Of a stretch of 36,342 bases of DNA, positions 1 to 36,342 are shown one piece after another; within the stretch, counting starts at the first letter, position 1, and each line of letters opens with the position of its first letter. Position numbers and translations under genes: made by a program. The notes beneath the pieces are model-generated. The model was not told the origin of the DNA. It searched no databases and was given only the letters and a program-made list of their open reading frames with translations. This stretch comes from Spirochaetales bacterium Spiro_02 (GTDB lineage Bacteria > Spirochaetota > Spirochaetia > Sphaerochaetales > Sphaerochaetaceae): the NCBI GenBank assembly GCA_001604275.1, contig LVBD01000045.1, forward strand, positions 1 to 36,342. Reading direction: 5' to 3'.

Positions 1-705
1 ATGCTTGGGATGAACCTCATCCTCGCTTGGAGCGCCGTCCGCAGCATTCTGGACGGCGGCTACCGGGTCAACGCTCCGGTTGCGATCGTCTTCACCACGG
101 TGTCGGTCATCATTTGCGCGATCATCTGGCGCATCATTGTGGCGTCGGCGAGAAAAAACAACTCCCCTGTGCTGAAAGCTGAGGCGAAAAGCTGGCTGAA
201 CGACACGCTCATCAGTTGCGCCGTGCTCGTCTCCTTCTCCGTCATGGCCATTCTGGATCGGACATCGTTTGCGTGGCTGGCGGCATACGCGGATCCTGCG
301 ATCACGATTCTGTTCATCTGTTTCATGTCGCCTTCGCTGGTCGGACAACTTTTGCAGAATACCAGGGAACTGCTCGATGCGGCTCCTCCTGTCGAGATTC
401 AAAAAGGGCTTGAAGATATCGTCCGTTCCCATGTGGAGCGCAACGGGTTCAAGTCGTTCCAAGTGTATTCTACGAAACGGGGCAGAACGATCTCCACGAT
501 CATCCATGTCCAGGTGCAACAGGAGCTCGCCCTTCGTCAGCTTGATGTGATACGCAAGAATATGCTCAAGGATATCAAGAAGTTCTGGCAATGGAGCGAT
601 ACCGATATCGTGTTCACCATCGATCCCAGCTGGATACCGCTTTCAGCGCCGGTCGTCGGCATCCAGTCCGAAGACGATCAACCGCCGCTTTTGCGCGAAG
701 CCTGA
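1..705 (+). CDS. Cation diffusion facilitator (CDF) transporter, C-terminal part
   Basis: The frame is open from the first base, so the gene probably starts upstream and only its C-terminal 234 residues or so are visible. Hydrophobic segments lie near residues 1-15, 25-48, 70-85 and 95-112, followed by a soluble domain from about residue 125 to the end. This matches the CDF layout of membrane domain plus cytoplasmic ferredoxin-like domain. The stretch AEAKSWLNDTLISCAVL corresponds to the CDF helix carrying the second metal site, where many members have HxxxD; here a Trp and an Asp are seen, so the metal specificity is unclear. CDF proteins export divalent cations such as Zn, Fe or Mn in exchange for protons. 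The next gene, a ferritin-like/VIT1 fusion, also suggests metal handling. The family call is fairly firm; the substrate is unknown. Confidence 0.8.
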   Translation: MLGMNLILAWSAVRSILDGGYRVNAPVAIVFTTVSVIICAIIWRIIVASARKNNSPVLKAEAKSWLNDTLISCAVLVSFSVMAILDRTSFAWLAAYADPAITILFICFMSPSLVGQLLQNTRELLDAAPPVEIQKGLEDIVRSHVERNGFKSFQVYSTKRGRTISTIIHVQVQQELALRQLDVIRKNMLKDIKKFWQWSDTDIVFTIDPSWIPLSAPVVGIQSEDDQPPLLREA

Positions 706-742
706 TTTCGTTCAAAAGCACTGGCTTTGGATACGGGTATGC

Positions 743-771
743 TCGACCCTTCTGTGCGATTGGGGTACAAT
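743..771 (+). promoter_or_regulatory. Putative sigma70-type promoter for the VIT1 fusion gene
   Basis: TCGACC (743-748) and TACAAT (766-771) are separated by 17 bases. They match the -35 and -10 consensus at four and five of six positions. A GGGAGGGG ribosome-binding site at 791-798 precedes the ATG at 803. The call comes from sequence pattern only. Confidence 0.45.
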
Positions 772-802
772 ATGGGCAGCCCCAGACGAGCGGGAGGGGA
801 AT

Positions 803-1687
803 ATGGCAAAACAAGGTCTGAGCGAACAGACGTTCCGGTTCTTGTGCCGGATGCAGGCGAACGAACTGACGGAGCATATCGTATATACCAAGATCGGCGA
901 ACGGATGTCGGATGGACACAACAAGGATGTGCTGTTGCGCATCGCTGCGGATGAAAAGAAGCATGCCGCGGTGTGGAAGAGCTACACGGAACTGGATATC
1001 AAGCCGCACAAAGGCAAGGCGGCGTGGCTGGTGTTTCTCAGCAGGATCTTCGGCTTCACGTTTGTTCTGAAGAAGATGGAAAGCGGCGAGGACGGGGCGA
1101 ATACGAAGTACGAGAAGTACATCAATGAGATTCCTGAGGCGAAGCAGATCGCACTGGACGAGGCGCATCATGAGGCAGAATTGCTGGAGATGCTCGATGA
1201 GGAGCGGTTGCAATATGTCGGGTCGATGGTCCTTGGTCTTTCCGATGCTTTGGTGGAGATTTCCGGCACGCTTGCCGGTCTCACGTTCGCTTTGCAGAAC
1301 ACTCGCCTCATCGCTCTTTCCGGATTGATCACCGGCATTTCGGCGACGCTTTCCATGGCTTCGAGCGAATATCTTTCGGCAAAGAGCGATGGAAGAAAGG
1401 ATGCGTTGAAAAGCAGTTCCTACACTGGCGTCGCATACTTGTTCACCGTCGCTCTGATGGTCCTGCCCTACCTGTTGCTTCCTGCCACAGGTTATATGAC
1501 GGCACTTGCCATCATGCTGGCGGTAGTCGTTCTGATCATCTTCGGCTTCACGTACTACATCTCGGTGGCGAAAGGGCTCCCTTTCAAGAAGCGGTTCGCG
1601 GAAATGGCCGGTATCAGTCTTTCCGTCTCGGCCATCTCGTTCGTGATCGGCATTCTCGTCAAGAAATTCCTTGGCATCTCCATTTAA
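803..1687 (+). CDS. Ferritin-like domain fused to VIT1/CCC1 iron-manganese transporter
   Basis: The 294-residue protein has two parts. Residues 1-135 form a rubrerythrin/ferritin-like four-helix region with typical acidic and histidine metal ligands (ELTEHIVYTKIGERM, ADEKKHAAVW, DEAHHEAELLEML). Residues 145-294 are a VIT1/CCC1 membrane domain beginning VLGLSDALVEISGTLAGLTFAL, with the ASSEYLS motif and about five membrane segments. This resembles the membrane-bound ferritin (MbfA/Ccc1-like) architecture, which exports iron or manganese across the cytoplasmic membrane. The start is supported by GGGAGGGG five bases upstream. It follows the CDF transporter on the same strand after about 100 bases but appears to have its own promoter. 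The repeat array in the 3' gap begins six bases after the stop. The domain call is firm; iron versus manganese is not decided. Confidence 0.85.
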   Translation: MAKQGLSEQTFRFLCRMQANELTEHIVYTKIGERMSDGHNKDVLLRIAADEKKHAAVWKSYTELDIKPHKGKAAWLVFLSRIFGFTFVLKKMESGEDGANTKYEKYINEIPEAKQIALDEAHHEAELLEMLDEERLQYVGSMVLGLSDALVEISGTLAGLTFALQNTRLIALSGLITGISATLSMASSEYLSAKSDGRKDALKSSSYTGVAYLFTVALMVLPYLLLPATGYMTALAIMLAVVVLIIFGFTYYISVAKGLPFKKRFAEMAGISLSVSAISFVIGILVKKFLGISI

Positions 1688-1692
1688 GGTTA

Positions 1693-1734
1693 GGGTAATT
1701 GCAGGGTCATTGTGGAGTCTTTGCGGTAGGTACG
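1693..1734 (+). repeat. Degenerate copy of the 11-bp repeat family with GTAGGTACG tail
   Basis: Three successive 11-base units occur (GGGTAATTGCA, GGGTCATTGTG, GAGTCTTTGCG), followed at 1726 by GTAGGTACG. The same unit and the same tail occur upstream of the transposase gene at 35204-35256. It fills the gap between the convergent VIT1-fusion and xdhC-like genes. Confidence 0.7.
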
Positions 1735-1768
1735 CCACCCACCGCACCAGCACCCCTACAAGGTACTG

Positions 1769-2587
1769 TCAACGGCCAGATTGGCGGGGTATGGCGCCAC
1801 ACAAATGACCACCGGGGCGGTGATGCAGGACCTGCATGATTTCGGCGACGACCCCTACGGCGATTTCCTGCGGAGTCTCCCCGCCGATATCCAGTCCGAT
1901 CGGAACGAACAGCTTGCCCATCGACGCTTCATCGAGACCGCTTGCTTCGAGTGCTTGTATCATGGTTCGCGCCTTGTGCCGTGAACCGAGCAAGCCCACA
2001 TAGCATGCTGGAGACGCAAGCAACCGTTCGACGACCGGCAGATCGACGGCGTGGCTGGATACGACGACCGCCGTGGTACTGGTAATGAGAACGTCCTGCA
2101 AGGACCGCTCGACAGTCTCGTCCAGGTGGATTCTGCTTGCCATCGGAAACCGCTCGGCAGTTGCGTACTCGGGGCGAATTTCCACCAACTCGACTTCAAA
2201 GCCAACGTTCGAAGCGAGTTGCGCTATGGCGAAATTCACATGACCGCCGCCGACCAATACGACTTTTTTTCCGGAACAGACGACATCCACGAACATGTCT
2301 ACGGTACTGGTTTCCGTTTCACATTCATGGCGGGTCACGAAAGAGATCGCACCGCCTTGGCCGGCATCGATCATCCGGACAGCCTGCTTGATCGCATACG
2401 ACTCGGCGACGCCACCTCCGACAGTACCATACGAAGTACCGTCGGCTACGACCGTCATACGTCCGTTGCTGCGGGGCGTGGTACCTTCCGCATGAGTCAA
2501 CGTAACGATCGCGAACGGTATGTTCAGGCGCTCAAGTTCGGCGGCACGCGCGAACGGAGAGCCGGCATCAGACTGGGAATCAAACAT
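1769..2587 (-). CDS. XdhC/CoxI-family protein (molybdenum hydroxylase maturation)
   Basis: The 272-residue product has the two XdhC domains. An N-terminal part carries the glycine-rich segment GTVGGGVAESYAIKQAV. A C-terminal Rossmann-like part carries KVVLVGGGHVNFAIAQLA and later CYVGLLGSRHKARTM and IGLDIGGETPQEIAVGVVAEI. Known family members bind molybdenum cofactor and promote its sulfuration and insertion into xanthine dehydrogenase-type enzymes. No molybdenum hydroxylase subunit lies in this window, so the client enzyme, if any, is elsewhere. Three consecutive start codons (TTG 2593, ATG 2590, ATG 2587) follow AAGAAGG; 2587 gives the best spacing. It is divergent from the aldo/keto reductase. 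Confidence 0.82.
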   Translation of the reverse strand: MFDSQSDAGSPFARAAELERLNIPFAIVTLTHAEGTTPRSNGRMTVVADGTSYGTVGGGVAESYAIKQAVRMIDAGQGGAISFVTRHECETETSTVDMFVDVVCSGKKVVLVGGGHVNFAIAQLASNVGFEVELVEIRPEYATAERFPMASRIHLDETVERSLQDVLITSTTAVVVSSHAVDLPVVERLLASPACYVGLLGSRHKARTMIQALEASGLDEASMGKLFVPIGLDIGGETPQEIAVGVVAEIMQVLHHRPGGHLCGAIPRQSGR

Positions 2588-2730
2588 CATCAACCTTCTT
2601 TGTCAATCGATATAACATAGCATTTCGTTTTTGATCAGCGTAGCACAGCCGGTGGTCCCGGTCAATTCTCTCCGTTCTTTCCTGTTTTCCGGAAGCAGTG
2701 AAATATGATATTGTATGTCAGGAGGCGCGT

Positions 2731-3702
2731 ATGAAACGACTACCCATCTCTGCATTGATTCCGTCAGCATCGCGAATCGCACTCGGTTGCGACCACTACG
2801 GTGAAACGATTTCCCAGGAAACGGCATTCCGTCTCTTGGATCTCTATGTTTCCAACGGAGGCAATCTGCTGGATACCGCCATGGTATATGGACAGAAAGT
2901 CGACGAGGGACCGTCCACGAGCGAGCCGACGATCGGCCAGTGGCTGAAAGATACCGGCATGCGCAAGAAAGTGGCCATCGCCACGAAAGGTGGACATCCG
3001 CATATCGGCAGGATGCACGACAGCCGTCTCGACTGGAAGTCCCTCTCCCACGATATCAACCGGAGCTTGGAGCAACTGGGCACCGACCATGTCGACCTTT
3101 GGTTCCTCCACAGGGACGATCCACGCATCGGTGTCGATGAAATCATCGATATGCTCGATGAATTTGTCACGACCGGCCTGACGTTCCAGATCGGGGCATC
3201 GAACTGGAGCCATGAGCGGATCGCGGAGGCGAACGAGTATGCAAAACGAAACGGCCGCCATATGTTCACCGCAAGCGAGATACAGTGGTCTCTGGCCGTC
3301 TGCACCCCGGATCAGTGGGGCGATGACACGATCGTCTGCATGGATGATACTGCTCATGCTTGGTACAGGAAGCAACAGATTCCCGTATTCTGCTACGCCT
3401 CCCAGGCGAAGGGGCTGTTCTCAAAAATCATCGCAGGAAAGGCCGACACGTTATCGGAACGGGCTCGTATCAGGTTCCTCACCGACGAGAATCTAGAACG
3501 GGTCGATCGATGCGCCGCGTTATCCAAGGAACTGGGAGTCTCCCCCGCCGCTCTTTGCGTCGCTTACATCACCAGCCAGAACATCCCTACGGTCGCGATC
3601 GTGGGCAGTTCGAAGGTCGATCAGTTGCAGGATACGTTGTCGATGGCCGATCTGGAGCTGACGCAGGAACAGATCGCTTTCCTCGAAGGGCGGGAATCCT
3701 AG
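2731..3702 (+). CDS. Aldo/keto reductase
   Basis: The 323-residue protein has the aldo/keto reductase (TIM-barrel, NADPH-dependent) pattern. LGCDHYG is near the N-terminus, the catalytic Asp and Tyr lie in LLDTAMVYG, the catalytic Lys in VAIATKGG, and the His in HVDLWFLHRDDP. The segment IGASNWSHERI and the cofactor-binding end IPTVAIVGSSKVDQLQDTL follow. The substrate cannot be read from sequence. The start at 2731 is chosen because GGAGG sits at 2721-2725; an upstream ATG at 2698 lacks such a site. The next gene, lipoate-protein ligase, begins one base after the stop, so the two are probably co-transcribed, although no functional link is known to me. Confidence 0.88.
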   Translation: MKRLPISALIPSASRIALGCDHYGETISQETAFRLLDLYVSNGGNLLDTAMVYGQKVDEGPSTSEPTIGQWLKDTGMRKKVAIATKGGHPHIGRMHDSRLDWKSLSHDINRSLEQLGTDHVDLWFLHRDDPRIGVDEIIDMLDEFVTTGLTFQIGASNWSHERIAEANEYAKRNGRHMFTASEIQWSLAVCTPDQWGDDTIVCMDDTAHAWYRKQQIPVFCYASQAKGLFSKIIAGKADTLSERARIRFLTDENLERVDRCAALSKELGVSPAALCVAYITSQNIPTVAIVGSSKVDQLQDTLSMADLELTQEQIAFLEGRES

Positions 3703-3703
3703 T

Positions 3704-4774
3704 ATGGTCGGAACGGATTCCCTAGCCCGGGGCATGGAGGGAGGCGCTGGGAAGCTCCTCCACGGGGACAAGACAGCGATCTTCATCGCAGAGAAGAACA
3801 ACCCTTGGTTCAATCTCGCTACGGAGGCATGGCTGATCGAACAGTCCGACTTGCAGGACAAGCATATCCTGTATTTGTGGAGGAACCAGCCGTGCATCGT
3901 GATCGGCCGCTACCAGAATCCATGGGTCGAATGCAATCTCCCTGCGATGGAACGAGACGGCATCCTTCTTGCTAGGCGGCAAAGCGGGGGCGGAGCGGTC
4001 TACCATGATCTGGGCAATACGAACTTCACGTTCATCTCGCCAAAAGAAAGATATGACAAACAACGGAACTTCGACATTCTGCTCGATGCGCTTGCCGCTT
4101 GTGGTCTGAATGCCGAACTGTCGGGAAGGAACGATGTCCTCTGCCAAGGGCGCAAGTGTTCAGGCAATGCGTTTCAAGTTACCTCCACCAGAGGGTGTCA
4201 CCATGGCACGTTGCTGATCGATGCCGACCTGTCTCGAATCGGGGAATATCTGACGCCGGACAAGCGAAAGCTTGAGGCGAAGGGGATCAGATCGGTTGCA
4301 TCGCGCGTAATGAATTTGAGAGAAATCGAGCCTTCGTTCAGTCATGAACGGTTCTCTGAAGCAATCATCTCGGCGTTCCGGAAGGAATATGGGGAGGACG
4401 CCCCTATACAGGGGCTCGATGCTTCGTTGCTGGAACAAGAGCCTAACTTGATGGAGACGTACCGGCGTCTTTCATCCGATGCCTGGCGGTTCGGGACCAC
4501 TCCTAGGTTCAGTCATGCCTGTGACGAGCGGTTGTCATGGGGGCGTCTGACGGTTCATATGGATGTTGTGAACGGGACAATCACGCAGGTGAAGGTGTTC
4601 AGCGACGCATTGTCCACTGAGGGTATCGAGATTCTCGAGAGTATGTTGCCTGGACTGCCCTACACATCGAAAGCCGTTCTTTCGGAAGCCGGTCGCCGGG
4701 CGGCATCGCTTGGCCCGGATCTTGCCCAGATGCTTCTCGAGGGAGCTCAGGCTCTCGCCAGTGAACTTCAATAA
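3704..4774 (+). CDS. lplA: Lipoate-protein ligase A
   Basis: The product (356 residues from this start) ligates lipoate, via lipoyl-AMP, to lipoyl domains of 2-oxoacid dehydrogenases or the glycine cleavage H protein. Family motifs visible are NPWFNLATEAWL, the RRQSGGGAVYHDLGNTNFTF lipoate/adenylate-binding loop, and GRNDVLCQGRKCSGNAF with the catalytic Lys. A C-terminal accessory domain (RFSHACDERLSWGRLTVHMDVVNG) is also present, as in E. coli LplA. The N-terminus is some 25 residues longer than typical. An alternative ATG at 3734 follows the first by 30 bases, so the true start is uncertain. It lies one base after the aldo/keto reductase. The repeat array starts at the base after its TAA. 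Confidence 0.9.
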   Translation: MVGTDSLARGMEGGAGKLLHGDKTAIFIAEKNNPWFNLATEAWLIEQSDLQDKHILYLWRNQPCIVIGRYQNPWVECNLPAMERDGILLARRQSGGGAVYHDLGNTNFTFISPKERYDKQRNFDILLDALAACGLNAELSGRNDVLCQGRKCSGNAFQVTSTRGCHHGTLLIDADLSRIGEYLTPDKRKLEAKGIRSVASRVMNLREIEPSFSHERFSEAIISAFRKEYGEDAPIQGLDASLLEQEPNLMETYRRLSSDAWRFGTTPRFSHACDERLSWGRLTVHMDVVNGTITQVKVFSDALSTEGIEILESMLPGLPYTSKAVLSEAGRRAASLGPDLAQMLLEGAQALASELQ

Positions 4775-4796
4775 GGGTCATTGCAGGGTCATTGCA
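4775..4796 (+). repeat. Two perfect tandem copies of the 11-bp unit GGGTCATTGCA
   Basis: GGGTCATTGCA is present twice head to tail, beginning at the first base after the lplA stop codon. It is the same family as 1693, 7015-7047 and 35204. It runs directly into the G-rich 19-bp repeat. Confidence 0.85.
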
Positions 4797-4849
4797 GGGG
4801 GCGTGATGGGGTGATGGGGGCGTGATGGGGTGATGGGGGCGTGATGAGG
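4797..4849 (+). repeat. G-rich 19-bp tandem repeat, about 2.8 copies
   Basis: The unit GGGGGCGTGATGGGGTGAT occurs at 4797-4815 and 4816-4834 exactly, and a third copy from 4835 matches for most of its first 15 bases. Five runs of four or five G lie within 45 bases on this strand, so a G-quadruplex is conceivable. The gap continues to 5018 with no gene that I can support. Confidence 0.85.
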
Positions 4850-4982
4850 ACGTCAAGGGGGAATTGTCACGTGATGATGTCTTGGAGCGAATCGCGCGCG
4901 GGGGGGATCTCGATGGAGGCCATGCCTATAGATGTCCGCAGGCGATGGCCGTGCAATAGTGTATGAAAGCTCTCTATCAACC

Positions 4983-5012
4983 TTGCGTCCCGCACACGAT
5001 ACCGACTATACT
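4983..5012 (+). promoter_or_regulatory. Putative promoter giving a leaderless methyltransferase mRNA
   Basis: TTGCGT (4983-4988) and TATACT (5007-5012) are 18 bases apart. The expected transcription start, about seven bases after the -10 box, coincides with the ATG at 5019. There is no good ribosome-binding site. This is pattern-based inference. Confidence 0.35.
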
Positions 5013-5018
5013 TGCAAG

Positions 5019-5789
5019 ATGGATTATGTAGCGATCAACGGACAGGCATGGGATGAAGAAGTCGGACGGGGCAACACATGGACGATTCCCGTCGATTCGG
5101 AGACGATCGAGGCTGCGAAAAACGGAGTGATTGAAATTTCGCTCACCACGTTCCGGCCAGTGCCTCGGGCATGGATTGGAGAAGTGCAAGGCAAACGGGT
5201 GCTCTGTCTCGCAGGAGGAGGCGGTCAGCAAGGGCCCGTCTTCGCTGCGGCAGGGGCGATCGTCACGGTATTCGACAACAGCGCCCGGCAACTCGAACAG
5301 GATCGCAAAGTCGCAAAAAGAGAGGGGCTCGAAATCATCATCGAACAGGGCGATATGCTCGACCTTTCCCGCTTCGCCGACGGAAGCTTCGATCTGATCT
5401 TCAATCCAGTATCCAACTGTTTCGTCGATACTCTGCAGCCGATATGGGATTCCTGCTACCGGATACTTTCGACTGGAGGTCGGTTGCTGACGGGCATCAC
5501 GAATCCGATCCTCTACATGTTCGACCAGAAAGCCGAAGCAAAAGGAAAACTTACAGTCAAGTACACGCTCCCGTACAGCGACATCAAGAGTCTCAGCACA
5601 AGACAACTGCAGAAACTGATCAAGGCAAACGAAACGATCGAATTCAGCCACACCCTGGAACTGCAGATCGGCGGAATATGTAGCGCAGGTTTCGCCGTGA
5701 CAGGCTTTTTCAGCGACGAAAGCGGCGTGGAGCCGCTGGACAGTTTCGTACACGACTGCTATCTTGCCGTAATGGCTGAAAAACGCTAG
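5019..5789 (+). CDS. Class I SAM-dependent methyltransferase
   Basis: The 256-residue product has a Rossmann-type methyltransferase core. Motif I is KRVLCLAGGGGQQGPVFAAAGA, followed by an acidic strand end (VTVFDNS), a second-site acidic segment (IEQGDMLDL) and motif IV-like FDLIFNPVSNCFVD. Many relatives are annotated only as class I methyltransferases and the substrate is unknown. The N-terminal segment NGQAWDEEVGRGNTWTIPV is typical of this subgroup. The longer frame from 4932 is rejected because the family normally starts near MDYVAINGQAWD. The translation start at 5019 has no clear Shine-Dalgarno sequence and may be leaderless. It stands alone between the repeat tract and the AEC permease. 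Confidence 0.82.
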   Translation: MDYVAINGQAWDEEVGRGNTWTIPVDSETIEAAKNGVIEISLTTFRPVPRAWIGEVQGKRVLCLAGGGGQQGPVFAAAGAIVTVFDNSARQLEQDRKVAKREGLEIIIEQGDMLDLSRFADGSFDLIFNPVSNCFVDTLQPIWDSCYRILSTGGRLLTGITNPILYMFDQKAEAKGKLTVKYTLPYSDIKSLSTRQLQKLIKANETIEFSHTLELQIGGICSAGFAVTGFFSDESGVEPLDSFVHDCYLAVMAEKR

Positions 5790-5836
5790 GATTGAACAGA
5801 TTCAGCCGATGTCCATGAGGATGTCTTTCGGGTATT

Positions 5837-5859
5837 GAGAACAGGTTTCGGCCTGTCTC
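5837..5859. other. Imperfect hairpin between methyltransferase and permease genes
   Basis: GAGAACAGG and CCTGTCTC pair with one bulged A around the loop TTTCGG. No T-run follows, so it is not a convincing intrinsic terminator. It may be an mRNA end structure. Confidence 0.3.
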
Positions 5860-5944
5860 CGTTCCCAATCGAATACAGGAAGCGACTGGAGCGTCCGGTT
5901 CTACAACCGATCCACGATACACCCTCAGCCATAGGCGGTTCCAA

Positions 5945-6856
5945 ATGGAAGCGATCATTCTCAAAGCCTTTTCATTCTTCTTCATGATTATTCTTGCATA
6001 CGCTCTCAAACGCAAAGGCATCCTCAAGGTGGAGGATTCCAAGGCCCTGGCTCGGATATTGATGAACATCACGCTACCTGCAGCGATCATGACAAGTTTC
6101 GATGGATTCGTGATGGATTCTTCCTTGCTGACGATTATTCTCTGGGGATTGCTCGCCAACATAGTCATGCTTGTTGCGGGCATCGCGCTTTCCCGCAGGA
6201 AGACCAATGCAGACAAGGCGTTCTACATGATCAACTGCCCGTCCTACAACATCGGCAATTTCACGATTCCGTTCGCCTCCAGTTTCATCGGCGCAACAGG
6301 AACGGTAGTCGCGTGCCTCTTCGATGCAGGAAACGCCATCATGTGTCTCGGGGCAACCTACATGGTCACCTCCCTGCTTTTGGATACATCGGGTCGCAAG
6401 CTCACGCTGCTGGGCATGGGAAAATCGTTGCTGCATATCCCCTCGTTCGTCATCTATGTCATCATGATCATCCTGTCGGCGCTCTCAATACGACTGCCAA
6501 ACCCGGTGCATGCCATCGTCGCCAATATCGCCCCTGCGAACGGAGCACTCGCAATGTTCATGATCGGGACGATGCTCGAGATCAACCTCGACAGGAAGAT
6601 GTTCCGTTCCGCGGCAGCGGTCATCATTGCCCGGGTAATGATGGCTACCCTTCTCTCGGTAATATTCTTCCGTCTCTCCCCCTACCCGTACGAAGTCAGG
6701 AAAGGACTGGTGCTTGTCTGCTGGTCGCCTATTTCTTCGATCTCCGCTCCCTACACGGAGGAATTAGGAGGCAACGCCTCGCTGGCAAGCTTTACCAACA
6801 GCATCGCGGTCATCATCAGCATCCTGGTCATTCCGACGCTGTCGGTGGTTCTATGA
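5945..6856 (+). CDS. AEC (auxin efflux carrier) family permease
   Basis: The 303-residue protein is almost wholly hydrophobic, with eight to ten membrane segments in two halves separated near residues 140-165, as expected for the AEC family (bile-acid/Na+ symporter-like fold). Visible features include the N-terminal FFFMIILAYALKRKGIL, the conserved NCPSYNIGNFTIPFASSF segment at the first half crossover, and the C-terminal PISSISAPYTEELGGNASLASFTNS. AEC proteins carry organic acids such as malate or malonate, or auxin in plants; the substrate here is unknown. The start at 5945 follows AGGCGG by about six bases. The gap after it (6857-7116) contains an inverted-repeat element. Confidence 0.82.
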   Translation: MEAIILKAFSFFFMIILAYALKRKGILKVEDSKALARILMNITLPAAIMTSFDGFVMDSSLLTIILWGLLANIVMLVAGIALSRRKTNADKAFYMINCPSYNIGNFTIPFASSFIGATGTVVACLFDAGNAIMCLGATYMVTSLLLDTSGRKLTLLGMGKSLLHIPSFVIYVIMIILSALSIRLPNPVHAIVANIAPANGALAMFMIGTMLEINLDRKMFRSAAAVIIARVMMATLLSVIFFRLSPYPYEVRKGLVLVCWSPISSISAPYTEELGGNASLASFTNSIAVIISILVIPTLSVVL

Positions 6857-6949
6857 ACATCTCCAAACAAGAAACGTCCTGAGGAAGTCGTTATCCTGAG
6901 AAACTGCACCCCGCCCTATGCGTACCCGGCACTCGCCCCGCCCCAAACC

Positions 6950-7043
6950 CATTGCAGGGTCATCGCAAAGTTCCATCAGAGAACTCCATAGCCATGCGCA
7001 CACAGCAATGCCTCTACAATACCTTTGCAATGACCCTGCAATG
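6950..7043. repeat. Inverted-repeat element with 21-bp arms built from the 11-bp unit
   Basis: The 21-base arm at 6950-6970 (CATTGCAGGG followed by TCATCGCAAAG) is the reverse complement of 7023-7043 at 20 of 21 positions. The arms are separated by 52 bases. Each arm carries the ATTGCAGGGTCAT core of the dispersed repeat family. The whole could fold as a long hairpin in RNA or single-stranded DNA. Confidence 0.8.
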
Positions 7044-7047
7044 ACCC
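7015..7047 (-). repeat. Tandem 11-bp units on the minus strand
   Basis: Read on the minus strand, this holds GGGTCATTGCA twice, then the degenerate unit AAGGTATTGTA. It forms the right arm of the inverted-repeat element and ends about 70 bases before the hexapeptide-protein start. Confidence 0.8.
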
Positions 7048-7116
7048 CTATGGATAAACGGAAATACTTTGTTGTACACTGGCCGGAGGATATCATCCGA
7101 AACTCGAGGAGAGAAC

Positions 7117-7785
7117 ATGCCCATATCAAGCACCGATCTGTTCGATCTATACCACTCGCTATCCGCGCCGCTACTTCAGCAATTCGCCTTCCCGTGGGAA
7201 GCGTTGCCGAAACTGGAGGAATTCATCCTGATGCTCGGACCAAGCCTCCCCAACGAAGAATATGAAGAAGTCGAACAGCTTGTCTGGATCGCGAAGAATG
7301 CGACCATAGCGCCTTCGGCCCACATCGCCGGCCCTTGCATCATCGGAGCACACACCGAGGTCCGGCATTGCGCGTTCATCAGAGGAAGCGTACTGATCGG
7401 CGACGAATGCGTGGTCGGAAACTCCACGGAACTGAAGAACACGATCCTCTTCGACGCAGTCCAAGTACCGCACTTCAACTATGTCGGAGACAGCATCCTC
7501 GGCTACCAGGCGCACCTAGGGGCGGGTGCGATCACGAGCAATGTGAAATCGGACAACTCGACGGTCACGGTCAAGGACAGAATCGCAGCAACTGCGATCG
7601 ACACCGGCCTAGCGAAGTTCGGCGCCCTTGTCGGAGATTTCGTCGAAGTAGGATGCAACAGCGTTCTGAACCCGGGGACAGTCATCGGACGGCATACGAA
7701 CGTCTACCCGCTGACGAGTGTCCGAGGAATGATGCCCGGCAATTCGATCATCAAGCAGAACGGTATTCCGGTGGACAAGCGATGA
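7117..7785 (+). CDS. Left-handed beta-helix (hexapeptide) acyl/acetyltransferase-like protein
   Basis: The 222-residue protein has an alpha-helical N-terminus (1-60) followed by hexapeptide repeats from about residue 70 to 215: NATIAPSAHIAGPCIIGAHTEVRHCAFIRGSVLIGDECVVGNSTELKN and, further on, LGAGAITSNVKSD and LNPGTVIGRHTNVYPL. This is the left-handed beta-helix fold of the acetyltransferase half of GlmU-like enzymes. No nucleotidyltransferase domain is present. Such proteins are often annotated as UDP-N-acetylglucosamine diphosphorylase-like, but the substrate is not known. GAGGAGAG upstream supports the start. Its stop overlaps the jetA start as ATGA (7782-7785), so it is probably translated from the same message as the jet genes. 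Confidence 0.8.
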   Translation: MPISSTDLFDLYHSLSAPLLQQFAFPWEALPKLEEFILMLGPSLPNEEYEEVEQLVWIAKNATIAPSAHIAGPCIIGAHTEVRHCAFIRGSVLIGDECVVGNSTELKNTILFDAVQVPHFNYVGDSILGYQAHLGAGAITSNVKSDNSTVTVKDRIAATAIDTGLAKFGALVGDFVEVGCNSVLNPGTVIGRHTNVYPLTSVRGMMPGNSIIKQNGIPVDKR

Positions 7786-9275
7786 CTGGAATCACGAAAG
7801 AATATATCCGCACGATGATCGATACGAACAGCGGATTGCGGCTACTCCACTCAAGGAATGCGAGCGATGTCATCGCGTTCCTCTACCAGGTGTTCGGCGA
7901 TCTTGAAGAAACGAGCATGGAACAGGACAGGTTCCTCGCGCTGCTGGAGAGATACATCGGCGAGAACGAGATCCCCCCGGATGAAGCCGAGGATCCCTGT
8001 CAGGGAGGATTGGGGTTCGACAACAAGGCAAAGGCGAGAACCATGGTGAACGCATGGTGCCAGAAAGGATACCTACTCCGATCCTACAACGAAAGCGCCC
8101 AGGAAATCATTACATTGTCCGCCGGAACGAGCAGGCTCTTCAGGTTCCTCGAAGATATCGACAACAGCACCAAGGGCATCGTCGGAACAGACAGTAGATT
8201 CGCTTCGATCATCTATCAGATCACCGAACTGGAGGAGAAGACGACGGAAGATCCCCGGGAACGGATCCGGACGCTCAAGGCGAAGCAACAGGAAATCCAG
8301 GACGAAATCCTTGCCATCGAGGAACGAGGGATCGCACCGACCTTCACAAAAGTACAGGTGCAGGAACGGATCGAGGAATTGGAACGACAAAGCAAGGCCC
8401 TGCTCAGCGACTTCCGGCAGCTCAAGGACAACAACCATCGGCTGTTCCTGCAAATATGCCAGAAACAGCTCGAGGCGACGGACAGCAGAGGGGACATCCT
8501 TCAGTATACCATGGAAGGCCAAAGTGCGATCTCCAGCTCTCCTCAGGGACAGAGCTTCGATGCGTTCTGGGGCTATCTGACGCTGGAGGAAGAGGAGAAC
8601 ACCCTGTATCGGCAGATCAAGGCACTGGAGAAACGGGTCGAAGACACCGGCCTTGACTGGGACTTCACGTTCCTCCAGAATCTGGAAGACAGACTGTACG
8701 AGGAAGGCAAGAGCGTCAATGAAGAAAACCATATGCTCGCCTCCCGGCTCAGACGGATTCTGCTACGCTATGCAAGCGGGGAATATCAGCAGATGCAGGA
8801 ACTCAGCAGGGAGATCAAGGCTGCCTGCGCGACTCTCGCCGATATCCCAAAGGGCCCATGGCTGGAAGCGGACGGCAAGTTGAGCCTCGATACGACATTC
8901 TCCAGACCGCTTGTGCTGCCTCCGACTGTGACGCAGCATTCGGTGACGAACTACGAGGATCCCGGCAGTCCGACGGCGGGAGTGTTCGACCAGGTGTTCG
9001 CACAGCAAAGCATTTCGGCCGCGACGCTTCGCGATCGCTTGGAACTGCTTCGCAAGCAATATGCATCGTTCACGCTCAAAACAGTCGTAGAACGGTTTCC
9101 GTTGCAGTTCGGACTTGAAGAACTGCTCAAATACCTGACGCTCGGCATGAGGATGGACTCAGACTGCAAGAGCATCGACCCGAACGAGGAGGACGAAATT
9201 CTCTTCCTTTCATACCCAGACGGCCGCCCGACAGCGGTGACCATACCGAAGGTGATCATCTATGGAGAAAAATAA
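7782..9275 (+). CDS. jetA: Wadjet-type JetA (MukF/kleisin-like subunit)
   Basis: The 497-residue protein matches the JetA family (DUF3375 type) in length, in position before jetB and jetC, and in organisation. An N-terminal winged-helix-like part (residues 1-110, beginning ITKEYIRTMIDTNSGLRLLHSRNASDVIAFL) is followed by a long helical/coiled-coil middle (about 150-400), and the C-terminal segment is acidic (LSYPDGRPTAVTIPKVIIYG). In characterised Wadjet systems JetA is the kleisin subunit that joins the JetB and JetC proteins into a condensin-like ring acting on plasmid DNA. The start at ATG 7782 overlaps the preceding gene by four bases, and the end overlaps jetB by 14 bases. A longer open frame from 7335 is a read-through of the preceding gene region and is rejected. 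Family assignment rests on recognition plus the operon context. Confidence 0.8.
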   Translation: MTGITKEYIRTMIDTNSGLRLLHSRNASDVIAFLYQVFGDLEETSMEQDRFLALLERYIGENEIPPDEAEDPCQGGLGFDNKAKARTMVNAWCQKGYLLRSYNESAQEIITLSAGTSRLFRFLEDIDNSTKGIVGTDSRFASIIYQITELEEKTTEDPRERIRTLKAKQQEIQDEILAIEERGIAPTFTKVQVQERIEELERQSKALLSDFRQLKDNNHRLFLQICQKQLEATDSRGDILQYTMEGQSAISSSPQGQSFDAFWGYLTLEEEENTLYRQIKALEKRVEDTGLDWDFTFLQNLEDRLYEEGKSVNEENHMLASRLRRILLRYASGEYQQMQELSREIKAACATLADIPKGPWLEADGKLSLDTTFSRPLVLPPTVTQHSVTNYEDPGSPTAGVFDQVFAQQSISAATLRDRLELLRKQYASFTLKTVVERFPLQFGLEELLKYLTLGMRMDSDCKSIDPNEEDEILFLSYPDGRPTAVTIPKVIIYGEK

Positions 9276-10041
9276 CACTTGGGCGGCCGCCTGCATCCAC
9301 GTGCTGCAAAAGCCGCTATTCGCGGAAGATCGGGAATTGTTTTCGTCGCTATGCAATTATCGGCAGGAAGTGAGCTCATATCTCGCAAAAATCGGCCTGG
9401 AACTCGTTCTGAACCTCGACCTAGGCTACGCATTCATCAGACAGGCGGAGACATCCGATGAAAACGAACTACCGCTTCCGAAGCTGATCCGTCGGATTCC
9501 CGTCACGTTCGAGCAGTCGCTTGTTTTGGTGATCCTGTACGACGAGCTGGAGAAATTCGATAGCAACGGCGGCGAAGATCCCTTCTGCATCATGACGGAG
9601 GAACAGGTGCGGGAACTGGCGCAAACATGCTGGCCTGGCGCAAGTACCGACCAGACGAAGTTTCATGACGCGATCGCCCGCGCACTGTCGGATCTCGCCG
9701 AACAAGGGTTGGTCCGCGAACGCCGCCCACAGGGAATGGACGACCAGGAAAGCGAACGATACAAGACGAACCGGCGCTTCGAACTGCGGAACATCATCAG
9801 GGCGCGTGTCACGAAAGACTTCTTCCTCGAGTTCAAGCGTCGCCTGGAGGAGTGCATGGGAGCTGCTGAAAATCAGCCGTCGCAAGGACCGATGCTGGTG
9901 GAGTCCAGTCCTGACGGGCAAAGAACCGGCGGCACGGACCGGCATACCATCGAAGCTGAGCCTATGGACTCGGATCCTTTATCCGACTTCGTGGACGAAG
10001 AATCGGAAACAGGAGCAACGGAGGCTGAACATGACGAATGA
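9262..10041 (+). CDS. jetB: Wadjet-type JetB (MukE-like / KITE subunit)
   Basis: The 259-residue protein resembles JetB (DUF4194 type). A winged-helix core occupies roughly residues 15-200, including LASQ-like segments such as LFSSLCNYRQEVSSYLAKIGLELVLNLDLGYAFI, TFEQSLVLVILYDELEKF and the final FELRNIIRARVTKDFFLEFKRRLEE. The last 60 residues are acidic, probably disordered, and longer than in many relatives. In known systems a JetB dimer binds the kleisin JetA and touches DNA. It overlaps jetA by 14 bases and jetC by 11, so the three are translationally coupled. Confidence 0.8.
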   Translation: MEKNNTWAAACIHVLQKPLFAEDRELFSSLCNYRQEVSSYLAKIGLELVLNLDLGYAFIRQAETSDENELPLPKLIRRIPVTFEQSLVLVILYDELEKFDSNGGEDPFCIMTEEQVRELAQTCWPGASTDQTKFHDAIARALSDLAEQGLVRERRPQGMDDQESERYKTNRRFELRNIIRARVTKDFFLEFKRRLEECMGAAENQPSQGPMLVESSPDGQRTGGTDRHTIEAEPMDSDPLSDFVDEESETGATEAEHDE

Positions 10042-13000
10042 ATTCCTGTTCGACGATCTGATTGAAAAAACCGGCTACCGGCTGTCGGTGTTCGAACTAT
10101 ACAACTGGGGAACCTTCGACAACCATATCGTGCATCTTGAGCTCGGAGGAGAAAACTCGTTGCTGACCGGCGGCAATGGATCCGGCAAGACGACGATCGT
10201 AGATGCGATCCTGACGCTGCTGGTCCCATCCGAATACATCAGCTACAACATATCGTCAGGAAAGGAAGGCAGGGATGGCCGGACGATGGACAGCTATGTC
10301 CGCGGAGCTTGGTCCACGCACAAGGGCGACGATCAGTATTCGGCAAGCAAGGACTATCTGCGTGATCGGACCACCCACTCCATATTGCTTGGGACATTCA
10401 TCAACGCGGGGGCGGAGCAACCGATCACGTTGCTACAGATACATTACTATAATCCGAGCGGAGCGTTGCAGCATCTGTATGCGATCTTCGATCAGGCGGT
10501 CACGATCAGACAGCTTCAGGCCACTGCAGGGGTATTCAACCCCGCGCAGCTCAGAAACTACAAGTCCAGCATTACCGATCAGTACGCCCAGGGCGTCCAG
10601 TTCTTCGATACGTTCCGCAGCTATAGCAAGGTCTTCGGAGAACGAGTCGGTTTCCGTTCCCGAGAAAAAGCGCTGAAGATATTCAGCAAGACCGTCGGCA
10701 TGAAGGATCTGACGAATCTCAACGAATTCATCAGGAACCATATGCTCGACGAATCCGATTTCGAGTCAGAGTTCAAGAACCTGAGCGACAGCTACGACAA
10801 CCTGCACAACACCCAGCTAGAGATCGAAAAGGATGACGAACAGCTCCGTCAGCTCAAGCGGATACTCGACGAGGGGCGGCGCTACGGAGAGAAAATCGCG
10901 GAATACGGGGCGACCAAGCAAGACGAGGATTTCTGCGAAGTGTGGAAGGCCTGGCAATCGAAGCGTTTCCTTGCGTTCGAAATCGATAAGTTCCGTGCGG
11001 AACGATCCCTCGTTTCTGGAGAGCTCACCGAAAAGCAACTTGCGCAGGAGAGTCAGGAAGTCAAGCGCGACGAACTGAAGAATCAATTGAACCAGAACGA
11101 GCGCTATCGGCAGCTGGAGGATCAGCGACGGTCGCTGAACGCGAAACAGACGCTGCTCGCCGAGCGAATGGAAACACGGGAATTCTATGCGAACCGTGCA
11201 AGGCACATCGATATGCAGGTGCCATTCGATGAAGCGGCGTTCGAAGCAAACCTGTTTTCGCTGTCCAGAAGACAGCGCTCCATCGAGGAGAAGAACGAAA
11301 GTCTCCAGGAGAACATCAATGTTTCCGCCCAGCACAGGCAGGAACTGCAGACGCAGCTGAGAATCACCGAAGAGCAGATCCAGGCGCTCGCGGGACGGAA
11401 TTCGAACATTCCGCTCCCCTATCTGCAGGAACGAGCAAGGCTCTGCCAATGGCTCAATGTTTCCGAAGAGGAGCTGCCGTTCGCCGGAGAGCTGATGCAG
11501 GTGCGTGAGGATTTCGAGTCGCAACGCAAGATCATCGAACTGATCCTGCATGATTTTTCGCTGACGCTGCTGATCCCGCAATCGCTTCGGAACAAGGTAT
11601 GCCAGTATCTGTGGGCAAACCAGGTCAATGTATCTCTCGCCTATGTCGCGTTGCCGAAGGAACAGTTTCTTCCTACGGAAAACGACGACGAACCCCTGCT
11701 GTGCAATGCGATCGAGACCAAGGAAGAGCATCGCTACGGCAGCTGGGTCCTTTCGCATCTCCAGCAACGTTTCAGCAATGCGTTGGTACTGTCGCTCGAT
11801 GAACTGTTCCATACCGAGCTCGCCTACAGCGAACGGCAGATTACGCGCGACGGATTGTACTATAAAGCGTATGCGGCGTTGGAAAAACAATCCGACATCT
11901 ATGTGATGGGCTGGGATACGGCTCGCAAGCAGGAACAGCTGATCATCGACAAGGACAACCTGCTCAACGCGATCGACGAACTCGATCAAGCAATCAAGGA
12001 AGATGTGCGTCAGATCGCCAGGAACAAAGAAAAAATCGAAGCGATCATTGAGATCAGGACGATTGGAAGTTATGAAAAAATCGATACGCGTTCTCCGGAA
12101 GCCGAAATAGAGGAGATATCCTGCCGGATAGAGGAAATGGAACAGTGTCTAGGGGATGTCGAAAACCTTCGAAAGCAATTGCAGCGGGTTGATATGTCGA
12201 TCAGGGAACTCAAGGCCAGTTGCGAACATCTTGTCTCCGAACGGGGCCGCATAGACGGAAGGCTCGCTCAGTTCGAAGAAATGCTCGGACACCGCACGCA
12301 GCTCCTCAAGGAGGAAGATCCGCAGACACTGGAGCAACGTTGTTCCGATTTTTCCGGTCGGTACGATCTGCCCGATATCTGGAGCAGCCTCGATAGCCTT
12401 GACGATGCCGCCGACAGAACCCGTCGGCAACTGGATGACAGCATCCAGACATTGCTCGCCCAGATGAACGACAGCAAGGACCGGTGCCTCAACCTGATGT
12501 CGAACTTCTGCAAGCCCGGACAGGATACGCTGACAAAATATCCTACATGGACGAGCAATCTTCTGGAATTAGGCACCGAACAGTTCTCCATGCAGGATCT
12601 GCCTGCATTCCGCAAGGTCTACGATCATTTGCTCGAGGACGACTTGCCACGCCACAAGGAACAGTTCGCAAGCTATCGCACCAGTCTGATCGGCAAGGAC
12701 GTCATTTCGTTCAGCAGGATGCTGGGAAGCTGGCAGCGGATGATCGACGAGAATATCGTCGACTTGAATACGAGCCTCCAGAGGATCAACTACAACCACG
12801 ATCCACAGACCGGAGCGAAGACCCATATCCGCATCAAGAAGCAACCGAATCCTGATGATTCGGTCCGTACTCTCAAATCCTTGATCCGTGCGGCGATGCC
12901 GACACCATTGATCCAGGAGAACGCTCCAGCGCAGAAGAAGCTCGAGGAGCAGAACCAGTACTTCGGACAGGTGGATGCCCTGCTCGGGTTCCTTCGTCAA

Positions 13001-13456
13001 GACGATGTCCGGCAGAAGGTGCTGGACGTGAGAAGGTGGTTCGTCTTCGCTGCGGAAGAGTACGATGTCCAGTCGGGCGACCAGCTGAGATATTATCAGG
13101 ATAGCGCCGGGATTTCCGGCGGTCAGAAGGCAAAGCTCGCTTACACGATCTTCGCCGCTGCCATTGCGAAACAGTTCGATGTGTTCAGCGATGAAAGCGC
13201 TTCGCGCTCGTTCCGTTTCGTTCTGATCGACGAGGCGTTTAGCAAGATAGACGATGAGAACAGTCGGTATGCGATGCAACTGTTCACCCAGCTGAATCTG
13301 CAGCTGATGGTCATTACTCCATTGGACAAGGGGAACTTGGTCCTGCCGTTCATCAGGACGGTACAAGTCACTGAATGTCCGAATGGAAAGAATTCACAGG
13401 TCGTCAGCGTCAGAGTAGAGGATTTCGATGAGCGAGGTGAAACAGCTGGAAGCTGA
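10031..13456 (+). CDS. jetC: Wadjet-type JetC, SMC-like ATPase (MukB-like)
   Basis: This 1141-residue SMC-type protein has the split ATPase head and long coiled coil of the family. Near the N-terminus are LYNWGTFDNHIVHLELGGEN and the Walker A motif GGNGSGKTT (about 47-55), followed by the JetC-typical segment SSGKEGRDGRTMDSYVRGAW. Long heptad-rich regions span about 250-480 and 640-1000. At the C-terminus are the ABC signature SGGQKAKLAY (about 1029-1038), Walker B VLIDEAFSKID (about 1064-1074) and a final LVLPFIRTVQVTE. All catalytic motifs appear intact, so the ATPase is probably functional. In studied Wadjet systems JetABC extrudes DNA loops and senses small circular DNA. The protein is of normal length. 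The expected downstream gene jetD is missing. Confidence 0.88.
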   Translation: MTNEFLFDDLIEKTGYRLSVFELYNWGTFDNHIVHLELGGENSLLTGGNGSGKTTIVDAILTLLVPSEYISYNISSGKEGRDGRTMDSYVRGAWSTHKGDDQYSASKDYLRDRTTHSILLGTFINAGAEQPITLLQIHYYNPSGALQHLYAIFDQAVTIRQLQATAGVFNPAQLRNYKSSITDQYAQGVQFFDTFRSYSKVFGERVGFRSREKALKIFSKTVGMKDLTNLNEFIRNHMLDESDFESEFKNLSDSYDNLHNTQLEIEKDDEQLRQLKRILDEGRRYGEKIAEYGATKQDEDFCEVWKAWQSKRFLAFEIDKFRAERSLVSGELTEKQLAQESQEVKRDELKNQLNQNERYRQLEDQRRSLNAKQTLLAERMETREFYANRARHIDMQVPFDEAAFEANLFSLSRRQRSIEEKNESLQENINVSAQHRQELQTQLRITEEQIQALAGRNSNIPLPYLQERARLCQWLNVSEEELPFAGELMQVREDFESQRKIIELILHDFSLTLLIPQSLRNKVCQYLWANQVNVSLAYVALPKEQFLPTENDDEPLLCNAIETKEEHRYGSWVLSHLQQRFSNALVLSLDELFHTELAYSERQITRDGLYYKAYAALEKQSDIYVMGWDTARKQEQLIIDKDNLLNAIDELDQAIKEDVRQIARNKEKIEAIIEIRTIGSYEKIDTRSPEAEIEEISCRIEEMEQCLGDVENLRKQLQRVDMSIRELKASCEHLVSERGRIDGRLAQFEEMLGHRTQLLKEEDPQTLEQRCSDFSGRYDLPDIWSSLDSLDDAADRTRRQLDDSIQTLLAQMNDSKDRCLNLMSNFCKPGQDTLTKYPTWTSNLLELGTEQFSMQDLPAFRKVYDHLLEDDLPRHKEQFASYRTSLIGKDVISFSRMLGSWQRMIDENIVDLNTSLQRINYNHDPQTGAKTHIRIKKQPNPDDSVRTLKSLIRAAMPTPLIQENAPAQKKLEEQNQYFGQVDALLGFLRQDDVRQKVLDVRRWFVFAAEEYDVQSGDQLRYYQDSAGISGGQKAKLAYTIFAAAIAKQFDVFSDESASRSFRFVLIDEAFSKIDDENSRYAMQLFTQLNLQLMVITPLDKGNLVLPFIRTVQVTECPNGKNSQVVSVRVEDFDERGETAGS

Positions 13457-13547
13457 AAACGTCTTGGACCGGCAGGAAACAGACGGGATGATATCGAAAA
13501 TCGTACACTATTGTTTTCCATATAGAAATTATTTGCCAAATCAATAG
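13428..13547 (+). CDS. 39-codon open frame at the expected jetD start, possible remnant
   Basis: An ATG overlaps the end of jetC by 29 bases, in the way jet genes commonly overlap, and opens a frame of 39 codons. The frame starts MSEVKQLEAENVLDRQETDG and stops at TAG 13545-13547. The first 25 codons have normal GC content, and the rest lies in AT-rich DNA that looks intergenic. It could be the truncated beginning of a deleted jetD, a small novel peptide, or chance. I see no recognisable JetD sequence in it. Confidence 0.25.
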   Translation: MSEVKQLEAENVLDRQETDGMISKIVHYCFPYRNYLPNQ

Positions 13548-13571
13548 AATATATTTCCATATGAAAATTAT
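13514..13571. promoter_or_regulatory. Two near-palindromic boxes at the XRE-gene 5' end, putative operator
   Basis: TTTCCATATAGAAATTAT (13515-13532) and TTTCCATATGAAAATTAT (13554-13571) differ at only two positions and lie 39 bases apart. Each has a dyad TTTC-CATA-GAAA character. Between them is TAGAAT (13545-13550), a possible -10 box. This arrangement suits repression by the adjacent XRE-type protein, possibly autoregulation. The second box overlaps the most upstream ATG of that gene. Confidence 0.5.
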
Positions 13572-13947
13572 CGCGTTTCCGGCAGAGTATATATACAGCG
13601 TGTTGGAATTTTGGAAACGCATTCAGGAAGCGCTGAAAGATAGCGAGCTCTCCATGGCGGAAGTATCCCGGCTCACGGGCATACCTCATGCGACCATATC
13701 CAACTGGATCCGCAACGACCGCTACCCGCCCATCGATTTGGCGGCAAGGATGGCGAAAGCGATCGGCATATCATTGGAATGGATGGTCTACGGAAAAGAA
13801 TCTCTGGACGAGTACTACGAGGATATCGAACCGGACAAGTTCTTCCATCTGTTCAGAACGCTCGAAAGCCTGAACGACAAGCAGATCTCAGTCCTCGAGA
13901 AAATGGCCCAATATTTGGCGGAAAGCAACGAACCGGGCGCCCGGTAA
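13561..13947 (+). CDS. XRE-family helix-turn-helix regulator
   Basis: The 128-residue frame contains a Cro/C1-type HTH (MAEVSRLTGIPHATISNWIRNDRYPPIDLAARMAKAIGISLEWMVYG, about residues 31-75) followed by an acidic helical tail (about 80-125). It probably binds DNA as a dimer. The start is uncertain. ATG 13561 overlaps an operator-like box, while GTG 13600 or TTG 13603 would give a protein starting near EFWKRIQEALKD, which is more usual for the family. None has a clear Shine-Dalgarno sequence. It occupies the position after jetABC where jetD would be, on the same strand, so it may control the jet operon, itself or both. That is inference from position only. Confidence 0.85.
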   Translation: MKIIAFPAEYIYSVLEFWKRIQEALKDSELSMAEVSRLTGIPHATISNWIRNDRYPPIDLAARMAKAIGISLEWMVYGKESLDEYYEDIEPDKFFHLFRTLESLNDKQISVLEKMAQYLAESNEPGAR

Positions 13948-14227
13948 GGTTTCGTTCCTGTTGTCATCCGATCGAACGTTCCGCTTTTGCGTATGTCGGC
14001 CGGGCGACAAGCTTCGGTTTCGTGCCTGTATCGGTCTTCGAAGAGAAGCGATGCAGTAGCAGAAGAAGAAACTATTATTGATTTCTTCGTCCATGAGAAA
14101 CGAGTCGTAACGCTGGACAGGATGCTCTGAACAGCGCCTACCATTGACGTCCTGTCCGCAATGAGGGAAGATGGGCGATACGCAGGTACTGGACAAATAC
14201 CACCCAGATGCTACGGAAGGATATGAT

Positions 14228-15004
14228 ATGGACAGGACACGGATGCCGGTCGTATTCGTCGGCCACGGTTCACCGATGAACGCAATCGAGGACAATGCTT
14301 GGAGCCGCACATGGAAGGAACTGGGACGGACCCTCCCCCGCCCCGAATGCATTCTCGCCATCTCGGCGCATTGGATGACCCGCGGCCAGAAAATCCGAAA
14401 CGCATCGGACAATCGGCAGATATATGATATGTACGGATTTCCGCAAGAGCTCTATGATGTGGAATATGCTCCGGCAGGCGAACCGATCGTAGCGAAACAG
14501 GTCAAGGAACTGCTTTCTTCCGAAGCTGCGTTCGACGATTCCTGGGGCATCGACCACGGCATCTGGTCGGTCTTGGTCAGCATGTTTCCACAAGCGGATG
14601 TTCCGGTAGTCATGATGAGCACCGATCTGGCCGCTGATCCGAGAGAGTTATATCGTCGAGGAACGGCACTGCGTTCGCTGAGAGAAGCAGGTGTCCTGAT
14701 TCTTGCGAGCGGAAACGTCGTTCATAACCTCGCTCTGGTCGACTAATCGATGGAGCACGGGGGGTTCCCATGGGCTCATGAATTCGATGCGTTCATCAAG
14801 GACGCCATCCTTCGCAACGACACTGATTCGGTAGTCGACTATCGTTCGCTGAACCATGCCTCTCGCCAAGCGGTCAGGACTCCCGAACATTTCTATCCGT
14901 TGCTCTATGCGCTGGGGGCTTCCGACAGCACCGACGAAGTGGAAGTATGGAACGAAGACCTCTGTCTCGGCGCTTTGTCCATGACATCGTATACATTCGG
15001 GTAG
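14228..15004 (+). pseudogene. ygiD: ygiD-like extradiol dioxygenase (LigB/DODA family) with an in-frame stop
   Basis: The reading frame encodes a protein closely following E. coli YgiD (4,5-DOPA extradiol dioxygenase): MPVVFVGHGSPMNAIEDN, ISAHWMTRG, FPQELYDVEY, WGIDHGIWSVLVSMFPQADVPV, SGNVVHNLALVD. The zinc-ligand histidines (H13, H48 and the His in GIDHG) are present. At codon 173 a TAA (14744-14746) replaces what is normally a Trp. The same frame then continues without shift through MEHGGFPWAHEFDAFIKDAIL and TPEHFYPLLYALGA to TAG at 15002-15004. So one nonsense codon separates 172 residues from the final 85, which include conserved parts of the active-site barrel. GGAAGG seven bases upstream supports ATG 14228. 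It is either a recent pseudogene, a two-piece protein (ATG at 14750 could restart) or a sequence error. Confidence 0.82.
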
Positions 15005-15059
15005 CAGAGAGCTCGACGGACGCCACACTTGGTGATGTCGGAACGATGTCGGCCAACGA

Positions 15060-15100
15060 AAAGAAGTCGGCGGACGCATATGGCGTCCGTCGCCTTCTTT
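15060..15100. terminator. Strong bidirectional intrinsic terminator
   Basis: Bases 15060-15077 pair with 15083-15100 in an 18-bp stem with one mismatch and one G-T pair, around a five-base loop. The AAAGAAG/CTTCTTT ends supply A- and T-rich flanks on both strands. It sits between the convergent ygiD-like and glutaredoxin genes and can serve both. Confidence 0.75.
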
Positions 15101-15135
15101 CTCCAAGACCGGTTTCTGTACGTCCCGATACCCAG

Positions 15136-15366
15136 CTATCGTTTCAACGCCTGATCGATCGCCGTACGGTCGAAGCCAACGATGATCTTCCCGTTCACAT
15201 CAAGCACAGGAACTCCCATCTGGCCGGATTTACGAACCATCTCATGAGCTTTTTCGGAATTCATGGCGACATTGTACTCGGTGTACGGAATGTTGTTCTT
15301 TCTCAGATAATCTTTTGCCATCCTGCAGAACCCACAGGTAGGGGTGCTATACAATAAAACTGACAT
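15136..15366 (-). CDS. Small glutaredoxin-like protein (CxxC active site)
   Basis: The 76-residue protein has the glutaredoxin/NrdH fold pattern. LLYSTPTCGFCRMAKDYL carries the redox CGFC motif (about residues 11-14), GVPVLDVNGKIIVGFDR carries the cis-proline and glutathione-site region, and the chain ends in an alpha helix. The CGFC form is typical of the small YruB/NrdH-like group and is expected to reduce disulfides in the cytoplasm. The start at 15366 is fixed by GAGGAGGAAAC directly upstream; a longer frame to 15420 is rejected. It is convergent with the ygiD-like gene. Confidence 0.85.
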   Translation of the reverse strand: MSVLLYSTPTCGFCRMAKDYLRKNNIPYTEYNVAMNSEKAHEMVRKSGQMGVPVLDVNGKIIVGFDRTAIDQALKR

Positions 15367-15470
15367 ATGCGTGTTTCCTCCTCGCTTCCGGTTGTATTTA
15401 CATGCGTAAGGTACAACCATGGGGACCTGAGGTCAACAACGGATTTGGTGACAAAATCACAGAACCGACA

Positions 15471-16547
15471 TCAGATGGTATCTTTCGGAGTCACTGTGAC
15501 GGTAATCGTGTCCGTATAGGTCCCCGCCGGGGCGGCTTCGGCGGTTGAGGAGGAGATTCCTGTGATATAGATATCCTTGGAATTTATCCCGTTGACGACA
15601 GGGGACCATGAAATTGGGGTCCCGCCCACCACATCCTCACCGTTGAACCGCAAGACATACGGGATGGCGTAGAGACTTGCGTCGCCGTTCAAATGCAAAG
15701 AGAATGACGTTCCGTTCTCGGCATTGGAGAATACGACGTCGACTCCGTAGGTCTTGTCGGAAGAGGCATTGGAGACAGTCAGGTTCGCAGTGGCGACTTT
15801 GGATGAGGAAGCCCCGTACGCCGATGAACGGGTAAACGCGACATCATCGTCGATCAAGAACAGATACTCTACCGGCGTCTCTTCCGGGTCACCGTACGGA
15901 ACCGGTTCCGGGGTAGCGGAGCCTGAAGCCAGCAATGGCGTCGAGGTTCCTGCAGCGGTGCCATTCACCTCGATCGGGGTATAGGGTCCTCCTCCACTGT
16001 TGTTCACAGACTCCGCTGTGGCAAGAAAAAAAGATCCCAGCGAGCCTGAGGTCAGGGCGTATGTCCCACCCGGCTTGTATCGATAAGCCTCCTGGATGCT
16101 TACCAGATAGAGCTTGACAACCAGTTGCGAAACATTGACGGTAGCATTCCCCCTCACCAGTGGTTGAGTTTCGTCACCTTCATACAGAGGATTTACCTGT
16201 GTTTCTCCGTTGACCGTAACTACCGAATAGAGATAGAACTCTGATGAATAGTTTTCAGTGTAAACCGGCTCGTTGGTCTGAGAATCGTTCCACCACGTAA
16301 CGGGGCCGGTGAAGTAAAAGTTCGTCGTCAATGTGACGTTGACCAGATTCGGTGCGATCAACTGGCCGTCTGAGGAAAAAAAGGTGATGGTCCCCACATA
16401 GGCGATCAGTTTGCTCGTAGGTAACGGGGAATACCCCGATTCGAACACGAGCGACGCAACAGGATCGTACTGAGCGGTAATCTCTCCCGCAGATAGACCG
16501 AAACCAAGGAGGAGCAAACATATAAAACAAGCAAGAAATCGTTTCAT
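15471..16547 (-). CDS. Secreted beta-rich protein of unknown function
   Basis: The 358-residue protein begins with a clear signal peptide (MKRFLACFICLLLLGFGLSAGEITA, cleavage probably after SAG or AGE). The rest is rich in Ser, Thr, Asn, Val and Tyr with alternating hydrophobic residues, as in extracellular beta-sandwich proteins. The last segment, APAGTYTDTITVTVTP, resembles the C-terminal strand of spore-coat-U/pilin-like secreted domains, but I would not name a family. No lipobox is seen. It lies 42 bases after the GH3 gene on the same strand and may be the last gene of that unit, which would suggest a cell-surface or periplasmic role linked to polysaccharide use. No clear ribosome-binding site precedes the ATG. 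Confidence 0.7.
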   Translation of the reverse strand: MKRFLACFICLLLLGFGLSAGEITAQYDPVASLVFESGYSPLPTSKLIAYVGTITFFSSDGQLIAPNLVNVTLTTNFYFTGPVTWWNDSQTNEPVYTENYSSEFYLYSVVTVNGETQVNPLYEGDETQPLVRGNATVNVSQLVVKLYLVSIQEAYRYKPGGTYALTSGSLGSFFLATAESVNNSGGGPYTPIEVNGTAAGTSTPLLASGSATPEPVPYGDPEETPVEYLFLIDDDVAFTRSSAYGASSSKVATANLTVSNASSDKTYGVDVVFSNAENGTSFSLHLNGDASLYAIPYVLRFNGEDVVGGTPISWSPVVNGINSKDIYITGISSSTAEAAPAGTYTDTITVTVTPKDTI

Positions 16548-16589
16548 CTATGAAAGACAGTAACAAAAAACACTTTGAGCGACAAGACA

Positions 16590-18944
16590 TCACCCGTTCT
16601 CGATCCGTACATCTGTCCGACATTTCCACTTCCTGCCTAGTTCACGGACACAGCCGGTGACCGTCACGACCTGTGTCCAGACGATCCTCTCGCTGGAAGA
16701 ACCGATCATCAGGTCGAAGTCCCCCGGTTCAACAATACGCTTCAGATCCTTTCCGACAAACGAAAGCATCTCGACCGGCAGGGTGAATACGATATGTTTC
16801 GCCTGGCCCGTCTCAAGATGTACGCGTGCGAAGCCCTTCAGTTCCTTCACCGGCCGTACGATCGAGGAGAACCGATCATGCGCATAGAGCTGGACGATCT
16901 CATCTCCCGCGCGATCCCCCGTATTCCGAACCGTCACATCGATAGTGAACACGCCGTCTGAGGATACGCGGGCCGGCTCCACTGCGATATCCTCATATGC
17001 GAATGTGGTGAAGCTCAATCCATGTCCGAACGGCCAGACGGCTCCGAACTGGCTTTGACGGACCATCCCCGCCGACTTGAGGCTATGGTCGTATGCATAG
17101 GGCATCGCTCCGGCGGAATACGGGAACGACAGGACTGTCTTGCCCGACGGATTCGTCTTACCGGAAAGGATATTCGCCACCGCCTCTCCGCCCCCTTCCC
17201 CGGGCAACCATGTGGCAAGGATCGCCGCGGCCTGGGATACCGCTCGTTCGATACTATACGGACGTCCGCTGACCAACAGCACGACAACCGGTTTTCCGGT
17301 GGCGAGTACGGCATCCATCAACTGTTCCTGTACTCCGGGAAGCCGCAGAGAAGAAGCATCGGAACCTTCGGACACCGTCCCCTGACGGAACAGACCGGCG
17401 ACATCCCCCACGGCGAGAATCGTCACATCGGCGTTTCTGGCAGCCTCGACCGCCAGAGGAATCCTGCTGGTATCGGCACTCAGCTCCTGGGTCGAAGCAT
17501 CATCGTCCGTCGCGGCATCTCCCGGAAAAAAAATCGCCCGTTCATGCGCCCGTTCATAGAGCATGCAGCCTGGTTCGAACATCATGTCGCAACCGGGCAT
17601 CGCATCTTCCAGCGCTCTTCGTATCGTCCGGGCGCGCTTTGGAACGGTTTCCTCCGGCTTCTGGGAGCCCTGCAGATGCACGGGGACGGAATATCCGCTG
17701 AACATCGCGTACGGATGATCGGCGAGCGGACCGATGATGGCGACCTTGCAGGGCTGAGCCAGCGGAAGGATTCCGTCGTTCTTCAAGAGTACGATCGATT
17801 TCTCCGCTAGTTCGACGACCGCGTCATGGTGCGCCTGCCCGGTCAGTTCGATCGAACCGACATCGATGTAGGGATGGTCGAAGATCCCCTGTCGATACTT
17901 CTCCTCAAGCACCTGCAAGACCCTGGCGTCGATGAGCCGCATGTCGATAAGTCCCCGCTCAAGCGCCTGCGGAATTCCTTCCTTGAAAACGGTGCTGGAA
18001 GGGAGCTCGATATGCATGCCTGCCTGCAAAGCCAATGCGGCGGCTTCGGCGTAGTCCTTTGCCACATGGTGATCGTTGCGTAGCTGACTGATCGCCTCAT
18101 AATCGGCGACGACAAGCCCGTCGAACCCCCACTGCTTCTGCAACAAGTCCGTTACATAGCATTCCGCCGCCGTGGCGGGGATGCCATCGATATCGTGATA
18201 GGCAGGCATCACCGCACCGGGAGCGGCGTACATCACCGCCATTTCAAATGGCAGACCGAAGATGTTTCGCAGTTCGCGCTCGCCCACATGTACCGGAGCA
18301 TGATTGCGGGCTCCTTCGGAACTTGAATGCCCAAGAAAATGCTTCATCGTGGCAAGCGGACTGCGCGAAGGTCCTTGCAAGCCCCGAATGTAGGCGATCG
18401 CCATCATTCCCACCAAATACGGATCCTCGCCGAAAGTCTCCTCGTTGCGGCCCCAGCGGGCATCGCGGGCGACATCGAGCACCGGAGCCAACGCCTGATG
18501 GATACCGAGACTGCGAAGTTCGTCACCGATGATCCGAGCTGAGCGTTCGACCAGATCAGGATCCCACGAGGATCCATAGTTGAGACCCGAAGAAAAAACG
18601 GTGGCTCCTGTGATCATCGCGCCGGAAAGACATTCCTCATGCAGCATGGCGGGAATCCCCAGCCGGGTATGCTCCACCAGGAAGCGCTGGATCTCATTGA
18701 CACCATGGGCGAGACGCTTCGGGTCGTTGGCATGGGTTCCGAATGGGCGGGTAAGCTGGCCAAGCCCATCACCAAGAACCGAACCGACATCGTCGCACGG
18801 CTTGTCCTCGCGAAATGCGATCTCCTTGACGACGAAAGCGCCGTCATCGTGGATCTCCAGCCAAGCGGACACCAACTGTGCCGTCTTCTCCGCGACAGTC
18901 ATCCGCTTGAGCAAACGCTTCGCTTTGTCTCGATCTGTCGTCAT
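16590..18944 (-). CDS. Glycoside hydrolase family 3 (beta-glucosidase/beta-xylosidase)
   Basis: The 784-residue enzyme has the full GH3 layout. The N-terminal barrel (about 1-360) contains GIPAMLHEECLSG, ALAPVLDVARDARWGRNEETFGEDPYLVG, MKHFLGH and the nucleophile region GFDGLVVADYEAISQL, with Asp near residue 281. The alpha/beta sandwich (about 370-600) contains VAIIGPLADHPYAMFSGYSVP and LPGEGGGEAVANILSGKTNPSGK, and the chain ends in a fibronectin-III-like domain (VRNTGDRAGDEIVQLYAHD). There is no signal peptide, so it probably acts in the cytoplasm on imported oligosaccharides or glycosides. Neighbouring ABC permeases and the nearby xylose genes suggest beta-xylosidase activity, but beta-glucosidase is equally possible. 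GAGGAGG upstream supports the start. Confidence 0.9.
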   Translation of the reverse strand: MTTDRDKAKRLLKRMTVAEKTAQLVSAWLEIHDDGAFVVKEIAFREDKPCDDVGSVLGDGLGQLTRPFGTHANDPKRLAHGVNEIQRFLVEHTRLGIPAMLHEECLSGAMITGATVFSSGLNYGSSWDPDLVERSARIIGDELRSLGIHQALAPVLDVARDARWGRNEETFGEDPYLVGMMAIAYIRGLQGPSRSPLATMKHFLGHSSSEGARNHAPVHVGERELRNIFGLPFEMAVMYAAPGAVMPAYHDIDGIPATAAECYVTDLLQKQWGFDGLVVADYEAISQLRNDHHVAKDYAEAAALALQAGMHIELPSSTVFKEGIPQALERGLIDMRLIDARVLQVLEEKYRQGIFDHPYIDVGSIELTGQAHHDAVVELAEKSIVLLKNDGILPLAQPCKVAIIGPLADHPYAMFSGYSVPVHLQGSQKPEETVPKRARTIRRALEDAMPGCDMMFEPGCMLYERAHERAIFFPGDAATDDDASTQELSADTSRIPLAVEAARNADVTILAVGDVAGLFRQGTVSEGSDASSLRLPGVQEQLMDAVLATGKPVVVLLVSGRPYSIERAVSQAAAILATWLPGEGGGEAVANILSGKTNPSGKTVLSFPYSAGAMPYAYDHSLKSAGMVRQSQFGAVWPFGHGLSFTTFAYEDIAVEPARVSSDGVFTIDVTVRNTGDRAGDEIVQLYAHDRFSSIVRPVKELKGFARVHLETGQAKHIVFTLPVEMLSFVGKDLKRIVEPGDFDLMIGSSSERIVWTQVVTVTGCVRELGRKWKCRTDVRIENG

Positions 18945-18984
18945 GATTCCTCCTCGTCGACCGGAGAGCTTTCGCTCCTCATCC

Positions 18985-19839
18985 CTATTCCTTCAATGCA
19001 CCGAGTGCGACACCGCCGATGATATGTCGAGAAAGAATGAAATAGATGATGAACAGAGGAAGCACGGTCAACGACAACGCCAAATATACGGAACCGTATT
19101 CAGTTCGGTAGATATCGCCCCTCAACAGATTGACCATGATCGGCATCGTATATTTCTTTCGATCCGTAAGCAATACCAACGGAGTGAACAGGTTGTTCCA
19201 ACTTCCGACGAAGGCGAAGATCGCCTGGGTGGCAACCGCCGGCTTCATGATCGGCAGGATGATCGTATTGAACGTGCGGATCTCTCCCGCTCCGTCAATA
19301 CGGGCACTGTTGACGATATCAAGACTGAGCGTGGCAAGCAGATACTGCCGCATGAAGAACACCATAGCGGGGCTTGCCGCGGCGGGAACGATCAGAGGCA
19401 GATACTTGTTCGTCAACCCCAGTTTGTACATGAACTGGAAAAAGCCGATGATCGACAGCTGTGTCGGAATCATCAGCACCGCCATGATGAATGTAAAGAA
19501 CGGCTGGCGCCACTTCCATTGATAGGCAACCAAGCCATACGCCGTCAGAGAGGAAAAGTATACTGACAGAACCGTCGCCCCCACGGCGATGATCATCGAG
19601 TTCATGAAGCCGATGGCGGGATTGAAGTTCTTGTTGATCAGCACCTTCCAGTTGCTGATCAGATACGTCGATGGAATCAAGGAAATGCTGTTGCTTTGGA
19701 TTTCGTAGGTTCCTCTGGTCGCATTGATGAACATGGTATAGAACGGCATGATGCTCAGAAGCGATAGAAAGATGCAGACGATATAGATCACGGTCTTTAC
19801 CACCCGTGTCCTTGCCTTCAGGCTTTTCTGCTTTTTCAT
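18985..19839 (-). CDS. Carbohydrate ABC transporter permease, MalG type
   Basis: The 284-residue inner-membrane protein has six hydrophobic segments and the ABC permease loop ARIDGAGEIRTFNTIILPIMKPAV (EAA-type motif, about residues 185-208), by which it docks to the ATPase. The N-terminus (TVIYIVCIFLSLLSIMPFYTMFINATRG) is characteristic of MalG-like CUT1 permeases. It overlaps the partner permease gene by four bases (ATGA) and precedes the GH3 gene, so the transporter probably feeds oligosaccharides to that enzyme. No ATP-binding subunit is encoded in this unit. Confidence 0.88.
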   Translation of the reverse strand: MKKQKSLKARTRVVKTVIYIVCIFLSLLSIMPFYTMFINATRGTYEIQSNSISLIPSTYLISNWKVLINKNFNPAIGFMNSMIIAVGATVLSVYFSSLTAYGLVAYQWKWRQPFFTFIMAVLMIPTQLSIIGFFQFMYKLGLTNKYLPLIVPAAASPAMVFFMRQYLLATLSLDIVNSARIDGAGEIRTFNTIILPIMKPAVATQAIFAFVGSWNNLFTPLVLLTDRKKYTMPIMVNLLRGDIYRTEYGSVYLALSLTVLPLFIIYFILSRHIIGGVALGALKE

Positions 19840-20819
19840 GCGTCCACCCCCTTCGCCGTAGCACGACGCCGCTTGCGCTCCAACCGTCGCTCCAGCCGGC
19901 GTTCATGATTCAGTTTCGCCTGATCCTTGTCACGCATGATGTAGAACAGGATCGAGGAACAGACCATGATGATGAGGAACATGATCATGCTCGCCGCGGA
20001 CGCCCGGTTGTAGAAGTACCGTCCCGAGAACGCCTGATTGTAGATGAACACGCTGGTGGTGAGCGTCTTCTGATCAGGACCGCCCAAGTTGAAAAGCAAC
20101 GGTACGTCGAACAGCTGCAGGCCGCCGATCAGACTGGTGACCAAGGTATAGAGCAGGATCGTCCGCAGCGATGGCAATGTGATCCGGAAAAAAATCTGCG
20201 GTGACGATGCTCCGTCGATCTCCGCGGCATCGAACAGCGTCGGATCGATTCCCAGGACGCCGGCGATCAGCACGATCATCGTATTTCCATACCACATCCA
20301 GAACTGGATGAAAGAAATGATTCCACGCGACCACCATGCGGAAAGCCAGAAATAGAAAGGAGAGTCGATGATCCCCAGCATCATGGCCAGGTCGTTCACC
20401 GGACTTTTCGGATATCCGAACAAATTGCGGAACAAAAAGGCGATCGTCGCGGCGGTAATGATGTTGGGCATGTAGATCAGCACCTTGAACGCCGCCTGTC
20501 CGTGTATCTTGAATCGGCGGCTGGTGAACCATGCGGCCAGTAGCAACGCCAATAATATCTGCGGAATGAAACCGGCTATCCAGATGATCGGAGTGTTCTT
20601 CATCGCCTGAAGAAACGACGCGTTGGCAAGAATGATCCGGTAATTGTCGAACGGCTTGTCGAGAAAACTGAAGCTGGAGCGGCCGGCCCCCTGCAGATCA
20701 GTAAATCCGATCACCGCCGTATAGATGATGGGATAGAGCGAGAATACGAGAAACACAACGAAGAAGGGGATAGAAAAAATATACCCCCATTTGGCATAGC
20801 TCACACCGTTCTTTCGCAT
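19836..20819 (-). CDS. Carbohydrate ABC transporter permease, MalF/UgpA type
   Basis: The 327-residue protein has about six membrane segments and the permease motif EIDGASSPQIFFRITLPSLRTILL near residues 200-223. MalF-type features include IFSIPFFVVFLVFSLYPIIYTAVIGF at the N-terminus and VLIYMPNIITAATIAFLFRNLF. The C-terminus is very basic (RRLERRLERKRRRATAKG). It forms the transmembrane channel with the MalG-type partner, with which it overlaps by four bases. CGGAGGTG upstream supports the start at 20819. It belongs to the same unit as the binding protein 91 bases upstream, across a perfect stem-loop. Confidence 0.88.
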   Translation of the reverse strand: MRKNGVSYAKWGYIFSIPFFVVFLVFSLYPIIYTAVIGFTDLQGAGRSSFSFLDKPFDNYRIILANASFLQAMKNTPIIWIAGFIPQILLALLLAAWFTSRRFKIHGQAAFKVLIYMPNIITAATIAFLFRNLFGYPKSPVNDLAMMLGIIDSPFYFWLSAWWSRGIISFIQFWMWYGNTMIVLIAGVLGIDPTLFDAAEIDGASSPQIFFRITLPSLRTILLYTLVTSLIGGLQLFDVPLLFNLGGPDQKTLTTSVFIYNQAFSGRYFYNRASAASMIMFLIIMVCSSILFYIMRDKDQAKLNHERRLERRLERKRRRATAKGVDA

Positions 20820-20868
20820 AGGCTTGCACCTCCGGAAAATGCTACGAGGTTTCGGTCAAGACACGGAT

Positions 20869-20890
20869 GCGGGCGGATTGTTCCGCCCGC
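20869..20890 (-). other. Perfect intra-operon stem-loop after the binding-protein gene
   Basis: GCGGGCGGA and TCCGCCCGC form a 9-bp GC-rich stem with a 4-base loop, 20 bases after the stop of the binding-protein gene and before the first permease. No T-run follows. Such stem-loops often protect the upstream mRNA or cause partial termination, giving more binding protein than permease. Confidence 0.6.
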
Positions 20891-20910
20891 TCCGCTTTCG
20901 AAGAATCACA

Positions 20911-22251
20911 TCAGAATTCAATGCCCAGGTTGTCGAACACCTGTTGCTTGAAGTCCTGGATCGCCTGCGCCCGGGACTTGTTGCCCGCCGTGTATTCACG
21001 AACCTGTCCGCGCCAGATGTTGTTGATGCTTTCATCGTACTGCGTTTTGTTCCGACCGGTGGCGAATTCGCCGGCGGGAATGAACGCATCGAACATGTTC
21101 TGGCCACCGAGGAAGTCGAGCCGACCATCGCTCTTCGCCATGACGGTACCGGAAGCGACGACGTCCTTTGTCCCTCCTTCGCCAAACAGCGTGCCGTTGG
21201 CCCAGTAGTACTGCAGACCGGTATTGCTGCTGTCGAGCGTCACCCATTCAATGAAATCGCCTACAGCGTCCTTGACCTTGCTGTTCTTGTTGGAGAGCAA
21301 CCAAGTTCCGCCCCAGAAGAAGCCGGCGGGAGGTTCGCACACAGCCCAGTCGCCATAGGTGCCTTCACCGATCTTTGTTCCGCCACTGTTACCAGCCATA
21401 ACGTAGTTGATCAGCCATGCGGGGCCGAAGAACCCGAATACCGGCTGGGGACCGATGCCCTTCATATCTGCGTACCATGCGTCGGTCCAGTCCTGGGTGT
21501 CGTTGTGGTATCCCTTGTCCTTCAGCGTCTTGCTGATGTCGAGGAACGCCTCACGGTCGGGGTCGATATAGAGCTTGTCGTCAACGAGCCATCCTTTGTC
21601 GGACGCGCCTTCCACAGCATGCCACACGTCGCCGTCTCCGCTAACGATCGCGATTCCTTTCTTCTTCAGGTCGGCAGCGGCGGCAAGGAACTTGTCCCAT
21701 CCCGGACCGATCTTCGCCTGCACGACTTTCGGATCATCGGTGCCCCACACCTGCTTGGCGAGACTCCTGCGGTAGATGAATGCGCCTCCGGTCGCCTGAT
21801 AACCAAGACCGACCAGTCCGCGCCCGTTGCTTCCGATATCGACGGTATATTGCGCAATGGCAGCTTCCTTGAGGAGCTTGTCTACATCGATCCCAAGTTC
21901 CTTGTAGGTCGCAGCGTAATCGGCCATATCCCCTTGTGTATACTTGAGGACGAACGCGCTCTCAGCGGTATACAGATCGGGAGCGTCGGCACCTCCGGCC
22001 AGCAACGCCTGGTCCAGCGCGGGCTGATACGCCCCGTCGGTAGTAGCGATGATCGTCACCTTGACATCGTAGTCGAACTCCGGATGCAGTTCCTTGTACC
22101 GATCCATCATCTTCGGAACCTCATCGGTGAAACTCCACAGATTGATCACCTTCGACCCCTTCGCCGTTTTCGCATCGGTCTGACCCTGAGCGAAAACCAT
22201 CGCGCCGGCGACCAGCAACACGATCGCCAACAACAACATTCTTTTTTTCAT
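20911..22251 (-). CDS. Extracellular solute-binding protein, family 1 (sugar ABC transporter)
   Basis: The 446-residue protein begins with a signal peptide (MKKRMLLLAIVLLVAGAMVFAQG) and continues with the family 1 sugar-binding pattern: KVINLWSFTDEVPKMMDRYKEL, then DAPDLYTAESAFVLKY. Aromatic residues suited to sugar stacking are scattered through the middle (DAWYADMKGIG, GFFWGGTWLLSN). It should deliver a mono- or oligosaccharide to the MalF/MalG-type permeases that follow. The start is fixed by AAGGAGG just upstream of ATG 22251; a longer frame to 22374 crosses the operator and is rejected. The ligand is unknown; oligo-xylosides are a guess from the neighbours. Expression is probably controlled by the palindrome at 22264-22284. 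Confidence 0.88.
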   Translation of the reverse strand: MKKRMLLLAIVLLVAGAMVFAQGQTDAKTAKGSKVINLWSFTDEVPKMMDRYKELHPEFDYDVKVTIIATTDGAYQPALDQALLAGGADAPDLYTAESAFVLKYTQGDMADYAATYKELGIDVDKLLKEAAIAQYTVDIGSNGRGLVGLGYQATGGAFIYRRSLAKQVWGTDDPKVVQAKIGPGWDKFLAAAADLKKKGIAIVSGDGDVWHAVEGASDKGWLVDDKLYIDPDREAFLDISKTLKDKGYHNDTQDWTDAWYADMKGIGPQPVFGFFGPAWLINYVMAGNSGGTKIGEGTYGDWAVCEPPAGFFWGGTWLLSNKNSKVKDAVGDFIEWVTLDSSNTGLQYYWANGTLFGEGGTKDVVASGTVMAKSDGRLDFLGGQNMFDAFIPAGEFATGRNKTQYDESINNIWRGQVREYTAGNKSRAQAIQDFKQQVFDNLGIEF

Positions 22252-22683
22252 CCTTGTCCTCCTTTTGTACACCATGTGTACAAATATGGTTCGAATTCTG
22301 TCATAACCAGGATCAGGGCGTTTCCTACCGCCAGATTCGTCCGATCCCGATCCGTCCCGCACATGATGATTCACCTGGATGCTTTCAACTCGATTGTACT
22401 AGCGAACTCCAAAGTCCGCAATAGAAAATAGCAGAAACAATACGAAACAAACACTTTCAATATATGAAGATATAATTTCGTAAAATCATATTTTGACACA
22501 CCGATCCCGTCGGCGTATTCCGGTCGATCATTGCTTCGTCACAGCCTAGAAAATACCAGCAGAACAAGTCTTACGGCAATTTCCGCTCCCGGTCGATCCG
22601 ATGGTCCCTCAGTCGCCGTCGGCGACGCTCGTCGCAGCTTGCGTCCGGTTTCTGCCGACCGACCGGACGGAAATGAAATATCC
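22252..22683. other. 432-bp regulatory gap between the two sugar operons
   Basis: No gene is supported here. Part of it (22435-22500) is strongly AT-rich and contains TATAAT on the plus strand, with several TATATT-like segments. The minus-strand side holds an ATGACA hexamer (rc of 22299-22304) upstream of the operator. An inverted repeat CGTCCGGT/ACCGGACG (22642-22669, 12-base loop) lies just after the xylA stop and may end the xylose transcript. Confidence 0.4.
22264..22284 (-). promoter_or_regulatory. Palindromic operator of the binding-protein/permease/GH3 operon
   Basis: TTTGTACAC and GTGTACAAA form a perfect inverted repeat of 9-base arms around CAT. It ends only a few bases before the AAGGAGG ribosome-binding site of the binding-protein gene, which suits repression. 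The half-site TTTGTAC is similar to that of the Bacillus AraR operator, but the spacing differs. No matching regulator gene lies next to it. Confidence 0.65.
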
Positions 22684-24018
22684 TTACCGTCCGAACAGAT
22701 AGTCGTTCAGAAGGTTGTTCAGATACTCCTGCTTGCCGCTGACCAGTTTGCATTCGGCTCGCAACCCATGCTCGGCGAGTTGCTGGAAATCCAGCCGCCC
22801 AGCTTCGAAATCCTTGCCGAGCCCTGCGTCGAAGGATGCGTAGCGATCCTTGACGAACGCATCCAGCTTCCCGTCCTCGATGATCCTATGAGCGATTTCA
22901 AGGCCGAGCGCGAACGCATCCATCCCCCCGATATGGGCGAGGAACAGATCCTCCGGATCGGTGGAATTGCGCCGACGCTTCGCATCGAAGTTCAAGCCGC
23001 CGCCATGCAGGCCGCCGTTTCTCAAGATCACCAGCATCGCCCGGGTCGTCTCGTAGACATCGGTGGGGAACTCGTCGGTATCCCACCCATTGAACCTGTC
23101 TCCCTGATTGGCGTCCACCGAACCAAGCAGACCGTTGTCGGCGCATACCTGCAGGTCATGGTCGAACGAATGCCCGGCCAAGGTGGCGTGGTTCGCTTCG
23201 ATGTTGCACTTGAAATCATTCTCGAGACCGAATTCGCGGATGAAAGCGATGGCGGTCTGCGCATCATAATCGTACTGATGCTTCGTGGGTTCCATCGGTT
23301 TCGGCTCGATGAGGAACGTTCCCTTGAAACCGATCTTCCTTCCGTAGTCCCTGGCCAATGCCAGGTAGCGGCCGAGGTGCTCCCGCTCCCGTTTCATGTC
23401 GGTGTTCAGCAACGTCATATAGCCTTCCCGCCCGCCCCAGAACACATAGTTCTCGCCGCCCAGCAGCACGTTCACGTCCAGACTCGTCTTGACCTGCAGC
23501 GCAGAACGGCAGAGGATGTCGAACTGAGGGTTCGTCGCGGCTCCGTTCATGTAGCGGGGATGGGTGAATACGTTGGAAGTGTTCCACAACAGCTTCACTC
23601 CCGTGGCTTTCTGCCGCTCCAGCAGCCACTTGGCGACCAGATGGTAGTTCCTGACATACTCCTCGGCGCCTTCTCCCTCCCACGAGGCGTCCACATCGTG
23701 GAAGCAATAGTACGGAGTTCCGAGCTTCGTGATGAACTCGAACGCCGCATCGGCCTTTTTCTCAGCCTTTGCCTTCGGATCGGAATCCTTCCAAGGGAAA
23801 TCCATCGTTGCGCTTCCGAACGGGTCGGTGCCGTCAGCGCAGAAGCTATGCCAATAGGCGGTGGCGAACCGAAGGTGATCGGCCATCGTCTTGCCGCCGA
23901 TCATCTTGTCGGCGTCATAATAATGGAACGCAAGCGGATTCTTCGAATCTTTACCTTCGAATTGAATCTTCTTGATACCGGGAAAGTATTCCCGCGCTCC
24001 CACGAAATAGTCTTTCAT
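22684..24018 (-). CDS. xylA: Xylose isomerase
   Basis: The 444-residue enzyme converts D-xylose to D-xylulose. Class II features are clear: [15 protein letters not shown] with the catalytic His (about 107) and Asp (about 110), [24 protein letters not shown] with metal-binding Glu (about 238) and catalytic Lys (about 240), and [17 protein letters not shown]. The chain continues with GSVDANQGD and GWDTDEFPT, which supply further metal ligands. Length and N-terminus match the class II enzymes of about 440 residues. GAGAAGGAGG precedes ATG 24018. It is 18 bases after xylB and is the last gene of the xylose unit. Confidence 0.97.
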
Positions 24019-24036
24019 TTCTTCTTTTCCTCCTTC

Positions 24037-25521
24037 TCAAGAAAAAATGGGAGAAAGGACATCGCTATAGCGGAGGAACCGCCGGTAAGACTCTTTATAA
24101 GCCGCCGAAACGCCCTCCCTAGGCATGCATGCCTTCTGTTCGTCCATTCTGATATGATCGTATGCAATGACGGAAAGGTCGTCCCCTTCCGAACCCGACG
24201 CCCAGAGCGCCTGGATCGCAGCTCCGAACGCGGCGCTTTCCCCGATGACGGGAATCGTCACCGGCAGGTCGAACACGTCGCTGACCATCTGACGCCAGAT
24301 CGGACTGTTCGCGCCTCCGCCGGTCAGCACGATCGCCGTCGGCGTGAACCCCAGTCCGACGAAGGAATCGAGCCCGTACCGCAACGAATAGACCGCGCTT
24401 TCCAGCGCCGCCCGGGCAATCGTCCCTTTGGTCATCGTATCCAGCATGAAACCGGCCAGCACCGCCTTTCCGTTGGGATAGTTCGGCGACCGCTCTCCAT
24501 TGAAATATGGCAGCATCGTCACTCCCCGAGCGCCGATCGGCTCGTCGGCGGCCAAAGCATCCAGCGCTACGACGTCCATATCGAACAATTTCCGTACTTC
24601 TTCGGTCGCGACAGTGCAGTTCATCGTACACAGCAGCGGAAGCCAGCCTCCGGTCGAGCTGCAGAATCCCGCCAGTCGTCCGGAAGGATCTGCGATCGGC
24701 ATGTCGCTGTAGCCGAACAGGGTTCCGCTGGTGCCCATGCTGACCGTCATGCGGCCAGAGGTAACGCATCCGGTGCCGATCGCCCCCATCATGTTGTCCC
24801 CACCCCCGGCTGAAACGACGACCGATCGGTCAAGGCCGAGATCCCGGGCCGCCTTCGCCGTCAGAGTCCCGACTACCGATGAAGACGGTACGATATCAGG
24901 AAGCAACGAGCTCCAATCGGCGTCGGGATCGATCGCTTCGAGAACAGGACGGGACCACGTGCGAGTCCTGATGTCGAAAAACGCAGTGCCGCTCGCATCG
25001 CCGGCCTCCATCACGTACCGGCCGGTCAGATAGTAGTTGACATAGTCGTGGGGCAACAGGATATGGGCGATGCGTGCATAGCGTTCAGGATTCCGGTTCT
25101 TCATGGCGACGACCTTGCCCGCCGTATACCCCGGCAGGATCTGGTTGCCGATCAATTCGAATACCGCGTCGGATCCACCGAGCCGTTCTGTCAGTTGGGC
25201 GCATTCCTTCGCCGTGGACGTGTCGCACCAGAGCTTCACCGGCGCCAGGACGTTCCCGTCCTTGTCCAGAGGTACGAAACCATGTTGCTGACCGGAAACT
25301 CCGATCGCACGAATCTTGCTCCGTATGTCCGCGGGGATTTGGGAAAAACAGCCCCGGACCGCATCGACGAACCACGAAGCTTCCTGCTCACGGGATCCAT
25401 CGTCTCGACTGACTAGCACATAGGTGGCTGCGGCCTTGGCGACGACACGTCTCGCATCCGAATCATAGCAGACAAGTTTCGTACTCTGCGTTCCGACATC
25501 CAAACCAGCCGTGATACTCAT
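24037..25521 (-). CDS. xylB: Xylulokinase
   Basis: The 494-residue FGGY-family kinase phosphorylates D-xylulose to xylulose 5-phosphate, the entry to the pentose phosphate pathway. Visible motifs are the phosphate-1 loop GLDVGTQSTK (residues 6-15), GVSGQQHGFVPLDKDG (substrate binding), GGGDNMMGAIGTG and the adenosine-binding ALTGG-like segment IVLTGGGANSPIWRQMVSDVF. The ATG at 25521 shares its first base with the lacI stop (TAATG), so translation is coupled to the regulator. A longer open frame to 25689 lies inside lacI and is rejected. Confidence 0.95.
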   Translation of the reverse strand: MSITAGLDVGTQSTKLVCYDSDARRVVAKAAATYVLVSRDDGSREQEASWFVDAVRGCFSQIPADIRSKIRAIGVSGQQHGFVPLDKDGNVLAPVKLWCDTSTAKECAQLTERLGGSDAVFELIGNQILPGYTAGKVVAMKNRNPERYARIAHILLPHDYVNYYLTGRYVMEAGDASGTAFFDIRTRTWSRPVLEAIDPDADWSSLLPDIVPSSSVVGTLTAKAARDLGLDRSVVVSAGGGDNMMGAIGTGCVTSGRMTVSMGTSGTLFGYSDMPIADPSGRLAGFCSSTGGWLPLLCTMNCTVATEEVRKLFDMDVVALDALAADEPIGARGVTMLPYFNGERSPNYPNGKAVLAGFMLDTMTKGTIARAALESAVYSLRYGLDSFVGLGFTPTAIVLTGGGANSPIWRQMVSDVFDLPVTIPVIGESAAFGAAIQALWASGSEGDDLSVIAYDHIRMDEQKACMPREGVSAAYKESYRRFLRYSDVLSPIFS

Positions 25522-26588
25522 TACAATGCCTCCATGGTATCGCTTCCGCTCCTGATGTTCTCCTTGATATAGATCAACGGAGAAAGGATGAGATTCCTGT
25601 TTCTGGGAACAAAGTTCGTGTTCCCGTTTTTCTCGATGATCGCATCGAACAGCCGTTTGACTCCTTGGTACCCTTGATCGTACGGCCACTGCGTCACAGT
25701 GGCGTCGATCACACCGTCCTTCAGATACCGTACCGTATCCGGAATGTCATCGAAGGAGAATACATGCGGTTTTGCGGGAAGCCCGCTTTCCACAAGGGCC
25801 TTGCAAACTCCGTACACACCACCGGCAACGATGAATACCGTCGTCACGTCAGGATGGTCGGAAAACAACGCGCACGCGGACTTGTAGCCGATGATATTGT
25901 CGTCGAGCGTCTGCTCCTGGCAGAGCACTTCATGCCCGATACCATTTTCCGCCAGACATTCCAGGAATCCACGGATCCGCTCGTTGTGGCCGAAAATATC
26001 GAAGGATCCCGTGAATATCATGATCTTCTGGGGGGTCTTCGCCATCATGGACAGCAATCCGGCGATCGTCCGCCCAGATTTATAGTAGTCCGTCCCGACA
26101 TAGAACAGCCGCTTTGAAGAGGGGACATCGGTATTGATGCATGCCACGGGAATCCCCTGATCGATCAACTCATCGATCCGTTCCCGAATCCTGCGGGAAT
26201 TGATTGTCGTCAACAGCAGCGCCGTGCACCCGTCCTCGAGCAATTCGTCGATTCCCTTCAGATGCTTCTTCTCATCGAACCCCCGCAGATGCTTCACCGT
26301 CAGGGAAAGCCCATAGCAGGACAGCTCCTTCTGCGCCGCCGCCAAACCGTTCATCACATCGCGGAAGAAATCGTTTCCGACATCGGGCAGCAGACAGCCG
26401 ATGCGGGTGGGTTTCTTGCGAGCGGCAAGCAGAACGCCCGCCGTGTTCGCCTTGTATCCCATCTCGGCCGCGACCTGCATAACGACACGCACCGTCTGGG
26501 GATTGACCCCCGGGCGGCCATGCAACGCCCTGTCTACCGTTCCTCTGGAAAACCCTGTCTTCTCCGCGATATCCTTGATCGTGACCAT
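25521..26588 (-). CDS. LacI-family transcriptional regulator of the xylose unit
   Basis: The 355-residue protein starts with the LacI helix-turn-helix (MVTIKDIAEKTGFSRGTVDRALHG, residues 1-24) and hinge helix. A periplasmic-binding-protein-like sugar-sensing domain follows, with TRIGCLLPDVGNDFFRDVMNG, GCTALLLTTINSRRI, IPVACINTDVPSSKRLFYVGTDYYKSGRTIAGLL and FSFDDIPDTVRYL. It most likely represses the transporter/xyl unit and is relieved by a pentose. The perfect palindrome at 30507-30522 is its most obvious operator candidate. AGAAGGA precedes ATG 26588. It sits inside the operon it probably controls, between the permease and xylB, which would give autoregulation. Confidence 0.9.
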   Translation of the reverse strand: MVTIKDIAEKTGFSRGTVDRALHGRPGVNPQTVRVVMQVAAEMGYKANTAGVLLAARKKPTRIGCLLPDVGNDFFRDVMNGLAAAQKELSCYGLSLTVKHLRGFDEKKHLKGIDELLEDGCTALLLTTINSRRIRERIDELIDQGIPVACINTDVPSSKRLFYVGTDYYKSGRTIAGLLSMMAKTPQKIMIFTGSFDIFGHNERIRGFLECLAENGIGHEVLCQEQTLDDNIIGYKSACALFSDHPDVTTVFIVAGGVYGVCKALVESGLPAKPHVFSFDDIPDTVRYLKDGVIDATVTQWPYDQGYQGVKRLFDAIIEKNGNTNFVPRNRNLILSPLIYIKENIRSGSDTMEAL

Positions 26589-26607
26589 ACTGATCCTTCT
26601 ACCAACG

Positions 26608-27789
26608 TCAGCCGTTCTTGCGCCGCTTCTTGGAAAGGACGTCGAAGATGACCGCGGCAAGGAGGACCAGCCCCTTGACCGCTTTCTGCCAGTTGGCGTC
26701 GATTCCAAGGATGGACATGCCGTTGTTCAGGACTCCCATCAGCAAAGCGCCGATGATCGCCCCACCGACAGTCCCGGATCCTCCGTAGGCACTCGCGCCG
26801 CCGATGAAACAGGAACCGATAGCATCCATTTCATATGAAGTCCCCGCGGAAGGCGTGGCGCTGTTGAATCGAGCGCAGCACACCAGGGCGGCGATCGCCG
26901 ACAGGAACGCCATGTTGGTATAGGCGAAGAATAGCACTTTGTTCGTATCGATGCCAGAAAGGATCGCGGCTTTCTCATTACCCCCCATCGCATAGAAATA
27001 CCGTCCCGGAACCGTCCGGCTGGTGAAGTATCCATAGATGAAGATGATCACCGCGAGCCATACCAGAACGATCGGAAGCCCCTTGTGCAAGCCGAGCAAT
27101 GTGGCGAACGCGATAGCGAACGCACAGATCAGCACAACTTTCGTGATCAACGCGGCAAGGCTTTCCGTCGCATAGCCCTTGCGAATCTTGTCTCTGCGGC
27201 TGATCGCCTCGGAAACGACATACAGCACGCAGATCACCGCCGCTACGGAAAGCGAGACAGCCAGCTGAGCGCCGTCGTTGTCCGCCGCTGGAATATAGCT
27301 GGTGAACAGACGCAGATAGTTGTCAGGGAACGGGGAGATCGTCAAGCCGTTGAGGATCACGTTTGCCAGACCGCGGAACAGCAGCATGCCGGCCAAAGTG
27401 ACGATGAATGGCGGAATGCGTACATAGGCAATCCAGTAGCCCTGCCAAGCTCCGAGCAGGATCCCCAGCAACAGACAGATGACGATGGCCAGATAGATGT
27501 TCATCCCATGGTTGACGATCAGCACACCGGCGACCGCACCGACCAGACAGACGATCGAACCCACCGACAGGTCGATGTTGCCTCCGGTCAGGATGCAGAG
27601 AAGCATGCCGACGGCCATGATCACCACATAGGCGTTCTGGTTGATCAGGTTGGAGATGTTCGCAGGCGCGAAGAGCGATCCCTTCCCTGCGATCCTGATC
27701 ATCACCTCGAACAGGAGCATGACCGACACCAAGGCAAGCAGGATGGCGTTCCCCTTGAAATTTGACTTCCTCTCAATCTTTGCTATCAT
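26608..27789 (-). CDS. mmsB: Monosaccharide ABC transporter permease (MmsB/GguB, XylH-like)
   Basis: The 393-residue membrane protein has about ten hydrophobic segments in the ribose/xylose permease pattern. The conserved region VGMLLCILTGGNIDLSVGSIVCLVGA is near residues 59-84, IPPFIVTLAGMLLFRGLANVIL near 125-146, and GRYFYAMGGNEKAAILSGI and IGSCFIGGASAYGGSGTVGGAIIGALLMGVLNNGMSI occur towards the end. The size, near 390, fits the multiple-monosaccharide (MmsB) type better than RbsC. It pairs with the ATPase whose gene overlaps by 17 bases. The location next to xylAB suggests xylose or related pentoses as substrate. Confidence 0.9.
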   Translation of the reverse strand: MIAKIERKSNFKGNAILLALVSVMLLFEVMIRIAGKGSLFAPANISNLINQNAYVVIMAVGMLLCILTGGNIDLSVGSIVCLVGAVAGVLIVNHGMNIYLAIVICLLLGILLGAWQGYWIAYVRIPPFIVTLAGMLLFRGLANVILNGLTISPFPDNYLRLFTSYIPAADNDGAQLAVSLSVAAVICVLYVVSEAISRRDKIRKGYATESLAALITKVVLICAFAIAFATLLGLHKGLPIVLVWLAVIIFIYGYFTSRTVPGRYFYAMGGNEKAAILSGIDTNKVLFFAYTNMAFLSAIAALVCCARFNSATPSAGTSYEMDAIGSCFIGGASAYGGSGTVGGAIIGALLMGVLNNGMSILGIDANWQKAVKGLVLLAAVIFDVLSKKRRKNG

Positions 27790-29338
27790 GTAACTTCACT
27801 CTCCCTTTTTCACTGTTGAGAATCATCGTCAGGATCTTTTCCTGCGTCGCCTCCTCCTGTGTCAGCTCACCTGCGATCCGCCCCTCGCTCATCACATAGA
27901 TGCGGTCGCACATCCCCAGCAACTCGGGCATCTCGGAGGAAATCATCACGATCGACTTGCCGCTATCGACGATCGAATTCATCAGGCAGTAGATTTCGTA
28001 CTTCGCTCCGACATCGATACCCCGCGTCGGTTCGTCAAGGAACAGGATGTCCGGCTCTGCGAACAGCCACTTGCCCAGCAACACCTTCTGCTGATTGCCG
28101 CCGGAAAGATTTCCGACGACCTGTTCATGGGACGAACATTTCGTCCCCGTCTCGGCGATGTACTTCTTTGTTTGCTCGATCTCCAGATCCCGGTCGATCG
28201 TGATCCGCCTCCCGCTCTTGACGATCTTGTACAGACTGGAAAGCGTCGTATTGGTGGTGATCGGCTCGGGAAGGATCAGTCCGTTGCCCTTGCGGTCCTC
28301 GGTCATGTAGCTGATCTTATTCTCGATCGCCTCCTTGGGAGTCTTGAGGACGACCTCCTTGCCGTTGATGAACGTATGTCCGGAGATGTCGGTACCGTAG
28401 CTGCGACCGAACAGACTCATCGCCAGTTCGGTACGTCCGGCCCCCATCAGCCCGCTGATCCCCAGGATCTCCCCCTTGCGCAACGTCAGGGAGACATGGT
28501 CGCACACGATCTTGTCATGGTATGTCGGGTGGTATACCGTCCAGTCCTTCACCTCGAACACCACGGGACCGATTTTCGGCGTACGGGAGGGGAAGCGGTG
28601 GGCGACGTCGCGGCCGACCATCGCGTTGACGATCGTCTTCTCGTCGAATCCCTCATCCCGGCTCATCTCCTTGATCGACGCCCCGTCGCGGAGGATCGTG
28701 ACCGTATCGGCGCAATAGGCGATCTCATTGATCTTATGGGAGATGATGATCGACGTCATTCCCTTTTTCTTGAACTCAAGCAGCAGATCAAGCAGATGCC
28801 TGCTGTCGTCTTCGTTCAGCGATGCGGTGGGTTCGTCGAGGATCAGCAACCTGACGTCCTTGGCTAGCGCCTTGGCGATCTCGACCAGCTGCTGCTTGCC
28901 CACCCCGATATCCTTGATCAACGTATGGGAACTCTCGTTCAGTCCCACCAGCTTCAAGTACTGGTCGGCCTTCCCGTACGTCTCGTTCCAGTCGATATTG
29001 AATTTCGTCCCCTGCTCGTTGCCCAGGAACATGTTCTCGCCGATGCTCAGCAACGGAACCAAAGCCAGCTCCTGGTGGATGATGACGATTCCGGCCTTCT
29101 CGCTGTCCCGGATGCTTTGGAATTCGCAATTTCTGCCATTGTAGACAATCTGCCCTTCATACGTTCCGAACGGGTAGACACCGGACAGCACTTTCATCAA
29201 CGTCGACTTGCCGGCTCCGTTTTCTCCGCAGATCGCATGGATCTCTCCGCGCTTGACTCGCAGGCTCACGTCGTCGAGCGCCTTGACGCCGGGAAACGTC
29301 TTGGTGATATTCTTCATTTCCAGGATCAGGTCATCCAT
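27773..29338 (-). CDS. mmsA: Monosaccharide ABC transporter ATP-binding protein, duplicated domains
   Basis: The 521-residue protein has two ABC modules. The first (1-240) has Walker A GENGAGKST (38-46), GVGKQQLVEIAKALA and Walker B LLILDEPTASL. The second (255-510) has a degenerate Walker A (GLMGAGRTEL), signature LSGGNQQKVLLGKWL and Walker B ILFLDEPTRGIDVG. This tandem arrangement is usual for RbsA/XylG/MmsA proteins that energise monosaccharide uptake. AAGGGGA precedes ATG 29338. It follows the binding-protein gene across a perfect stem-loop and overlaps the permease gene. Confidence 0.93.
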   Translation of the reverse strand: MDDLILEMKNITKTFPGVKALDDVSLRVKRGEIHAICGENGAGKSTLMKVLSGVYPFGTYEGQIVYNGRNCEFQSIRDSEKAGIVIIHQELALVPLLSIGENMFLGNEQGTKFNIDWNETYGKADQYLKLVGLNESSHTLIKDIGVGKQQLVEIAKALAKDVRLLILDEPTASLNEDDSRHLLDLLLEFKKKGMTSIIISHKINEIAYCADTVTILRDGASIKEMSRDEGFDEKTIVNAMVGRDVAHRFPSRTPKIGPVVFEVKDWTVYHPTYHDKIVCDHVSLTLRKGEILGISGLMGAGRTELAMSLFGRSYGTDISGHTFINGKEVVLKTPKEAIENKISYMTEDRKGNGLILPEPITTNTTLSSLYKIVKSGRRITIDRDLEIEQTKKYIAETGTKCSSHEQVVGNLSGGNQQKVLLGKWLFAEPDILFLDEPTRGIDVGAKYEIYCLMNSIVDSGKSIVMISSEMPELLGMCDRIYVMSEGRIAGELTQEEATQEKILTMILNSEKGRVKLHDSKD

Positions 29339-29361
29339 CTATAGTCCCCTTACAAGATTGT

Positions 29362-29386
29362 TCAGGTGGGCGAAACGCCCACCTGA
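29362..29386 (-). other. Perfect intra-operon stem-loop between binding-protein and ATPase genes
   Basis: An 11-bp stem (TCAGGTGGGCG with its exact complement) closes a three-base loop, about 20 bases after the binding-protein stop codon. It is likely to stabilise the upstream mRNA or partly terminate, as after the other binding-protein gene at 20869-20890. Confidence 0.65.
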
Positions 29387-29405
29387 GCGAAAAAGCGCAC
29401 GTACC

Positions 29406-30491
29406 TTACTTGAGACCGATCTGCTGCCTGGTGTAGTAGCCGCTATCGACCAACAGCTCGATGATATTATCCTTGTTGGCGTACACGGGTTCGCACAGAT
29501 AGCTGGGGACGATGCCTGTGCCGTTGTCATAGGTCTTGTTGTCGTTGATCTCGGGAGTCCCTCCCTTCATCAATGCATCGACCATCTCGACGACCTTGGC
29601 GGCCAATGTCCTGGTATCCTTGAACACGGACATGGACTGGGTTCCCGCCAGCATGTTCTTGACGGAAGTCACATCGCAGTCCTGACCGGTCACGACAGGG
29701 AAGTTATCCTTGGTGTAGCCGGCCCCGACCAATGCGTTGGTGACACCCTGGGCGGTGGAGTCGTTGGAGCACAGGACCGCGTCGAGACGAGTTCCATTCG
29801 GACCGTACTTGTTGGAGGTGATCAGGTTCTCCATTCGCTTCTGGGCCTCTTCGGTGGACCAGTTGGGGGTGGAGCACTGTGCTCTGGAGGTCTGTCCGGA
29901 CAGGACGTTGATCTTCCCGCTCTTGATATACGGTTCGAGAATGGACATCGCGCCGCCCCAGAAGAACACGCAGTTGTTGTCGTCGGGCGCGCCGGTGAAG
30001 AACTCCATGTTCACGCTGTCGGTCCGAGTGTCGAGCTTGAGGGCGTCACGGACGAACTCGCCCTGGATCACTCCGACCTTGAAATTGTCGAACGTCGCAT
30101 AGTAGCTGACCGCATCGCTGTTCATGATCAAGCGGTCGTAGGCGATGACGGGAATGTTCTTCTTCTTGGCCTCCTTGAGGACTTCGGTCAACGAAGAACC
30201 GTCGATGGAGGCGATGACCAGCACATCGTCGTTGAGGATCATGTTCTCGACCTGGTTGACCTGTGTCGGGATATCATTGTCTCCGGCATACTGGAGATCG
30301 ACCTTGTAGCCCGCGGCCTCCAGCTGGGACTTCATGTTGCTTCCGTCCTGATTCCACCGTTGCAGGCTCTTGGTGGGCATGGACACGCCGATGGTCTTCA
30401 CGTCCGTTCCGCCGCTTTCCCCTGCGCCCTGGGCGAACGCCACACCCATCGCCATCATGACGATCAACATTGCAACCAATACTTTTTTCAT
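29406..30491 (-). CDS. Monosaccharide-binding protein of ABC transporter (ChvE/XylF-like)
   Basis: The 361-residue protein starts with a signal peptide (MKKVLVAMLIVMMAMGVAFAQG), followed by the type I sugar-binding fold: KTIGVSMPTKSLQRWNQDGSNMKSQLEAAGYKV, then DVLVIASIDGSSL, NIPVIAYDRLIMNSDAVSYYATFDN, LCSNDSTAQGVTNALVGAG and FPVVTGQDCDV. These are close to ChvE and XylF, which bind xylose, arabinose, galactose or glucose. The order with mmsA, mmsB, lacI, xylB and xylA points to xylose. Two adjacent ATGs (30494 and 30491) follow AAGGAG; 30491 gives the better spacing. It is the first gene of the operon, immediately behind promoter and operator. Confidence 0.92.
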   Translation of the reverse strand: MKKVLVAMLIVMMAMGVAFAQGAGESGGTDVKTIGVSMPTKSLQRWNQDGSNMKSQLEAAGYKVDLQYAGDNDIPTQVNQVENMILNDDVLVIASIDGSSLTEVLKEAKKKNIPVIAYDRLIMNSDAVSYYATFDNFKVGVIQGEFVRDALKLDTRTDSVNMEFFTGAPDDNNCVFFWGGAMSILEPYIKSGKINVLSGQTSRAQCSTPNWSTEEAQKRMENLITSNKYGPNGTRLDAVLCSNDSTAQGVTNALVGAGYTKDNFPVVTGQDCDVTSVKNMLAGTQSMSVFKDTRTLAAKVVEMVDALMKGGTPEINDNKTYDNGTGIVPSYLCEPVYANKDNIIELLVDSGYYTRQQIGLK

Positions 30492-30506
30492 CATGTTCTC
30501 CTTTTT

Positions 30507-30522
30507 ACGTGCTCGAGCACGT
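30507..30522 (-). promoter_or_regulatory. Perfect 16-bp palindrome, LacI-type operator
   Basis: ACGTGCTCGAGCACGT is a perfect palindrome with a central CG, as in many LacI-family operators. It lies just downstream of the predicted transcription start and immediately upstream of the AAGGAG site of the binding-protein gene. The LacI-family gene in the same operon is the obvious binding partner. Confidence 0.75.
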
Positions 30523-30534
30523 TTTTCTACAATC

Positions 30535-30563
30535 AGTACACACCCGAAAACAGCATCTGTCAA
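30535..30563 (-). promoter_or_regulatory. Sigma70-type promoter of the xylose transport/catabolic operon
   Basis: On the minus strand, a perfect TTGACA (complement of 30558-30563) is followed after 17 bases by TGTACT (complement of 30535-30540), which matches the -10 consensus at four of six. Transcription would start near 30528, so the operator covers about +7 to +22. Confidence 0.65.
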
Positions 30564-30850
30564 TCATTTCTTTTCCATAGACATGTAGCACGACATGTAT
30601 CATGTTCCATTGTAGGAAAATGAACTTGAATAAACATACAAAACGACCTCGATTCGTCCGGAAACCGGATCTCCGGAAGTCACGATACCGTTCGATTCCC
30701 TCCATAGTGCCGTTCCGTGCTTTTGTCATCGCCCATGGACGGGATCTCCAGCGAAAAACCTTGCCATGAGAGTACGTACTTCACATCCAGCCGCGAATGG
30801 AACCATCCACCGTGACGGCACGCTCGATCCGATGGCGGCGGACAGCCCCC

Positions 30851-30880
30851 TTGCAGCCGACCGAACGATGGTGGTAGATT
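30851..30880 (+). promoter_or_regulatory. Weak putative promoter for trmL, possibly leaderless
   Basis: TTGCAG (30851-30856) and TAGATT (30875-30880) are 18 bases apart. The expected start falls on the ATG at 30887, the same geometry as at the methyltransferase gene. No Shine-Dalgarno sequence is seen. Confidence 0.25.
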
Positions 30881-30886
30881 GACTGC

Positions 30887-31363
30887 ATGCTTCATATCGT
30901 ACTGTTCGAACCGGAGATCCCCCAGAATACCGGCAACATCGCCAGAACTTGCGCCGCGATCGGAGCCGACCTGCATCTGGTGCATCCGCTGGGGTTTCGA
31001 CTCGACGAAAAACACCTGCGGCGGGCGGGTCTCGACTACTGGCCGCTGGTGACCGTCGTCGAGCATGCATCGATCGAGGCCTTCATGGCAGAACACGGCA
31101 ATGGGCATCTATTCTTCTTTACCAAGAAGGCGCGGCATCCATACCAGGAACTTGCATACCCGCAGGACTGCTGGTTCGTATTCGGCAAGGAATCGACGGG
31201 AATCGACGAGGAATTTCTCAAGGAACACGAGCCGGATACGGTGCGCATCCCGATCCGGGAAGCGGCCCGCTCGCTGAATCTCTCCAACAGCGTGGCGATC
31301 GCAGCGTACGAATATCTGCGCCAATGGCAGTTCCCCGGATTGTCAGTGTCCTGCTCTCCTTGA
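30887..31363 (+). CDS. trmL: tRNA (cytidine(34)-2'-O)-methyltransferase
   Basis: The 158-residue SPOUT methyltransferase closely follows the TrmL/YibK family, which methylates the 2'-hydroxyl of wobble nucleotide 34 in certain leucine tRNAs. Motifs visible are VLFEPEIPQNTGNIARTCAAIGADLHLVHPLGF at the N-terminus, HPYQELAY, and the knotted SAM-binding end LFGKESTGI-like (VFGKESTGIDEEFL) plus IPIREAARSLNLSNSVAIAAYEYLRQ. Length matches the family. It faces away from the xylose operon and is followed by proC about 100 bases on. Confidence 0.94.
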   Translation: MLHIVLFEPEIPQNTGNIARTCAAIGADLHLVHPLGFRLDEKHLRRAGLDYWPLVTVVEHASIEAFMAEHGNGHLFFFTKKARHPYQELAYPQDCWFVFGKESTGIDEEFLKEHEPDTVRIPIREAARSLNLSNSVAIAAYEYLRQWQFPGLSVSCSP

Positions 31364-31466
31364 CGGGACAATCCCGACGGGAGACGCATAAAATCGCTTC
31401 GAAGCATAGCCTTAATCCGGTCTTCGCTATATACTTTCGTCTGTATCGCGGTATCGGAGGCATGGT

Positions 31467-32273
31467 ATGACGAAAATCGGATTCATCGGATGCGGAAACA
31501 TGGGAGGAGCGATCGCGACTTCCCTTTCGAAACTGTCGGATTGGGCGGTGATGCTCCATGACAGTGACGCGGCCAAGGCGAATGCGCTGGCGCAGACGCT
31601 CTCCGTCCCGATCGCCGGCGGACTGAAGGATCTGGTGCAGAACAACGAGATCCTTCTCATCGCCGTCAAGCCGCAGGTGCTTCCGACGTTGTATCGGGAA
31701 CTCCGCACGGCCGGCGCAAAAGATCGTCGATGGATATCCATCGCCGCCGGCGTTCCCCTCGACATTCTCAAGAAAGAACTGGAGACCGAGCAGGTGGTTA
31801 GGTTCATGCCGAACATCGCGGCTACGGTCGGCAAGGCCGTCACCGCGGTCGCAGCCTCGCACGGGGCGGAGCCTTCGTTCGTCGAAGCCGCTTTCGAGAT
31901 CGCCCGGTCGTGCGGAAGCGCGTTTCCGCTAGCGGAAAAGGACTTCCCGGCGTTCATCGGCATCAGCGGCTCGGCGATCGCCTATGCGTTCCAGTTCTTC
32001 CATGCGCTGGCCATGGGAGGCGTGGACGAAGGCATCCCCTATCCTACCGCGCTGGAGATCGCACGCGATACCTGCGTCAGCGCCGCTTCGCTGCAGGAAT
32101 CGACCGGCAAAGGAGCTGTGGAACTCGCCACGATGGTCTGTTCCGCCGGAGGAACGACGATCCAGGGGATGAAAGCTCTTGCCGAGGGAAGATTCGACGC
32201 TACGGTGATGGATGCAGTTTCCGCTGCCGCGCGAAAGTCGCGTTCGATGGAAGAAGCGGCGCGAAAGCACTGA
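31467..32273 (+). CDS. proC: Pyrroline-5-carboxylate reductase
   Basis: The 268-residue enzyme reduces pyrroline-5-carboxylate to proline with NAD(P)H. The N-terminal Rossmann motif is IGFIGCGNMGGAIA, followed by LLIAVKPQVLPTLY and VRFMPNIAATVGKAVTAV. The C-terminal dimer and substrate domain has GISGSAIAYAFQFFHALAMGGVDEGIPYPTALEIA and TMVCSAGGTTIQGMKALAEGRFDATVMDAVSAAARKS. CGGAGG precedes the ATG, and TATACT at 31430-31435 is a likely -10 box. Confidence 0.95.
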   Translation: MTKIGFIGCGNMGGAIATSLSKLSDWAVMLHDSDAAKANALAQTLSVPIAGGLKDLVQNNEILLIAVKPQVLPTLYRELRTAGAKDRRWISIAAGVPLDILKKELETEQVVRFMPNIAATVGKAVTAVAASHGAEPSFVEAAFEIARSCGSAFPLAEKDFPAFIGISGSAIAYAFQFFHALAMGGVDEGIPYPTALEIARDTCVSAASLQESTGKGAVELATMVCSAGGTTIQGMKALAEGRFDATVMDAVSAAARKSRSMEEAARKH

Positions 32274-32427
32274 AACTTCCTTTCCAAGGCTTGCATTCAT
32301 GCCAAGCTTTGGGCATCATACCATGTGGGGAATCCGCTGTAGGAAGCGCTTCGGCTGGCGGCGGATACTGGTGTGGTCGACAAAACAATACTTCGTACGG
32401 ATCGTACGGAACGGATAGGGTGCAGAT

Positions 32428-33708
32428 ATGATCGATTTGAGGGAACTAAAGGGCAGACGGGACGAGATAGCGAAAAACATAGAGAACCGATGCATGAACG
32501 TTTCGGTGGACGAGGTGATCGCGCTGCAGGACCGCAGGTCCTCCTTGATGCAGGAGACGGAGGCGCTTCGAGCGAAACGCAACGAGAACGCCCAGAAGAT
32601 GAAGGGCAAATTGGATCCGGAAACTCGACAGGCGTTGATCGCCGAGGGCAAGGCGATCAAGGAATCGATCTCAGATCTAGAGGCCGAGCTGGACGAAGTG
32701 GAGAAGGAATACCAAGCCAAGGGTCGGACAATCCCGAACTATGCCCATCCGTCCGCGCCGATCGGAAAGGAAGACAAGGACAGTCTCGCCGTCAAGTTCT
32801 GGGGAACTCCTCCGAAGTTTGCTTTCAAGCCGCTTGACCATGTCCAGCTCGGCGAGAAACTCGATCTGCTCGACTTCGATACTGCGACCAGGGTATCCGG
32901 GCCGAAGTTCTACTATGTAAAGAACGAGGCTGTGCTGCTTCAGCTTGCCCTTGAGCGATATGCGATGGACATCGTCATCAAACACGGCTTCAAGCCGTTC
33001 ATTACCCCGGACATCGCCAAGGAAGAGATTCTCAACGGAATCGGATTCAATCCCCGCGGCGCGGAAAGCAACATCTATACGATCGAAGGTACGGATACCT
33101 GTCTGGTCGGAACCGCTGAGATCACGCTGGGCGGCTATTACAGCAACCAGATATTGGACATGAGCCAGCTGCCGATCAAGATGACGGGGCTATCCCATTG
33201 TTTCCGCCGCGAAGCGGGCGGCGCCGGACAGTACTCCAAGGGGCTGTACCGGGTCCATCAGTTCTCCAAGCTGGAGATGTTCATTCTCTGCGAACCGGCG
33301 CAGTCGGATGAATTCCATGAACATCTGCTGGCGATCGAAGAGGAGATCTTCCAGGGGTTGGATCTCGCCTATCGTGTCGTCGACACCTGTACCGGAGACC
33401 TCGGCGCCCCGGCATATCGCAAATTCGATATCGAGGCATGGATGCCCGGCCGTGGCGACAACGGGGAATATGGTGAGGTGACGAGCACCAGCAACTGTAC
33501 GGACTATCAGGCCCGTAGCCTCGGCATCCGCTACCGGGACGACGACGGCAAGGTACAGTTCGTCCATATGCTCAACGGTACGGCGGTGGCGGTATCCCGT
33601 GCCATGGTCGCGATTTTCGAGAACCACCAGATGGCGGACGGTTCGATCAAGATTCCAGCGAAGCTGGTTCCGTACATGGGCATGGATCGTATCGCACCGC
33701 GTGCGTGA
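32428..33708 (+). CDS. serS: Serine--tRNA ligase
   Basis: The 426-residue class II synthetase charges tRNA-Ser (and tRNA-Sec where present). The N-terminal helical coiled-coil arm spans about 1-110 and binds the long variable arm of the tRNA. The catalytic domain carries motif 2 (CFRREAGGAGQYSKGLYRVHQFSKLEMF) and motif 3 (LNGTAVAVSRAMVAIFENHQ). The segment EVTSTSNCTDYQARSLGIRYR binds serine and zinc-independent substrate groups as usual. AGGG lies upstream of ATG 32428. No T-box leader is seen. Confidence 0.97.
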   Translation: MIDLRELKGRRDEIAKNIENRCMNVSVDEVIALQDRRSSLMQETEALRAKRNENAQKMKGKLDPETRQALIAEGKAIKESISDLEAELDEVEKEYQAKGRTIPNYAHPSAPIGKEDKDSLAVKFWGTPPKFAFKPLDHVQLGEKLDLLDFDTATRVSGPKFYYVKNEAVLLQLALERYAMDIVIKHGFKPFITPDIAKEEILNGIGFNPRGAESNIYTIEGTDTCLVGTAEITLGGYYSNQILDMSQLPIKMTGLSHCFRREAGGAGQYSKGLYRVHQFSKLEMFILCEPAQSDEFHEHLLAIEEEIFQGLDLAYRVVDTCTGDLGAPAYRKFDIEAWMPGRGDNGEYGEVTSTSNCTDYQARSLGIRYRDDDGKVQFVHMLNGTAVAVSRAMVAIFENHQMADGSIKIPAKLVPYMGMDRIAPRA

Positions 33709-33760
33709 GGCGATCCCGATACTGATGTTTTCCTCCCCTATGTCGGGGAAAAGGAGCGGT

Positions 33761-35203
33761 ATGATGTCTGTTTCCGCATTGATCACCGATTTCTATGAGC
33801 TTTCGATGATGCAGGGGTATTTCCTCAGCAATCATAATCCCCAGGTCGTGTTCGATATGTTCTACCGGAACAATCCGTTCAACGGCGGCTATGCGATCTT
33901 CGCCGGGATCAACGATTTGGTCGACAAGTTGGAGAATCTCTCTTTTTCGGATGATGACATCGCCTACCTCCAGTCCCTCGGTCAGTTCGATCAGTCGTTC
34001 ATCGAGTTTCTGAGGAGCTACCGTTTTAGCGGAACGATCTATGCGATGGACGAAGGGACCGTGGTATTTCCCGGCGAACCGCTGATCAGGGTCCATACGT
34101 CGTTGATCGATGCACAGCTGATCGAAGGTCTGTTGCTCAACACGATCAACTTCCAGACGCTGATCGCGACGAAGGCTTCCCGAATGGTTCTCGCTTCCGA
34201 GGGAGGGAATATCATGGAGTTCGGTCTGCGCAGAGCGCAAGGCGAAGACGGGGCTCTGTCCGCTTCCCGGGCATCGTTCATCGGAGGAACCGTCTCTACG
34301 AGCAACACGCTTGCCGGAAAGGTCTTCGGGATTCCTGTCTCGGGAACGATGGCCCATAGCTGGGTGATGTCGTTCGACAGCGAGCTCGAGGCGTTCCGGG
34401 AATTCGCCCGGCTGTACCCGGACAATGCGATCCTCCTGATCGACACATATGATACGCTTGGTTCGGGTATCGAGAATGCGATCGTCGTGGGACAGGAAAT
34501 GAAGCGGCAGGGCAAGCGGATCGGCGTGCGGATCGACAGCGGCGACTTGAGCTATCTGCCTCGCGTCATCCGCAAGCGCCTCGACGAGGCGGGGTTGTCC
34601 GATGCGATCATTTGTGTTTCGAATGATCTGACGGAAGAAATCATCCAGACGCTGGTCCACGACCAAGTACCTATCGACAGCTGGGGTATCGGCACGCATC
34701 TGGTCACAGGCGGAACACAAAGCTCTCTCAACGGTGTGTACAAGTTGTGCGCGAAGTGTAATGCGAACGGCATTTTCATTCCTACGATGAAAATTTCCAA
34801 CAGTTTCGAGAAAACGACGAATCCTGATGTCAAGCAGGTCTGGCGGTTCTTCGATGCGGACGGGGGTGCGCTCGCAGATCTGATCACACTCGACAACGAG
34901 CGTCTTTCCAATGATCAGAACTATACGTTCTATCATCCGTTCGCCGAAGCTGATTTCTTCGTGATGAACGCTGGAGCTTTCTCGCGTTGCGTTCCGCTTC
35001 TGTCGTGCAAGATGCAGGATGGCAAGCGGGTCGGTGTCGCACCTTCGCTGAAAGAGATCCAGCAGTATGCCGCCGAGAGTCTTCGTGGGTTCCACAAGAC
35101 ATACAAGCGCCAGATCAATCCGCATATCTACAAGGTAAGTCTCTCCCATGATCTCAAGAAATTGAAGATGAGTCTCTTGATCGCTACTCGTCGCAGAAAA
35201 TAG
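33761..35203 (+). CDS. pncB: Nicotinate phosphoribosyltransferase
   Basis: The 480-residue enzyme converts nicotinate and PRPP to nicotinate mononucleotide in NAD salvage. Family motifs visible are LITDFYELSMMQGYF at the start, NPFNGGYAIFAGINDL, EFGLRRAQGEDGALSASRASFIGGTVSTSNTLAG, GTMAHSWVMSFDSELEAF with the phosphorylated-histidine region, and VRIDSGDLSYLPRVIRKRLDEAG with WGIGTHLVTGG. AAGGAG (33751-33756) upstream fixes the start at ATG 33761, and a second ATG follows directly. A longer frame from 33599 overlaps serS and is rejected. The 11-bp repeat array begins at the base after its stop codon. Confidence 0.95.
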   Translation: MMSVSALITDFYELSMMQGYFLSNHNPQVVFDMFYRNNPFNGGYAIFAGINDLVDKLENLSFSDDDIAYLQSLGQFDQSFIEFLRSYRFSGTIYAMDEGTVVFPGEPLIRVHTSLIDAQLIEGLLLNTINFQTLIATKASRMVLASEGGNIMEFGLRRAQGEDGALSASRASFIGGTVSTSNTLAGKVFGIPVSGTMAHSWVMSFDSELEAFREFARLYPDNAILLIDTYDTLGSGIENAIVVGQEMKRQGKRIGVRIDSGDLSYLPRVIRKRLDEAGLSDAIICVSNDLTEEIIQTLVHDQVPIDSWGIGTHLVTGGTQSSLNGVYKLCAKCNANGIFIPTMKISNSFEKTTNPDVKQVWRFFDADGGALADLITLDNERLSNDQNYTFYHPFAEADFFVMNAGAFSRCVPLLSCKMQDGKRVGVAPSLKEIQQYAAESLRGFHKTYKRQINPHIYKVSLSHDLKKLKMSLLIATRRRK

Positions 35204-35247
35204 GGGTTATTGCAGGGTTATTGCAGGGTTATTGCAGGGTTATTGTA
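35204..35247 (+). repeat. Four tandem copies of the 11-bp unit GGGTTATTGCA
   Basis: Three exact copies of GGGTTATTGCA and one GGGTTATTGTA run head to tail from the base after the pncB stop. They are followed by GTAGGTACG, the tail also seen at 1726. This is the longest and most regular array of the family in the window and lies 155 bases before the transposase start. Confidence 0.9.
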
Positions 35248-35291
35248 GTAGGTACGTTCCATGATATGAGCTTTGCCTGCGCTTTGCCGGG

Positions 35292-35318
35292 TTCGGGCGT
35301 GTTCTGACTGAGCCCGAA
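35292..35318. other. Inverted repeat between pncB and the Y1 transposase gene
   Basis: TTCGGGC and GCCCGAA form a 7-bp perfect stem with a 13-base loop. It could be a terminator for pncB or a hairpin recognised by the adjacent transposase; sequence alone does not decide. Confidence 0.4.
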
Positions 35319-35401
35319 GAATTGTGTTCTCCGAAGCTGTATCGTGATCGGTCAACATTTTTCTTCAGACCATCTTGAATCGTTACGCGGCTATTTCCTC
35401 T

Positions 35402-36154
35402 ATGTCTGACATGATGAACAAAATCAGCAAACCCAAACGTCCTCCGGTATGGAACAAGGCGTATCCGTTCGAGGACCTGTACGAATTCACGACGTATCAT
35501 GTGGTCGTAAAAATTGCGGAAGGGCATCAAACATTGTTTCCCAGAACTTCCGACGCATATTATTACATTAGGAAACTGAGAGACAATCTGATCAAATACC
35601 ACTGCCATCTCGCTGAATACATGACCATGTCAAACCATTTCCATTTTCTGGCGGTATCGCCGGATGGACTGGAACCTTTGATGAAAGCCATCAAGGCAAC
35701 GAATGTCTCATATTCGATGCATCTTCGCTTCCTAGCACGACATTGTGGCAAGTCGGAGAGAAATATGGAAATCCTCGACTGTCTGAGAGAAAACAGCTCG
35801 ATGAAAGTGTTTCAAGATACCGTCAGCTACATCCCGATATCCGGACATCGACAACTGCTGGTCGAGATGCGATACATCAAGCGAAATCCGGAAAACGCGA
35901 ATCTTCTTGATGGTGACAGACACATTTCAAGCCGCAAGGAATATATCAGGAACCATTTTACGTTCACCGACAAGGAAACCATCGAATCGATCGCCGAGCG
36001 ATATGGAAAAACGCCTATGGAACTCCACAACGCGCTCATGATCGACGATATGGCTTGGGGTAGAATCCTCGAATCACTGCTCCCGACAGACCTCTCCGAT
36101 GAGTTCGGAATATTCAAGACTCAGGACGCAAAATTCTCGCTTAGGATCTGTTAA
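35402..36154 (+). CDS. REP-associated tyrosine transposase (RAYT, Y1 HUH family)
   Basis: The 250-residue protein shows the Y1 transposase pattern. NLIKYHCHLAEYMTMSNHFHFLAV has the HUH motif (His79-Phe-His81), and the later MRYIKRNPENANL has the nucleophilic Tyr at about 148 in the YxxxNP form typical of RAYT rather than classical IS200 enzymes. These proteins cut and join single-stranded DNA at hairpins and are known to be associated with dispersed palindromic REP elements. The start is uncertain: ATG 35402 and 35411 and TTG 35375 all lack a clear ribosome-binding site. It is preceded by the 11-bp tandem array and a hairpin. All catalytic residues appear intact. Confidence 0.85.
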   Translation: MSDMMNKISKPKRPPVWNKAYPFEDLYEFTTYHVVVKIAEGHQTLFPRTSDAYYYIRKLRDNLIKYHCHLAEYMTMSNHFHFLAVSPDGLEPLMKAIKATNVSYSMHLRFLARHCGKSERNMEILDCLRENSSMKVFQDTVSYIPISGHRQLLVEMRYIKRNPENANLLDGDRHISSRKEYIRNHFTFTDKETIESIAERYGKTPMELHNALMIDDMAWGRILESLLPTDLSDEFGIFKTQDAKFSLRIC

Positions 36155-36162
36155 AAAATAAT

Positions 36163-36342
36163 CTATGCAAAAGTCTCTGATGGAGACACCCAGTAATTCC
36201 ACTCTCCATGGAACTCATCCCTGGAGATATTCAACTCATTCAGCTCCTCCTCGGGGACCTTGATTCCTGTCTCGTACTCCTTGGTGTCCAGTCCGCACTG
36301 CACTTTCAGGCCTTTCTTGGTTGTCGTCGAACCGATCAGGCT
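36163..36342 (-). mobile_element. ISAzo13-like transposase, C-terminal end (cut by window edge)
   Basis: On the minus strand the window end encodes 59 residues ending at TAG (complement of 36163-36165): GLKVQCGLDTKEYETGIKVP, then EELNELNISRDEFHGEWNYW. This order of segments, ending in a FHGEWNY-type motif, is the usual C-terminus of ISAzo13-family transposases as I recall it. The rest of the gene lies beyond the window, so intactness cannot be judged. It faces the RAYT gene tail to tail. Confidence 0.7.

Follow-up and report, generated by a model that had tools for sequence, protein, structure and literature searches.

The window analysed here, the whole stretch of DNA under study, is an entire contig of 36,342 bases from a Sphaerochaetaceae genome of 2.61 Mb (74 contigs, 99.7% complete, 3.7% contamination). 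It carries three consecutive, overlapping ORFs that form one operon in the order jetA, jetB, jetC. The operon and its immediate surroundings contain the following features:

7117–7785, plus strand: hexapeptide-repeat acyltransferase-like gene (Pfam Hexapep, E 6e-15), overlapping jetA by 4 bases
7782–9275, plus strand: jetA (mksF), kleisin, DUF3375, 497 aa (Pfam PF11855, E 4e-76; PADLOC JetA1, 4e-82; PDB JetA chains, E 4e-11)
9262–10041, plus strand: jetB (mksE), KITE subunit, DUF4194, 259 aa (Pfam PF13835, E 2e-29; PADLOC JetB1, 9e-38)
9847–10038, plus strand: C-terminal region of JetB with an acidic tail (from alignments)
10022–13456, plus strand: jetC (mksB), SMC-type ATPase, 1144 aa (PADLOC JetC1, E 2e-244; PDB JetC, E 3e-40; Pfam AAA_29 and SbcC_Walker_B)
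13428–13547, plus strand: 39-codon frame at the position where jetD starts in relatives, probably not a gene (29 bases shared with the end of jetC)
13515–13532, no strand: palindrome-like site TTTCCATATAGAAATTAT, copy 1, putative operator of the XRE regulator (window scan)
13554–13571, no strand: palindrome-like site TTTCCATATGAAAATTAT, copy 2, overlapping the first ATG of the XRE ORF (window scan)
13561–13947, plus strand: XRE-family regulator (HTH_3; Pfam PF01381, E 2e-11)

The best PADLOC profiles for all three genes are those of type I (JetA1, JetB1 and JetC1), and the combination of jetA (DUF3375), jetB (DUF4194) and an SMC ATPase gene in a single operon is that of a Wadjet type I system. 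Its three intact subunits and lack of a nuclease also fit an MksBEF-type condensin. JetC retains all its ATPase motifs: Walker A, GGNGSGKT, at residue 50, the signature SGGQ at 1032 and Walker B, LIDEAF, at 1068. The match of JetB to PDB chains is weak compared with those of JetA (E 4e-11) and JetC (E 3e-40). A first-pass annotation made from the sequence had proposed a jetABC set of the right size, order and motifs with an undamaged SMC ATPase, and the ORFs, Pfam, PADLOC and our reading of the motifs all agree with it. The start codon of jetA, an ATG, overlaps the stop codon of the gene directly upstream. GC and GC3 of the operon equal those of the flanking genes, so by composition it is not a recent foreign insert. 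A search of the window against Rfam gave zero matches, scans for promoters and terminators did no better than on shuffled sequences, and searches for close relatives found no match in viral contigs and distant matches only in plasmids.

In complete relatives, jetD starts near the stop codon of jetC, in most cases with an overlap of between a few and about 40 bases. Here, jetC is followed by the 39-codon frame and then by the XRE-type regulator. The first-pass annotation had noticed that jetD was missing both after jetC and from the rest of the window; a tblastn search and a JetD profile run on all six frames of the window likewise yielded nothing convincing. It had also suggested looking through the genome as a whole. 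PF09983 (JetD) found no match in the entire genome (2.6 Mb, 99.7% complete), nor did a 12-member JetD profile at E values up to 10, and on these grounds we reject a jetD located elsewhere in the genome. The JetD Toprim nuclease is therefore encoded neither beside jetC nor elsewhere in the assembled genome, and within the limits of the assembly its absence is real. Cutting or restriction of plasmids is not expected without JetD. The 39-codon frame scores 0.3 bits against the N-terminal JetD profile, a value equalled or exceeded by 290 of 1844 scored shuffles, and its interpretation as a jetD remnant is thus unsupported.

We also considered whether the neighbours belong to the system. With up to 3 mismatches allowed, the palindrome-like site TTTCCATATRGAAATTAT occurs twice in the window, where 0.01 copies are expected. 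Since the second copy covers the first ATG of the XRE ORF, the real start is probably the GTG at 13600. The sites lie in an AT-rich region upstream of the XRE gene that separates it from jetC, and the regulator may control its own expression through them. The other jetD-less sets described below have no XRE gene beside them, and no neighbour is common to these sets. An association of the regulator with the D-less form, which had been put forward as a check, was thus not seen, and we reject the regulator as a component of the system because the association is not conserved and the gene has palindromic sites of its own. The acyltransferase-like gene has relatives in 41 of 139 genomes of the family. 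It was rejected as a Jet partner since it belongs to the family's resident genes and adjoins other genes in relatives; in several family members it precedes a phosphoglucosamine-mutase-like gene instead. This change of neighbours indicates that the locus has been rearranged. No replacement nuclease was recognised among the annotated neighbours (the hexapeptide acyltransferase, the XRE regulator, a LigB-type dioxygenase and a glutaredoxin).

In the family, 18 of 139 genomes carry jetC and 25 carry JetD_C; in the class, the corresponding numbers are 62 and 96 of 395. Where enough DNA after jetC could be read, every jetABC set of the Spirochaetia but that of the window has jetD beside jetC. The five closest relatives, at 37% JetC identity, belong to the same family and are all complete JetABCD systems, and the JetC tree places the window protein as sister to these five. 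Its root-to-tip length of 1.02 falls within the range of the sisters that have jetD (0.85–1.15). Since the five nearest relatives and the other readable Spirochaetia sets keep jetD, the simplest account is that this genome's lineage lost the gene. The loss could be recent, on a comparison limited to relatives at 37% JetC identity.

Some further variants turned up in the survey. In L068 (G398:C10), jetD follows jetC on the opposite strand, and the jetC match contains one in-frame TGA. Two genomes of one spirochaete genus each contain an orphan SMC gene of the jetC/mksB type (L120, 6571–9897, G206:C142; L111, 1–1902, G238:C154), neither with jetA, jetB or jetD adjoining. Both orphans lie next to a CDF-type cation efflux gene and resemble the orphan MksB of Borrelia. 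Stand-alone fragments of the C-terminal JetC head occur in another spirochaete genome (L112, 6076–6549, G331:C16) and on a plasmid of Treponema saccharophilum (NZ_AP025289.1, 233766–234170), with 54% identity over about 138 residues.

One of the distinguishing features of the window operon is the C-terminal tail of JetB. Residues 196–259 contain 19 D/E and 2 K/R residues, and the protein extends about 55 aa past the end of other JetBs. The tail is absent from the other 25 of the 26 JetBs that we aligned, whether or not their operons include jetD. We could not locate the IFDR docking motif described for JetB (PMC10586767) in proteins as short as these. Of the positions that are invariant among the sisters, 22 of 60 (37%) deviate in the window JetB, as against 79 of 309 (26%) in JetC. 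This higher deviation is suggestive only, and would fit relaxed constraint as well as adaptation.

A single scan of genome contigs identified three jetABC sets without jetD in about 6 kb of downstream DNA:

L032: D-less set of Bacteroidetes MAG-49
L033: D-less set of Sericytochromatia MAG_89
L045: D-less set of a MAG labelled Rikenella

JetD was not found in these three genomes by the 12-row profile or PF09983. D-less relatives of L033 are present in G705 (88% JetC identity), G706 (58%) and G704 (59%, split over contig ends), and a D-less pair in Bacteroidales (G521 and G625) shares 88% JetC identity; PF09983 matches in these two genomes are sub-threshold only and also score low on the JetD profile. 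G706 contains a separate, complete JetABCD in addition to its D-less set. Nei-Gojobori estimates of dN/dS between Sericytochromatia G443 and G705 are 0.049 for jetC, 0.050 for jetB and 0.087 for the part of jetA compared, and the value for jetC between G521 and G625 is 0.043. With dN/dS near 0.05 in D-less lineages, JetABC can be kept under strong purifying selection without JetD, as these sequences indicate for two lineages other than that of the window. This lends support to the earlier suggestion that retained function without cutting is plausible. On a quick, unpolarised JetC tree, at least five changes (gains or losses) are required to explain the D-less rows, and a single D-less clade is rejected (AU test, p 0.001).

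The intergenic regions of two of these sets contain additional ORFs. Between jetA and jetB of L045 (4579–5353) there are two, one of which has a sub-threshold match to an HNH nuclease (PF14279, E 7e-4); it is possible that this ORF encodes an alternative effector. At the same place in the D-less set of G706 (L141, 4188–4740) we found a BrnT/CopG-like toxin-antitoxin pair, again by sub-threshold Pfam matches.

Compared with Wadjet type I (JetABCD, also known as MksBEFG or EptABCD), the window operon has the same kleisin, KITE and SMC subunits, the same A-B-C order and the same overlapping genes, and its closest relatives are the complete systems described above. It differs in lacking the JetD/MksG nuclease, the defining effector, and in the acidic tail of JetB. 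MksBEF of P. aeruginosa PAO1 is likewise a three-subunit JetABC-like complex that has no nuclease and works beside a canonical Smc. The window operon probably arose independently of it, its JetC being nested in the Sphaerochaetaceae JetABCD clade of a tree that does not include PAO1 MksB. With the Pfam MksE model, the window JetB scores 25.9, just under the cut-off of 27, and it is far above the cut-off for DUF4194. Stenotrophomonas maltophilia, from a different phylum, has by description a Wadjet I locus in which jetABC are also kept without jetD (PMC11680222). The MksB of Borrelia burgdorferi is a spirochaete MksB-type SMC protein without a nuclease that promotes long-range chromosome contacts (PMC10406323), but in that species MksE and MksF are absent as well, whereas the window operon has both partners. 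MukBEF shares the KITE-type SMC architecture; the match of the window to MukB (E 0.014) is below the cut-off, and the operon is not a member of that group. The first-pass annotation had held that retained function without cutting would be new. This does not stand, given P. aeruginosa MksBEF (PMC10586767), the S. maltophilia locus and the further independent cases: the window operon adds another independent example of a form that is already known.

In the established mechanism, JetABC acts as a motor that extrudes the plasmid, and JetD makes its cut at the end of that process (PMC12647877, PMC10586767). We somewhat favour the view that the operon now encodes an accessory, non-cleaving loop extruder, an MksBEF-like organiser of the chromosome and not a plasmid cutter. 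A type I Wadjet operon (JetABCD/MksBEFG) would have lost its JetD/MksG nuclease on the lineage to this genome. Together with the JetA kleisin and the JetB KITE subunit, dimers of JetC would continue to load on DNA and to use ATP for loop extrusion; extrusion would run to completion and no cut would follow, JetD being absent. JetABC would then serve beside the resident Smc-ScpA, as MksBEF does in P. aeruginosa. The genome encodes canonical Smc and ScpA, which excludes JetABC as the sole condensin and favours an accessory role, as PAO1 also has SMC. The same genes count against this explanation in that, a priori, a cell with Smc and ScpA has no need of another condensin. PAO1 does not survive when MksB, SMC and ParB are all removed together (PMC7485682), and the Borrelia MksB increases long-range contacts without MksE or MksF (PMC10406323).

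The most serious competitor, which we consider possible but rather doubtful, is that a defence system was recently disarmed here: jetD, for example as a costly nuclease, was deleted, and jetABC are functionless relics that have not yet decayed. This would agree with the window operon being the only one of the examined Spirochaetia jetABC sets that lacks jetD, with no close D-less relative and with unrelated genes on both flanks, and the jetD-less Wadjet I of S. maltophilia was indeed judged "probably inactive" (PMC11680222). However, 1,900 codons are free of stops, frameshifts and loss of motifs, the divergence of JetC is clock-like with that of the sisters that have jetD, and D-less sets elsewhere persist under purifying selection. 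Very fresh decay is also difficult to reconcile with the fact that no remnant of jetD is left.

We regard it as unlikely that JetABC works with another effector, be it that plasmids are trapped or silenced by extrusion and holding, or that a different nuclease or the products of neighbouring genes are recruited, with the acidic JetB tail as a docking or regulatory element. The tail, unique among the aligned JetBs, and the HNH-like ORF between jetA and jetB of L045 might point in this direction, but the annotated neighbours of the window operon include none that we recognised as nuclease-like, D-less sets have no common neighbour, and the L045 match is under the Pfam cut-off. We give equally little credence to a non-cleaving extruder whose action on plasmids persists through sequestration, silencing or a different effector, and in which the tail would replace the JetD interface. 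Under that reading, and more widely, successive losses of JetD would offer a general path along which SMC systems that cut plasmids are turned into tools of the host. An assembly artefact, with jetD present in the organism but dropped or hidden in an unassembled gap, appears more improbable still. The genome is a draft in many contigs with some contamination. Yet it is almost complete, and two different JetD searches came back empty; the contig runs on for about 22.9 kb past jetC, all available for inspection, with ordinary genes and a regulator that has its own palindromic sites; and jetD adjoins jetC in all relatives that have it and leave room to see.

The D-less sets, that of the window among them, bear on whether SMC complexes pass from defence to chromosome organisation or in the opposite direction. 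That JetD has been lost repeatedly, and under selection, is a more interesting result than the window case itself. With at least five independent changes, two lineages at dN/dS of about 0.05 and one genome with both a D-less and a complete set, the D-less sets are natural experiments, in which JetABC with and without JetD can be compared for loop extrusion, chromosome contacts and plasmid handling. Counting jetABC matches as Wadjet defence overstates plasmid immunity.
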